From assembly GCA_015179125.1 (NCBI GenBank), contig WHVA01000065.1:62001-126000 (forward strand): a stretch of 64,000 bases of DNA, in the 5' to 3' direction. The stretch comes from Gautieria morchelliformis (lineage: Eukaryota; Basidiomycota; Agaricomycetes; Gomphales; Gomphaceae). Position 1 is the first letter of the stretch. Each line of letters starts with the position of its first letter. The notes beneath the pieces are model-generated. The model had not been told where the DNA came from, did not search any database, and saw nothing but the letters and a program-made list of their open reading frames with translations. The position numbers and the translations under genes were made by a program. Below, one piece after another: positions 1 through 64,000 of the stretch.

Positions 1-1980
1 CGATGGTGTCGCACGTGAGCCAGGATCTATGCAGGTTCATGCGACATGCCATGTAATCCTACATCATGATGTTAGGTTGCATCATCACTGACTTTAACCC
101 TGCCTGGCCAACGATTCCGCATAGCCCGACCAACTATAAGTATCAAATGATGGGTCTTCCAATACATCGGATTACTTTGTTGACGGTGGCAGAATGTCCA
201 TCATCTCGTCGTGTACCATTGCTGGCCGCCCCCGAACAAAACCTGTCACAAAACGGCGGGACTCGGGAGCTGTCAGAACTGAAGATTGTGCCACTCACTG
301 ATCACAACGTACCAGGGACCACCACCCTCTACTTCCCGAATCTTTCATCATTGCACATATCCTTCCATTTCACCCATCCTGGATCGCGATGCATTCCCGT
401 AGTCTGTCAGGCGCGTATTCAGTTGCACCACCTACGAGTTTCTACGCTTCACTCACACGGCCGCGAGCTGCCACATAGGAGCTGAGAGGGCGACAGCTAA
501 GCAACACAGCACTGTACCATCTGCGCCAGTAGATCCGATTCAAGAGGAAGGGGAGATGAGTAGGCGTCATCAACAAGACGCCGAGCGGTGAGAACATGCA
601 TGAGCAAGTCTCTCGGGAGACGGACTCAGCGCCAGGCGGAATGAATGCGAGCACCGCGAAGAGAAGGGAAAGCCAATGTGCATTGATCTATCCATCGCAG
701 GAACTCATATACTACCAGCATCGACGCGAGTAGGCGGTAAAGAATGATAACTTTGTGTAAGGCGCACAGGATAATGCCGGACCGGGACCTGACATGAGTA
801 CTCGCCATGATGAGCAAGTGAAAACTGGGCTAGGAATGCTATGGCAGCCTCATGCATATCCCGTTGCAGTAGGGCTTGTGGTCACGCGTCTTCATCCTCC
901 AGGACTTTGCCAAGTGTATCCTCGGAGATGTGAGAATTGACGGTTTGGGTGCTGGTACCCTACTTTTGCTGCTTGCGGTGGTTGTCCGAGTCGTTCGGAT
1001 GATGATGTGATATTATTGCCTGCTGCCCAGTCACCACGGTATACTCAAGTTTAGCTAGCCTATTAGAAAGGTCATGGTTGCCGGCCAGAGTCGGTCCGAG
1101 GACGAGCAGGACGTGAGACTGGACCCAGTGGCAATCCCACGAGAAATATCGTCATACATATTTAATAGATTGAAGTCCGACACAGGCGTGCCGCACTCTG
1201 TCACATTTCTAGTACGTATACCGACGGACCGTACGAGCTACTTACTATTTGGCCGAGACGAGAGGAATAACTGGTAACGTGACGTTTGGTACATGGCAGC
1301 TAACACGCCGACATCGGCGAGTACGGTTTTCTTTCGTTTGATTTGTTTGTATTACTGATCCTACTAGTTGATGCATGATGTCTCATAGTCGGACGTGGCG
1401 ATCATGCCAGGCCGTTCATGTTACTGTAAAGAAGCCAGCTGAACACCAGTACGTGAGTGACTTGTAAAGTACTATCTCCAATGTAACTACAACCATTGAC
1501 AGCAAGGCTCAGCTTCCTTTCCTCTTCCTTAATTAATTGATCTGATCTTAGGATGACTAATCTCCTCAAATGAACCAGGGTTTCGCGGAACTACTAGTCT
1601 CTGGCACACTGACCAGCCTGAGTCCTGCTTGCTGTGTACGGTGGTATCAATCGTATCAACTATGCTTTTAAACCAAACCCATATCGAGAAGTCAGGCTCA
1701 GTCTCACACCCCGAGGCTCTCAGAGACGGTCTCAGCCGGAGCCCACGCCCTCAATTATCTGCACTGATAAGCAGGACTGATTACAAAACGCATCGCAAGG
1801 GCTTTGGTTTGGTATCTGCTATCGATCAGATAGCCGCCATCGCCACTTCAAGTTATGTAGGCCAATGGATCACACTCGGCGAAGGATAATTGGAATCTAT
1901 GAAAACCTTGCGAACGTCTTCTGCCTTACGATAAATGACGTGATCAAGCTACCTCACATGTTGCTTGACATTCACCTTTC
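1..1980. other. No recognisable gene
   Basis: I see no open frame with recognisable protein character, no terminal repeats and no transposon motif on either strand. The longest open frame (positions 66-485, plus) has no domain I recognise and no intron pattern that extends it. The last part holds the 5' flank of the transporter gene. Confidence 0.5.
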
Positions 1981-1990
1981 TATATAAATA
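1981..1990 (+). promoter_or_regulatory. Putative TATA box of the MFS gene
   Basis: The sequence TATATAAATA ends about 60 nt before the ATG at 2052, a normal position for a fungal core promoter. The assignment rests on sequence and position only. Confidence 0.5.
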
Positions 1991-2051
1991 CCTTTCATGC
2001 TGGTGGGTTTTGTTACAGCAGGCTCCCCCCCAAGGACTTAGCCTACTTCAA

Positions 2052-4176
2052 ATGTCGTCTCAAACTTCAACCCAAACACTGACACCAACCCCAATGACGG
2101 CGCCCATTGAATCCAGTCATGGGTATCTCGAAAAGGCTGTGGATGGCGAGCCCAGCTCCCAGCCGCTCGAGTCGTTAAAGGGTTTTCGGAAAGCTTTCAT
2201 GCTTTTTTTTCTTTGCTCTGCCCAGTTCTTTGACATATTCAATGCCGTCAGCACAATAATCGCCCTTCCAGAGGTGTGCCCTGACACCTCGTCGTCGTAG
2301 TACACGGGGCATCTTACTAACTAACATGCACCCTCGCAGATTTCTAAAGATCTCCACTTCTTTCCAGGCGCACTTCAATGGGTGGTGTCAGCATACACAC
2401 TCACCTTCGCGACCTTCCTACTATTTGCAGGTCGATTATCGGACATATACTATCCCAAGCTCGTATTCTCTCTCGGCTATTTCGCTGTGGGCGTCTTCAG
2501 CATTCTCTGTGCTGTTAGCGTGCATCCCATCATGCTTCTCGTTTTCCGTGCAATGCAAGGAATTGGTATGCACACCCGGGTGTTCAGTGTGATATCATTT
2601 CTCTGATTCTTTTGCCGACAGGAGCTGCAATGACTTTCCCCTCAGCGTTAGCCATGATTATGCAGCATTTTCCCGATTCAAAAGAGCAAGGTAGTGCTCT
2701 CGCCATTTTCGGTGCCTTTGGTGCTGTAGGAAATGTCACTGGTTTCATTCTGGTGTGCATATTTCTGTTCTGCATAATTATGTGTATACAGTTTGATTCA
2801 TCTGTGATTAGGGTGGAGTTCTTACGGCTCGTGTCAGCTGGCGTTGGAGTGAGTCCTCAGACTTTCGACATAGTATATCGTCTTTACATGCATGCAATTT
2901 CTCAGTCTTTTACCTTGTGGCCATCATTATTATACCCTTTTCAATTCTGTCCTTCATTTTCCTTCCAAATAGCTCTGTCTCTGCCAAGGCCAGACAACGC
3001 AGACTTGACTGGCAAGGTGTAGTAGCTCTTGCTGGAGGGTTGATCCTTTTCGTGTATGCTTTATCGGATGGGAATAATGTCGGTTCGTTCCTCAACCTTT
3101 TTTCTAAGAACCTCGAAACTCACCGACAGGTCACCGTCAGGTTGGAAGAAACCGCAGATTTTTGTTTCCCTTGTTTTTTCCGTCATCTTCGTGGTTTCGT
3201 TCTTTTTAATTGAGAGGTCTGTCAAAGATCCCGCAGTACCTCCAAGAATATGGTCGAACCAGAACTTTCTGCCGTTGTTTTTGTATTCTTGGAGGTAAAT
3301 TTGATCATCTTGCTTCGTTGTATTTTGCTCACCAGTTTCTCCTCAGTATATACTGGTCTTTAAATGCTAGCGAACTTCAACTCATCCAAATATTCCAGGT
3401 ATGTCGCCAACGATATCTTTGGTTGGATCGAAATTATAACTTTTACATAAGGACCTCTGGGGTTGGTCTGCTCTTAGTGCCGCACTGCACTGCATCCCCA
3501 TCGGTGAGTATTCGACGTTAAGCCGTTTATATCATATAAATACAACTCTATATAGGCGTAGCTGGTGGCGTTGTCTCGTATCTGACAGGCGCCTTTGCAC
3601 TACATGTTCCCCGGCGAGTACTTCTTATCGGTGGCCAGGTCTGTAATCTTCCAAATGATACTTTCCTTCTGTCCTTAGTTTCCTTTCGCACCATAGCTCG
3701 GAATGTTGGTGGGAACACTTTTGTTCGCACTTGCGGACTCGCCCGCAAAGTATTGGTCGCATATTTTCCCTGGTATGATTATCGGCTTGGTGGGTCTTGC
3801 GATGGCGTATGTTGCTGCAAACATTTTCATCATGGCTGGCTCCCGAAAGGGCGAAGAGGTGTGTCATTGGTAGATAATTGCTTTGTATTCTGCTCACTTC
3901 AGTGGGCGATGTTACAGGGTGTTGTCGGTGCCATGATGAATACTGCCTTTCAGCTGGGTGCTACGGTCGGTCTCGCTGGTCAGTAGATCCTTGTCCAATG
4001 AATCTGCTGCTCACCTGACCTCTACTACGGTAGTCATCACAGCCATCACGCTGGGGGTCAACAGAAAGCAGCCTAGTGATACACTTTCACAGTTCAAGGG
4101 TTATCAGGCATCGTTTTGGTCATTACTCGGCATGCATGGAAGCGTGATCATAATGTCTCTCATATTCGTGAAATAG
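2052..4176 (+). CDS. MFS transporter, 12 exons
   Basis: Predicted plasma-membrane transporter of the major facilitator superfamily, resembling the 14-helix drug:H+ antiporter (DHA2) type; the substrate is unknown. I read the exons as 2052-2273, 2340-2565, 2622-2752, 2812-2848, 2906-3082, 3141-3294, 3347-3398, 3452-3503, 3556-3638, 3697-3858, 3903-3978 and 4034-4176. The spliced length is 1515 nt, exactly 504 codons plus TAG, with all junctions GT-AG and in frame. The N-terminus is a cytosolic stretch of about 50 residues. Motif-A-like AGRLSD follows helix 2, then FRAMQGIGAAMTFPSA, and GAFGAVGNVTGFILGG resembles antiporter motif C. Later helices include VSLVFSVIFVVSFFLIE and GVVGAMMNTAFQLGATVGLA. 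Acceptor choice at 3141 and 3347 was decided by frame. It is the only gene in the window that looks intact and host-like. A sugar or siderophore transporter is less likely but not excluded. Confidence 0.88.
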
Positions 4177-4559
4177 GTCCAGGCTCATCTTCGTTTTTTC
4201 CTCATGACTCAAGATTCTTCGAATCTCAACTGGCCACTGGCATTCTGTAGAGTCTATAGATGATATCGTCACCAATCCATCCATTGCTGTAGCGATATAA
4301 TTTTAGAGAGTCTGACAGTGGTGTATTACTAATCTTAGACTCTGTTCGGACTGAAATGGCTGTGAGTCATGAAGCGCAGGTGAAAACTAGAGTACACTGG
4401 AGACATAGAAATTTTTGATGATTTTCAGTTTATAACTTCACTGTTTTTGAAGGATTTCTGGAAGCAAAATCTACAAGCTTTCTACTGGTTTCATAACTTG
4501 GGAAATTTCAGAATTTCCAGTTATTTTCAAAAGTCAGGAAATTTTACCATGTCTCTACC
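4177..4559. other. Spacer downstream of the MFS gene
   Basis: AT-rich 3' flank of the transporter. No repeat boundary or coding signal was seen. Confidence 0.4.
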
Positions 4560-4844
4560 AGTGGGAGCTCAATGATGAAGTTGACCCTTATGTAACATGT
4601 CCCAGGGGGATACTGGGATGGGGAGTGGAACTAGTTCTCTGATAGGTGGGTGCCACTGTGCCTTGGTCTGGAGGCAGAGGTCACATGTCTTCACATACTG
4701 ACCAATGTATCAAGACGTCTGCAGCCACCAGTAGTTCCGAGCCACAACTCAGTTTCTTCCGCCTGCAGGTGTGCCCCACTACCAAGGTGTCACTGTAAGG
4801 GCAACCCTCATTAGTAGTGGAGATCACATAGTCATGCAACTGAC
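4560..4844 (-). pseudogene. Gypsy integrase zinc-binding fragment (Gy-E)
   Basis: Read on the minus strand, the frame gives YWWLQTS, a stop, then YIGQYVKTCDLCLQTKAQ and ELVPLPIPVSPWDM. This is the second half of the HHCC zinc-binding domain of a Ty3/gypsy integrase and the linker to the catalytic core. The catalytic core itself is missing because the fragment is cut at 4845 by a solo LTR and fades out near 4560. An in-frame TGA follows QTS. It is an old relic and not functional. Confidence 0.7.
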
Positions 4845-5498
4845 TGTTACAACCATGTTATTCCAACTTCCAACACTCAAGTTCCGCCTCCTTTCTGACA
4901 TTCTGATACTTCTGACAATCTGGCCCCTTGTTATATCCTTTCCCCATTCGACTCTATTACTCAGACCTGCCAGACTTGACTTGCGGCACAGCAAGACCAT
5001 ATGTCTGACCCCTCTGGAGCCCCGTTGTCCCGTCATGTCAAATATGCTTTCCATCCCCTTGTTATTTTGCCCATTGTTCTTGACCCTACCCCACACCCCC
5101 TTTGTAGTTCTTTGTTCCTGATTAGTTACTTGCCCTGTATATCTTATCCAACTTCTGCTTTCCTCGGAACATGCTTAGTAGTACAACATTACATGTTGCT
5201 TCAGCTCTTTGTATAAAACCCCACATGTATGCTCTTGATTCTGCAATCAAATAATCACCTTCAATATGTGATTCCCTTCTCTCTATCTCCTGTTCTTAGC
5301 ACAGCGAGTATTGTAAGACCTCTGCCTCTCTGCCTTCCACCCTCTGACTTAATTTCCAACCTTGAATTACCTCGATACTTTCTGACTTCTGACTTCTGAT
5401 CTAAAATACTTAGGATGACAGTTCATTGGGGGTGCAACACATAAGTTGAAGCCGCTGTCCTTTTCTATTTTGACCTCTGGGATTTACGATATGTAACA
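4845..5498 (+). repeat. Solo LTR of Gy-B family (old)
   Basis: Starts TGTTACAACC and ends ATATGTAACA, flanked on both sides by the 5-bp duplication CTGAC (4840-4844 and 5499-5503). It has the same organisation as the other Gy-B LTRs: GTATAAAA near 5212, a self-primer-like GCAATCAAATAATCACC downstream of it, and the 3' block with GGGGGTGCAACACATAAG. It is more diverged than the LTRs of B1 and B2. The internal part was lost, presumably by LTR-LTR recombination. Confidence 0.88.
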
Positions 5499-5960
5499 CT
5501 GACAGAGGGAGAATCTAAAGAATATACATAAATAAGGAAATACACAATAAGAAGGGATCTCAGGGAATCCATAGAAAAAAGTCTAAGGATGCCTACCGCC
5601 AGCAAACCCATAATATATCACCCTTGACCACAGCCAGGGCCATAGCTTGGCACTCACCAACAACCCTGCCCCTGTCAGGGGAACCCCCTTCTGAGCCTGG
5701 AACAGATGCCAAGGGCGAAGCCAAGATCCTGAGCCTTCAGCTTCAGCAATGATCCTGGAGTGGTGTCAGATGCATGCAGGGTCACATGTGTTAGGCGGTC
5801 ACTGTGGAGGTTTGGCCTTATGTCAGAAGCGGAGTGGTCCCTGACTTTGATCAGGGGTGCAGGGTATATAGGTAGCATGCTGGCAGTAGGGGCCTACAGC
5901 TTTTCCTCTTTGGATCCTCCTCTGCTAGGTGATACATATGTCATGTAGATAGTCTTTTAT
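5499..5960. repeat. Degenerate Gy-E LTR fragments
   Basis: The minus strand of about 5499-5690 resembles the plus strand around 43687-43808 (shared words around GAGTG..ATGGCCCTG.CTGT and a CTTT.GAT.CCCT block). The plus strand at about 5850-5960 has TATATAGG and CTTTTCCTCTTTGGATCCTC of the same type. I read these as two oppositely oriented LTR remnants of an old gypsy family. The boundaries are approximate. Confidence 0.4.
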
Positions 5961-7180
5961 TCATATCTTTGTTGGTAACAGGCTACCAATGGGTGGCTGC
6001 TTCAGTGCATGCAGTCTACATCCATTGGTGCTGGACCATCCTTTGGGGGCAGTGGGGCAGGGGTTGGCTGGGGCTGCCAAAACAGGGCCTCAGCATTGAA
6101 TGTCAGGACAATGGCTGCCTCTGGGAACATGCCGCTGGTGTGGGTGGGTTTGTCAGCACCTCAGCCCATTGTGAGGAATGCCACCTTCGCATCTTGGTTT
6201 TGGGCCACCTTTCAAGTGGCCTTGTACCATCCCTCAGGGTCATCAAAATCTGGGGCACCATCTCCAAGCAATGCCACTTTGTTTTTCAAGCTCAGGTCTA
6301 ATCCTTGGTGGAATTTGATGACCTTCATCTTGTCATCATCGTATTCTGCTCTTGGCACACAGAACTCAGTTTGTGAAGCATGCAGCCCTGCTGGATGTGA
6401 GAAATGACAGGGCCCAATGAATGTGAGCTTGCTTCAAAGTGACCATGTCTCCACTGACTACAAAGTACAGGGTGAGGGGTTTCAGGAAGGCTCAGCCCTG
6501 ATCTCCATCACCATTGAAATCTGTGGGTGTCACCGGCTTGACCTTGCTCTATTTGGGCTCCATTGCCATCCTCTTGGCTTCTTTTTCCATTGAACCCCCT
6601 TAACCCCTTGGATTGTGCCTCTTCTTTTCTCAGCTCTTCAGCTGCCGATCTCACATCTAGTTTTGCCATGATAAGGGGTAGTGTGTTCACTATTTCATCA
6701 TTCTTGGCTCAGCTGGTCAGAGCTCCTCTTTGATATTCCAGATCTATTCAGACTGATCCATCATCATGAAATTCAGGCATTACTCAGGGATTGATCTGGG
6801 GCCAAAGAAATGACAGCAAAGGAAGGAGCATCAGGCATGGTATGCTCAGAGGGAGTTCCAAAATCCAACTTGAAGTCACTGATGCTGAAGTTACCCATGG
6901 TGATACTGCATGGTCAGACCACTGGTCCTTAGGGAAGAGCTTTTTCTGCTGTAAGGGCAACTCTCCCTAGACAGCAGAAGTCATATGGTCTGGCAGAGGA
7001 GGATGCCACAAATCTGGCCACTATGCTCAGGAATGCCATCACACCTTTGATATTTGGACTATGACCCTTGAAGAGAAGTGAGATAATTGCTGATCTCCTT
7101 GCCTTGGTTGATGTGAGCTGATCAGGCCCTGAGATGAGAGGGGAACCTGCAGCTCAGGAAGCAGCAGAGGATGTGGATGA
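5930..7180 (-). pseudogene. Gypsy gag relic (Gy-E)
   Basis: On the minus strand, blocks typical of fungal gypsy Gag can be read in order: KPVTPTDFNGDGDQG, then AFLKPLTLYFVVSG, QAHIHWALSFLTSSRAA, LEKQSG.. with DFDDPEGWYKAT, and later PAPMDVD. This is the DxFxG..AFLxSxxLY..WALSFM core plus the PMDVD linker usually found ahead of the zinc knuckle. Several in-frame stops and shifts occur, so it is a pseudogene. Exact ends cannot be fixed. Confidence 0.6.
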
Positions 7181-7399
7181 ACCGACATCAGGTTTTGTAG
7201 ATTGCAGTGGGTGAAAAGTCTTCCCCCACTGCCTGTATATAACCGATTTTCTTGTCTTGGAGTTGAGAATGAAACACCTCGTTCACCTCACCCTCACTGG
7301 AAAACTTGGTTGAAGCCAGACATAAACCCACCCCTATCTCCCAAACATGTACACCCTGCCTCTGAGCCTTCGAATGGAGAATGCTGAGACAGTGCGTGA

Positions 7400-7545
7400 T
7401 TAGTTCCGTCAATGCTGTGAAATCCCTGTTATTAAAGTGGAGATCCAGAACACTGACACAGGGGAAGTCAAATCTGGACCTGCCCTGATTGACTGCGGGG
7501 CCACTGGGATGTTCATGGATCATGCATATGTGAAAGCCAATAGCT
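7400..7545 (+). pseudogene. Gypsy aspartic protease fragment
   Basis: The plus-strand frame around 7480-7545 gives SGPALIDCGATGMFMDHAYV, the active-site loop of a retropepsin (D-[ST]-G-A, here D-C-G-A) with the usual following helix. It is a short scrap in the opposite orientation to the gag relic before it, so the locus is rearranged. No further pol sequence follows. Confidence 0.6.
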
Positions 7546-7660
7546 CGGCTTTGGGTGCAAAAAAATAGTCAGCGGCCCTCTGGCCTCTGCGCATACTGAG
7601 GGTCACATTGACTCACCTTGCACATTAGGGGAGGTAAGAATCAATGCTTCTGCTCTCTGT
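7546..7660 (+). pseudogene. Gag-pol junction fragment of a Gy-B-like element
   Basis: Contains seven A residues (7559-7565), TAG, then TCAGC and a hairpin (GGCCCTC at 7574-7580 with GAGGGTC at 7598-7604). It then continues into AATCAATGCTTCTGCTCT. This matches, with divergence, the junction in B2 (48466-48512) and B1 (14491-14536). It abuts a minus-strand gag at about 7655, so it is a rearranged remnant. It is useful as a third, independent copy of the junction signal. Confidence 0.65.
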
Positions 7661-8640
7661 TCTCCGAATTCTCTTCGGTTTTTTTCTGACCCTCGGACTG
7701 ATTATTCCCTTTCGGCTTATCTTTGCCTTTGCCTTGGTTATTACCGGCATTAGCGTTGGAATTGCCTGAACCTTGACCTTGTCGTCAGTCATTGTTCTTG
7801 GAGCCTCAGTTTTGGTTGGCTGACCTGTCATTCTTGGCCTTGGGTTTGGGAGCGGAATGAGTCTTGTGAGAGAGTTCACCGCAACGTTCCCAATACCTCT
7901 GGTTGATTTTTTCAATGAGGTCTCAGAGGTCGTCAAGGGTTCAGGGTTTGTTGAAATGCACTATCTTGTCTTTGATTCGCTTCGGCAAAGCCAAATAGGC
8001 TCAGCGATGTAAGGCCAAATTGGTACACTGGAGGACGGATGCAAGCCGGTAGAATTCCACAAAAAACCGAGTTGCCTTGTGGTTGTCCTTCATGACCGAA
8101 TTCTTGAGCTCAATTTTGGCATCTGCAACCTGATCCTAGGAGCCGAAATTCAGATAGAGCTCTTCAGTGAATGCCGTATAATCTGAAGCCCATGTGGGTT
8201 TTTCCGCAGGGTCATCTGCAAGGTAGGGCTCAAAATAATCCAGGGCTGTTCCCTTGAGGAAGGACAAAACATAGTTCACTTTCGTAGAACCATCTCAGAA
8301 TGCTTGGGGTTTGGCATGGAAATTCAATGCGCACTGGAGAAGAAATCCTTGGAGTTTCTTCTGGTCCGAGCCATCAAACTGGTCGGGTTCCCAGAGTTTC
8401 ACCTTGGAGTCATTCTGGTCTCCACCACCACCAAGTCCATTGTCAGTGAGCTTTTCCAAAGCCTTGAGTAGTCGCCCAACCTGTTCCTTGCTGTTTGCTG
8501 CTGCATTCAGGTTGGGATTAGGTCTCAGGCCTGCTACATTGGGATCGGTATTATGCTCGGAATTGGAATCATCGCCACCTCCACCACCATCACCAGGGTC
8601 ACTAGGTTCCGGGGGTTCAGCGCTTGGTTCCTCAGGAACT
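7640..8640 (-). pseudogene. Gag pseudogene of Gy-D (Gy-B relative)
   Basis: On the minus strand the frame reads EPDQFDGSDQKKLQGFLLQ, then LSFLKGTALDYFEP, FTEELYLNFGS, KRIKDKIVHFNKP and INQRYWERCGELSH. This is the same Gag core as B2 (FNSSDPKKLQHFLVQL, YLRGTALDYFEP, INxRYWER). The C-terminus ends in KTEENSENRE. At least five in-frame stops are present, and at least two of the TGAs sit where arginine would fit (KP-TLDDL and DL-DLI). The zinc knuckle is not recognisable. The 5' side leads to a probable LTR at about 8871-9303. Confidence 0.75.
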
Positions 8641-8870
8641 TTGCTGACACACCCTCGGCCAGAACCGATAACTCAGCACAGGTTGAACTGACAGGGGGTT
8701 GGAATACCAGTGATGGAATGGGGGATTTTCCAGGATGCTCAGCACCTCGTGCATGCCAAGCTTCAATTTCAGCATTATGTGGCTGCCTTTGGCATGGGTG
8801 TATGAACAGGTGATTGGCATTCTGAACAATGAGTGTAGGAGTTCAGATATACTGTTAAGACTGTGTGTCA

Positions 8871-9303
8871 TACTGTAGTTTGGCTTTACCAAAGCCAAAC
8901 TCGGGTCTCGGGGCAGAGGGCTTGGCTTCAACCTCATGGGTTGCACTCACTCAGTGTTCCGCCCTAATTTCGGGAATGGTCTCGGCTATAAGCCGAGAAT
9001 TGGATTTGATATCAAGTGGAGGGGTCTAGTGTACAAGAGGCTAATTCAATAGCTGAACTGAGGAAGTACAATACATGGACTGGGGGCCTATATAGTAAAG
9101 TAGCGTGCAGGGTCGAGAGGGATCAATGATCAGAACAACAGACAGGGGAACAAAGGGTCGGGCATACAGGGAACTAACTAGGAAAGGAAGTCAGGGGTGA
9201 TGGAAGGTGCAAAGAGAAACCTGAAGGGAGCCGAGTGAAATCCGAGGTTCCTGAGCGAGTACTGAAGCCGAGGCTTCGGTACTGGACTCAGGAATGGATT
9301 GTA
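8871..9303 (-). repeat. Probable 5' LTR of Gy-D
   Basis: The minus strand starts TGTTACAATCCATTCC at 9303, exactly where homology of copy A to element C stops. It contains TATATAGG and ends in a segment with GCTTGGCTTCAACC on the plus strand, resembling the U5 of the related LTR-G (49805-50367). The inner boundary at 8871 is a guess from a TG dinucleotide. Confidence 0.45.
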
Positions 9304-9893
9304 ACATCTTGGGTGCACATCCAGGTGCTCCATGATTTCGAGAACATGGAGTCCTTATGGTACGTGTTTCGCAGGACCTTAGATAGGTCTACACCTTGTT
9401 CGACACTCTGGCACAGTGGTGTGCCGTTGTTCCCTGCGGTGATGACTTGGACGTCATCGTCGTCGTCATCGGGCGATGCGGCACTGTTCTTGGGCTTTTT
9501 AGAGCCTTCGTTCATGGCGGCGGACTCAAGCATCTGCACCTCTGTTTTTTCTGTGAGGTGGTTAGACCGTCTCATTGCTGCTGTTTGCAGCTCAATGTAT
9601 TGGTCGGTGGGCAGTAGCTCACCTTTGGGGTCTAAGCATGCATCTGCATTCACGAAGACGTATTCTGTGTGACTGTTGTCACTCGTGCCGCTCTCGTAGT
9701 AGCACAACAGGCAGTCTGCTACCTTGTTTTCCACGCTGTCAACATGAATGGTGTTGAAGTTGAAACAGGACAAAAACTCCCACCATCTGACCTGATGGTC
9801 AGATAGGCTCTTTTGGGTTTCAAAGTAGTCGAGACCCTTGTGATCCGTGATGAGGTCACCGTGAACCTTCATCCTAGAAGCTTGTCCTCCCAT
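9304..9893 (-). pseudogene. Gy-C copy A: RNase H C-terminus and linker
   Basis: Minus-strand frame with LITDHKGLDYFETQKSLSD and QVRWWEFLSCFNFNTI, the end of the reverse-transcriptase RNase H. It continues through VENKVADCL, and an acidic linker (PDDDDDDVQVI) precedes the integrase in the intact family member. The frame runs past the linker until homology stops at 9304, where the Gy-D LTR begins. Element C has a 4-nt deletion inside this domain and copy A does not. Confidence 0.8.
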
Positions 9894-11235
9894 TTCGTGA
9901 GAGCCTCGAGCACGGCGATTGTCTCATGCTCATGAGTCCTGTAGTGTTTCTGAGCAACGCTAAACTTCTTTGACAAGAAGCCGGCTGGCCAACAGGTTTT
10001 CCAGTTGGGGCCTTGGACTGCACCGATGCCAGCTTTTGATCCATCAGTGATAACCCAGATGGCTTCTGGGCTCCATGCATCGATTGGACGCAGGATCGGG
10101 GCCTTGCAGGCCAACACCTTGATGCTTTGCCAGCATTTGTCAAGAAGTGGGGTCCATTCGAATGGATGGTTGTTACGCATGCAGCCTGACAAGGGGGTTG
10201 TGTATGTGCTACCATCTGGCATGGAATGTACAGGTATTGTACCAGCCCGAGGAAGCACTGGACATTGTTGAACGTCCGCAGCCTTTGCCATTCACGAATG
10301 TGCTGCATTTTGTCCTCAGCAGCATGTACACCTTGGCCATTGATGATGTGGCCAAGGCACTCCATTCGTATGGAATAGAGATCAACCTTTGTCTTGCTTA
10401 GGAAAAGGTGGTTCTTCCTCAGTCTGTCAAAGGCTATGTAGAGGTGCTCCTTGTGCTCCTGTATCGAGAGCGAGAATATGAATATGTCATCCATGTATAC
10501 AGGGATGAAGCGACCTATGCAGTTGTGGAAGATTGCCGTCATCAGCCGTTGGAACATCGATGGCGCATTGCAATCTCCCATTTGTATCACTTGCCTCCTG
10601 AAGGTGCCAAGGATTGTAGCAAAGGCAGTCTTTGCTACGTGATCCAGATGAATCCTAATCTGATCATATGCTTTGGACATATCGAGCTTATTGTGATATC
10701 AACAGCGAGCCATGTCGCTGTGGATGATATCTTGATCTGGGAAGGGCATAACGTCCTTCATGGTGTTCTTGTTCTGCTGTCACAGATCAAAGACAGTCCG
10801 CAGAGTACCATTCTTCTTTGGCATGCATAGCATGGGTACTGCCTGTTGTGTGACTGCTGGCATCCACCACTTTGCAGTGGTGTATCTCTCTATCTTTGTG
10901 GACAATTCCTCACAGAAGTTTTTGGGGCATTTCGGTAGGCGATACTGCATGTGTTTGTTGGGATTAATGAGATTGATCTCATGATTGATCTCCCACAATG
11001 GCAGGAGTTCTAAGGGGATTCCACTGACTAGGTAAGTGATCTTCTCCATACATTCCTCGCAGAGGCGAGGGATGTCATCATCTGTGAGGATGACAGTGGC
11101 TGTCTTGGACACCATTAGGCACTGTGTGCATCTGTTATGTCCCACAGCATGCAGGACTGCCTTCCTTTTTCCCATTGCTGTGACGGTGAGAGCGCCTTTC
11201 CCTACGATTGTAGGGAGAGTTCGAGGATGAGTCAT
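9869..11235 (-). pseudogene. Gy-C copy A: reverse transcriptase
   Basis: RT of a Ty3/gypsy polyprotein, minus strand, in several overlapping frames. Visible motifs: PKKNGTLRTVFDL, KLDMSKAYDQIRIHLDH, QMGDCNAPSMFQRLMTAIF and the catalytic VYMDDIFIFS, then thumb and connection (ECLGHIINGQGVHA, VQCFLGLVQYL) and the start of RNase H (VITDGSKAGIGAV). The fingers-palm part (about 11235-10780) and the palm-thumb part are in different frames, so this copy cannot make a continuous protein. Confidence 0.85.
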
Positions 11236-11257
11236 TATGTGACTCGTCCTCCTGGAT

Positions 11258-11790
11258 TCAATGAGCCAGGTTAGGCTTTGGTTCCGGGGTAATCCTGTTT
11301 ACCCTTGGTCCCTTGCCTTCGCTCGGTGTTTCCTTATCATTGAACATTACTTTGCCCATGGGGATTATCTCATTCCCTATGCAGATTGTCCCTGGATTTG
11401 AGAAGTCCAGGGTGATGCCAAATCTCCTCAGGAATGGTTTCCCCAAGATCACATCGTAATATTTGATGTTGGCTACGTCGAAGTACTCGTTGTAGGTTTC
11501 ACGACCAAATTTAATGGTTGTGTTTGTCCCATAATTGATTGTGGAGCGACTGCCTATGCAAGCTAATTGCAGTGCAATTGGCTGGTCCCGGGCAAATGTT
11601 TTCATCCCTGTGGTGCGTATGAACTCAGGGGATAGCAGTACCCCTTTGCTCCTGCTATCAAGCTAGCAGTGAACCTTACCCCGAGAGGGTATGGTTTTTG
11701 TTTCATGGCTACATTGGCCACGTCCGGTGCTTGCTTTGATGGTGATACACTGGTTTGGCCACCTTGTCTGGCATGGCCGATGTGCATGCG
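11258..11790 (-). pseudogene. Gy-C copy A: aspartic protease
   Basis: Minus-strand sequence encodes LDSRSKGVLLSPEF (about 11667-11625), then TTGMKTFARDQPIALQLACI, SRSTINYGTNTTIKFGRETY and ILGKPFLRRFGITLDF. The fold matches retropepsin, with the flap and ILG-PFL block. The active site reads D-S-R rather than D-S-G, and a TAG precedes it. Element C has D-S-S at the same place. Confidence 0.75.
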
Positions 11791-11799
11791 GCCATTACT

Positions 11800-12351
11800 T
11801 TTGTGGCAGCTTCATCCTTCAGGGCGATTCTGATCGTGCTGGATCTGTAGGTGGTTATGTCATCTTCCGCCTCTTTGTCCCATTCATAGTATTGGGACTG
11901 TTTGGGTTCCCACTCATCAGTGGGTGCATCTCTGTTGTCCAGAGACTCAATGGGTTGGGGATCACCTTCCCCCTCTTCATTGATCTGCTGAAGAGAATTT
12001 TACTTGCGATCCACATCCAGATCCTCTGCATCATTATTGTGCCTTGCAGCCACTGTCCATATGCTGGACCTGAGTTGGGGGCATTCAGCCTTCTTGTGGC
12101 CAGTTTGGCCGCATTCAAAGCACATAGTACTGCTTTGATTACTGCCAGGTCTATTGTTATGTCAATTTGTCTTTCGGTGGTGGGACCGGCTTCAGCGATG
12201 TCCCTGGCACTTGAGGCTGTTTAGCCTTGGGTGGTCATCCAGCTTGGGCTGGGCATGGGGGTGGAGGTTGTTATGACGCCCCACTCCTTGGGAACAGGAT
12301 AGGCCTGCTCAGGCCTGTCTGTGTTACTGGCTTGTTTGCTGCAAGCCGGGC
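11800..12351 (-). pseudogene. Gy-C copy A: gag zinc knuckle and linker
   Basis: The minus strand gives CFECGQTGHKKAEC, a canonical CX2CX4HX4C knuckle, at about 12118-12075. It is followed by an acidic linker rich in D and E (NEEGEGDPQPIESLDNRDAP). B1 inserted immediately upstream, between 12351 and 20547, separating it from the rest of gag. Confidence 0.8.
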
Positions 12352-12356
12352 CACGC

Positions 12357-13085
12357 TGTTACGACTGTTCATTTCTGACTTCCTACCTTCAGTTCCACAA
12401 CACATTCCACCCCCCCGATATTTCCGACATCCCGCCCTTGTTCATTTCCCTTGTTCTTTTGACTCTATTACTCGGACCCACTGGACCCACCTCACCGTTC
12501 ATCAAGACCATGTGTCCGGCCCTCCTTGTGTTTCGTTGCCAGATATGTTTTCCCGACCCCTTGTTCTTTGCCATTGTTCTACCTTACCCTGAACCCCCTT
12601 GTAGTCCCATTATTCCCAATTAGTTAGTTCCCACGCATTGTCTACTCGACTTCCGCTTTCCCCGGAATTTGCTTAGTACTACCCCATTACCTGTTGTCTC
12701 AGCTCTTTGTATAAAAGCCTGTCATGTATGTCTGTTATTCTGCAACCAGATAATCACCTTCGATACTTGATTTCCTTCGCTCCATCTCCTGTTCTTAGCA
12801 CAGCGAGTCTAGCAAGACCTCAGTCTCTCCGCCTTCCATCTTCTGCCTTCCGTCTTCTGCCTTCCGTCTTCTGCCTTCCGTCTTCCGCCTTCCGTCTTCT
12901 GCCTTCCGCCTTCCGCCTTCCGCCTCAGTTCCGACTCAAGTTCCGACCAACCTCTAGTTCAGTACTTTTCGACTTCCGACTCATTTCCAAAATACTTAGG
13001 ATGATAGTTCATTGGGGGCGCAACCTATAAGTTGAAGCCGCTGTCCTTTCCAGTTCCGGCTTAGTGGAAATCTCGATACGTAACA
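12357..13085 (+). repeat. 5' LTR of B1
   Basis: 729 bp, against 661 bp for the 3' LTR. The excess is an expanded pyrimidine tandem tract (units like CTTCTGCCTTCCG) at about 12826-12925. TATAAAA lies at 12710. The putative RNA start with AACCAGATAAT is at 12744-12754. The U5-like end contains GGGGGCGCAACC. Confidence 0.95.
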
Positions 13086-13087
13086 GT

Positions 13088-13098
13088 ATTATCTGATT
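13088..13098 (+). other. Primer-binding site, self-priming type
   Basis: ATTATCTGATT lies two bases inside the LTR end. Its complement AATCAGATAAT matches 10 of 11 bases at 12744-12754 in the LTR, about 34 nt after the TATA box, where transcription should start. In B2 the match is 13 of 13. No match to a tRNA 3' end is obvious. This is the arrangement known from Tf1 of fission yeast. Confidence 0.65.
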
Positions 13099-13118
13099 CC
13101 CACCCGATAACTATCACT

Positions 13119-14493
13119 ATGCCTCCTCGTACCACAGCTGCTTCAGCTCGAGCAGGAGCTGTCGAAGCTCTCTCTTATTTTGGCAGTCTTAGATCCGCAG
13201 CACCAAGGCACGCGGAACCCTCCGGCAGCTCTCGTGCTGACGATGAGCTCTCCGATGCTATTCCGCAGTGATTCGAAGAAGTTCCCGAGGCTAATCCCGA
13301 CGACAATCCATGACTATGACAGAAACTCGACGAGTAGCAGCGGCGAACAAACAGCAGCATCATTCTGACGCCCAGCTCCACCACCAGGACCACCTCCAGG
13401 CGGCCCTCATGGTGGCCCACCCGGCGGTCCCCCAGGCGGTCCTCCCGGCGGTCCTCCACCTCCAATTCCACCTCAGATTCCCGCCAACCCAGTTCCGCCC
13501 GCACCAGTTCCGGATATTGCACAAGCCATCGCCATGCTAGCCGGACAACTTCAGCGCCCGGCCCAAGCACCACCATGCCCCAAGACAAAGGTCCGCAAAC
13601 CAGATCAATTCGACGGTTCCGACCCCAAGAAGCTCCAGCCATTTCTGGTCCAGCTTCAACTCAACTTCTGTGATCGTCCTGACGCCTTTCCCGACGACTA
13701 ACGAAAGGTCAATTACGCCCTTTCCTATCTCTGAGGCACGGCTCTCGACTATTTTGAACCCGCCCTCATGGATCCGTTTGCTCTCGTGGACTGGTCCAAC
13801 GATTACCACAACTTTGTTTCCGAACTCCGCAGCAACTTCGGGCCATTTGACATGGAAGCCGATGCGGAAAATGAACTCGATAAGCTTCGTATGAAAGACA
13901 CTCATAAGATAGCTAAATATATCGTCACATTCCAGCAGCTCGCTCCTCGAGTCCAATGGGGAGAAGCCCCACTCTGACGCCAATTCTACATGGGCTTGCC
14001 ATCCCGGATCAAGGATGAAATTGCCCGCGTTGGAAAACCCGCCACCCTTACCGACCTTCGCAATTTAGCCCAATCCATCGATTCGTGCTACTGGGAAAGA
14101 CATTCCGAGATCGCTCGCGAAACTTCTGCCCAGAGCAAGAACGACAAGTCTTCCGACAAGAAGTCTGACAAAGACAAGAAGAAGACTAATTCCGGAAACA
14201 ACAACTCCAGAAACAACAACAACAACTCCACCCCTCGCAATAACCAGGCCTCTGGTTCCAACACCAACACCCGGAAGAGCACTCCGGACCTTTCTGACAA
14301 ACTTGGGAAGGACAGAAAACTAACCCCTGTAGAACACCAGCATCGCATGGACAACAACCTTTGCCTTTTCTGCAGCAAAGGCGGTCATGTCGCTCGCGAT
14401 TGCACCCGAGCTTCCGCTTCCGCTGCTAAGGCCAAGGGCCGTGCGGTGAAGACGGAAGAGAAATCCGAAGCGGCTCCCGCTACGGATGCATAA
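13119..14493 (+). pseudogene. gag of B1, broken
   Basis: Nucleocapsid/capsid polyprotein, homologous throughout to the intact 458-codon gag of B2. The start ATG is 34 nt after the LTR in both copies. Lesions relative to B2: TGA at 13269, one inserted base near 13311, TGA at 13366, TAA at 13699, TGA at 13732 and TGA at 13975, and the final A-run is interrupted (GCATAAAAATAG). Three TGAs replace CGA of B2. The C-terminal part (13990-14493) is open and keeps the zinc knuckle CLFCSKGGHVARDC. No full-length Gag can be made. Confidence 0.9.
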
Positions 14494-14503
14494 AAATAGT
14501 CAG

Positions 14504-14536
14504 CAGTCCTCCAGCCTCCGCATGAGCTGAGGGCTG
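14504..14536 (+). promoter_or_regulatory. Gag-pol junction hairpin (B1)
   Basis: CAGTCCTC at 14504-14511 pairs with GAGGGCTG at 14529-14536 (one G-U pair). The loop carries CATGA, whose TGA closes the pol frame. Pol is open from the next codon on. The same hairpin is in B2 and, with one compensatory pair change, at 7574-7604. Confidence 0.6.
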
Positions 14537-17500
14537 TGTTGACCCCATTCGTGCGACAAACGAGGTTAAACTCAATGCATCCGCTCTTTCGTCCTCCGAC
14601 TCCCTCTCTGTTCCGCTCACTTCCGACACAATTTCCACACCCCCGTTCACAGCATTGATCGACTCCGGTTTGACTCACTGTTTCCTCGATTCTGACTTTG
14701 TTTTGAAACATAAACTTCCGACCCGCAACATTCCGACAATTCCGCTCCGCCTTTTCGACGGGTCGTCTAACATGGCAATTTCCCAAGTCGTGGACCTGTC
14801 TATCCGTTTCGCTACTGGGGACAACCATGAAGTTATGTTTTACATTACTCCGCTAGATGCTAGCTGTTCCGTTGTACTAGGACACAATTGGCTCACCCGA
14901 TATAATCCGTCGATTAACTGGGCATTGGGTCAAATACAGTTCTGTACCCCGGATCAACTTCCGTCTATTCTGACTTCGTCCACAAAGAAGGCTCAGGCCT
15001 CTTCTGCAACTCCGCTGGTGGATTCAGTTCCACACTCCGGTCCCGCTTTAGCACCTCCGTCCCTTGAAGCTCCTCGAATTGCGCTCATTTCCGCCACCGC
15101 TTTCCGCGTATTGCAACGGCAAGAAGACACGACCGTTTTCCAGCTTCACCTTTCCGACTCGGCTTCAGTCAAGGCTCGTTCCGCCTCGACTTCTGCTCCG
15201 GTCAACATGAGCTCAGTTCCGGATGAATATCGTGACTTCCCGGACATGTTCAATAAGGCCAAAGCCGATAAACCTGCTGAACATCGACCTTACGATCTGA
15301 AGATAGATTTGGAAGAAGGAGCATCTCCGCCCCTTGGACTGATCTACTCTCTTTCGCAAAGTGAACTCCAAACTCTCCGAGAGTTTGTCGATGAACATCT
15401 CAACATGGGCTTTATCCGCCCTTCGCTGTCTCTGCACGGCGCTCCGGTCCTTTTCGTCAAGAAGAAGGACGGATCTCTCCGCCTCTGCGTCGATTTCCGT
15501 GGACTCAACGCCCTCACTAAGAAGGACAAATATCTGCTTCCGTGTATTTCCGACCTACTCGACACTCCCCGCAGGGTGAAGATCTACACCAAAATTGACC
15601 TCTGGCATGCTTATCACCTTGTCCGCATCCGGGAAGGTGACGAGTGGAAAACCACTTTCCGCACCTGCTACGGTGCTTTTGAGTGGGTCGTCATGCCTTT
15701 CGGTCTAACCAATGCTCCCGCCGCTTTTCAGCGATTCATGAACGACATATTTTCCGACCTTCTCGACGTATGCGTCCTCGTCTACATTGACGACATCCTC
15801 ATCTATTCCGACTCACCGGAAAAACATCGGGAACATGTCTGTGAAGTACTCCGCCGTCTCCGCAAACACCATCTCTACGCAAAAGCAGAGAAATGCGAAT
15901 GGCATCGTGACACGGTCGAATACCTCGGCTACATCCTCTCTCCAACAGGTCTTACCATGGCAGAGGACAAGGTCAAGGCAATTCAAGAATGGCCGGAACC
16001 CCGACGTGTTAAGGATGTACAGTCTTTCCTTGGCTTCGCCAACTTTTACCGGCGTTTCATTTACAATTTTTCTGACATTACTGTTCCGCTCATGCATCTC
16101 ACCAGGAAGGGTGCCCCATGGAATTTCACCCCGGAATGCTGTTCTGCATTTGAAGCCCTCAAATCGGCCTTCACTACGGCTCCTATACTCGGTTTCTGGA
16201 TTCCAGATGCCCAACTTGTACTCGAAACCGACGCTTCTGACTACGCGCTAGCCGCCATTCTTTCCATCATTTCCCCCGACGACGGAGAAATTCATCTGAT
16301 CGCCTTTCATTCCCGCACCTTTTCCGCCCCAGAACTCAACTACGACGTCCACGATAAGGAACTACTTGCGATTTTGGAAGCCTTCAAAATCTGGAGACAC
16401 TACCTCGAAGGTCCAACTTATCCGATCGACATTGTAACGGATCATAAGAACCTTGAGTATTTTGCAACTACTAAGATTTTGACTCGCCGTCAAGTCCGCT
16501 GGTCTGAATATCTCTCACAGTTCAACATGGTGATCCACTTCTGCCCCGGAAAGCTCAGAGCAAAACCCGATGCACTCACTAGACGTTGGGACGTCTACCC
16601 AAAAGAGGGAAGTAGCGACTATGCCAGTGTTAATCCGCACAACTTCCGCCCAGTATTCTCCACTGAGCAACTGGCATCGTCCCTGCGTGCCACAGCATTG
16701 CAGTTTCCACTACTCCGCACCTCAATTATTATGGACACCGAGTCTCTCCGTTCCACACTCCATTCCGCACCCCGTTCCGCACCCCGTTCCGCACCCCGTT
16801 CCGCACCCCGTTCCGCACCCCGTTCCGCACCCCGTTCCGCACCCCATTCCGCACCCCGTTCCGCACCCCGTTCCGCACCCCGTTCCGCACCCCGTTCCGC
16901 ACCCCGTTCCGCACTCCATTCCGACATCCGTTCCGCACTTCGTTCTGACCCCATCTCTGCAACCCACCTCGATGATCCAACCAGTCCTGGATGGTCCCTC
17001 GACTCCAACGGATTTCTCCGCTACAAGTCCTGGATCTACATTCCAGACACCAACAATCTACGACTTCGCATACTCCAGCAAAGCCACGATCACCTGCTCT
17101 CAGGGCACCAAGGCCAAAACAAGACCCTCGACATAATCCAACGTACTTACACTTTGCCACCTCTCCGCACGATGGTCCAAGACTATTGCAAGTCATGCAC
17201 CACCTGTATGCGCGCCAAGCCCCAACGTCACAAACCCTACGGGCTCCTAAAGCAACTTCCGATCCCAGAACAACCGTGGAATTCGATATCCATGGACTTC
17301 ATTGAGAAACTTCCTAAGTCATCTGGATATGATACCATTCTAGTTATTGTTGACCGCCTCACAAAGCAGTCGATCTTTATTCCAACTTATGACACCATCA
17401 CTTCCGCCCAGCTCGCACAGCTCTTTGTGCTCCACGTCTTTTCCAAGCACGGAATTCCTTCCCATGTCACTTCCGACCGTGGATCCGAATTCGTGTCATC

Positions 17501-18347
17501 CTTTTTCCGCACACTCGGCAAGGCTCTCGACATGAAGTTCCACTTCACTTCCGGTTATCACCCCGAAGGAGACAGACAGACGGAACGTACTAATCAGACC
17601 CTTGAGCAGTATCTCCGCGTCTATTGCAACTACCAACATAGCAATTGGTCCGACCTTCTTCCGCTCGCGGAATTTGCCTACAACAATGCGCTTTCTGCCA
17701 CCACCGGAATCTCACCCTTTTACGCCAACAAAGGCTACCACCCGAATCTCGCCATCCACCCTGAACGCGACCTCGCCTCTGCAAGAGCTCGAGATTTCGC
17801 TGTGGAACTTGACGACCTTCACCAACACCTCCGAGAGAACATCTCCGCTGCCCAAAAGAGATACCAAACTTCCGCCAATCGGAAACGACTTCCGCAACCG
17901 GCATTCGAGATAGGCGACAAAGTCTTTGTCAAAGCTGAAAACTTCCGCACCACTCGTCCCTCGAAGAAACTCTCTGAAAAATACCTTGGACCTTATGAGA
18001 TCATCGCTAAGGCCGGCAGTCGTTCTTTCACCCTCAGACTTCCTGACAATATGCGCGCAGTACACCTGGTATTCCATGTCTCCATGCTTGAGCCCGCAGT
18101 TCCGAATACAATTCCGAATCGAGAACAACCTCCGCCTCCACCAGTCATCATTGACGGAGAACCGGAATATGAGATCTTGGAAATTCTCAACTCAAAGCTC
18201 GACAGACGATACCGCTGCCAACTCCGGTACCTAGTCAAGTGGGCAGGCTATGAAAACACCGACAAAGAGACCTCATGGATTTCCGCCACGGAACTAGACC
18301 ACGCCTCTGACCTCGTCTCTGATTTCCACAAGTCTTATCCTGATTAG
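14526..18347 (+). CDS. Pol polyprotein of B1: PR-RT-RNaseH-IN-chromodomain
   Basis: Open from just after the TGA in the junction hairpin to TAG at 18345; it lies in the -1 frame relative to gag and has no obvious ATG start, so it is probably expressed by recoding. Counting from 14655: protease loop ALIDSGLTHCFL (residues 1-11), RT from about 260 with VYIDDILIYS at about 375, RNase H TDASDYA at about 524 and TDHKNLEYF at about 595. A low-complexity linker at 698-762 is made of four-residue units (SAPR). The integrase HHCC is at about 811-850; catalytic D881, D941 and E977 have 35 residues between the last two. A chromodomain lies at about 1170-1228 (EYEILEIL..YLVKWAGY..SWISATELD). Two conserved RT arginines are replaced (DLW in place of DLR, FRTC in place of FRTR, both possible C-to-T changes at CpG), so activity is doubtful despite the open frame. 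Confidence 0.93.
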   Translation, partial: AEGCVDPIRATNEVKLNASALSSSDSLSVPLTSDTISTPPFTALIDSGLTHCFLDSDFVLKHKLPTRNIPTIPLRLFDGSSNMAISQVVDLSIRFATGDNHEVMFYITPLDASCSVVLGHNWLTRYNPSINWALGQIQFCTPDQLPSILTSSTKKAQASSATPLVDSVPHSGPALAPPSLEAPRIALISATAFRVLQRQEDTTVFQLHLSDSASVKARSASTSAPVNMSSVPDEYRDFPDMFNKAKADKPAEHRPYDLKIDLEEGASPPLGLIYSLSQSELQTLREFVDEHLNMGFIRPSLSLHGAPVLFVKKKDGSLRLCVDFRGLNALTKKDKYLLPCISDLLDTPRRVKIYTKIDLWHAYHLVRIREGDEWKTTFRTCYGAFEWVVMPFGLTNAPAAFQRFMNDIFSDLLDVCVLVYIDDILIYSDSPEKHREHVCEVLRRLRKHHLYAKAEKCEWHRDTVEYLGYILSPTGLTMAEDKVKAIQEWPEPRRVKDVQSFLGFANFYRRFIYNFSDITVPLMHLTRKGAPWNFTPECCSAFEALKSAFTTAPILGFWIPDAQLVLETDASDYALAAILSIISPDDGEIHLIAFHSRTFSAPELNYDVHDKELLAILEAFKIWRHYLEGPTYPIDIVTDHKNLEYFATTKILTRRQVRWSEYLSQFNMVIHFCPGKLRAKPDALTRRWDVYPKEGSSDYASVNPHNFRPVFSTEQLASSLRATALQFPLLRTSIIMDTESLRSTLHSAPRSAPRSAPRSAPRSAPRSAPRSAPHSAPRSAPRSAPRSAPRSAPRSALHSDIRSALRSDPISATHLDDPTSPGWSLDSNGFLRYKSWIYIPDTNNLRLRILQQSHDHLLSGHQGQNKTLDIIQRTYTLPPLRTMVQDYCKSCTTCMRAKPQRHKPYGLLKQLPIPEQPWNSISMDFIEKLPKSSGYDTILVIVDRLTKQSIFIPTYDTITSAQLAQLFVLHVFSKHGIPSHVTSDRGSEFVSSFFRTLGKALDMKFHFTSGYHPEGDRQTERTNQTLEQYLRVYCNYQHSNWSDLLPLAEFAYNNALSATTGISPFYANKGYHPNLAIHPERDLASARARDFAVELDDLHQHLRENISAAQKRYQTSANRKRLPQPAFEIGDKVFVKAENFRTTRPSKKLSEKYLGPYEIIAKAGSRSFTLRLPDNMRAVHLVFHVSMLEPAVPNTIPNREQPPPPPVIIDGEPEYEILEILNSKLDRRYRCQLRYLVKWAGYENTDKETSWISATELDHASDLVSDFHKSYPD
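16748..16940 (+). repeat. 12-bp tandem array inside pol
   Basis: About 16 units of the type CCGTTCCGCACC, twelve of them near-perfect and encoding Ser-Ala-Pro-Arg/His. The array is absent from the same place in B2 (60800-60835), which goes directly from SLHSDIRSALRS. It lies between RNase H and integrase and keeps the pol frame. The unit has no stop in any of the six frames, which explains several long overlapping frames here. Confidence 0.95.
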
Positions 18348-18502
18348 CCTGGCCCCATTTCTGCGCCCTAGTCATTTCCGACCTCAATTCCAATACCCAG
18401 TGTTTTCTTACAGTTCTCAAGTTACATGTCAAATCCGATTAATTCCCGATTACGCTATTTTCCGACACTTCAAGAGATTAAATTACAAGTCACTTCGACA
18501 CC

Positions 18503-19759
18503 CTACTCCTCCCTCATCGTTTCCGCCTCACCCTCGTTCTCCACTTCCGCACCCTCTTCCGCATTCCCTATCTCCACACTGACCAACTCGGTCCCCACCC
18601 TCGTATCCGCCACCTGACTCGGACCCGCTTCCGCCCCATTCTCCTCCTGCATCCGCAAGTCCATTCTTTCCCAGACCATGTCATTCCGCCACCGGTACTC
18701 CCGCTTGAACTGCTCCAAGACCGCCGACATAACGGTCATCTGGTTCTGGAAGGACAGCAACTGCTGTTCCTGAACCGCCGCCATCTCCACGAGGATGTTC
18801 CGGACCCCGCGTTGGGTTTTCCGGATCCCCCTCAATGACTCCACAATATCAAGCAGTGGGGACACCATGGAGAAGCGGTTGAGCACCACTGTCTCCGAGG
18901 TTCCGGTCACCGGAAATCCTTCCGCCTTCTTTCCGCTCGGTCCCGGTTTCGACTTGGGGGTTTCAGGCCCCTCGGTCTCAACCCTGCGTCTTTTCCGCTC
19001 CACCCTCGCGGCACACCCATCCACCACGCAACGTCACTTCTTGTCCCGGCACCGTTCGCAGGCCGTCTCCCGCGGATTTTCCGACCACACACACTTCAGG
19101 CCCTTGACCTCGCACGCGTCGCAAGGAGCCTTCTCCTCCTCGCCGTCCCTGGTTTTCCTTTTTCAGGTCATGGGATTCTCCGGCCCCAGCTCTCGCAACT
19201 CCAGTATCCAGGCCATTTTGTCCTTCCAAGCCTGTTGGAACTCGTCCGCCCTCCGTTTCCGTTCCGCAACAATATTCGGCATGGGAGCAACATCTTTTTG
19301 CTTCCCCTTGCCCTCTGGGGGCGGCATGCTTTCCGCAGAGCTTTCCGCTTCCGACTCCCCCTCGGAATCTACGACCCTCTGGCAGTTTTGTTTCCGTGAA
19401 CTCCGAAAAAACACCACAGGACGTTTCCGACTCACCTGTTTGTTCCCCGCCTTTTCCGCCGCGGCCTTGTCTTCCGCAGCTTTTTTGGCCACGTCCCGTT
19501 TCCACTGCTCCTCGCGGAGGCGCAACTCTTCCTCGCGGCGTTTACGGTCTTTTTCTTCCCTCTCCTTCTGCTCCTGTTCCCGACGCTCCTGTTCCCGATG
19601 CTCCTGTTCCTTGTGCTCCTCCTCCAGACACTCCCTCTCTTTCCGTGCGGCTTCCTCGGCCTCGCGCTTTTCGGCCAGCTCCTTCTGCGCAAGCATATCA
19701 GCAAAGTGCTGCTTCATCTCGGCACTGGTCATTTTGGAGAAATCGATTGGAGTGCTCAT
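18503..19759 (-). pseudogene. Antisense gene of B1: coiled coil plus Zn2Cys6-like cluster
   Basis: Minus-strand frame of about 418 codons between pol and the 3' LTR, ATG at 19759-19757, stop at 18505-18503. N-terminus MSTPIDFSKMTSAEMKQHF, then roughly 100 residues of E/K/R-rich heptad-like coiled coil (EKREAEEAARKERE and so on). A basic/acidic linker follows (DSEGESEAESSAES), then the cysteine cluster CDACEVKGLKC...CERCRDKK.RC (19121-19028), fitting CX2CX6CX10CX2CX6C, and a C-terminal helical region. Two in-frame TGAs (19163-19165 and 19034-19036) break it; the second lies inside the cluster. B2 has no stop at those two positions. Function is unknown; DNA binding is inferred only from cysteine spacing. 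It is not a shadow of a plus-strand gene, because the plus strand has no pol homology here. Confidence 0.8.
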
Positions 19760-19880
19760 GATGGATCGAAGCGAAGACACATTTGTTTCCCACCTATCTT
19801 TCGAACTCCGACACGTTTGTTCACAGGTCATGTGATTCCGACTTGTGGTCTCGCGGGGCTCAACCTTAGAAGGGAGATAC

Positions 19881-20541
19881 TGTTACGACTGTTCATTTCC
19901 GACTTCCGACCTTCAGTTCCGCAACACATTCCGCCCCTCCGATATTTCCGACATCCCGCCCCTTGTTCATTTCCCTTGTTCTTTCGACTCTATTACTCGG
20001 ACCCACCGGACCCACCTCACCATTCATCAAGACCATATGTCCGGCCCTCCTTGTGTTTCGTTGCCAGATATGTTTCCCCAACCCCTTGTTCTTTGCCATT
20101 GTTCTACCTTACCCTGAACCCCCCTTGTAGTCCCATTATTCCCAATTAGTTAGTTCCCACGCATTGTCTACTCGACTTCCGCTTCCCCCAGAATTTGCTT
20201 AGTACTACCCCATTACCTGTTGTCTCAGCTCTTTGTATAAAAGCCTGTCATGTATGTCTGTTATTCTGCAACCAGATAATCACCTTCGATACTTGGTTTC
20301 CTTCGCTCCATCTCCTGTTCTTAGCACAGCGAGTCTAGCAAGACCTCAGTCTCTCCACCTTCTGTCTTCCACCTTCCGCCTCAGTTCCGACTCAAGTTCC
20401 GACCAACCTCTAGTTCAGTACTTTCCGACTTCCGACTCATTTCCAAAATACTTAGGACGATAGTTCATTGGGGGCGCAACCTATAAGTTGAAGCCGCTGT
20501 CCTTTCCAGTTCCGGCTTAGCGGAAATCTCAATACGTAACA
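19881..20541 (+). repeat. 3' LTR of B1
   Basis: 661 bp, near-identical in sequence to the 5' LTR apart from the shorter pyrimidine tract. Preceded by AGAAGGGAGATAC (polypurine tract) and followed by the target duplication CACGC. Confidence 0.95.
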
Positions 20542-20546
20542 CACGC

Positions 20547-20746
20547 TTGCTGATGCAGCCACACTCTCTGCCCAGTGCATCCCCATGTTATATTGGGACG
20601 CCTCCTCAATCATGCGGGCTGTTTTGAAGAGCTGCTCTATCAAGCTGCTCTCAGCATTATAGCCCTTTTTGAGGACTTCGTTGCACAGCGCCGACACAAA
20701 CTGTCTATGGAATGTGTAGTCATCCAGTGGCTGTATCATACACGCC
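20547..20746 (-). pseudogene. Gy-C copy A: gag segment between two insertions
   Basis: The minus strand encodes DDYTFHRQFVSALCNEVLKK, then GYNAESSLIEQLFKTARMIE and EASQYNMGM. It matches element C at about 52640-52810 and is the C-terminal part of the capsid region. It lies between the B1 insertion and the solo LTR at 20747. Confidence 0.85.
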
Positions 20747-21967
20747 TGTTACGACTGTTCCGATCAACCATCTCCGCCACCTCCGCATATCCTCCGCACC
20801 ACCTCCGTACCACCTCCGACTCTATTCCGACATCCGCAACTTCCGCAACCCTCTACCTCGACCCCTTGTTCTTCAGTATCCCTGGCCACCTCCAGATACC
20901 GGCCCCTGTACTCGACCCTGAACACAGCAAGATACCATTTCCGTAGTTCCGCTTCTTCCGATGCCTATTGTACTTACTCGCCTTGTTCTTTGCCATTGTA
21001 CTTACCCTACCCTGCACCCCCCTTGTCATCCCATTGTTCCGCATTAGTTACTTGCCCCGAATGTCTATCTGATTCCCGCACTCTCCGGAACTTGCTTAGT
21101 ATCATACCATTACCTGTTGCTTCTGTTAGCAACTAGGGGCTATGGCAGGGAAGGTTCGGTAGAGTTCTTAGAAAGCTAGAATCAAATACACTCTCTCAGT
21201 GAATTTATTGTCACTAATATATTAATACAATACCTAGAATCAAATACACTACATGATTTTCAGTCAACATGCTATGTAAATATAAAGAATACTACTCGCC
21301 TCTCTCAGTGAATTTATTGTCACTGAGAGAGGAGCACTATCCTGTCTCAGAAGGCATATACTTGCACCCGGCCCTTTAGCGCCCAAGGGCTCGCGCGTCG
21401 AAGTCATTTCAAACTCCGCTGGGTGCAGCCGCCTGTGAAAATAGGAATAACAGAATGAAATGGAGAGATAAGGAGTGACTGGAAAATTTCGAAAATAATC
21501 AGAGAAATAGATGCATGGTACAAGAACAATGTGAGAAAGAATTGGAACACCATACAGTAAATCGAACATATTATGCTTGATTTTGGTGCAGGAGCATAAA
21601 TGCACCCAACAGCTTCTGCTCTTTGTATAAAAACCCCCTCATGTATGTCTTCGTTCCCGCAATCAGATAATCGACATCGATACGTGATTCCCTTCGTACT
21701 GTCTCCTGTTCTTAGCATAGCGAGTTTTGCTAGTCTTGTCTCCCTTAGTCCTCGAACCTCTGTCCTCCGCCTCTTCCACCTCTTCCGCCCTTTTCCCTCC
21801 GACCCTTGACCCTCGATCTTCAGTACTCTGCTCCCAACTTCCACCTTCTCCGATATCTGCAAGTCAACTCCGAAATACTTAGGATGGTAGTTCATCAGGG
21901 GCGCAACACATAAGTTGAAGCCGCTGTCCTTTCCAGTTCCGACCTCCAGGAATTCTGATACGTAACA
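20747..21967 (+). repeat. Solo LTR of Gy-B, split by LTR-F
   Basis: Starts TGTTACGACTG and ends GATACGTAACA, with target duplication ACGCC on both sides. Removing the nested 21124-21611 element rejoins the usual ...CTTCTGCTCTTTGTATAAAA promoter block. It inserted into gag of Gy-C copy A. Confidence 0.93.
21124..21611 (+). repeat. Solo LTR-F, copy 1
   Basis: 488 bp, TGTTAGCAAC...GCACCCAACA, with target duplication GCTTC (21119-21123 and 21612-21616). It contains a perfect 13-bp inverted repeat (CCTCTCTCAGTGA, loop, TCACTGAGAGAGG) at about 21299-21333 and a partial second copy of this motif about 110 bp earlier. The second family copy is at 48905-49402. No coding sequence. It could be a solo LTR or a very short non-autonomous LTR element. 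Confidence 0.85.
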
Positions 21968-21972
21968 ACGCC

Positions 21973-23690
21973 ACGTACTTTGTGAGCTCGTTCAGCATCT
22001 CCTGAATGGTTTTCGTGCTCTGCATGACCGCATCGAATTTATTTGATGTGTGATGGTATGTCAGCGTGTGCAGGAACCTTTTTTGAAGGCCCTGCATCAC
22101 TGTTTCCAAGGTCCAGCTGTGGACCTGGTGGTCGAAACCTTCCATGTTCTGAAGGAACCACTCCTGGGCTTCGCTGGTCAGGCAAGTGCCCATGTAGCCG
22201 ACTCGCATGTCTATGCTGGTTGGCCCTAGGAGGCAATTCATTTTCAGCCATTGTAGGATGGCTGTGATGAAGATTTCAAACTCTTTGAGGTCTGATCCTC
22301 CTGCATATGGCTTGGGGTGTGCCAGCTTTATGCTGGTCTTTGCTAGCACTGACTTCTCAGGGTCTGTGTCTGCGGCGTCTGCTAGCACTACACGGATCAT
22401 CCATGTGATCCTGTCGTACGGCTCTTGTGAGCCATCAGTCTGATCTAGTATGCCCCTTCCTTCTGTTGGGGCCATTGATCGCTCACGCGGCTGTGATGCC
22501 ACATGGGGCAGGCTGTTGTATGCCCTAGCAGGGCCCGGGCCTGGGTTGGGCTCGGGGTCAGGAGGATTTTGGGCTCCAGGGTCTGGGGGAGGCCTGTGAC
22601 AGGTGTCCCCTGTCAGTCCTGCATTGCAGATGCGCAGCCTGCTGTTGTAGGCTGTGTGCGCTTGTTGTGCTTCCTGCATGGCGCACGTGAGCTGCTCATC
22701 AGGTCGCTGAGTGGCGTTGCCCTGAGCCACCGCTTCCTCAGCATTCCTTGCTAGCAGTTCGAGGGCCCACATATGGCGGCTCACGGCTGCAGCTTCTTTT
22801 TGCTGCCAGTGCATGGCTTTGAGCTCCAAGCTCTCCATCATTGCTTCAGAGTCTGGTTCTGAGGCAATTTGCTCCCTGACAATCTGTTGGATCATCTTAC
22901 AGTTGCCTGTAGGGGCAACCAGTTTTCCATGGGGTTCATTTCTCAACTGTACATCCTGTTCGACCGGGGTGGCTGGCAGCGGCATTCGCTGCTGGTCTTG
23001 TTCTTCTCGGTGCTGCTCTTCAGCAGCTTGGCCACATTCACTAGCTGTGGACTGGCACAATATTTGGTGTGGCATCTTGTTTTCCCCATGCAAGTGAAGG
23101 GTGGTCTGGACGTCCTCCAATGTGGCAGTGTCCCGTTGCTGGATCTCCTCGATCTGGTGGAGCTCCTTGCTGAATTGCATTAGGGCAGTTGCAATATTAT
23201 CAAACCATGATGCGATATGCTCGTGCTTATGGCCCATGAAGGCATTCCTGTGCAATGTGTCCTGCACTTGTTTGGCCATTGCCTCAGCTGTCTCATTGTC
23301 AATGGCATGTGTCCTCGAGCTCTTGCGGCTTGAGCTTGAGTATTCTGAGCCCTGATCACCGTCGGGGGCTTGTCTTTTGTGTCTTCGTCCCCTGTTGGGG
23401 ACGATGGTCGTCGCTTGACTTGAGCGGCGGCCAGAGTCTTGACTTTGAGCCTGTCTCAAATGTGATGCTCTGCCATCTGATGACTTCTCTGCCCTTACCT
23501 TTCTTCATGGGTAAGGGGATTGGGGGGGAAGCGCTGGCTTATCGCCTGGCAGCATCCCATCCTCAACCACACTTGGTGATACGTGGTTGGGGTTTTCCTC
23601 ACCTTCTATTGGGGAGATGAGTGCGGTGAGGTCTACAATCTCTCTGTCTTCTGTTGTCCTGGACTCTTGGTCCAGGGTTGCATCAGCCAT
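21973..23690 (-). pseudogene. Gy-C copy A: gag N-terminal two thirds
   Basis: Starts MADATLDQESRT at 23690, shifts frame near 23480, then runs open for about 500 codons. Content: a basic region, a long predicted coiled coil rich in Q, E and A (about residues 100-320: LHQIEEIQQRDTATLEDVQ, MWALELLARNAEEAV), a Pro-rich spacer (PPDPGAQNPPDPEPNPGPGP) and the capsid core (SEAQEWFLQNMEGF, METVMQGLQKRF-like). It matches element C gag block by block. It is unusually long for a gypsy Gag because of the coiled coil. Confidence 0.85.
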
Positions 23691-23793
23691 TGTGTTGCTA
23701 GGCTGCGCCTGGGGTGTGGTCCATGAGCTGGTGGCTCATGTCCGTCTTCGACTGCGTGGAATCATCATGCTCGCAGCCAACAGTAGAGGGTCT

Positions 23794-24547
23794 TGTTGTG
23801 ATAATCGAGTAAAAACAGTTATGACATCATCCCAATCCATTTCTAAACACGCTGATGAAACCGAAACATATGCTATCCGAAACCCGTGCCCACGTCCATA
23901 TCCAGATACATAAAGAAATCCCCGAGCCCCTTGACTCGCATAACGCGAAGCCAGACCAATACAATGCCACGCACGTGTACAGGGCATGCCAAGCCGGTCG
24001 CCATTCCATTACATACACTAATCACATCAATCTCGATCGAGGAACCGACCCGAGGTGTAGATCCCCGCTTAGGCACCTATTCATTCCCAATCAAGACATG
24101 ATATGTATTCGAACGTCCCTGAGCGGCTTCAACCGCAACTCCAAGGTTTCTCCTATATATCACACACATGCTCCACTATATCACCGCCTCATGTATAGTA
24201 ATTACCTAGCAATCCCTTGTAGTATTCACTTGAAGGTTCGTTCTTGACTCCACACCTCTTTCCCCTATACTCCTGCATCACGAGTCGTGAACATCGCGTC
24301 GACTTCGAATCCCTTCCTAAGTAGTTAAATAGCTACCAACCATTGTAAACGCTTAGCAAGTAATAACAGAAGTTTATCCTCCCCATCGTCTCAAGTTTCC
24401 AGCTCGAAGTAGTTCTCACAGTCAGATACACATTCCATAGTACACGCAGCTCTCTCAACGATTCGACCTCTATTCGATTCGGCTTTCTTCAAAGCTTGAA
24501 TCATATCCCTATACGAAGTCTACACATACAAGGAGTATCTCTTATCA
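23794..24547. repeat. Solo LTR-I
   Basis: 754 bp, TGTTGTGATAATCG...TCTCTTATCA, with target duplication GGTCT at 23789-23793 and 24548-24552. It interrupts the 5' UTR of Gy-C copy A; the uninterrupted form is seen in element C near 50785-50800. No coding sequence recognised. Orientation is uncertain, though the minus strand has TATATAGG. Confidence 0.85.
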
Positions 24548-24665
24548 GGTCTACTGGAGGGTGTCAATGATGTTTAGTCGGCAACACAGTGATCTTTTTC
24601 AAGATTGCTCCGAATTTACGTTCGGTTGGTTGCGTGGCGATCAACGGCAGGATAGTTCAAAAAGG

Positions 24666-24867
24666 TGTAGGAGAGTGGATCTTATGCCTTATGTCACAAG
24701 GGCAGACAGAACTTGACCAATGTGTGGTATTCTGGATGCTATGTAGTGACAGTGTAAGGTAAGATGTGATTGGGAACCGCCAGCCGGTTCCCACGCATGA
24801 ACTGTACAGTGGGTCCAAAAGGGGCCCACTGGCATTAGCTAAGCACTATGTACATAGGTTATTTACA
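24666..24867 (-). repeat. 5' LTR of Gy-C copy A
   Basis: Minus strand starts TGTAAATAACC at 24867 and ends CTCTCCTACA at 24666. Same 0.2-kb LTR type as 50466-50679, including the two hairpins (around CAGTGGG/CCCACTG and GGGAACC/GGTTCCC). The inner flank CCTTTTTGAACTATCC is also shared with element C. Confidence 0.9.
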
Positions 24868-26227
24868 CACCCTGTCCCTTATCAATACGACGGACCCAAC
24901 GGTCTGGGACCTCCTTCTAATCCAAGAACCATACATTTACCCAAGGACTCAACTCTCGCCAGCCACCCAAAACTGGTACATTATATATCCTGTACAAGAT
25001 AAAGATGACAATGCTTTGCCCCACTCTATTCTCCTCATCTCCACCCAACTGACATCAAACTCTTTCAGACAGATCCAGATCATGTCACACACGATAACAG
25101 CACTCACCATCATCCACAATGATGTCAACATTGACATATACAATATCTACAACCCCCCAGACTCTGATACAGCACTCATGCACCTACAATGATGGCTCAT
25201 CATGAATCTGATTCCCCCAGGCTCCTCCACCATCTGGGCTGGCGATTTCAACAAACACAACCCTCTCTGGGTAGGCCCCAACCAACCGCATAGCTGCCAT
25301 ATTAGTAACACAGATTTGCTTATGCAGCTCCTTGCCGAGCAACATATGGAACTGCAGCTTCCACCGGTCACTCCCACCTTTCAATCAGACAGTCACCACA
25401 CCTAGACCACCATCAATCTCGTCTTCACCAGCTCTGATCTCACCCACAGACTCCTTACTTGTGACACTTCTCACAAAGATCACATTCCGTCAGCCAATGA
25501 CCTCCCTATCCACATTACACTCGACCTAACAATTGGGAGAAGACTCGTCTCCCTGGGCTGCAACTTCCGACAGGCCGACTGGAAAGCCTTCAAGAAAAAG
25601 CTATCCGAAGAAATCAACCTACATGGTCCCCACATTGATATGCCCCCCTCAACAGCAGGCCAGCTAGATGACTACGTGGAGCAACTCACACAGTCAATCC
25701 AAGTGTGGATCAACTCGCTGATATGGAGGCTACGCACCTCCCCTTTCTCCAAACGATGGTGGAATCATGAACTAACTCGGCTGCGACATGAATATGCCCA
25801 GAAGAGTAGAGAAGAATACTGTGCATGATTCACCATGGGCTAGGGACCTGCGAAACTAGCATCAAATGAGGCGAGGAATAGGTACATTTCTGTGCTATGG
25901 AAGGCCAAGGCCAACCATTGGAAGGATTGGATTGAGAAAGTCAATGAAAAAGATGTATGAATTGCTGGGAAATACGTGAAGAACCCCCTCTCAGATGGAG
26001 CACGCTCCCGCATTCCCACCTTAGTCACTAGAGGGGTGGACGGCGAAACCATAGTGGAATCACAAGTGGATGCTGACAAAGCTACCCTGTCCACTGAGCT
26101 ATTTTTCCCCCCTCGCCCTCCCAGCCTCCCTGATCTACCACAAGACTCAACCCCTCACCCGCCACCTACTCAAGTTCACAATGCCAGCACCACACCAGAT
26201 CCAATGTTGAACCAGCAAAATGGGCCA
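24868..26227 (+). pseudogene. Tad1-like LINE: endonuclease and start of RT
   Basis: The plus-strand frame gives LLIQEPYIYP, IYNIYNPPDSD, WAGDFNKHNPLWVG and HKDHIPSANDLPI, in the order of the apurinic endonuclease (EEP) domain of non-LTR retrotransposons. A spacer follows (SLIWRLRTSPFSKRWWNHEL and EYAQKSREEYCA) and then the approach to RT. Stops at about 25191 and 25404 and near 25826 show it is dead. Its 5' part is missing; it abuts the LTR of Gy-C copy A. At 26228 it is interrupted by LTR-H and resumes at 28116. Confidence 0.82.
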
Positions 26228-26232
26228 TACAA

Positions 26233-28110
26233 TGTTATGATAGACGCAACTATTTCATTTCAAGTTATCTATGTACAAAGGAACTAATAAAAGAAAACAA
26301 AGAAAAAGATCAAAAGAGACAGAAGCAACACTTACGACGGACGTCGGCATAGACGACAGACACACGACATTATGTATGGCTATCTTATCTACAGATTAGA
26401 TAAGATACAGGGATACGGGCATCGACCACGTGCGGCCGATCAGAGACAGTGTGCCTATCAAGTGATGGCCTTGGCCATGACGTTGCCAGGCCACAGGCAC
26501 CAAGGAGGTGCAGGCACCAAACGCCGCAGAGAGATGCAGACTGCACAGGAGCACCGGGTATTGTGGAGTGACTTGAGAATGCCATCCACAATACATATGC
26601 TCAATTAGCTGCCCCACAGAAAAGGCACAGAGACAGCGGCCCCATCACCAAGCCTAGCATTTATGCTAGGCAGGGCAGATTTGATTTCCATTTTCTATTG
26701 AACTCCATGACACGACCAGCTGATTATTATATTGACACCATGTGGACAGGGGCTTTGTATGCTAAGTACAGAACTCTATTCCAAAGTTTAAATGACCCTG
26801 ATACTATCTCCATCACCCCATGATTTTATGACTATAATTAGTCACCCCTTTAGTTACAAGTAGTTTTTTGACCCATCTGCTCACTATCTCGAACACCAGT
26901 AGTTACCACTAATATAGTATAAATAGCTACTACAAATGTATGAACGAAATCATCCAGAATCAATTGTTTTACCCCATGAAATCACTGTAGTCTTGTTTGA
27001 TAGCTACAGGACTCAAATCTCGATAGTTTACTCCAATTCTTCGTCGAGGGTTCACTAAGATAGAAGTCGTTTAAATGCGGCACCTTTACATAAGCTCAGG
27101 ACCATCCAACGGTGAGCTCAATAACTCTCGAATGCAGAAACTTTTTGCCAAAATGCTTCCTACATTCTCTTTGGGTTATGCATAGCTACAACTTCTAGGA
27201 GAGACTTGGGAAATATCTACATTACTGGAGGAGAAATATGATGTTCAAAGTGTGACCCAACAAAAATTCCAAATTATTTTTTTGATGTCCTAGAGTGATT
27301 CCACGCAATTTCGATATTTGAACCGCAGAATTTGGCGGTCACATGATGGATCATGTGATACATTTGTCAGCTTCGGAGGTCGAAGAAAAAACAACACACC
27401 ACCACTCCTAGGCCTCCGCTTCTCAAAATAGTTATATTTGAACAATCTGAGCCACAAGATGGGATGAAAATCTAAAAATAAAGCTTCTCGAGTCCACAAT
27501 CTCAAATCCGTGCGTCAAAGGTCACCAAAGACTGCAGTCACGGTTGCAGAGGAATCAGAGGATTCAGATGATGAGTACATACTTTACATTAAGGAGCACA
27601 CTTCACTTGCAGCTGAAGGAGGTGATGCTGCTTCTGGACAGCTTTCAGTGCTTAGAGATTATATTATTGCATGGCATTCCACAGCTATCATATTTCACCT
27701 CCAAAAATTATATCCTAGTTTGGAAAGGCATTATAAAAAGAGAGTCTATTTAGTCTGGTTCACCAAAATGCTGTCTCAACTAAGGTTTTTTTTTTTTCTT
27801 TCACAAAATCGAAGATTTAGCGCATCACGTGACATAGACGCACATATTACGTAAAGGTGCCGCATTTAAACGACTTCTATCTTATCACTGTTTACTCTAT
27901 ACTACCCCAAAAGCGAACACTTTTGACTTGGTTATCCCTTAGATCGGCACCATTTTCCTGTCGACGCGGTCATGTGACCTTCATCCATCGGTGCCAGATG
28001 CGTCTCGAAAGGCTTAGTCAGCACACTGAGAAGGGGCGAATACAGCGGTCCCAACCACTAAGCAATATAATTTGTTTACTAAAGGCATCATATAATATCT
28101 TAATCCAAAA
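26233..28110 (-). repeat. LTR-H copy 1, containing a MITE
   Basis: Plus strand starts TGTTATGATAGACGC and ends TTAATCCAAAA; target duplication TACAA (26228-26232 and 28111-28115). About 1.05 kb without the nested MITE. The family has TATAAATA around 26931 and no coding sequence. Two other copies (32395-33465, 35153-36080) lie in the opposite orientation. Removing it restores an RT frame reading NGPYKGPGEDGIPN, which confirms the boundaries. It is LTR-like, but the TTTT end is not the canonical TG..CA. The strand given is arbitrary. Confidence 0.85.
27058..27882. mobile_element. TA-target MITE with 32-bp terminal inverted repeats
   Basis: 825 bp with perfect inverted ends beginning AGATAGAAGTCGTTTAAATG, flanked by TA on both sides (27056-27057 and 27883-27884). 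The unoccupied site is visible in the other LTR-H copies (CTACTATCACTG type). TA targets suggest Tc1/mariner-type mobilisation. The only open frame (27510-27854) has no DDE transposase motifs, so it is non-autonomous. A lone related end is at 43651-43690. Confidence 0.88.
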
Positions 28111-28115
28111 TACAA

Positions 28116-28850
28116 GGGGCCCGGTGAAGATGGCATACCAAACATTGTACTAAAAGAGTGCGAGAGCATACTAACCCCACACCTACATGTCTGTCTCCAG
28201 GCCATCATTATTTCCCAAAATGCTGGCGTGTCTTCTCAAGAACATGTCCCATAGTTAGGGTACCCAGTGAGATCATTTCCTTCTTCAAAGCCATGCTCAA
28301 AGACAGGAAAACAACACTAAGCTTTGGCGATTTCTCGTCAGCACTCATTGACATTGACAATGGTATTGGTCAGGGAGAAACACCCTCAATGATCCTATAT
28401 CTTATTTACAGCCATGGCCTAGTGGCCATCCCCCAAGGTGACAAAGAAGATGGGGGCGCCTATGTGGACGACAACTTCTTCATGGCAATTGAGGATACCT
28501 TCGAGGAATGTGACGAAATTCTGAATGATATGCTCGACAAGCAAACAGCATGGTGATCAGCTCACAACTCACGTGCAGAGCTATCCAAGTTCCAGTGCCT
28601 GAGACTCACTAGGTGCAAGAACATCATACGGACAGACTTTATACACAGACAAACCCGGCACACCATCAAATGTGTGCCAGAAGCACGTCTGCTGGGAGTG
28701 TAGATTGACCAGGAGCTTCGCTGGCACCAGCATGTACAGCAGGCTGTGCAGAAGGTGGAAAACCTCCTCCTCGCTGTAAATAGTATAGGTCAAAGGTGCT
28801 CACAGTGGGTAGAATATGTTAAGATGTCAATTCGATACTGAGCTGCCTTA
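28116..28850 (+). pseudogene. Tad1-like LINE: reverse transcriptase
   Basis: Begins GPGEDGIPNIVLKECES. After a deletion and frame change it continues FFKAMLKDRKTTLSFGDF, IDIDNGIGQGETPSMILYL, then GGAYVDDNFFMAIEDTFEEC with the catalytic YVDD, and after a stop ARLLGV..DQELRWHQHVQQA. This is the palm-thumb region of RT as in Tad1/I-type fungal LINEs. It is broken by stops at about 28554 and 28700 and by a deletion near 28200. Confidence 0.85.
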
Positions 28851-31800
28851 AATACATAAGAGACCCATTCTAATTATACTCTGAACCCATTGTCTGCAAG
28901 ACAACTATTGTCTTTCCACACTCCTTTAATTGTCCATTGTCCCTTATATTCCTCACAGCCCTCTGTCCACCATTCCTTATCTTATTGTCGAGATGTGGCA
29001 TCTTACCAAGGTGCCGGGCGAGGTGCGTCATCCTGCCGAAGTGCTGGACACCCCGATTTCCACAGTAATACACGGTTCATCGGGGCCTGTGCTGCCTGGC
29101 ACCAACTGCCGCTGACTTCCAGCTGCCAACAGTGGCAATTACCATTTGAAGCACTTGCGCCCACTCCCACCCACCCTCAATCTGCACCGCGTGCTGTTGC
29201 ATGTTGTCACACAACACGTGGCGCCGTCGTCCCATCGCACATCACTCACACCCAACGCCAAGTGGCGGCCATTGGTGCACCATTGAGCTCTGTGAGGACC
29301 CTCATCCCCACTCGCTCCCCCTCTCAGGTGAGTGCAGGTATTTAACATTCCACGCTGACACTCACCGCTCTTGGTCTCCCTCACTGTACCCCACCGCCCA
29401 CTCACGCCCAATGAGTGGCAAGGAAGTGTGGCATGTATTGAATCATTGTGTAGCTCGTGACTTGTATGTATCCACTCTCCATATGCATCTCTCCTGGCGC
29501 TGGTGGGCCACTTTCCAAAGGCCATGGCTGTCTAATTCAGAGACATCAGCTAAAGTGCAGAGCAAGTGGATGATCCTTGGATGCATGGCTGGCACAAATC
29601 AAGGCTGTGATCAGCTTGATTTCTTCAAAAGTAGAGGCTGGAGAAGGGAATGAGTGGATTCACGCATGCAAGGCTCATCACTGAGCGTGCACCCACATGA
29701 TGGGCATTCACCACATTTTGTGGGTTAGTATTTGTAGTCCAAATATGTGCAAATAGCTGAGTTCTTGCGGGCATTCAGCAGTACTCTGAGTTCATTGACG
29801 GCAGGTAAATAGATCCAAAAAGGCGAGCAATCTGTAATAATCCATAGATGCACCAAGAAATTTGCTTTTGGTTGTCACTTTAGAAAAAACATGTATTCTA
29901 TAGGGTGAACTCATGAATTCCTCATCCTATGGGCCACACACCTATTCAGATCCAAGTCACACCAAGCCTATGCATGCAAACATTATACTTGCAACCCATT
30001 TACCTTAGTACACATATATGCAGCCATTTTCATCATAACCAGAATGTGTCACACTATTGAAAGCTCATGTACTAATTAGAGTACAGATTCCACATTCCCG
30101 CATACATACATGTGCGAAGTGTCATCGAGTAATAAAAACGTGCTGGGTCATTGAAAAAAAAAAAGAAAACACATTCACAAGAAATTAATCCTTTACCTTG
30201 CACTAGAGCTCATGCAGGTGGGCCATCCCTTCCCACCTGACCCATACGGGCAACCGCCACCATCCCTGAAGAGGATGCCCCGAGATCAGAGTCGTGGACC
30301 AAGTGCTGTGTAATGACGCGCATATAGTCAACATACCGAGTCCAAGAAACATGATGACATGGCACTTACACAGGCTCAAGTACCACCTTGTGCACGGCGT
30401 GTGCTGCTTCACACCGCGTGACCCTGTGGTCAAGGCACTGAGGAGGGCGAGTGGGAGCGGGTGGAAAGGCGGTGGATGTGTGCAGTGGATGGGGCCGTCG
30501 ATGGAGGAGAGCGGGAGGGGCGGGGAGGAGAATAAATGCTGCGAGAGGTGGTATAAGAATTTTAATGGACTGCACAAGTGGAATTTGAGCGGCCTGCAAC
30601 CACGACTGCTTCCCGCACAAGCAGCGGCAGCCTGTGGCCCCTGTGCTGTCCGCGCTGTCGCTGTGGGCACATGCGCCCAAACCTGGACCCAGCGGTGCAC
30701 ACGCACACAGCCCTGCACATTTATATGCCCATGCCCTTTCCTGTGCCGTCGCCGCTCTCGCTGTTCCCCCATGCACTGTGGTTTGTGACGTGTAGTGTGC
30801 ACTGCGCTGCGGGGCACGAAAAGTGAAAAGCAGACATGTCCATGACCATGATGTGCCTGCCCAGTGCTACTGGCCCACACGGGGTGAACACATCACGGTC
30901 ATGGTGGTGGTGGTGAGAGAGGAAGAATGAGTGTACTCTAATTACATAAGGTCAGGATCCGAAAGGACTTTAGAGAATTCTACTAGTAGTACTTAGCTTA
31001 CCGTATTAAACTTTGTTCTATATGTTGCAGGCATACACGCCTCACCTGCGCTTCACTTTGGCGGGCAGTTAAGGTCTATGAATAGCGGAGAAGGTAAAAA
31101 TATCATTAATGTTGACATTTTGAAGAATTCTATGTAGAAAGGTTATACAGTAGCATTACCGCAGTCAAGACAGGACATTGGACAGGCAAAGGAGATGCCT
31201 GGCAGAGTATAAGGATGATGTTCTAATATACAGGACAAACATTAGAAAGATGGTGTGACAGTGACTCCCAAACAACTGCAAGGGGCAACCCCCGAGACAA
31301 TTACAAAGAATGTCGGGCAATGGCCAAGCGGACAGAGAAATATGGGGAAGGGAAAGTTGGCAAAGAGGAGACATGTCAACAGAGAAAGAAGGCATTACCC
31401 TGCCATTTGAAGCAAGCAAGAACAGGGCAGTCAGACTGTAAGGGGCAATGTCTCCAAAATCAATCCTGCAACCGTGAGCTGTGGCAGCGGGGCTGCTTTA
31501 AAATACGTCAGGGAAACCTCAAACTCCGCTGGACCCGGGGAATGAAGAGAAAGCTTTCGGCGAAGGATAAGGAAATGCGCAGGACTGAACCGTAAGTGAG
31601 TGATGAAAAGATCTGTGTAACTCTGGCAGAATCGCGGTTGCGGCCACAGTGTACGGTGAGTAGTGACAGAAACAAACAAACGAAGAAAAGCAAGGAGAGA
31701 GAGCGCTCTTGAAGGGAACCCGTCAGATCACGTGACTTTTGAAGTGGCAATGGGTGACCATAGGCGGCTGCAGAATTCATCCAGGTGTCGGGTAGGACAG

Positions 31801-32389
31801 GGGGAGTAACGCCAACCAATGAAAAGGTCAGACTACATGCAAAGTGTGGCAAAGAGATGCAAATGAGTCAGATTGTTACCAATCAGTCCAGCCTGGTAAC
31901 ACTGCAAGGCAGCCAAAGAAGGCCAAAGCAATACACGTCATATGCTTAATAGAAGAGTGATACCTCCCCTTCTATGAACAACTCAGGTATTCTCATAGAG
32001 GGACCTGGTAAGTGTCAAGATTGGTTTTAGGCATTAATATCGTGTATTAGTGAACACAGCGAATGCCTGAATAACTTGTGCGAAGAGATATGCCGTTCGG
32101 CAAATAAGGTGAACCAATAAATGTTCAGAAGAGAAGAGGGCTGCCCAATCGGGGCTCTCCCTATCTACAGTCATAGCGAAATATCCTGTGGCACTTGACA
32201 ATGTAATGTGCAAGGTGTCACAGAAAGGTTGTTTAAGTAGCAACAATCCTTTCACAGGCGAAGGTGCTCTTTCGGAGCCCTTCGCCTACAGCACAGATAA
32301 TAGTTTGAAGGCTAAGGTAACGAAGATGAAGTATGGGTACTCACCAGTGGTGCTTAAGTCTTCCTCTGGTCGAAGATAGAAATCTATAG
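28851..32389. other. Unassigned sequence inside the LINE locus
   Basis: Several overlapping open frames on both strands (for example 30203-30880 minus) are compositionally biased and show no domain. An A-rich run lies at about 30152-30168. A 13-base word shared with LTR-F (CAAACTCCGCTGG) is at about 31518, so an old LTR may be buried here. I found no target duplications or terminal repeats. Confidence 0.35.
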
Positions 32390-32394
32390 GAGAG

Positions 32395-33465
32395 TTTTAG
32401 ATTAAAATGTTAATTAGTGCCTTTTTATCAAATGAAATCTGTTGCTTAGTGGTTGAAACCACTATGTTCGCCTCCCCTCTGTGTGCTGACTAAGCCCTTC
32501 GGGGCGCGTGCAACACTGATGAATGAGGGTCACGTGACCGTGTCGACAGAAGAACAGTGTCGATCCAAGGGATAGTCAAATCAAAAGTGTTCGCTTTTAA
32601 GGTAGTATAGAGTAAACAGTGATAGTAGACTCTCAACGAAGATTTGGAATAAACTGTTAAGAACTGAACTCTGTAACTATCAAACAAGATTACAGCAATT
32701 TCAGGAGGCAGAAAAAATCGATTCTGGATAATTTTGTTCATACATTTGTACTAGCTATTTATACTATGTTGATAGTAACTACTAGTGTTCAAGATATTGG
32801 ATGGATGGGTCGAAAAACTACTTTGTAGCTAAGGGGTGACTAATTTATAGTCATAAAGTCATAGGGTGATGGGGATAGTGTCAGGATTGTCTGGGCTTTG
32901 AAATAGAGATCTGTACCTAGTATACAAAGCCCCTGTCCACATGTTGTTAGGATAGTAATCAGTCAGACGTGTCATGGGATTCAAATAGGAAATGGATTTG
33001 ATTTTACTCTGCCCAGCATATATGCTGGGCTTGGAGATGGGGCTGCTGTCTCTGTGCCTCTCTTGTGTGGCAGCTGATTGAGTATATGTGTTGCAGATGA
33101 CTTTCTCAGGTCACTCCACAACACCCTGTACCCCTGCGCAGTCTACTATTCTCTGCGGCGTTTGGTGCCCGTACCCCTCGGTACCTATGGCCTGGCGCCT
33201 GTCGACGTCATGGCTGATACCATCACCCGATAGGCGCGCCGTCCCTGATCGACCGCACGTGGCCGACGCTCGAACTCCTGTATATTACCCGATCTATGGG
33301 TAATATAGCGTGTCGTAAAATTCGTGTGATCGTCGTTTGCGCCGACGTCTATCGTGAATGTAGTTTGTGTTTCTTTTGATTTTTCTTTTGTTTTTCTTTT
33401 CTTTTTCTATTAGTTTCTTTTTATATATAAATGATTTGAGTAAGATAATTGCGTTTATCACAACA
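32395..33465 (+). repeat. LTR-H copy 2
   Basis: 1071 bp, plus strand starts TTTTAGATTAA and ends TTTATCACAACA, with target duplication GAGAG on both sides (32390-32394 and 33466-33470). Reverse complement of copy 1 without the MITE. The two form a large imperfect inverted pair about 4.3 kb apart. Confidence 0.88.
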
Positions 33466-33819
33466 GAGAGGGCTCAAGACGATAGTCACAGCGAGGTCAA
33501 GTTTTGCACAAGATAGACGTATGATAATTGAACTGGGGAATATACATGTGAATGTAGACTAGTTATACTGAATGCTCGTATGATGCTAGTGAATAGGAAA
33601 GAGGCCGTCATGAGTCAGGGTTGGATAGGGGTGCGCAGTCAGGATACAGAAAAGATGAAACATGTATACAATAGAAAGAAGGAGGAGTACGAATGTGAAA
33701 CAACAGGGAGAAAAGACGACGAAGGCACCTATGTACGAAAACATGCTTTGAGACCTGCATATATGTTGCCCTGCACGGACTCTTCATCTGCTGGGCTGAT
33801 CCCACACAATCTACGGTTA

Positions 33820-34350
33820 GGGCGCCCCGCGAATGTGTCCTGGCCATATGAACACCTAAAGGGGTTGCGTCAGGAAGATGATGGGGCCAGTGATGAACCA
33901 TCATGCCAGGTAGAGGATGTCGATCATGTTTTGATGGCGTGCCTGCTGGCGAATGATGCGAGCAGCAAATGGCCATTCGGCAAATGTGGCAAAGGGTGAA
34001 TGCAGTGATCATAGATGAGGTGTGGTCAGGGGGGAGGGTGAAGCTGAGCAAACCCGAAGGAGGAGTGGTAGAAGGGAAAACAGGGATAGCTGGGTGCAAG
34101 AAATACGCGGGTCATGACAATCTGGCCAGGAACATCTAAAGGGGGTTGAGCCGAGGGGGTGAGAGGACCAGTGATGAACTATCAAGCCAGCCAAAGGACA
34201 TTGATGGTACTTTGATGGCGTGGCCATGGTGAATGATGCGAGGAGCCAAGGTCATTCGGCGAAATTGGCAAAGGGTGATCAGAGCGAATGTAGAAGTGGA
34301 GTGATGAAGGGGAGGACAGAGCTACTGGGTATAGGAAATAAATGCGTCAT
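33820..34350. repeat. Imperfect tandem duplication
   Basis: Two neighbouring units of about 260-270 bp share CCAGTGATGAAC, TTTGATGGCGTG, GAATGATGCGAG and GGCAAAGGGTGA blocks in the same order (33830-34100 and 34105-34350). The frame in the first unit (EDVDHVLMACLLANDA) resembles the C-terminal cysteine region of LINE ORF2, but this is weak. Confidence 0.5.
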
Positions 34351-34354
34351 GACA

Positions 34355-35147
34355 AATATATTCTGGACGAGATCCACATGGCTGTCCGGAAACTGATGCG
34401 CTAGTGTCGACAACTACGGATACATATAGAGTGGGTCCCCGGCCATGTGGGAATTGAAGGCAATGAGCTTGCCGACATGCAGGTGAAGAAGGGCTTGGAA
34501 GGTGATATGTCCGATGCAGCTGACCTCTCTCAGCTTCTTCAGAAGAGATTGCTGGCGAGTGCCTTGGCCCTGAGGGCACATCGCAAAAAGTCCACATTGT
34601 GACGATGGTGGAAGGCCTGGTCCTGCTCTCCGCACTTCCAAAAGATGTCCAAAATAGACTCAAAGCTGCCCAACCGGAAAAACACAAAATGCTCAGCATG
34701 CTTCCTTGTTGGGCATCGAGTATAATTGTCCAGGTACAGACAGGTCACATAGCCCTTAACCTATTCCTTAAAAGATAAAGGCGACCGACTCTGCGCCATG
34801 CAAATGTTGCTGGCAGCCTGAAACAGTCGTGCACTTCCTCAAACACTGCAAGAGGTTCATGTATCATCAGAAGAGACTCAGGCACAGCGCCGGCAAGGCC
34901 AGCCACTCCATCTTGCGCCTACTGGGCAACCCAAAAATCCTCCCTGCCACCCTCTGATACATCCAGGACACCACCCGGTTTGACTGATACACAGACATCG
35001 CCCCACACGGTGACAGCCCTGCCTAAGCCCTCCTTCCTATGAATACACCGCACGGCACAATTACTAAATCAGCTCTCACAGCAGCCCAACACCAAACCCT
35101 TGGCTCTCGATTTCTGCCGACCACCTTCCATGAGGATTGGCCCTCTT
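34355..35147 (+). pseudogene. Tad1-like LINE: RNase H and C-terminal zinc motif
   Basis: The plus strand gives DEIHMAVRKLMR, a stop, then IEWVPGHVGIEGNELADMQV, the last motif of RNase H in LINE ORF2. Later, in another frame, CKCCWQPETVVHFLKHC and LRLLGNPKILPATL show the terminal CCHC-like motif. Several stops are present. It is likely the 3' end of the same LINE whose RT ends at about 28850, separated by the intervening 5.5 kb. Confidence 0.8.
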
Positions 35148-35152
35148 GTGCC

Positions 35153-36080
35153 TTTTAGAATTGATATCAGATAAATCAGAATAATGAGTTCTGATTGCTC
35201 AGGGAGTAGGATATCCTTCATGCACCCCTGTGTGCGATGTATGCGTGAGCTGACTAAGCTCTGTGGAGCGAGCGCGTCACCAGTGAGTAGGTCATGTGAC
35301 CAAGTCGAGGAGGAAATAGGTGATAATAGAGGAACAAAGGGGTCCAAAGTGTTCGCTTTTGGAATGGTATAGTGTAACCAGTTATAGTAGACTCTCAACA
35401 AAGAATTAGAGAAAACTATCAAGAATTAAGCTCTGTAGCTATCAAACAAGTCTACAGTAACTTCAGGGGGTGAAACAGTGTTTTTCTGGATGTTTCTTTT
35501 GTACATTTATGGTAGATACTTATACTATAGTAGTAGTGACTACCAGTGTTCAAGATAGTGAGTGAATGGGTCAGGATAATGTCCTTTGACATGGGAAATG
35601 CTCCACAAGCTGCATACAGCTGTGGGGCAGGAACAATGATGGGGATACTTGTCCTACTGACAAGTATCTAAGTTGGGACCTTGGAGCAGCATACAAAGCC
35701 CCTTTCAACATGAAATATAGTTTGTAATCAGTGGGGCTAGTCAGGGGAATAGAATAGAAAAAGATCTTGTGTGTCTCCTGTGCTGTGTGCCTACAGCAGC
35801 CTTGGCAAGGCATTTGCCATCTCTGTACCTCTCTCCTGAGGTAGCTTTCAGTACATCCATAGATAGGACTATGTACTGTAATTTCCATCATGTCCGATGT
35901 CCCTGTATGGCACTATTAGTCCCATAGCAATTTATTCTTCTGACCAGGGCCCAGGTGCCTGCTTTCCAGGGCAGGCACTGTTACTGGTGCATGGATGATC
36001 TCTCCCAGATAGTACGCTCAGTTAGACGTTGTTTAGACCTTAGAATAATGTGTGATATAGCTATCCCATTTATTCTAACA
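35153..36080 (+). repeat. LTR-H copy 3
   Basis: 928 bp, TTTTAGAATTG...TTATTCTAACA, with target duplication GTGCC (35148-35152 and 36081-36085). More diverged and shorter than copies 1 and 2; the shared core (AAGTGTTCGCTTTT..GTATAG, GTAGCTATCAAACAAG) is clear. It inserted at the 3' end of the LINE. Confidence 0.85.
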
Positions 36081-36085
36081 GTGCC

Positions 36086-36420
36086 TCCGTGGCAAATTTA
36101 CATACACCCCAGTCCTTCTGTTATTGCTCATACCTACACGCCCCTGACCTCACCCTATCATGTATTCACGCCCGCAGATGCACTGGAGATTCGAGGAGTT
36201 TTGACTGTCACCGGGGGACTGGTGATGGGCTCCCTCCGCAACAAGAGGCATAGGCCCAGAGATGCAACCATCTCTTAATGATAAATAAAGAATGCGGGGC
36301 AGGTTTAGAATCGCGTCTCCTGCCCCGCCCGGGGCCAAGTGCATCTGCGGCTATGCAACCTTTCACTCTCATCCTCTGAATCACACACATAGACAGCTTA
36401 GTAGAATCTTCTGTTAGGAA
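36086..36420. other. No recognisable feature
   Basis: Short spacer between LTR-H copy 3 and the minus-strand gene. Nothing recognised. Confidence 0.4.
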
Positions 36421-36422
36421 AG

Positions 36423-38485
36423 CTAGTACACCCGTGCACCATAAGCGCCAGGCGCTTCGAGCATGTTAATTGAATCTCTCTCTCTCTCTCTGTATTCGGC
36501 AAAAGCCCTCCAGTTGTAATATTCAAATACAGTGACAGCAAGAAACAAGACACAGCCAAGAATACAAGTATGACACAAAAAACGGTATAATGCAGAGATA
36601 AATGGCACAGGTAAAACACAATGAAAAACAGCAAAGATACACGCAATGAAAAACAGCAAAGATATACGCAACGACAAACTGCACAGATAAAACAGCAAAA
36701 AAATAGAAAAAATGAACGCTGCGGTGATGAGCGCGCTGATGAGTGACCTCCTCATCTGGAGGAAGGCGGGGGTTCGGCCAGGGACATGGGTCTCAAGCAC
36801 ATCGTCCACGCTCAGTTCTAGCGGCGACAGCGTGTGAAAGTAATCAATCATGCCGGAGAGCGAGGACTCCGTCGACATGTTGTGTGCAGGGAGGGGCCCA
36901 GAAGGATTCGCAAGTAAGGAAAACTTCGACATTTGGGCCCAAAAAGTCGAGTCCCAATCCCGCTCATTGCTTCCCGATGGTACGGAATCGCTATATGACT
37001 GATAACCAAATTCCGCCATATTACTAGATGACCCTGCAAGTGGCTCTTCTACAGCCATAACTTCTTCTTCCGGTTGTGGCAATACGTCCTGAGCGTCCTG
37101 AGCCTGCCAATACTCGTCACGTATGGGGGTGTAGGACGGTGGCGCTTGCGGAGCATAAGATGGCTTTCCAAGGAAGTCGGCTGGCGTGAATGAACGAAGG
37201 CTACTAGCCTTCGTCACAACACCACAGATCCAACTTGATCCCGACTAGGACGTGACGTCTCTTATGGATCGACAATATAAGAGATCTCACGTCCAAGTCG
37301 GGATCAAGTTCCATCTGTGGTGTTGTGTATGACGCCTCAGACGGAAAAAGCTCTCGCTCAGGGTGGAGGACTTCGACTGTAATACCACGGGTGTCTGCAC
37401 CCGTAGGGTCTGCAATTGGATAGGACGAAGATGCCAAAGAACCGCTATCAACATCAGTGATAACATCATTAACACCAGAATTGAAACCCATCGCGACGCC
37501 CACTTCCTCCGTCTGTTCCACCGGAATGGGCTCTCCACAACAGACATACTTATTCCTCTTGCCCACAAAATAGGTGCATGTAGAAATCATCCAATTCGGA
37601 AACTGCCGGCTATAATGAAAGAGTAAGAATATGTAGCAAATGTGTAAGCATGAAAGGACTAACTTGGTTTCCTCGTACGTCCTCCTAGCAGCCCTCTCCA
37701 CCGCAACAGGCAATAAGTGATACGTGTCCGGGTCATGATCCGAAGGTTTGCGGCGGCGCACCGGGTTCGGCGCAAGGAAGATGGGGGCATGTAGCGACGT
37801 ATAAAACTCGCATCGGGAGATGAATATACTGGTACTGGCCACAGTTGGTCATCACTAGAGGGACCAGACGCGCTCTCTGGGTCAACGTATGAGACATCGG
37901 CGGATGCGCCATAAATCTCATCGTCCCCCTCTCCTGATACCTCTCCGCCTACGAGGGTGTCAACGGCTTCACCATTAACAATCATCGGACGTTGGATGGC
38001 TGCGTTGTCCGTGATGGCGGCAGCGTAGGGCTCTGCGGTCGGTACCGCTCCTACAGTTTCCTGGGGCGCTTGCGATGTAAAGCCATCGGCCCAGAAGTAC
38101 ACATAGGCCTCAGGGGTAAGAGGGTCAACGTAAACATACGGTGCCCCTCCACCGACATTATTCACGATCTCCATCGCGGAATGTACATCTGTTAATATCA
38201 GAGGTTTCCATTTAGCCATGGAACAAAAACGGCAACGTGCACATACCGCCCTGTCCTGTGGGGCTCGTGTCTTCGGTGAGAGCAGCGGTGGAAAAGACGG
38301 TGCATCTAATTCCGAATCAGAGTCACTATACCACGACATGGACCCTAATGAAAAAAAGTGAGACACGATGTGGGTGGCGTCGCGTGGCGAGTCACTCTCA
38401 CCTGATGCCAGCTGCGGTGTGCGGGAGGGCTCTTCAGCAGCCTCTTCTACAGTTCCCTCGGGCGCTTGCGATGGCTCAGCGATAA
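36423..38485 (-). pseudogene. Uncharacterised minus-strand gene, probably damaged
   Basis: I do not recognise this protein. Protein-like frames follow one another on the minus strand. 38485-37659: EPSQAPEGTVEE..., a possible 57-nt GTGAGAG...TTAG intron at about 38345-38401, MSWYSDSDSELDAPSFPP, then VYVDPLTPEAYVYFWADGF. 37842-37204: FLAPNPVRRRKPSDHDPDTY, a likely intron GTTAGTCC...TTATAG ending near 37615, then YFVGKRNKYVCCGEP. 37217-36423: SYAPQAPPSYTPIRDEYWQA, an acidic region and a hydrophobic C-terminus. The frames do not join cleanly at about 37800 and at the palindrome near 37270, and no convincing start codon is seen because the 5' end runs into a palindrome. The hydrophobic tail is partly made by 24-bp T-rich tandem repeats (about 36600-36690). 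It could be a host gene or cargo of an unknown element. Confidence 0.45.
37216..37326. repeat. Long inverted repeat inside the uncharacterised gene
   Basis: Two arms of about 50 nt, starting ACAACACCACAGATCCAAC and ending with its near-complement CATCTGTGGTGTTGT. They differ at a few positions and are separated by about 9 nt (around 37268-37276). The transcript would form a stable hairpin. Confidence 0.9.
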
Positions 38486-38534
38486 CGCCTTATCGCTGAG
38501 CCATCGCAAGCGCCCGAGGGAACCGTAGAAGAGG
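38441..38534. repeat. 94-bp near-perfect palindrome
   Basis: Arms of 45 nt (38441-38485 and 38490-38534), from CCTCTTCTAC to GCGATAA and back, with a 4-nt centre CGCC and a single mismatch. Each arm encodes, away from the centre, the same EPSQAPEGTVEE peptide, so two copies of the gene segment stand head to head. A third copy of the arm is at 39287-39295 plus 39964-39999, split by a MITE. Confidence 0.93.
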
Positions 38535-39199
38535 TACCGGCTGAAGCGGCGTGGGCTTAGAGTAGGGTGGTAAAGGGAATCGGCGCCAGCGAGGCCGCAG
38601 CGTGGGAAAAACTTTATCGGCGGACGTGTAAATGCAAGTAATCCAAGAAAAGAAAAGAGCAAGTGGGTAAGATGTGAGGGGGCACCCGATGACGACACGA
38701 GGCGTTAAAAAACCCTAGGGGAAAAAGCATTCGTGCCACACAGGGATGCGAACGAAGAGAGAGGGGGGGTGGGGAGACGATAACGATGGAGAACGACGGA
38801 ACAAGCTAAGCTGTGGAAAGTCAGTGTGCGCGGAGCATGCAAGCAGCGATAAAGTACCTGTGCGAAGGTAACGGCGCAACGCAAGCGAGCAAGGGAAGGC
38901 GCGCTGGCGCGAAAACAGATAAAGGCCTGGGTGAGCCCCCCGCTGAGACACGATGACGAACTCCATGAAGCGGGCTCAACTATGCCAAAGCGGGACTCAG
39001 GCCTGCTAGTGAAACATAGCTCAGTGGAATGCGCATCAGTATCAGCAGAGGGTGGAGCGCACCCTAAGTTAAAGTGAGAGATAGAAGAAGGAGCGAGGGT
39101 AGAGCAAAGATCACGTGCAACAAGACTGTTGGTGCGACGACTAAGCCGGCGGGCCGGGGCGGAATTCGCCCTGACCAAGACGTACCTTTTTAAACACGG
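38535..39199. other. No recognisable gene
   Basis: Flank of the palindrome. One open frame on the minus strand (38705-39178) is Ser/Arg/Leu-rich with no domain I recognise. Confidence 0.35.
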
Positions 39200-39999
39200 A
39201 TAAAAAAAAGTGAGACACTATCTGGGTGGCGTCGCGTGGTGAGTCACTCTCACCTGATGCCAGCTGCGGCGTGCGTCAGCAGGTACCTCTTCTACGGGTG
39301 ACCTTAAATCCCCACTCCGACGCACCCCTCACCACCCATTTCGTGTACATGAGTAATTACAAAAATACCAATTAAGAGATTAAAAAATTGTTGAGCGTAA
39401 ATTTTACTGTTTCTCCCGGGCGCACGAAGAGGACCGACCATTCACCGACCCTCCCCTCCCTCGCTACGCTCCCCCGAACCGGGTCGGTTCAGGTCGGCAC
39501 GCTAAAGCCTCGTTCGTGCATCCAAAATAGTATATGTGTATTGTGAATTTCATGTACCAACAATTAAAATGCCACATTGAGGTATAGAAAGAAAGTAGAG
39601 AAAAAGCCAATAGGGCCAGTGAACCATTTACAAAAATAAATGCAAGTGCCAAGAAAATGCACTGAGCAGGGCTTGACAACACACCCAACCTTACACACAC
39701 AACAAGTTGACCACTGCACTAAGCCAACTTCACACCACAATGTACCCCTTAAACATTATATATTCAGACCTGAGATGCTTATAGTTACAATAAATGTAAC
39801 ATGCTTTAATCTTTCAGAATGTTTCTGACACATTTTATTGCCATTATATTATGTTTTTCTTTATAAATAAACTTCATTGTGATGTGAAGAACTTACGTGA
39901 GCGTGTGCGTCAGAGTCCGAAGCATCGCGTCGGGGTGGGGATTTAAGACTTTCCCTCTTCTACAGTTCCCTCGGGCGCTTGCAATGGCTCAGTGATAAT
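39200..39999 (-). repeat. Second partial copy of the uncharacterised gene's 5' segment
   Basis: 39206-39295 repeats the intron and upstream exon seen at 38350-38450 (plus-strand words GTGAGACAC, GGTGGCGTCGCGTGG, CTCTCACCTGATGCCAGCTGCGG). After the MITE it resumes as AGTTCCCTCGGGCGCTTG up to 39999. The direct repeat shows that this gene segment was duplicated locally. Confidence 0.8.
39296..39954. mobile_element. Mutator-like MITE
   Basis: 659 bp with imperfect terminal inverted repeats (shared block CTTAAATCCCCAC.CCGACGC) and a 9-bp target duplication CTCTTCTAC (39287-39295 and 39955-39963). A 9-bp duplication is characteristic of Mutator-like elements. No transposase is encoded. The empty site is visible at 38441-38450. 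Confidence 0.8.
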
Positions 40000-40008
40000 T
40001 TATTATTA

Positions 40009-40387
40009 TGTCAGAAAAACTCAAAAGTCCATATCAGGCCCGACAAGGCTCATCAAGCCATCAGGCTGTGGTACCGCCTTATCAGACCTGATAATGAAGA
40101 GGTAGCTGATCAGTGTGGCACTATACTTGTTGATATATACGTGCAGTAGTCTAAAGTAAGAGAGCTATACACAATGATAAGTGTCCTGTAGCTTTGCACA
40201 TAATACAGTACGTACCTCAGTGAACGGGTGCTTCACTGAGGTACACCTAACTACGAGTCTGATCTATATACTTGCTTCGGTCATTCAAGACTGAAGCTAT
40301 TATCGCTCTCCCTACTCTGATTGTCTGGTCACGCCATGCACGGCCCTGCTGCGTTCTACACTTACCTGTCGTATCCTAACTCCAATA
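40009..40387 (-). repeat. 3' LTR of Copia-1
   Basis: Plus strand TGTCAGAAAAAC...TCCAATA, next to a run of seven C (40388-40394), which is the polypurine tract on the minus strand directly after the pol stop. It contains a hairpin CCTCAGTGAA..TTCACTGAGG at about 40212-40241. No target duplication can be checked because the other end is lost. Confidence 0.7.
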
Positions 40388-40394
40388 CCCCCCC

Positions 40395-42507
40395 TTAAGC
40401 CAAATGCATCCTAATGAGGCCATTCAGATGTAGGACCTTGTGGCATGGGAGGGCTTTGGTGAAGATGTTGGCAGCCATGTCTGCTGTTGGGATGTAGTCT
40501 ACGTGAACGAGTCCATCCTGGATGGCGTGGCATATGAAATGGTATTGGATATCTATGTGCTTCGTGCGCGGATGATATTCGTCGTTCTTTGTAATGGAAA
40601 TGGCGGATATGTTGTCAAGGTGGATAGTGATTGGCTTGGTTAGTGGTCTTGTGATGTCGGCCAGGAACATGCGCAGCCATAAAGCCTCCTTCGCTGCATG
40701 CATTGCGGCGATGTACTCGGCTTCAGTGGTCGACAGCGCGATGATCGCCTGCTTCTTCGAACTCCAGGAGACTGTGCCTCCTCCTATTGTGAATACATAT
40801 CCAGAGATTGAGTGTCGATGATCCTGGGATGCCCAATCGGCATCCGAGAACGCTTCCAGACCTTTTGGCGACCCGCTGATGATGAGGCACACATCCATCG
40901 TCCCCTTCAAATAACAAAATACTCTCTTCACAGCTTCCCAGTGGGGTATGCCGGGATTCTGCATGAACTGGGCTAGAAAAGAGACTGTGAAAGAAATGTC
41001 TGGGCGCATGCCCAAGGCGGCGTACATCAGGGAGCCTATCGCCTCCCTGTACGATATGCCGCACATGTCCTCGAACTGGCAAGGGGTGGAAGGGGATTGG
41101 GACAGGGAGAGCCTGTGGTGAGGATCGAGCGGCATACTGAGCGGGTTTGATTCCTGTAGGTTAAACCACCCCAGAATCTTTTGTATGTAGGCACGCTGCA
41201 AGAACGAGATCGTGCGCAGCGAGCGATCTCGCTTTACCTCAATACCTAGGAGCCAGTGCAGGTCTCCTATGTCCTTGATCTTGAGGACGGACCACAGTTG
41301 GTCTTTGAACGCGCATATGACCCTCCTCGTATTGCCGGCCATGGTGAGATAATCCACGTCAACTGCGGCGATGATGGCGTCCTGGCTGGCATACCTGTGG
41401 AACACCACGTGCTCCACTTCACAGCGGGTGAACCTAAGTGGTACATGAGGCCTGAGAGCATGTCGTACCACTCCCTCCTGGACTGTTTAAGGCCATATAT
41501 GGCATGGTTGAGGTGGCATACATAGTGTTCCTTGCCTGGGACCTCGTATCCCTTGGCTTGACGCATGTATACCGTTTTGGTGATCAGAGCGTTGAGGTAC
41601 GCACCATCGATGTTGGTCTGTTTGAGCTCCCAGTGATTTCTGACTGCTATGGCGGTGATGACGTGGATGGCAGAAAGCTTAGCTGTGGGCAGAAAGTCTT
41701 GTTGTAGTCTATTCCCTAGGTCTGGGAAAACCCTTGTGCGACAAGCCGTGTCTTGTGCACTATAACTTTGCCTTCCACGTCGAACTTGTAGTGAAAGACC
41801 AACCTACTTCCGACAATGTTCGCCCCTTCCAGGGGTTCTACCAGATCCCACATCCCTAAGTTTGCATGCTGGTCCAGTTCGCGTCTTATAGACGTGTCCC
41901 ACTGGGGCCAGTCTTCGCGCGAGCGTGTGTCCTTCAGGTTCGTGGGATCGGCCCCCACTTCCCACGTGGCTGCTGCCGTTGGTGACTCGACAAGTCGGTG
42001 CGTCCCCCCCTCAGTCGTGATCCCATCCCCTGGCTCCTCCCCTAGCTCCTCTAGTGCCGCCATAGCCGAGTTCTCGGTGGGCAGGGGTAATCCTCGAGGT
42101 ATACTGGTGTGTTCTCACATCCCATGCTGCTGCCGGTCCCCTCGGCAATCCCATGGACATATGCGGATGGTTTACATGCACGGTGGCCCCTACCTTGCGG
42201 CTGCTCTGCTGGAGGATCTGGGGCTTCAAGTCCTGCCAGTGGGTCGATCCTGGTGGGGTCTGGTGTTGGTGGTGCGGCTGGGGGTGCGCTGGGGTAGTCA
42301 CTGCTGGTGCCCTGACTGTCATGGGTGGTGGACTCCCCCTCAGTCTGGGTGTCAGTGGTGATAACGACCGGCCTGTTGAACATCACGTTGCGCTTCACCA
42401 TGACGCAGTGTTTTCTGGGCCAGTAGACCCTGTGCCCCTTACTTTCATCACTATAGCCCACCCACCTTCCCTCCTCTGCCCTAGGCTCCAGCTTTCCGTG
42501 GTCCTCC
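40395..42507 (-). pseudogene. Copia-1 polyprotein: integrase end, RT, RNase H
   Basis: Ty1/copia order on the minus strand. 42507-42420: KLEPRAEEGRWVGYSDESKG, the integrase C-terminus; then a Pro/Ser spacer. About 41900: MWDLVEPLEGANIVGSRLVF and TRLVAQGFSQ, the RT start. 41330-41250: AAVDVDYLTMAG, the catalytic VDD here altered to VDY. 40800-40400: FSDADWASQD, ALSTTEAEYIA and TKHIDIQYHFI, RNase H and tail, ending at 40395 just before the polypurine tract. A stop or frameshift lies near 41715, and the front half (gag, protease, integrase core) is missing because Copia-2 lies at the break. Confidence 0.88.
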
Positions 42508-42750
42508 TGTAGGCACAGAGGTCTGAGACAAGGACTCTAAGGCTAAGACGACATCAGGAGAAGCTGAGAGGTCGTAATACAATCGGGCTCTACTTATACT
42601 AGCTAGAGAGTCCTTTTGTACTCTAAAAGAGGAATAGAACAATAGGATAAAACAATAGGGTGAAAATACAAAAGGGGCTGTGGAAAAGGGGACAACGCGC
42701 TAAGTGGACAAAGGGTCGGTGATTGGTCAAGTATGACCGGTTTTTCAACA
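42508..42750 (-). repeat. LTR of Copia-2
   Basis: 243 bp, plus strand TGTAGGCACAG...GGTTTTTCAACA. On the minus strand it is preceded by ACGGGGGCG (polypurine tract) and the Copia-2 pol end. It splits the integrase of Copia-1. Confidence 0.75.
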
Positions 42751-43640
42751 CGCCCCCGTACTTGAGCTATCAACGAGACCAAAATTCTTCGTGAGGTAGT
42801 GGTGCTGGTTATGAGGCAAAAATTTCGTCAGAAGATCAGCGATGTTTTCCTTTGATGAAATGGGTAGGATATTGATTGTGCGTTTGTTGATCAACTCTCG
42901 TATGTAGTGATAATGAATATCTATGTGCTTGGTCCGCTTGTGAAAACGCTGTTAGCTGTGATTTCTTTTGCTCCAGAGGAATCGCAAAAGATTTCGAGTG
43001 GGAGGTCAACTGTGAAGTCGAGCTGTTTTAAAAGGGAAAGTGTCCACTGCACGTGTTTTGCACACTCACAAAGAGCCATGTACTGGGCTTCAGTGGACGA
43101 GAGTGCTGGTGTGCGTTGCTTCTGCGTGGCCCAAGCAACGGCACCCCCAGCGAGGATGAAGATGTAGCCAGTGGTTGAGCGGCGGTTGTCAGTATCTGAG
43201 GCCCAGTCAGAATCACTGTACCAGACCAATTCAGTAGAATCGTTCGATCCATATGTCAGCATGACATTTCATGTAGCGAATAGGTAATGGAGTACGTGCT
43301 GTGCAGCCTAGAGATGCTCTTGCTTGACCTCCCAGAAACTGCCCTGATCATGGATGTTATGTGGCAAGCAAACTGCTTCACTTCTGGTGTTGTTCCAAGA
43401 GCAGGAGTGCAGAAGTGGAGTGGAAGCTGTGGGGAATTCATGAGTGGTATAAATGGGAGTGGAACCAGAAGTGGGAAAGGAGATATCCCTTAACAAACAA
43501 GCCACATGTCCACTCAAAGAGCCATTAATACATTGGATGAAAATAAATGTAGTCCAATGCACATTATCAATTGAAAAGCCTATTCCAGTGCCAATCCTTT
43601 GAATTCCATGGAAGGTTTCCAGTGACAGGACACCCTGAGA
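42751..43640 (-). pseudogene. Copia-2 RNase H and end of RT
   Basis: Minus strand: WEVKQEHL..AAQHVLHYLFAT, then LVWYSDSDWASDTDNRRSTT, GYIFILAGGAVAWATQKQ, ALSSTEAQYMALCECAKHVQ and, in a second frame, KHIDIHYHYIRELINKRTI, the copia RNase H and its tail. The upstream RT catalytic part is not recognisable. Stops and shifts near 43265 and 42920 mark it as dead. Confidence 0.8.
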
Positions 43641-43650
43641 CATCTCAGCT

Positions 43651-43690
43651 GTAAGATAGAAGTCATTTAAATGCAGCACCTTTATGTAAG
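43651..43690 (+). repeat. Orphan terminal repeat of the TA-target MITE family
   Basis: AGATAGAAGTCATTTAAATG followed by CAGCACCTTTATGTAAG matches the end of the MITE at 27058 with a few transitions. I found no partner end to the right, so this is a truncated copy. Confidence 0.65.
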
Positions 43691-44570
43691 AGGGTTGCTG
43701 GTAAGTACTGAGTGATGGCCCTGACTGTCATCAATTAGTATATATTATCTTGATGGCAGTGGGGAATTCCTAGAGTTTTCTCTTTGGATCTCCCTTCTGC
43801 TAGATGATGTCAGGGGATGCCCCCTTTTCTAGTTCCAACCCCACTCCCCATTCTGTTCCATTCCCAGAGGTGTTTCCTTTGGTTCCAATCATATCATCAC
43901 TTTTGCTCTGCTGCCGCACTTCCACTTTTGGAACAATGTTGGAAGTGAAGCAGCCTGCTTAGTATGTGGCACCCAGGGTTGGTGAGGTTTTGGGAAGGCC
44001 AGGGGAGGGCTGTCAGGGGACTACACTCTGTTTTCTGTTTGCCTTATATGATCTATATTTCCCCCTTGCTTCTCTCTGGTCCACTCAATCATCTGTTCTG
44101 ACCTTTCACATCATCCTCACTTCTTGTTATACATTGAGCAGTAGGTATTGTGGGTGCTAGTGGGTCTCAGTACTGCTATACAGCTACACTTGCTTAGTAA
44201 GGGTCTCCAGCCTTTTCTCATCTGGATTCCCCTTACTAGGTGAGCAGCGGTCTTGTGTAACTAGGCTGTAGTAGACTTATATGACTTCTGCATCCCCTTA
44301 CTAGATCCTGTGTGACATTCCACAGATAGGTAGGGTTTCCCTCACAAGGGCAGGCTTGCTGATGAGTACTGAGTGATGACCCTGACTGTTGTCAAGTAGG
44401 TGTATAGGTGTATACTATGAGCTTACTGGGAGTGGGGATTCTTAAACTTTTCTCTTTGGATTTCCCCTCTGGTGAGATTCCCACCATACTGTACATTCTC
44501 TCTGGTTAATGTATACTTTGGATTTCCCTTCTGCTCATTACTTCATGCCTCATAAGTTCTCCCAGCTAGC
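43687..44570 (+). repeat. Two degenerate Gy-E LTR-like copies
   Basis: Segments at 43691-43808 and 44347-44475 share, in order, GCTG.T.AGTACTGAGTGATG, CCCTGACTGT, a TATACTA/TATATTA block, GGGGA.TCTTA or similar and TTTTCTCTTTGGAT. The same family remnants flank the Gy-E scraps at 5499-5960. No coding sequence was seen between them. Confidence 0.5.
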
Positions 44571-45059
44571 CTGTGTGATTGTGTGATCTCCACAGTGTGC
44601 AAGGGCTACCCTTACATTATCTCTAGTGGGGGAGGGTGTCAATTGGTCCGACTTGCTTCCACTTACCGAGTTTATGCACAACAATGCTCCAAGTGCCACT
44701 ATAATAGTAGAACATGTGTATGTATCTGCTGGGAGTCATATTCAATTGTTTCACTACAAAGTGATGAAGTATCTCTACTTTCCCACATTGCCTTAAGGCA
44801 ATGTGTAATGTTGTTATACATATATCATGACAGTGGGCCATCCATGCAGACCCACTATATGGTTAGTGTATCAATTTATCAATTCCAATCTTACCTTTGC
44901 CTGTACACCATCACTACATGCCATGCTGATACTACATACCACATCTTGGTTGGGTTTAGCTTGTCCTTGTGACAATTGTCCTGTAAGACACTAGCAAATA
45001 TATCTCATGCAAACAAGGCTATAATGGTATGATAATTGATAAGCAATAGTATTGAATGC
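44571..45059. other. No recognisable feature
   Basis: One open frame (44583-44972, plus) has no domain I recognise. Nothing else seen. Confidence 0.35.
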
Positions 45060-46375
45060 CTCAGGTTATTCTCTAGTACAAATGGCTGCCGCCGCAGCCC
45101 TATCCATAACATTAGCACTTTGCATCATACCCAGCTTGTTTTTGGGCCTAAATATGACAAGTGTGTTTGCTGTACTAATCACAGTAGTCTGTAGAGTGAC
45201 ATCAACAAAATAACCCCCTGCAACCTTGTAATCCACATCAGGGGGAACAAAATGCTGTGTTTGCTACAAATTCCGTCGTAATCAGTGAAATTGGTCTAAA
45301 TTACACATGCTGCATAGTTTGATGCCAGGTAGGCTTCAGAGGGTGATCAGTCTGGTGTGAGGGGATGCCCCCTTTCCTATTTTCCTTTGTAGACACTGTT
45401 CGAGAGTGGGATCTGTCAGAGCATTGTCCCTCTTGCATCTCAAATCAGGCACTTCTGGTCCTTCAACAGGACTGAGTAGCTGGATGCATTGCAGCATGTT
45501 GGGGAGACCAGCCTGAATGCTAGGTCAGGGTAGTCCAGCACATCCTTTAAGGTAATGCATGTAGTCACCTTTCCATTAGGGATGCCTCCTCATGTTGCCT
45601 ATCCCTGTAGCCTTGAAGACAGTCTTATCCACAGCATTGATTGTGTGGCATAATTTCCTTGAAGGTAATGAAGCTACATATGACCTGATGTGCCGAGTTT
45701 TAGATGCTGGCTTCCCATCCCACCAGTGGACTCATTCCCTGTGTGAGCATGGTCCCAGCAAATGTCATCATGAAGGCAGATGCCTTGCCCTCTGCTGCAT
45801 TTGGTGATCCATCTCCTTGTTGTATTCTTCTTTCTTCTCTTTCTTTTTGGCTTTGAAGCAGCAGTCAGCCTTCCTTTTCCCACATTTCCAGCACTCCATG
45901 TCAGTCTTCGTGGCACTGGAGGTACCACTGTGTGCCTAGGGCCTCTCACAGCCTTTGCTGCAGCGAGGACATGACATTGTGATCACATTTATGAGGGGTG
46001 ATATGACTTTGGGAGTGAGCCAAGGATGACAGTGGTGAAATAATCAGTGGTGAGTGTGGTGTTCATCCCTGTGAGCTGTTCCTGCATCCTTGTGAGTATT
46101 TCTAGGCGCATGAGGATGTTCGATTCATCCTCACACTCCAACTCATACATCCAGCACTGCATGTCCACTTTAATGGTGGTCTCATGTTTTGTACACATGG
46201 CATCCCATACCTCCTTTGCTGTAGTGAGGTTTTGGATTTCAATGAGAATGCTATCCAGGATTGTAGTGAATATCTGGGCCTTTATCATCGCCTCACACTG
46301 ATTATAGTTGTCCCAGTGTTTTTCTGGAGTATCCAGCTCTGCCACTTCCTTATCCATTAGCACATGGCTGTTGGG
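45060..46375 (-). pseudogene. Copia gag and adjacent polyprotein relic
   Basis: The minus strand at 46363-45989 encodes LMDKEVAELDTPEKHWDNYN, then AKEVWDAMCTKHETTIK and LPKSYHPS, the Gag (UBN2-like) core of fungal copia elements. Further along come MECWKCGKRKADC, a half zinc knuckle with basic KKRKKEEYNK, and around 45200 VDYKVAGGYFVDV from the protease-to-integrase region. Stops are frequent. B2 inserted just upstream at 46407. It could be the front part of Copia-1 or Copia-2, or a third element. Confidence 0.7.
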
Positions 46376-46406
46376 GTAGGTGGGGATAGGAACTGAGCAG
46401 TCCTCT

Positions 46407-47065
46407 TGTTATGACCGTGCATTTCCTATTTCCGACCTTCAGTTCCGCACACATTCCGCCCCTCCGATGTTTCCGACATTCCACCCCTTGTTCTAGTCCC
46501 TTGTTCTTTCAACTCTATTACTCGGACCCACCTGACCCGCTTTATCGTTCATCATGATCATATATCCGGTCCACCTTGTAGTTCGTTGTCAGATATGTTT
46601 TCCGACCCCTTGTTCTTTTGCCATTGTTTTACCTTACCCTGAACCCCCCTTGTAGTCCCATTGTTCCCAATTAGTTAGTTCCCACGTATGTCTACCCAAC
46701 TTCCGCTCCCCCCGGAATTTGCTTAGTACTATCTCATTACATGTTGTCTCAGCTCTTTGTATAAAAGCCTCTCATGTATGTCTGTCATTCTGAAATCAGA
46801 TAATCACCTTTGATACTTGATTTCCTTTGCTCCATCTCCTGTTCTCAGCACAGCGAGTCTAGCAAGACCTCCATCTCTCCACCTCCCATCTTCCACCTTC
46901 CGCCTCAGTTCCGACTCAAGTTCCGACTAACTCTTAGTTCAAGACTTTCTGACTTCCGAACCATTTCCGAAATACTTAGGACGATAGTTCATTGGGGGCG
47001 CAACGTATAAGTTGAAGCCGCTGTCCTTTCCAGTTCTGACTTAGCGGAAATCTCGATACGTAACA
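46407..47065 (+). repeat. 5' LTR of B2
   Basis: 659 bp, TGTTATGACCG...GATACGTAACA. TATAAAA at 46760. The predicted transcript start region GAAATCAGATAAT (46792-46804) lies 32 nt downstream and is perfectly complementary to the PBS. Confidence 0.93.
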
Positions 47066-47067
47066 GT

Positions 47068-47080
47068 ATTATCTGATTTC
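47068..47080 (+). other. Self-priming primer-binding site of B2
   Basis: ATTATCTGATTTC is the exact reverse complement of 46792-46804 in the LTR, two bases away from the LTR end. This is the geometry expected if the 5' end of the element's own RNA folds back and primes minus-strand DNA, as shown for Tf1. Confidence 0.75.
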
Positions 47081-47098
47081 CACCCGATAACTATCACT

Positions 47099-48475
47099 AT
47101 GCCTCCTCGTACCACAGCTACTTCAGCTCGCACAGGAGCTGTCCAAGCTCTCTCTTATTTTGGCAACCTTAGATCCGCAGCACCAAGACATGTGGAACCC
47201 TCCAGCAGCTCTCGTGCCGACAATGAGCTTTCCGACGCTCTTCCGCAACGCTTTGAAGAAGTTCCCGATGATAATCCCGATGACAATCCCGACTACGACG
47301 GAAATTCGTTGAGCAGCAGTGGCGAACATACAGTAGCATCATTTCGATGCCCAGCACCACCTCCACCACCTCCACCAGGACCACCTCCTGGCGGCCCTCA
47401 TGGCGGCCCCCCAGGCTGTCCTCCACCTCCTATTCCCGCCAACCCAGTTCCACCCGCGCCAGTTACGGATCTTGCACAAGCTATCACCATGCTGGCCGGC
47501 CAACTACAGCGCCCAGCCCAAGCTCCACGCCCCAAGACAGAGGTCTGTGAACCGGATCAATTCAACAGTTCCGACCCCAAGAAGCTCCAGCATTTTTTGG
47601 TCCAGCTTCAACTCAACTTCCGTGATCATCCCGATGCCTTTCCTGACGACGAACGAAAGGTCAATTACTCCCTTTCCTACCTCCGAGGCACAGCTCTCGA
47701 CTATTTTGAACCCGCCCTCATGGATCTGTTCACTCTCATCGACTGGGCTGACGATTATCACAATTTCGTTTCCGAACTCCGCAGCAACTTCGGACCATTT
47801 GATATGGAAGCTGATGTGGAAAATGAACTCGATAAGCTTCGTATGAAAGACACTCATAAAATAGCTGAATACATCGTCACTTTCCAGCAGCTCGCTCCTC
47901 AAGTCCAATGGGGAGAAGCCTCACTCCGACACCAGTTCTACATGGGCCTGTCATCCCGGATCAAGGATGAAATTGCCCACGTTGGAAAACCCGCCACCCT
48001 CACCGACCTCCGCAACCTAGCCCAATCCATTGATTCACGCTACTGGGAAAGACATTCCGAGATTGCTAATGAAACCTCCGCCCAGAGCAAGAACGACAAG
48101 TCTTCCAACAAGAAGTCTGATAAAGACAAGAAGAAGACCAATTCCGGAAACAACAACAACAACAACAGTTCCGGCTCCAACTCTGGCAACCGGAACAACA
48201 CTTCCACACCACGCAACAACCAGGCCTCTGGTTCCAACACCAATGCCCAGAAAAGCACTCCGGACCTTTCTGACAAACTTGGGAAGGACGGAAAACTAAC
48301 CCCTGCAGAACGCCAGCGTCACATGGACAACAATCTTTGCCTCTTCTGTGGCAAAGGCGGTCACGTCGCTCGTGATTGCACCCAAGCCTCCGCTTCCGCT
48401 GCTAAGGCCAAGGGCCATGCAGCGAAGACGGAAGAGAAATCCCAAGCGACTCCCGCTACGGATGCAAAAAAATAG
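47099..48475 (+). CDS. Gag of B2, intact 458 codons
   Basis: Structural protein of the virus-like particle. The ATG is 34 nt after the LTR. Domains in order: an acidic Ser-rich N-terminus; a Pro/Gly-rich stretch at about residues 84-125; the retrotransposon Gag core at about 155-330 (FRDHPDAFPDDERKVNYSLS, LRGTALDYFEP, FVSELRSNFGPF, IAEYIVTFQQLA, SRYWERHSE); a low-complexity N/S/K region encoded by CAACAACAA runs; and a CX2CX4HX4C zinc knuckle CLFCGKGGHVARDC at about 413-426. It ends at TAG right after seven A residues. It is the only full-length gag in the window and could in principle package other Gy-B RNAs. Confidence 0.92.
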   Translation: MPPRTTATSARTGAVQALSYFGNLRSAAPRHVEPSSSSRADNELSDALPQRFEEVPDDNPDDNPDYDGNSLSSSGEHTVASFRCPAPPPPPPPGPPPGGPHGGPPGCPPPPIPANPVPPAPVTDLAQAITMLAGQLQRPAQAPRPKTEVCEPDQFNSSDPKKLQHFLVQLQLNFRDHPDAFPDDERKVNYSLSYLRGTALDYFEPALMDLFTLIDWADDYHNFVSELRSNFGPFDMEADVENELDKLRMKDTHKIAEYIVTFQQLAPQVQWGEASLRHQFYMGLSSRIKDEIAHVGKPATLTDLRNLAQSIDSRYWERHSEIANETSAQSKNDKSSNKKSDKDKKKTNSGNNNNNNSSGSNSGNRNNTSTPRNNQASGSNTNAQKSTPDLSDKLGKDGKLTPAERQRHMDNNLCLFCGKGGHVARDCTQASASAAKAKGHAAKTEEKSQATPATDAKK

Positions 48476-48512
48476 TCAGCAGTCCTCCAGCCTCCGCATG
48501 AGCTGAGGGCTG
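48466..48512 (+). promoter_or_regulatory. Gag-pol recoding signal candidate (B2)
   Basis: A seven-A run (48466-48472) in the phase A_AAA_AAA precedes TAG. After a 7-nt spacer comes a hairpin with stem CAGTCCTC/GAGGGCTG (48480-48487 with 48505-48512). Pol is in the -1 frame, but that frame meets TGA at 48499-48501 in the loop and is open only from 48502. A plain -1 shift therefore gives only a short extension; readthrough, bypassing or reinitiation must be considered. Confidence 0.6.
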
Positions 48513-48904
48513 TGTTGACCCCATTCATGTGACAAATGAGGTTAAACTCAACGCATCCGCTCTTTCATCCTCCGACTCCCTCTCAGTTCTGCTCACTTCT
48601 GACACAATTTCCGCACCCCCATTTACTGCATTGATCGACTCTGGTTCGACTCATTGTTTCCTCAATTCCGACTTTGTTTTGAAGCATAAGCTTCCAACCC
48701 GCAACATTCTGACAATTCCGCTCCGCCTTTTTGACGGGTCATCCAACACGGCAATCTCCCAAGTCATGGACCTGTCTATCCATTTCGCTACTGGGGACAA
48801 CCACGAAGTTACGTTTTACGTTACTCCGCTAGATGCTAGCTGTTCCGTTGTACTAGGACACAATTGGCTCACCCGATATAATCCATCGATTAACTGGGCA
48901 TTGG
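48502..48904 (+). pseudogene. B2 pol, part 1: protease
   Basis: Starts after the junction hairpin and includes FTALIDSGSTHCFLNSDFVL, the retropepsin active site with intact D-S-G. It continues DASCSVVLGHNWLTRYNPSI and is cut at 48905 by LTR-F inside the ATTGG target. In this part the frame has no stop, and the D-S-G-S is better preserved than in B1 (D-S-G-L). Confidence 0.9.
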
Positions 48905-49402
48905 TGTAGAGGACAGGAATTATAGGCAGTAGGTATGGACTTGTTGCTCAAAAGAATAGACTAGAAAACAATTCACTCTCTCAGTGAATTTAGTTGTCAC
49001 TGTAAATATATTATACACTACCTAGAAAACAATTCACTACAGAGGATTTCTAGGTTAATAAATCGAAAGAACACTAGACTAATTTACTTGCCTCTCTCAG
49101 TGAATTTAGTTGTCACTGAGAGAGGGGGAAATCTGTCTCACTGTGCATGTACTACTACCCGGCCCTTTAGCGCCCAAGAGCTCGCGCGTCGAAGTCATTT
49201 CAGACTCCGCTGGGTGCAGCCACTTGTGAAAATAGAAATAACAAGATGAAATGGAGAGGTAAGGAGTGACTGGAAAATTTCGAAAATAATCAGAGAAATG
49301 GGTGCATGGTACAAGAACAATGTGAGAAGAGATTGAAACACCATACAGCAAATCGAATATATTATGCTTGATTTTGGTGCAGGAGCATAAATGCACCCAA
49401 CA
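48905..49402 (+). repeat. Solo LTR-F, copy 2
   Basis: 498 bp, TGTAGAGGAC...GCACCCAACA, with target duplication ATTGG (48900-48904 and 49403-49407). Carries the same hairpin motif (CCTCTCTCAGTGA..TCACTGAGAGAGG) and its partial duplicate as copy 1. Confidence 0.9.
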
Positions 49403-49804
49403 ATTGGGTCAGATACAGTTCCGTACCCCAGATCAACTTCCGTCTATTCCGATGTCGTCTGCAAAGATGGCTCAGGCCTCTTCTGCAACTCCGCTCGTGG
49501 ACTCAGTTGCGCACTCTGGTCCTGCTTTAGCACCTCCGACCCTCGAAGCTCCTCAAATTGTGCTCGTCTCTGCCACCGCTTTCCGCGTATTGCAACGGCA
49601 AGAAGATATGACCATTTTCCAGCTTCACCTTTCCGATTTGGCTTCAGTCAAGGCGTGTTCTGCCTTGACTTCCGCTCCGGTCGACATGAGCTCAGTTCTG
49701 GAAGAATATCATGACTTCCCGGATGTGTTCAACAAGGCCAAAGCCGATAAACCCGCTGAACATCGACCTTATGATCTGAAGATAGATTTGGAAGAAGGAG
49801 CATC
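49403..49804 (+). pseudogene. B2 pol, part 2: linker before RT
   Basis: Continues the pol frame after LTR-F: QIQFRTPDQLPSI, TAFRVLQRQEDMTIFQLHLS and DFPDVFNKAKADKPAEHRPY, the region between protease and RT. It is cut at 49805 by LTR-G within the GCATC target. Confidence 0.9.
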
Positions 49805-50367
49805 TGTTACGATACGATCCGTCGTAAGGTTGACTGAGGTCGGGGACGAAACCCGAGTCAAGGTCCGAGGTTACAGGGCGAGGTTTGGATGGGGAAGTCG
49901 GAGAGGGACTTGGCTTCAGCTTATGTGCTGCGCCGACCCTACGCACGAGTCCCAACTTCGGAGGTAAACGAATAAGAGGCGAGGTTCTAGCTTAAGAGGC
50001 GAGGCGTAGAAACTAGCTAGGGATCGAAGGGACACGATAGTTGATTTTCAGACTGAGGAGTAGGAATGCATACAAGGGGGTTATATACGGACGAGGTGCA
50101 AGTCAGGGGCGAACAGATTAGTGGAGGTCAGGGCGAGGTCAGGAGACCGAGGTCAGGGCGAGGTAATATACGAATGATGCATGATGGAGCGGAATCAGTA
50201 ACTAAGGGGGATACGGGCATGGGATCAAGGTCGGATATGAGTTCAAGCTCGGGCTCGGGCTCGGGCGCGGATAAGTATCATATGTACTCGGGCACGGATA
50301 TCACAAGGCTTGGGGCTCGGAAGAAGGTTCTACCGGTAAGTAGCCGGCCAAAGGCCGGGTCCTTACA
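49805..50367. repeat. Solo LTR-G
   Basis: 563 bp, TGTTACGATACGATCC...GTCCTTACA, with target duplication GCATC (49800-49804 and 50368-50372). It contains a tandem GGGCTC/GGGCTCGGGC tract at about 50253. It resembles the probable Gy-D LTR in one end segment only. Minus orientation is likely but not proven. Confidence 0.88.
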
Positions 50368-50465
50368 GCATCTCCGCCCCTTGGATCAATCTACTCCCTT
50401 TCGCAAAGTGAACTCCAGACTCTCCGAGAGTTCGTCAATGAACACCTCAACATGGGCTTTATCTG
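50368..50465 (+). pseudogene. B2 pol, part 3: start of RT
   Basis: Encodes the frame matching PPLGLIYSLSQSELQTLREF of B1 up to the GFI block, then is cut by element C within the ATCTG target. Confidence 0.88.
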
Positions 50466-50679
50466 TGTAAATAACCTAGATACCATACATATATACTAGT
50501 TATTACATAATCCCAGTGGGCCCCTTAGGGACCCACTGTATAGTTTATGCGTGGGAACCGGTCAGTGGTTCCCATCGCATCTTACCCTTACACTGTCACT
50601 ACGTAGCATCAGAATACCACATATTGGTCAAGTTCTGTCGTACTCTTGTGACTTAAGGCTTAAGATAAACATCTTTACA
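50466..50679 (+). repeat. 5' LTR of C
   Basis: Contains two adjacent hairpins: CAGTGGGCCCC..AGGGACCCACTG at about 50511-50538 and GGGAACC..GGTTCCC at about 50552-50574. The inner flank starts CCTTTTTGAACTATCC; I cannot assign its primer. Confidence 0.93.
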
Positions 50680-50895
50680 CCTTTTTGAACTATCCTGTGG
50701 TTGATTTCCACGCAGCCAACCGATTGTGGATTTGAAGCAATCTTGAAAAAGATCGCTGCGTCGACGACTAAACATCATTGAGATCCTCCAGTAGACATTC
50801 TACTGTCGACTGCGAGCATGATGATTCCACACAGTCGAAGACAGACATGAGCGACGAGCTCGCAGTCCACACCACTGGCGCAGCCCAGCGACACG

Positions 50896-52860
50896 ATGGC
50901 TGATGCTACCCTGGACCAAGAATCCAGGACGCCAGAAGACGGAGAGATCGTAGATCTCACTGCCCTCATCCCCCCAATGGAAGACGAGGAAAACCCCGAC
51001 CATATCTTGTCGAGCGTGGTTGAGGAAGAGACAACGCCGGGCAACAAGCCGGCTCCGCCCCCCCAATCCCCTCTGCCCAGAGACAAAGGAAAGGGCAGAG
51101 AAGTCTCGCCGTTGTCAGACGGCAGAGCATCATTGTCGAGGCAGGCACAAAGCCACGACTCGAACCGCCGCTCATGAAGTAGAGCGACGACGATCGTCCC
51201 TGAAGGAGGACGACGACAAAAAAGGTGAGCCCCAGACGAGGGTCAGGGCTCGGAATACTCAAGCTCAAGTCGCAAGAGCTCGAGAGCTCACGCCATTGAC
51301 CACGAGATGGCAGAGGCCCTGAACAAGCAGGTGCAGGATGCGTTGCACCAGAGCACGCTCACGCGCCACAAGCACGATCAGCTAGCATCGCAGCTTGACA
51401 ACATTGCCTCCGCCATAATGGCAATCGGCAAGGAACTCCACCAGGCAGAGGAGATCAGGCTGCAGGCTGCAGCCACGCTGGAGAACATCCAGACGGCCCT
51501 CCGCCCACGCGGGGAACACAACACAACACGTCTGAGCTCGCAACAGTCCGCAGCTAATGCACGCGGTCATGATGCGGAAGACCCACGACAAAAGGAGCGG
51601 GACAAGCAGTGAATGCCGCCGCCAGCCGTCCCGGTCGAACAGGACGTGAGGTTCAGGAATGAACCTCAGGAGCAACCGGTTGCCCCAACGGACAGCCACA
51701 AGACGATCCAACAGATCGTCAGGGAACAGGTTGCCTCAGAGCCTGACTCTGAAACGACAACCGAGAGCCTAGAGCTCGAAGTCGTGCACTGGCAGCGTAA
51801 AGAGGCCGCAGCCGCACACCGCCATATGTGGGCCCTCGAGCTGCTAGCGAAGAATGCTGAGGAAGTGGTAGCCCAAAGCCGCACCACCCAGCAGCCCGAC
51901 GAGCAGCTCACGTGAGCCGTGCAGGACGCACGACAGGCGTGGGCAGCCTACAACAGCAGGCTGTGGATCGGCAACGTGGGACTGACCAGGGAAACCAGGC
52001 ACTGGACACCCCCGGACTCGAGAGCACAAAATGCTCCCGATCCCGAGCCCGATCCGGGCCCATGGCCCGTCAGGGCATACAACAGCCTGCCCCGCGCGAG
52101 CGATCCATGGCTCCAACGGAAGGCCAGGGAATCCCGGATCAGGCTGATGTCGTACTGCTGGAGCCGTATGATGGGATCACACGGATGATCCGCGTGGTGT
52201 CAGCAGACACCACGGACACAGACCCAGAGAAGTCTGTACTAGCAAAAGCTGGCGTAAAGCTGGCTCACCCCGAGCCATACGCCGGGAGATCTGACCTCGA
52301 AGAGTTTGAGATCTTCGTCGCAGCCATCTTAAGATGGCTAAAAATAAACTGCCTCCTAGGGCCAACCAGCCAGCATAGACATGCAGGTCAGCTATGTGGG
52401 CACTCACCTAACCGGCAAAGCCCAGGAATGGTTCCTTTGAAATGTAGAACGCTTCGATCGCCAGGTCCGCAGGTGGACTATGGAAACAGTGATGCAGGGC
52501 CTTCAAAAAGGTTCCTGCACACACTGACGTACCATCATGCATTGAATAAATTCGACGTGGTCATGCAGGGCATGAAGACCGTTCAGGAGATGCTGAACGA
52601 GCTCACGAAATATGCAGCACGTATGATATAGCCGCCAGACGATTACACGTTCTGGAGACAGTTCGTGTCAGTGCTGCATGAAACACTGCGCAACGAAGTC
52701 CTCAAAAAGGGCTATAACGCCGAGAGCAGCTCAATAGAGCAACTCTTCAAGATGGCCCAAATGATAGAGGAAGCATCCCAATACAATATGGGGATGCGCC
52801 GCACAGAGAGCGCAGCGGACGCCGCCCCCACGCCCAGCACAAGCCAGACGCCCGCCTGAG
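50896..52860 (+). pseudogene. gag of C, broken
   Basis: Starts MADATLDQESRTPEDGEIVD. Blocks follow in shifting frames: GRASLSRQAQSHDSNRRS then TGA; a coiled coil (ASQLDNIASAIMAIGKELH, MWALELLAKNAEEVVAQ); a Pro-rich spacer; VKLAHPEPYAGRSDLEEFEI; the capsid core (MQGLQKRFLHTLTYHH and EMLNELTKYAARMI); and ETLRNEVLKKGYNAESSSIE. Stops at about 51175, 51612, 51915 and 52629, plus shifts, exclude a full Gag. Copy A gives the same protein with other lesions, so the ancestral Gag can be inferred as about 650 residues, long for the group because of its coiled coil. Confidence 0.85.
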
Positions 52861-52917
52861 GCTAAACAGCCTCAAGCGTCAGGATCATCCCAGTGACCTG
52901 CCCCACCAGCGAAAGCG

Positions 52918-53844
52918 TTGGGCCGGCCTAACGATCGGCCCAACGGCAACCAAAGCAGGGCCACGTGCTTTGAATGCGGCCAACCTGGCCACAAGAAATC
53001 AGAGTGCCCCCGGCTTAGGTCCGATATCAGGACAGCAGCCGCGAGGCACAAAGAGGAGACTGAGGATCCGGAGACAGATCTCGGTCAAAATTCTCTCCAT
53101 CAAATTGATGAAGAGGGGGAGGGTGATCACCAACCCAACAACCCTCCAGAAAACGGAGATGCGCCTGCTGAAGAGTGGGATCCTCAGCCGTCCCAATATT
53201 ACGAATGGGATGAAGAGGCAGAGGACACCACCTACAGGTCCAGTGTGATCAGATTCCCGCCAGAAGACAAAGCCGCCACGAAAGTCATGGCGGCACGCAC
53301 GTCGGTCACTCCAGACAAGGCGGCTGAGCCGGTGTATCACCACCGAAGCAAGCACAGGACGTGGCCAACGCGCCCATGCAGTGAGAACCGTATCCTGTCG
53401 GGGTACTGGGAAATAAACAGCGTAAAAGCCCACTGCCTGCTAGATAGCAGCAGCAAAGGGGTACTGCTATCCCCTGAATTCACGCGAGCTACAGGGATGA
53501 AGACATTCTCCCTGGAGCAGCCAATCACGCTGCAGCTAGCATGCATAGGCAGCCGTTCCACGATCAACTATGGAATGAACATGACCATTAAATTTGGTCG
53601 TGAAACATACGTCGAATATTTCGATGTGGCGAACGTCGAATATTACGACGCGATCTTAGGGACACCATTCCTAAGGAGATTTGGCATAACCCTGGACTTC
53701 TCGAGCCCAGGGACGATCCGCAAGGGGAACGAAATAATCCCCACGGGCAAGGTCTTGTTCGACAACGATGGATCGACGAATGAGGACAAGGGGCCATGGG
53801 TGAGCAGGATCACCCGGGCGCCGAAGCCTAGCCTGGCTCATTGA
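52918..53844 (+). CDS. C: zinc knuckle and protease segment
   Basis: Open segment of 308 codons. CFECGQPGHKKSEC (CX2CX4HX4C) is near residue 18. An acidic linker follows (DEEGEGDHQPNNPPENGDAP), then the protease with LLDSSSKGVLLSPEF at about residues 175-189, the flap region and AILGTPFLRRFGITLDF. The active site is D-S-S instead of D-S-G (codon AGC at 53449). It ends at TGA 53844, ahead of the RT frame, so expression of RT would need recoding or the stop is a lesion. Confidence 0.82.
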   Translation: MGRPNDRPNGNQSRATCFECGQPGHKKSECPRLRSDIRTAAARHKEETEDPETDLGQNSLHQIDEEGEGDHQPNNPPENGDAPAEEWDPQPSQYYEWDEEAEDTTYRSSVIRFPPEDKAATKVMAARTSVTPDKAAEPVYHHRSKHRTWPTRPCSENRILSGYWEINSVKAHCLLDSSSKGVLLSPEFTRATGMKTFSLEQPITLQLACIGSRSTINYGMNMTIKFGRETYVEYFDVANVEYYDAILGTPFLRRFGITLDFSSPGTIRKGNEIIPTGKVLFDNDGSTNEDKGPWVSRITRAPKPSLAH

Positions 53845-53877
53845 AGCCAGGAGGACGGGTCGCAGAACGACTCATCC

Positions 53878-55377
53878 TTGATCTCACCCTACAACCGTAG
53901 GGAGAGGCACTCTCACCTAACGGTGAAAGCGATGGGAAAAAGGAAGGCGGTTCCGCGTGCCGCGGAACCTAATAGATGCACACAGTGCCTAATGGCTTCT
54001 AAGCCAACCACCACCATCGTCCTCATGGATGATGACCTTCCTCGCCTCCGCAAGGAATGGATGGAACGAATCACTGACCTAGTCAGTGGAATTCCATTAG
54101 AACTCCCGCCACTACAGGAGATCAACCATGAGATCAACCTCATCAATCCCAACAAACACATGCGGTATCGACTACCGAAGTGCCCCGAACATTTCCGAGA
54201 GGAACTGTCAGCTAAGATAGAACGATACACCACTGCAAAGTGGTGGATTCCAGCAGTCGCGCAGCAGGCTGTACCCATGCTGTGTGTGCCGAAAAAGAAC
54301 GGTACGTTACGAACCGTCTTCGATCTGCACCAGCAGAACGAGAACACGGTGAAGGATGTCACACCCTTCCTGGATCAAGATATCATCTTCAGTGACATGG
54401 CTCGCTGTCGGTATCCCACAAAACTCGATATGTCAGAAGCATACGAGCAGATCCCAATCCATCCAGATCATGTAGCAAAGACAGCCTTTGCAACGATCCT
54501 TGGCATGTTTAGGAGCCAGGTTATACAGATGGGAGACTGCAATGCCCCATTAATGTTCCAACGGCTGATGACAGCCATTTTCCGCGACTGCATAGGTCGC
54601 TTCATCCATGTATACATGGATGACATCTTCATTTTCTCGCTCTCGATACAAGAGCATGAAGAGCACCTCTACATTGTCTTTGACAGGCTGAGGAAGAACC
54701 ACCTTTTTCTGAGCAAGAAAAAGGTGGACCTCTATTCCATCCAAATGGAGTGTCTTGGCCACATCATCGATGGCCGAGGGGTACATGCCAACGAGGACAA
54801 GATGCAACACATCCGCAAGTGGCGTAGGCCGCGGACGTTCAACGATGTCCAGTGTTTCCTCGGGCTAGTACAGTATCTGGCACATTACATGCCAGATGTT
54901 AGTGCATACACCACCCCACTATCAGGCTGTGCATGTGGCAACCGTCCATTCGAATGGACCCCACTACTAGACAAATGCTGGCAAAGCATTAAGGCGTTGG
55001 CCTGTAAGGCCCCGATCCTGCATCCAGTAGACGCACGGTGCCCAGAGCCGATATGGGTATTCACCGATGGGTCAAAAGCCGGCGTCGGTGCAGTCTACGG
55101 CCAAGGCCCCAACTGGAAAACCTGTCGGCCGGCCAGCTTATTGTCAAAGAAGTTCAGTGTTGCTCAGCAACACTACCAGACTCACGAGCACGAGACAATC
55201 GTGGTGCTCGAGGCTCTCATGAAATGGGAGGACAAACTGCTGGGAGGAAGGTTCACCCTCATCACAGACCACAAAGGGCTCGAATACTTCAAGACCCAGA
55301 AGAGCCTATCTGACCGCCAGGTCAGATGGTGGGAGTTTCTCTCATGGTTCAACTTCTACACCGTGTTGACGGTGTAG
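53878..55377 (+). CDS. C: reverse transcriptase and RNase H segment
   Basis: Open for 499 codons. RT motifs: PKKNGTLRTVFDLHQQNENT, KLDMSEAYEQIPIHPDHVAK, QMGDCNAPLMFQRLMTAIF and the catalytic VYMDDIFIFS. Thumb and connection: MECLGHIIDGRGVHANEDK and FNDVQCFLGLVQYL. RNase H: WVFTDGSKAGVGAVYGQGP and LITDHKGLEYFKTQ. The frame ends prematurely in FNFYTVLTV because of a 4-nt deletion relative to copy A near 55363; the linker continues in another frame from 55370. RT itself shows no obvious lesion. Confidence 0.9.
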   Translation: MISPYNRRERHSHLTVKAMGKRKAVPRAAEPNRCTQCLMASKPTTTIVLMDDDLPRLRKEWMERITDLVSGIPLELPPLQEINHEINLINPNKHMRYRLPKCPEHFREELSAKIERYTTAKWWIPAVAQQAVPMLCVPKKNGTLRTVFDLHQQNENTVKDVTPFLDQDIIFSDMARCRYPTKLDMSEAYEQIPIHPDHVAKTAFATILGMFRSQVIQMGDCNAPLMFQRLMTAIFRDCIGRFIHVYMDDIFIFSLSIQEHEEHLYIVFDRLRKNHLFLSKKKVDLYSIQMECLGHIIDGRGVHANEDKMQHIRKWRRPRTFNDVQCFLGLVQYLAHYMPDVSAYTTPLSGCACGNRPFEWTPLLDKCWQSIKALACKAPILHPVDARCPEPIWVFTDGSKAGVGAVYGQGPNWKTCRPASLLSKKFSVAQQHYQTHEHETIVVLEALMKWEDKLLGGRFTLITDHKGLEYFKTQKSLSDRQVRWWEFLSWFNFYTVLTV

Positions 55378-55800
55378 AGAACAAGGTAGCAGACTGCCTG
55401 TCATGCTACTACAAGAGCGACACGAGTGATGACAATAACCCGGATCATGTCTTCGTGAATGCAGACCCACGTTTAGACCCAGACGGTGAGCTATTGCCCA
55501 CCGACCGATATATCGATCTGCGAGCAGCGGCGACAAGACGGTCTAAATGCCTCGCGGAGAAGACAGAGGCAAGAATAATGGAATCCACCACATTAAACGA
55601 GGGCTCACAAAAGCCCACAAGCATCGCTGCATCACGCGATGACAACGACGATGACATCAGAGTCATCGCCACAGGAAATGACGGCGCGCCCCTGCGCCGG
55701 ATCATGGAGCAGGGCATAAAGATCATGGCGCACCCAGACGCACACCCGAGATTCAGGATCTGGGACGGGATGATCTGGACAAAGAACCAGCTCAAGAGAG
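55370..55800 (+). pseudogene. C: linker between RNase H and integrase
   Basis: GVENKVADCLSCYYKSDTSD, then an acidic segment (SRDDNDDDIRVIATGNDG) and IRVIATGN..MEQGIKIM. It continues the RNase H end of copy A in the frame shifted by the 4-nt deletion and leads towards the integrase N-terminus. Confidence 0.75.
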
Positions 55801-57153
55801 ATGTCCTTGCCGTCCCGCTCTGTTATTCAGAGGGGAAGGAGGCTGATCGAAATCATCATCAATCAAGCACATCAGATAGTCGGTCACTATGGCCATCTGA
55901 AGACTTTGAACTACGTTCGAAGGTCATATTGGTGGCTGGGCATGAGCCTAGACATAGAGTCATTCTGCACATCATACGCGAAGTGCCAGATGATGAAAAC
56001 CGGGCCGCAACGGCCCAAAGGCCTACTACACAGCCTACCCATTCCGGATAGGCCATGGCAGTCGATTGGCATCGACTTCATGGGGCCCCTGCCCAAATCC
56101 AATGACTGTGACTACCTGATGGTAGTCATCGACCGTCTAACGTCACTCGTACACCTCGTCCCGACAACGACGAGCATGTCAGCCAAGGGAGTAGCCTGGC
56201 TGTTTCTGAAAGAGATCGTTCAACTCCATGGGGTTCCCAACTCCATCGTCTTGGATAGAGACTCGAAGTTCATGTCGATCTTTTGGCGTGAACTACAGCA
56301 ACTCAGGGGGACTAAGCTCCTCATGTCAACTGCCTTCCATCCCCAAACGGATGGAGTGACTGAGCGGGCAAACCACTCGATAGGACAGATATTGCGCGCC
56401 GTCATCAGAGATGATCAGAAGGATTGGGCATTAAAGTGCCCGATGGTTGAGGTCGCCCTCAACAGCAACGTCAGCGCAACCACAGGGTTTGCGCCCTTCG
56501 AGCTGAACCACGGCTATATGCCGCGGATAGATCTCCCCATAGCCGTGGACACCCCATTCAAAGGGGTATCCCGGTTCGCACATCAGGCAAGATGGAACCT
56601 GATGGCGGCACACGATGCAATCATAGAGCATCGAGTGACGCAAACGTTTCATGCAAACAAGAAACGTATGGCAAGCGACAGGTACGCAGCCAACAACCAT
56701 GTCTACCTCTCGACACAGAACCTAACTCTCCCAAAAGGAAGAGCCAGAAAACTAGTCCCACGGTACATCGGACCGTACCGCGTCATCGAAGCTCACAACG
56801 ACGTCTCAACGGTGACCCTTGAACTTCCCGACGAGCTGAAAAGCCATCGTATTTCACCGGTCTTTCATTCAAGCCTCGTACGACGAGACGAGGCTAACAA
56901 CGATGAATTATTCCCTCGTCGTGAGGCCAAGTCATTTTATGACTTTGGAGCGAATGATGACGAGGAGTGGCTCATCGACGATATTATCGCACATCAATGG
57001 ATAAACTCGATGGACCTGGAGTTCCAGGTCCGCTGGACCCTAGGCGACGTGACATAGGAACCCATGTCGTCATGCAAGGACCTTGAAGCCCTAGATAGCT
57101 ATCTAGAGCTTTGGGGGGTGAGCAAACCACGCGACCTCCCCAGATGCCGCTAG
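55801..57153 (+). pseudogene. C: integrase and chromodomain
   Basis: Zinc-binding segment HQIVGHYGHLKTLNYVRRSY..CQMMK, then catalytic D in IGIDFMGPLP, D in VLDRDSKF and E in DGVTERANHS, with 35 residues between the last two. A GPY/F-like module (RYIGPYRVIEAHNDVSTVTL) and PVFHSSLVRR follow. The chromodomain EEWLIDDIIAHQWINSMDLEF..VRW begins at about 56962 but meets TAG at 57055-57057, where tryptophan is expected (T-stop-EP). Beyond the stop the frame continues with LEALDSYLELWGV, the domain's last helix. A single G-to-A change would explain the stop. Confidence 0.9.
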
Positions 57154-57293
57154 ATGTGTCTGTCACGTGCATACCATGTGACGCGCCGGCCACGGCGTGG
57201 TTAAATTTTCGCCTCAGATCTTTCTGAGGGTGCATCGCTTCTTGGAAGCAACCACCATCATCTACCCATGAAGATGATGCCCCCAAAGATGGG

Positions 57294-59241
57294 ATGGACG
57301 TTGATCCGTCAATGTCCACGACGTGCACAACGGCCCCGAGACAGGGGGCCACAGACATCCTACAAGCTCCAGTCGACCAAGAGCACTGGATGATCATAGG
57401 ATGGGAAGACGCTCTGGCGATCGTTCATCCCAACAATTGTGCCACATGCGCAGACTACGCCGCGCACCTAAGGGCCGCGACAGGCACCCGCAAGGTCAAA
57501 TTGCGGGACGAGGACATCAGCGACGCCGTCGACGCGGCCTGGGGATGGCTCCTGAGAGGCATCACTCATGACGCGCAGGAGGAGCCCCTCCGGGACATCC
57601 ATGACCTCAAGAAGGAGGTCAAGGATCTGGAACACACGGTTGAAGACCACGACGACATGCTCGAAGCCGAGCGAGCCAAAATAAAAGGACTTGAGGAGCA
57701 GCTGAGCGCAGCGCAGCTCCAGCTCACATTCGCCCACGCAGCCTCAAAAAGGCCGCACCATGACCCAGCCATCATCACCTCACACGACGGCACCCTTGCC
57801 GGCGTGGGCAACATCGGGGCTAGTGTCCCGATTATCGGCACTGACCCCAACGACAACAACAACAGAGGGGCAGAGCGCACCTTCCGACACTGCGTACGGC
57901 GTCCCAGATGGATGGGAGTCCGACTCCTCCGTCTGGAAGACGTACAACCCAGGGAGGGCACGGCGGCTGGCAGAGCAGCCAAAAAAAGAAGCTCAAGAAA
58001 TTGCGCGGCACCCCCAACACCGTCAATGGGTTAGCCATTGCGAGGGAAAGCGCGATCGGCGCATACCTGGCGGCATCACTGTCGCACATGATCAATGACC
58101 CTGCCCTACAATGGCAGGTAGCACTGGTCGAGGCCCAGTACATCGGGCCTCACATGGTCCTGCCACCACCGGCAGGGACAGTTCACCCTCCCTACCCGGG
58201 GGAGGGGATGATCATACCACTCGGAGACCCACCGATCTCCGAGACAGGCCTCCTACCACACACGACCAGTAGGGAAGGCCTGGCAGCATCGTACTCAATG
58301 GTATGATGTCTGCCCGCTCGACAACCCACGCTTCGTTGAGCTCCTAGCGTGGGCGAAGGAAACGCCGCAACTCGCGCACACATGCGAGATGATCGGTGTG
58401 TTCAAACGCATCGAGCGCAAACAACGCGCTCGCAATCCCAAAAGGGATTGTCTCATGATAGTGGGCGGTACCCCGCATGACATCGCCGCCATCCTAAGGG
58501 GTTGGATACACAACCCCAAAGGAATCCCGTCTGCCATCCGTGATAATGTGGATGGAACCTTCAACCTAGACAACATGGACATCTGGATGTGGTTGAAGGC
58601 CCTTGCACCCTGTGTTGAAGGGGTCGCATCACCTCTCAAGTCGAGACTTCTCAACTTGTTCGGCTCGACCGACCAATGGTCGAGCTTCGTTGATGCCAGG
58701 GAATGCCTGACACCGTAGAGCACCAGCCTGAAGCTCTCCATCATGGGCCCATACCCCATGGGGGGCCAAGCTGGCCCCGACATCCCGCTCACCGAGATCA
58801 CGCAATGGCTGGCCCACTACACTGGGGTCACTCACGAGCGAGCAACGCGCACTGAACACTATGTTCAACGCAGCCTCACCAGCACGGCATTTAGTGCCGC
58901 CGCTCACGAGGGCCAACAAAAGGTCCTCGAGACCAGCCACATGAGGGCCGCAGTACCGCGACCTCTCACCCACGCTCAGCTCAATCAGGAGCTGGCACGC
59001 TTCCAGCCCCCTCCCAGACTGAGGATCCAGCTGTCGAGGCCATGCTCCGCGAGGATGCAGGCCCCATCACCCAAGCGGAAACCACCGCTAGTGGTGAGGC
59101 AAAATAGCCTCACCCAACCACCCCTGCAGATGCGGAGGTGCCCCGGAGGAGTCACGTGCTCCACCGGCCCCATACGACAACAATGTCATTGTATCGGAAA
59201 CATTCGAGGACTCCATCATGGATGACCTCTATGAGTCGTAG
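57294..59241 (+). pseudogene. C: third ORF after pol (coiled coil, unknown)
   Basis: Sense-strand coding region between pol and the 3' LTR, ancestral length about 640 residues. Starts MDVDPSMSTTCTTAPRQGA, then HPNNCATCADYAAHL (CX2C), a coiled coil (about residues 100-150: DIHDLKKEVKDLEHTVEDHD, IKGLEEQLSAAQLQL) and a polar segment with SDSSVWKTYNPGRARRL. Next come GLAIARESAIGAYLAASLSH, WYDVCPLDNPRFVELLAWAK, then a conserved-looking globular part (GVFKRIERKQ, LFGSTDQWSSFVDARECL, stop at 58716, IMGPYPMGGQAGPDIPLTEI), and an acidic end (ETFEDSIMDDLYES). Frames change at about 57850, 57985, 58290 and 59035. No signal peptide or transmembrane segment is visible, so it is not envelope-like. I do not recognise the family. 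Confidence 0.75.
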
Positions 59242-59275
59242 TTGGTCCCCTATAGTTGTCTATAGAGGGGGAGGG

Positions 59276-59489
59276 TGTAAATAACCTAGATACCATACAT
59301 GTATACTAGTTATTACATAATCCCAGTGGTCCCCTTAGGGGCCCACTGTATAGTTTATGCATGGGAACTGGTCAGTGGTTCCCATCGCATCTTACCCTTA
59401 CACTGTCACTACGTAGCATCAGAATACCACACATTGGTCAAGTTCTGTCATGCTCTTGTGGCTTAAGGCTTAAGATATACATCTTTACA
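59276..59489 (+). repeat. 3' LTR of C
   Basis: 214 bp, preceded by AGAGGGGGAGGG and followed by ATCTG. Near-identical to the 5' LTR. Confidence 0.95.
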
Positions 59490-62257
59490 ATCTGCCCTTC
59501 GCTGTCTCCGCATGGCGCTCCAGTCCTTTTCGTCAAAAAGAAGGATGGATCTCTCCGCCTCTGCGTTGATTTCCACAGACTCAACGCCCTCACCAAGAAG
59601 GACAAATATCCACTTCCGTGCATTTCCAACCTCCTCGATACTCCCCACAGAGCGAAGATCTACACCAAAATCGACCTCCGGCAGGCTTATCACCTTGTCC
59701 GCATCCGGGAAGGTGACGAGTGGAAAACCACTTTCCGCACCCGCTACGGTGCTTTTGAGTGGGTCATCATGCCTTTTGGTCTAACCAACACTCCTACTGC
59801 TTTTCAGCGATTTATGAACGATGTATTTTCTGACCTCCTCGATGTATGCATTCTAGTCTACATTGACAACATCCTCATCTATTCCAACACACCGGAAGAA
59901 CATCGGGAACATGTCCACAAAGTACTCCGCCGCCTACGCAAACACCACCTCTACGTAAAAGCAGAGAAATGCGAATGGCATTGCGACACGGTCGAACACC
60001 TAGGCTACATCCTCTATCCAACAGGTCTTACCATGGCAGGGGACAAAGTCAAGGCAATTCAAGAATGGCCGGAACCCTGACGTGTTAAGGATGTGCAGTC
60101 TTTCCTTGGCTTCGCCAACTTTTACCGGTGTTTCATTTATAACTTTTCCGACATTACTGTTCCACTCATGCGTCTCACCAGGCAGGGTGCTCCATGTAAC
60201 TTCACTCTGGAATGCCATTCCGCATTTGAAGCCCTCAAAGCGGCCTTCACTATGGCTCCTATACTCGGTTTCTGGATTCCTGATGCCCAACTTGTACTCG
60301 AAACCGACGCTTCCGACTACGCACTAGCTGCCATCCTTTCAATCACTTCCCCCGATGACGGAGAAATTCATCCGATTGCCTTTCATTCCTGCACCTTTTC
60401 CGCCCCAGAACTCAACTACGATGTCCATGATAAGGAACTACTTGCGATCTTCGAAGCCTTCAAAATTTGGCGACACTACCTCGAAGGTCCAACTTATCCG
60501 ATCGATGTTGTAACGGATCATAAAAACCTTGAGTATTTTGCAACTACTAAGATTTTGACTTGTCGTCAAGTCCGCTGGTCTGTATATCTCTCACAGTTCA
60601 ATATGGTGATCCGCTTCCACCCCGGAAAGCTCGGAGCAAAACCCAACGCACTCACTAGATGTTGGGACGTCTACCCAAAAGAGGGAAGTAGCGACTATGT
60701 TCCGCCCAGTATTCTCGACTGAGCAGCTGGCATCGTCCCTGCATGCCACAGCATTGCAATTTCCGCTACTCCGCACCTCAATCATTATGGACACCGAGTC
60801 TCTCCATTCCGACATCCGTTCCGCACTTCGTTCTGACCCCATCTCTGCAACCCACCTCGATGATCCAACCAGTCCTGGATGGTCCCTCGACTCCAACGGA
60901 TTTCTCCGCTACAAGTCCTGGATCTACATTCCAGACACCAACAATCTACGACTTCGCATACTCCAGCAAAGCCACGATCACCTGCTCTCAGGGCACCAAG
61001 GCCAAAACAAGACCCTCGACATAATCCAACGTACTTACACTTTGCCACCTCTCCGCACGATGGTCCAAGACTATTGCAAGTCATGCACCACCTGTATGCG
61101 CGCCAAGCCCCAACGTCACAAACCCTATGGGCTCCTAAAGCAACTTCCGATCCCAGAACAACCATGGAATTCGATATCCATGGACTTCATTGAGAAACTT
61201 CCTAAGTCATCCGGCTATGATACCATTCTAGTTATCGTTGACCGCCTCACAAAGCAGTCTATCTTTATTCCGACTTACGACACCATCATTTCTGCCCAGC
61301 TCACACAGCTCTTCGTGCTCCACACCTTTTCCAAGCACGGAATCCCCTCCCATGTCACTTCCGACCGTGGATCAGAATTCGTCCTTTTTCCGCACACTCG
61401 GCAAGGCTCTCGACATGAAACTCCACTTCACTTCCGGTTATCATCCCGAAGGTGACGTACAAACAGAACATACTAATCAGACTCTCGAGCAGTACCTCCA
61501 TGTCTATTGCAACTACCAACACAGCAACTGGTCCGACCTCCTTCCGCTCATGGAATTTGCCTACAACAATGCGCCTTCAGCCACCACCGGAATTTCGCCC
61601 TTCTACCCCAACAAAGGCTACCACCCGAACCTCGCCATCCACCCTGAACACGACCTCGCCTCTGCCAGAGCCTGAGATTTTGTTGTGGAACTCAATGACC
61701 TACACCAGCACCTCTGAGAGAACATTTCTGCTGCCCAAAAGAGATACCAAACTTCTGCCAATCGGAAACGCCTTCCGCAACCGGCATTTGAGATAGGCGA
61801 CAAAGTCTTTGTCAAAGCTGAAAAATTCCGCACCACTCGTCCCTTGAAGAAGCTCTCTGAAAAATACCTTGGCCCTTATGAGATCATCGCTAAGGCTGGC
61901 AGTTGTTCTTTCACCCTCAGACTTCCTGACAATATGCGCGCAGTACACCCGGTATTCCACGTCTCCATGCTTGAGCCTGCAGTTCCGAATACAATTCCGA
62001 ATCAAGAACAACCTCCACCTCCGCCAGTGATCATCAATGGAGAACCGGAATATGAGATCTCGGAAATTCTCAACTCCAAGCTCGACAGACGATACCACTG
62101 CCAACTCCAGTACCTGGTCAAGTGGGCAGGCTATGAAAACACTGACGAAGAGACTTCCTGGATTTCTGCCACGGAACTAGATCACGCCTCTGACCTCGTC
62201 TCTGATTTTCACAAGACATATCCTGACAAGCCCGACCCCATTTCCGTGCCATAGTCA
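59490..62257 (+). pseudogene. B2 pol, part 4: RT to chromodomain
   Basis: Resumes after element C with [22 protein letters not shown] has [11 protein letters not shown] and [10 protein letters not shown] intact, but the catalytic motif reads YIDN (AAC at 59868-59870) instead of YIDD. TGA at 60078 replaces CGA of B1. RNase H (TDASDYALAAIL) is followed by a 20-nt deletion near 60698, and the SAPR array is absent. Integrase: a 5-nt deletion near 61383, GYHPEGDVQTEHTNQ with the catalytic E kept, then TGA at 61673 and 61715, both CGA in B1. The chromodomain (61990-62254) is open: EYEISEIL..YLVKWAGYENTDE. Confidence 0.92.
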
Positions 62258-62383
62258 TTTCCACGATCATTTCCGACACCCTCATTGATTCTTACAGTTC
62301 TCAAGTTACATGTCAAATCCGATTAATTTCCGTTACGCTATTTTCTGACACTCCAAGAAATTATTTACAAGTACTTTCGACCC

Positions 62384-63924
62384 CTACTCCTCCCTCATCG
62401 TTTCCGCCTTGCCCTCATTCACCGCTTCCGACTCTTCTTCCGCATGTCCCACCTCAACAGTCACCAACTCTGTTTCCACCCTTTCCCTCGTTTCCACCCT
62501 TTCCCTCGTTTCCACCCTTTCCCTCATTTCCACCCTTTCCCTCGTTTCCGCCCTCGTGCTCGAACCCGCTTCCGCCCCATTTCCCTGCTCCTGCAGTCGT
62601 GCGCTCATTTGATCCCAGACTACGTCGTTCTGCCATCACATTTCCCGGGTCAACTGTTCCCGGACTGTGGACATCACAGTCATCTGGTTCTGAATTGACA
62701 GAACCTGATGCGGCTGAATTTCCGCCATGTCCAGCATGATATCCAGGATCTTGCCTTGTGTTTTCCGCATAGCCCTCAATGACCCGGCAATGTCGGTAAG
62801 GGGATACGACATGGTAAAGCAGTTTAGGACCGCTGCCTCCGAGTTTCCAGTTACCGGAAACGCTTCTGCCGACTTTTCTCCGCTCAGTCCTGGTTTCGAC
62901 TTAGGGGTTTCAGGCCCCTCGGTCTCAACCTTTTGCCTTTTCCGTTCCACCCTCGCAGCACATCCGTCCATGACGCAGCACCTCTTCTTGTCCCAGCACT
63001 GCTCGCAGGATGTTTCCCGTGGATTTTTGGACCACATGCAATCCAGCCCTTTTGACTGGCATGGGTCGCACGGGGCCTTCTCTTCTTTGTCGTCCCTTGT
63101 TTTCCACTTTTTTGTAGTGGGATTCTCTGGTCCCAACTCCCGCAACTCCAGCATCCGGGTGTAAATAACCTGTGTATCTACATGTACAATAGTTATTACA
63201 TAATCCCAGTGGGCCCCTTAGGGACCCACTGTATAGTTTATGCGTGGGAACCGGCCAGCGGTCCCCATCGCATCTTACTCTTACCTGTCACTACGTAGCA
63301 TTCAGAATACCACTCATTGGTCAAGTTCTGTAGTGCCCTTGTGATACAAGGTTCTAAGATCGACATCCTTTACACCGGGCCAGCTTGTTCTTCCTGGCCT
63401 TTTGGAACTCATCTGCCCTCCGTTTTCGTTCTGCAACAACGTTCAGTGCAGGGGCAACTTCTTTTTGTTTCCCCTTGCCCTCTGGGGACAGCATACTTTC
63501 CACCGTGCTCTCCGAGTCTGATTTGGACTCGGATTCAACGATTTTCTAGAAGGCTTTTCCGTTAATTCCTGGAACCCTCTGCATAATGTTTCCGACTCAC
63601 CCGTTGCCTTGCTACCTTCTCCTCCGCGGCCTTGTCCTCCGCAGCTTTTTTGGCCATGTCCCGTTTCCACTTCTCCTCGCGGAGATGCACCTCCTCCTCG
63701 CGGCGTTCATGGTCTTTCTTCTCCTTCTCTTTCGGTTCCTGGTCCCAGTGTTCTTTCTCCTTGCACTCCTTCACCTTGCGCTCCTCCTCCAGGTGCTCTT
63801 TCTCTTTCCGCGCAGCTTCCTCGGCCGCTTGTTTTTCCGCCAGCTCCTTCTGCGCAAGCATGTTGTCGAAATGTTTTTTCATCTCAGAGCTGGACATTTT
63901 GGAGAAGTTGAGTTGGGAGCTCAT
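62384..63924 (-). pseudogene. Antisense gene of B2: coiled coil plus Zn2Cys6-like cluster
   Basis: Second copy of the gene at 18503-19759. ATG at 63924: MSSQLNFSKMSSSEMKKHFD, then a coiled coil of E/K repeats to about 63610, a frameshift near 63570 and a Ser/Glu linker. Solo LTR insertion (63160-63374) interrupts within the sequence before MLELRELGPENP. The cysteine cluster CDPCQSKGLDC...CEQCWDKKRCC (63070-62975) fits CX2CX6CX10CX2CX6C with no stop inside. A C-terminal helical region follows (NQMTVMSTVREQLTREM, then TGA at about 62633) and the end has six-residue repeats (RERVET) from an 18-bp tandem array. Both copies keep the same architecture and frame despite independent lesions. Confidence 0.82.
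63160..63374 (+). repeat. Solo LTR of Gy-C
   Basis: 215 bp, TGTAAATAACC...ATCCTTTACA, with target duplication CCGGG (63155-63159 and 63375-63379). Clearly related to the LTRs of C, with several differences, so it comes from a separate insertion. It disrupts the antisense gene of B2. Confidence 0.93.
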
Positions 63925-64000
63925 GTTGGATTGAGACGAAGACGTGTTTCTCTTCCCGCCTATCTTTCAAACTCCGACGTGTTTGTTCACAAGTCACGTG

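Follow-up and report, generated by a model that had tools for sequence, protein, structure and literature searches.

Antisense genes are an established feature of several LTR elements. According to passages in PMC7264820, Grande, RIRE2, Retand and PvRetro13 carry antisense genes downstream of pol and ahead of the 3′ LTR, and GENE23 of Grande is nuclear and transcribed from a promoter of its own; the antisense 3′-LTR promoter of HTLV is mentioned there as well. A passage in PMC11963269 gives TRP28 as encoded by 97% of recent Retand clusters, with DNA binding as a prediction. In fungi, the Gypsy element Boty of Botrytis cinerea carries an extra antisense gene, brtn, between pol and the 3′ LTR (passages in PMC8365987 and PMC7264820, citing Zhao et al. 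2011). The word ‘antisense’ is absent from the main text of the 2010 chromovirus survey (PMC2864245). The suggestion in the initial annotation of the DNA studied here that no family of this kind had been described is too strong given the antisense genes of plant Gypsy elements and of the fungal element Boty (as described in passages of PMC7264820, PMC11963269 and PMC8365987). Among the open-licence PMC papers listed by literature searches, none has a title or abstract opening that describes an antisense gene of zinc-cluster type in an LTR element of a fungus. Antisense accessory genes are therefore already known, and what is new here is a cysteine-cluster version, very probably spliced, in chromoviruses.

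The window, i.e. the whole stretch of 64,000 nucleotides that was analysed, contains two copies of the host element. The features of the first copy, and those of the antisense gene in both copies, are as follows.

12357–20541, plus strand: host element, a chromodomain Ty3/Gypsy element (chromovirus), from its LTRs and the Pfam domains of pol
12352–12356 and 20542–20546: 5-bp target duplication CACGC, flanking the host element
12357–13085, plus strand: 5′ LTR, TGTTACGAC...GTAACA, 729 bp (sequence, BLAST of the LTR pair)
13990–14493, plus strand: part of gag, including a zinc knuckle of CCHC type (Pfam zf-CCHC_5, 22.8 bits, under the cut-off of 27)
14526–18347, plus strand: pol, with protease, reverse transcriptase, RNase H, integrase, SH3_Tf2-1 and chromodomain (Pfam)
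19436–19759, minus strand: antisense gene, exon 1 of copy 1, 108 codons, MSTPIDFSKM..., a long charged helix (sequence and constraint)
19379–19435, minus strand: putative intron of copy 1, 57 nt, GTGAGT...CAG (alignment of 37 copies)
18503–19378, minus strand: exon 2 of copy 1, with in-frame stops at 19163–19165 and 19034–19036
19028–19123, minus strand: six-cysteine cluster CX2CX6CX10CX2CX6C of copy 1 (sequence, Pfam)
19881–20541, plus strand: 3′ LTR, 661 bp, its edge 121 nt upstream of the antisense ATG (BLAST of the LTR pair)
63601–63924, minus strand: antisense gene, exon 1 of copy 2
63546–63600, minus strand: putative intron of copy 2, 55 nt, GTGAGT...TCTAG
62384–63545, minus strand: exon 2 of copy 2, with a repeat of ~217 bp at about 63157–63376 and the cysteine cluster intact

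The LTR pair is 95.6% and 96.2% identical in two long aligned pieces (BLAST), and the chromodomain at the C-terminus of pol scores 26.5 bits against Pfam Chromo (cut-off 25.1), which identifies the element as a chromovirus. An expanded CTTCCG(C/T)CTTC array is present in the 5′ LTR (12357–13085) and missing from the 3′ LTR (19881–20541), and tandem repeats of ~60 bp coding for RSAP units lie in pol between RNase H and integrase (window 16748–16966). The second copy is split by another Gypsy element. Three related repeats of ~217 bp, possibly a MITE, are found in the window at about 50465–50681, 59273–59489 and 63157–63376, the last of them inserted in the antisense gene of copy 2.

In both copies a minus-strand frame lies between pol and the 3′ LTR, as had been annotated. 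In copy 1 it runs from an ATG at 19757–19759 to a TAG at 18503–18505, close to the pol stop at 18347, and in copy 2 from 63924 to 62384; all these ends agree with the initial annotation. The single frame of about 418 codons proposed there, however, includes an intron (19435–19379, and 63600–63546 in copy 2). Of the copy-specific lesions reported, the two stops of copy 1 are real, one of them falling between the fifth and sixth cysteine, as is the inserted repeat of copy 2, but the interruption at 63546 would be the 3′ splice site.

The genome (122 Mb, 1113 contigs) was searched for further copies. At the DNA level the best 40 of 514 candidates gave 40 loci (L009–L048), the window's own included. 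At 38 loci the 3′ LTR was no more than 100 nt from the 5′ end of the segment used for the search, a segment that borders on the LTR; the pol C-terminus was found on the opposite strand at 39, and both were present at 37. A search with the antisense protein returned at least 150 matches (the best 150 of 636 candidates) at 72–99% identity. Moreover, at least 33 of the best 150 reverse transcriptase matches (4604 candidates) had an antisense match on the opposite strand 1.5–6 kb downstream, 31 of these at least 33 pairs being spaced by 2.9–3.1 kb; three control arrangements gave 0/150 each, among the matches listed. Both the 37 of 40 loci and the pairing with reverse transcriptase thus put the gene where an antisense accessory ORF (aORF-3R) lies, after pol and before the 3′ LTR. 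At L089:432–2000 the antisense frame is fused with Helitron Rep/helicase-like sequence into one long open frame of 1298 codons (by eye).

Many copies share an apparent frameshift after about 108 codons. Alignment of the DNA of 37 copies, the shortened or interrupted loci L046–L048 being left out, revealed an intron-like stretch that begins with GTGAGT in 35, ends with AG in 36 and contains a CTNAY branch-like motif in 32. The search pattern recognised this stretch in 51 of 54 sequences; it measures 48–58 nt in 49 of them and 80–82 nt in the other two. Division by three leaves remainders of 0, 1 and 2 in 25, 7 and 19 of the 51, and multiples of three are therefore not enforced. The introns of L043 and L044 contain an internal duplication of ~30 nt which repeats the 5′ splice site. 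Many of these seeming frameshifts are explained by an intron in the antisense gene, and such an intron implies that this strand is transcribed and its RNA spliced. Copies with a long frame rose from 5 of 36 when unspliced (at least 380 aa) to 16 of 36 when spliced (at least 360 aa). In a sliding control, in which the removed stretch was shifted, 16 long frames were obtained at −30 to +30 nt, 12–14 at −150 to −60 or +60, 7 at +90 and 4–6 further out. By this control the rescue of the frame does not prove where exactly the intron lies, as neighbouring shifts also give 12–16 long frames (14–16 from −30 to +60 nt); it is the splice consensus that fixes the site. In the window's family no TATA-like box was seen in the 300 nt preceding the antisense ATG (the 37 copies, out of 40, in which that ATG was located). 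The genomic RNA is the other strand, on which the intron cannot be spliced, and hence an intron antisense to the genomic RNA can persist in an element that is copied through RNA. Since it can persist, conserved splice sites form a built-in record of the use of the antisense strand for protein. These sites, which the initial annotation did not include, are the best, if indirect, indication of expression, and the antisense gene is a selected accessory gene that is very probably spliced.

Selection on the frame was assessed from the same 37 copies. Singleton sites were spread evenly over the codon positions of the antisense frame (72/61/69), and sites whose second allele occurs in at least 5 of the 37 copies favoured third positions (53/44/117). 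Even singletons, together with a third-position bias of shared alleles, point to neutral decay after insertion and to constraint in the replicating lineages. For the shared alleles pN/pS was 0.33 in the antisense frame, compared with 0.45 in the sense frame that shares its wobble positions and 1.2–1.9 in the other frames. Pol as a control gave 9/6/76 and a pN/pS of 0.08, the constraint on the antisense gene being the weaker (0.33 against 0.08), and the LTR gave 29/24/30 with 0.88–1.30 across six frames; both controls came out as they should. In 28 spliced copies pairwise dN/dS had a median of 0.172 (dS > 0.1 in 370 of 378 pairs). The 14 later loci of this set were picked from the protein-search matches, mostly for long open frames; within the set the cysteine region reached 0.116 and the next best frame 0.326. 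A value of 0.190 was obtained in 16 copies picked for an open unspliced frame, with the intron read as codons. In-register stops in the 37 copies numbered 14 in the antisense frame and 69–428 in the other five. A dN/dS near 1 had been named in advance as the result that would speak against the gene; the 0.17 found indicates purifying selection, and the value of 0.172 amounts to the protein-level conservation that is characteristic of an aORF-3R. A chance ORF is ruled out by codon-position bias, pN/pS, dN/dS, stop counts and a test of cysteine placement (below). Judged from the DNA of its copies, this is a retrotransposon-borne antisense protein gene preserved by purifying selection: chromoviruses here carry, between pol and the 3′ LTR, an antisense frame that is interrupted by a conserved intron-like stretch, and its predicted protein sequence has been kept while the elements multiplied.

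Fungal Zn2Cys6 clusters follow the spacing rule CX2CX6CX5-12CX2CX6-8C. The antisense protein has CX2CX6CX10CX2CX6C, intact in 26 of the 28 spliced copies and within the rule, as the initial annotation had found in both window copies. Randomly placed cysteines satisfied the rule 0 times in 200,000 for each of four copies. The likeness to Zn2Cys6 proteins that had been drawn from this pattern holds for the spacing and for recurrent sub-threshold matches to Pfam Zn_clus (PF00172), but not for the order of the two halves or the strength of the matches. Six of 16 whole antisense proteins match Zn_clus at E ≤ 0.1, and the cut-off of 21 bits was never reached, the best score (20.7 bits) coming from a short natural piece. 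The first triad matches profile positions 7–37 or 14–37 at 14.6–20.7 bits, and the second matches positions 1–13 at 8.1–10.5 bits (exact pieces of L022, L050 and L051); in its L042/L049 form the second triad gave no Zn_clus match in Pfam, and the L051 piece scored higher with zf-TRM13_CCCH (16.1 bits) than with Zn_clus (9.6 bits). The first triad therefore resembles C4–C6 and the second C1–C3, a swapped order, since in Zn2Cys6 clusters the basic CX2C(R/K-rich)C half precedes the other; two host zinc clusters of the same genome (L002, L004) have the usual one (by eye). With swapped halves and no match over the cut-off, membership of the Zn2Cys6 family is not established, and the motif is zinc-cluster-like with its halves apparently exchanged. 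The genome holds 17 Zn_clus matches over the cut-off (Pfam, E ≤ 0.001), which together with the types of element present mark it as probably fungal, and by eye none of these places coincides with any of the at least 150 antisense matches listed; antisense genes of this type are thus easily overlooked.

A coiled coil had also been annotated. Residues about 30–95 are up to 80–89% charged and most windows are without heptad periodicity, the exceptions lying at residues 31–65 (z of 2.6 in L049 and 1.5 in L060). An N-terminal coiled coil is thus poorly backed, whereas a C-terminal helix at residues about 281–355 is a modestly better candidate by its a/d periodicity (z of 0.2 to 3.1, three proteins scored). 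The 16 antisense proteins gave no match to Transposase_28 at E ≤ 0.1, and in this differ from the TRP28 type of Retand. No homologue was found at E ≤ 0.001 in a large protein collection with two queries, the first being a 193-aa piece searched in a length window that excluded full-length relatives, and no solved structure matched at E ≤ 1.

A sister element (L083) also has a chromodomain (Chromo, 36.4 bits against a cut-off of 25.1) and is therefore a chromovirus; its pol C-terminus is 73% identical to that of the window element over 112 residues. BLAST detected in L083 no homologue of the window antisense gene over the cluster. It carries an antisense gene of its own.

L083:470–1640, minus strand: sister antisense gene, two exons and a putative intron of 46 nt

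Exon 2 has 295 codons with CX2CX6C-X15-CX2CX6C, and exon 1, of 69 codons, lies upstream and ends at GTGAGT. Exon 2 gave 138 matches (from the best 133 of 566 candidates, a few copies counting twice) and exon 1 at least 150. The gap between the exons in 66 examined pairs was 46 nt (48 pairs), 47 nt (7), 48 nt (10) or 51 nt (1), and GTGAGT is found in 4 of 5 aligned copies, with GCGAGT in L088. ATAAAAG occurs 44–45 nt upstream of the antisense ATG in all five (L083, L085–L088), and is a candidate antisense TATA box of this second lineage. In the sister protein the triads stand X15 apart, which exceeds the X5-12 of the rule, and the whole protein matched no Pfam family. A weak Zn_clus match (15.3 bits) places the second triad where it usually lies, and the swapped order is therefore not common to both families. 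These three results speak against a common fold. When the two families were compared by hhalign only the cysteine cluster aligned (E 0.071, probability 0.8%), so that their homology is not proven. The sister family has 27 CCTCG in 2 kb against 6.7 expected, an expectation that ignores codons. In a third chromovirus lineage, whose pol is 50% identical, no six-cysteine antisense frame was found among frames of at least 70 aa in ~1 kb beyond pol (L084); several short antisense frames of 71–94 aa follow pol there (L084:1072–1995, minus strand).

The window element (12357–20541) is rich in TTCCG, with 109 on the sense strand against 16.4 expected over 8.2 kb, and has 20 CGGAA against 7.5 (order-1 Markov). 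With the LTRs and the tandem repeat removed, 68 TTCCG remain against 11.9 expected. TTCCG is the top 5-mer of both LTRs, and the enrichment spans the whole element, coding sequence included: pol minus the tandem repeat gave 21 against 7.9 and 12 against 3.7 in codon shuffles (0/500 each), the gag piece 5 against 2.0 (6/500), and in each of five copies tested CGGAA was commoner in the antisense coding sequence than in any of 300 codon shuffles. In the surrounding DNA, beyond the two copies, TTCCG occurs 0–3 times per kb, and no enrichment was seen in the third lineage (L067, L068). Window positions 46407–49800 are likewise saturated with sense-strand TTCCG. A binding motif specific to the LTR was rejected, as the enrichment is element-wide and LTR CpGs within TTCCG/CGGAA are not better kept than others (0.910 against 0.916, p = 0.66, 35 LTRs). 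Any link between this enrichment and the antisense protein is speculation. One such reading, which we consider decidedly improbable, is that the protein is a self-recognition factor whose swapped-order zinc cluster reads CGG-type sites saturating its own element; if so, the sites would label the elements as self, so that they are activated, targeted or spared from silencing.

The account we favour, and consider somewhat probable as a whole, is that a spliced antisense gene supplies a nuclear accessory regulator that acts on element DNA or chromatin. The antisense mRNA would start in or near the 3′ LTR and then be spliced, giving a predicted protein of about 375–407 residues whose N-terminus is helical and charged, and which also has basic patches, the six-cysteine zinc-cluster-like motif and an acidic tail. 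Its C-terminal helix could serve in dimerisation and the basic patches in nuclear entry, and the protein would bind nucleic acid. Bound to element DNA or chromatin, the protein may tune LTR transcription, silencing or integration, in the manner of HBZ of HTLV or GENE23 of Grande and not as their relative. A role as nuclear regulator appears the likeliest for this protein.

One rival reading of the locus concerns the coding strand. If pol-sense were the coding strand, the plus-strand ORF at 18795–19835 (346 aa) would encode an env-like protein with the minus frame as its shadow. The ORF is open, with a low pN/pS (0.45) and dN/dS (0.33), values that arise because the two frames have their third positions in common. 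However, dN/dS is lower in the antisense frame (0.17 against 0.33), in-register stops in the 37 copies number 14 there and 133 in the sense frame, and the splice consensus and cysteine pattern were seen on the minus strand; a sense-strand env-like gene is ruled out on these grounds, and we hold it to be next to impossible. It is unlikely, though a good deal less so, that the protein is structural or RNA-binding, nucleocapsid-like or a particle protein, and no DNA-binding regulator. Cysteine clusters and basic patches bind RNA too, the charged helix could be structural, and a motif that favours the genomic RNA strand recurs all over the element. Against this, the sole profile that recurs for the motif is that of a fungal DNA-binding zinc cluster, below its cut-off, and a knuckle of CCHC type, likewise under its cut-off, is already supplied by gag.

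The gene could instead have been taken up from the host, as a passenger or in the host's service, and play no part in the element's cycle. This would account for an intron that resembles that of a host gene, and Zn2Cys6 genes are common in fungi. The constraint nevertheless holds across copies of 71–90% protein identity, a sister chromovirus has a gene of similar design, and 37 of 40 copies lie between pol and the LTR, which makes such a passenger quite unlikely, although the search for a host parent was a weak one, with at least 150 matches listed and the surroundings checked for the element in a minority of them. Lastly, the antisense RNA itself could matter, as a dsRNA trigger or a decoy, with the protein secondary. 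Passages in PMC7264820 discuss antisense transcripts that lead to dsRNA and siRNA regulation, but here the amino acids are under selection and the splice sites preserved, and we regard this as very unlikely.

Compared with known systems, the putative nuclear regulator shares with fungal Zn2Cys6 regulators (PF00172, Gal4-type), which are usually DNA-binding, six cysteines at a permitted spacing, basic residues, and then a linker and a helix; it differs from them in scoring below the Pfam cut-off, in its swapped triads and in a cluster placed mid-protein. HBZ of HTLV-1 is a bZIP protein with a basic region and a dimerising helix, made from a spliced antisense mRNA that starts on the 3′ LTR side. 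The present gene would resemble it in such an mRNA and in a putative basic region and dimerising helix, and differs in having a cysteine cluster in place of a bZIP; no homology is claimed. The plant aORF-3R genes (Grande GENE23, RIRE2 and Retand TRP28) agree with it in place, orientation, conservation and proposed nuclear or DNA-binding role, as far as passages in PMC7264820 and PMC11963269 describe them. Retand, by these descriptions, belongs to a non-chromovirus lineage and has the TRP28 domain, where the window family has a cysteine cluster instead. Since one lineage of chromoviruses has a cysteine-cluster protein under constraint and a second has a similar gene, the role of antisense genes in LTR elements becomes directly testable. 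Boty is a further such system: its brtn, compared here by its published description only, likewise lies antisense in a fungal Gypsy element, after pol and before the 3′ LTR.
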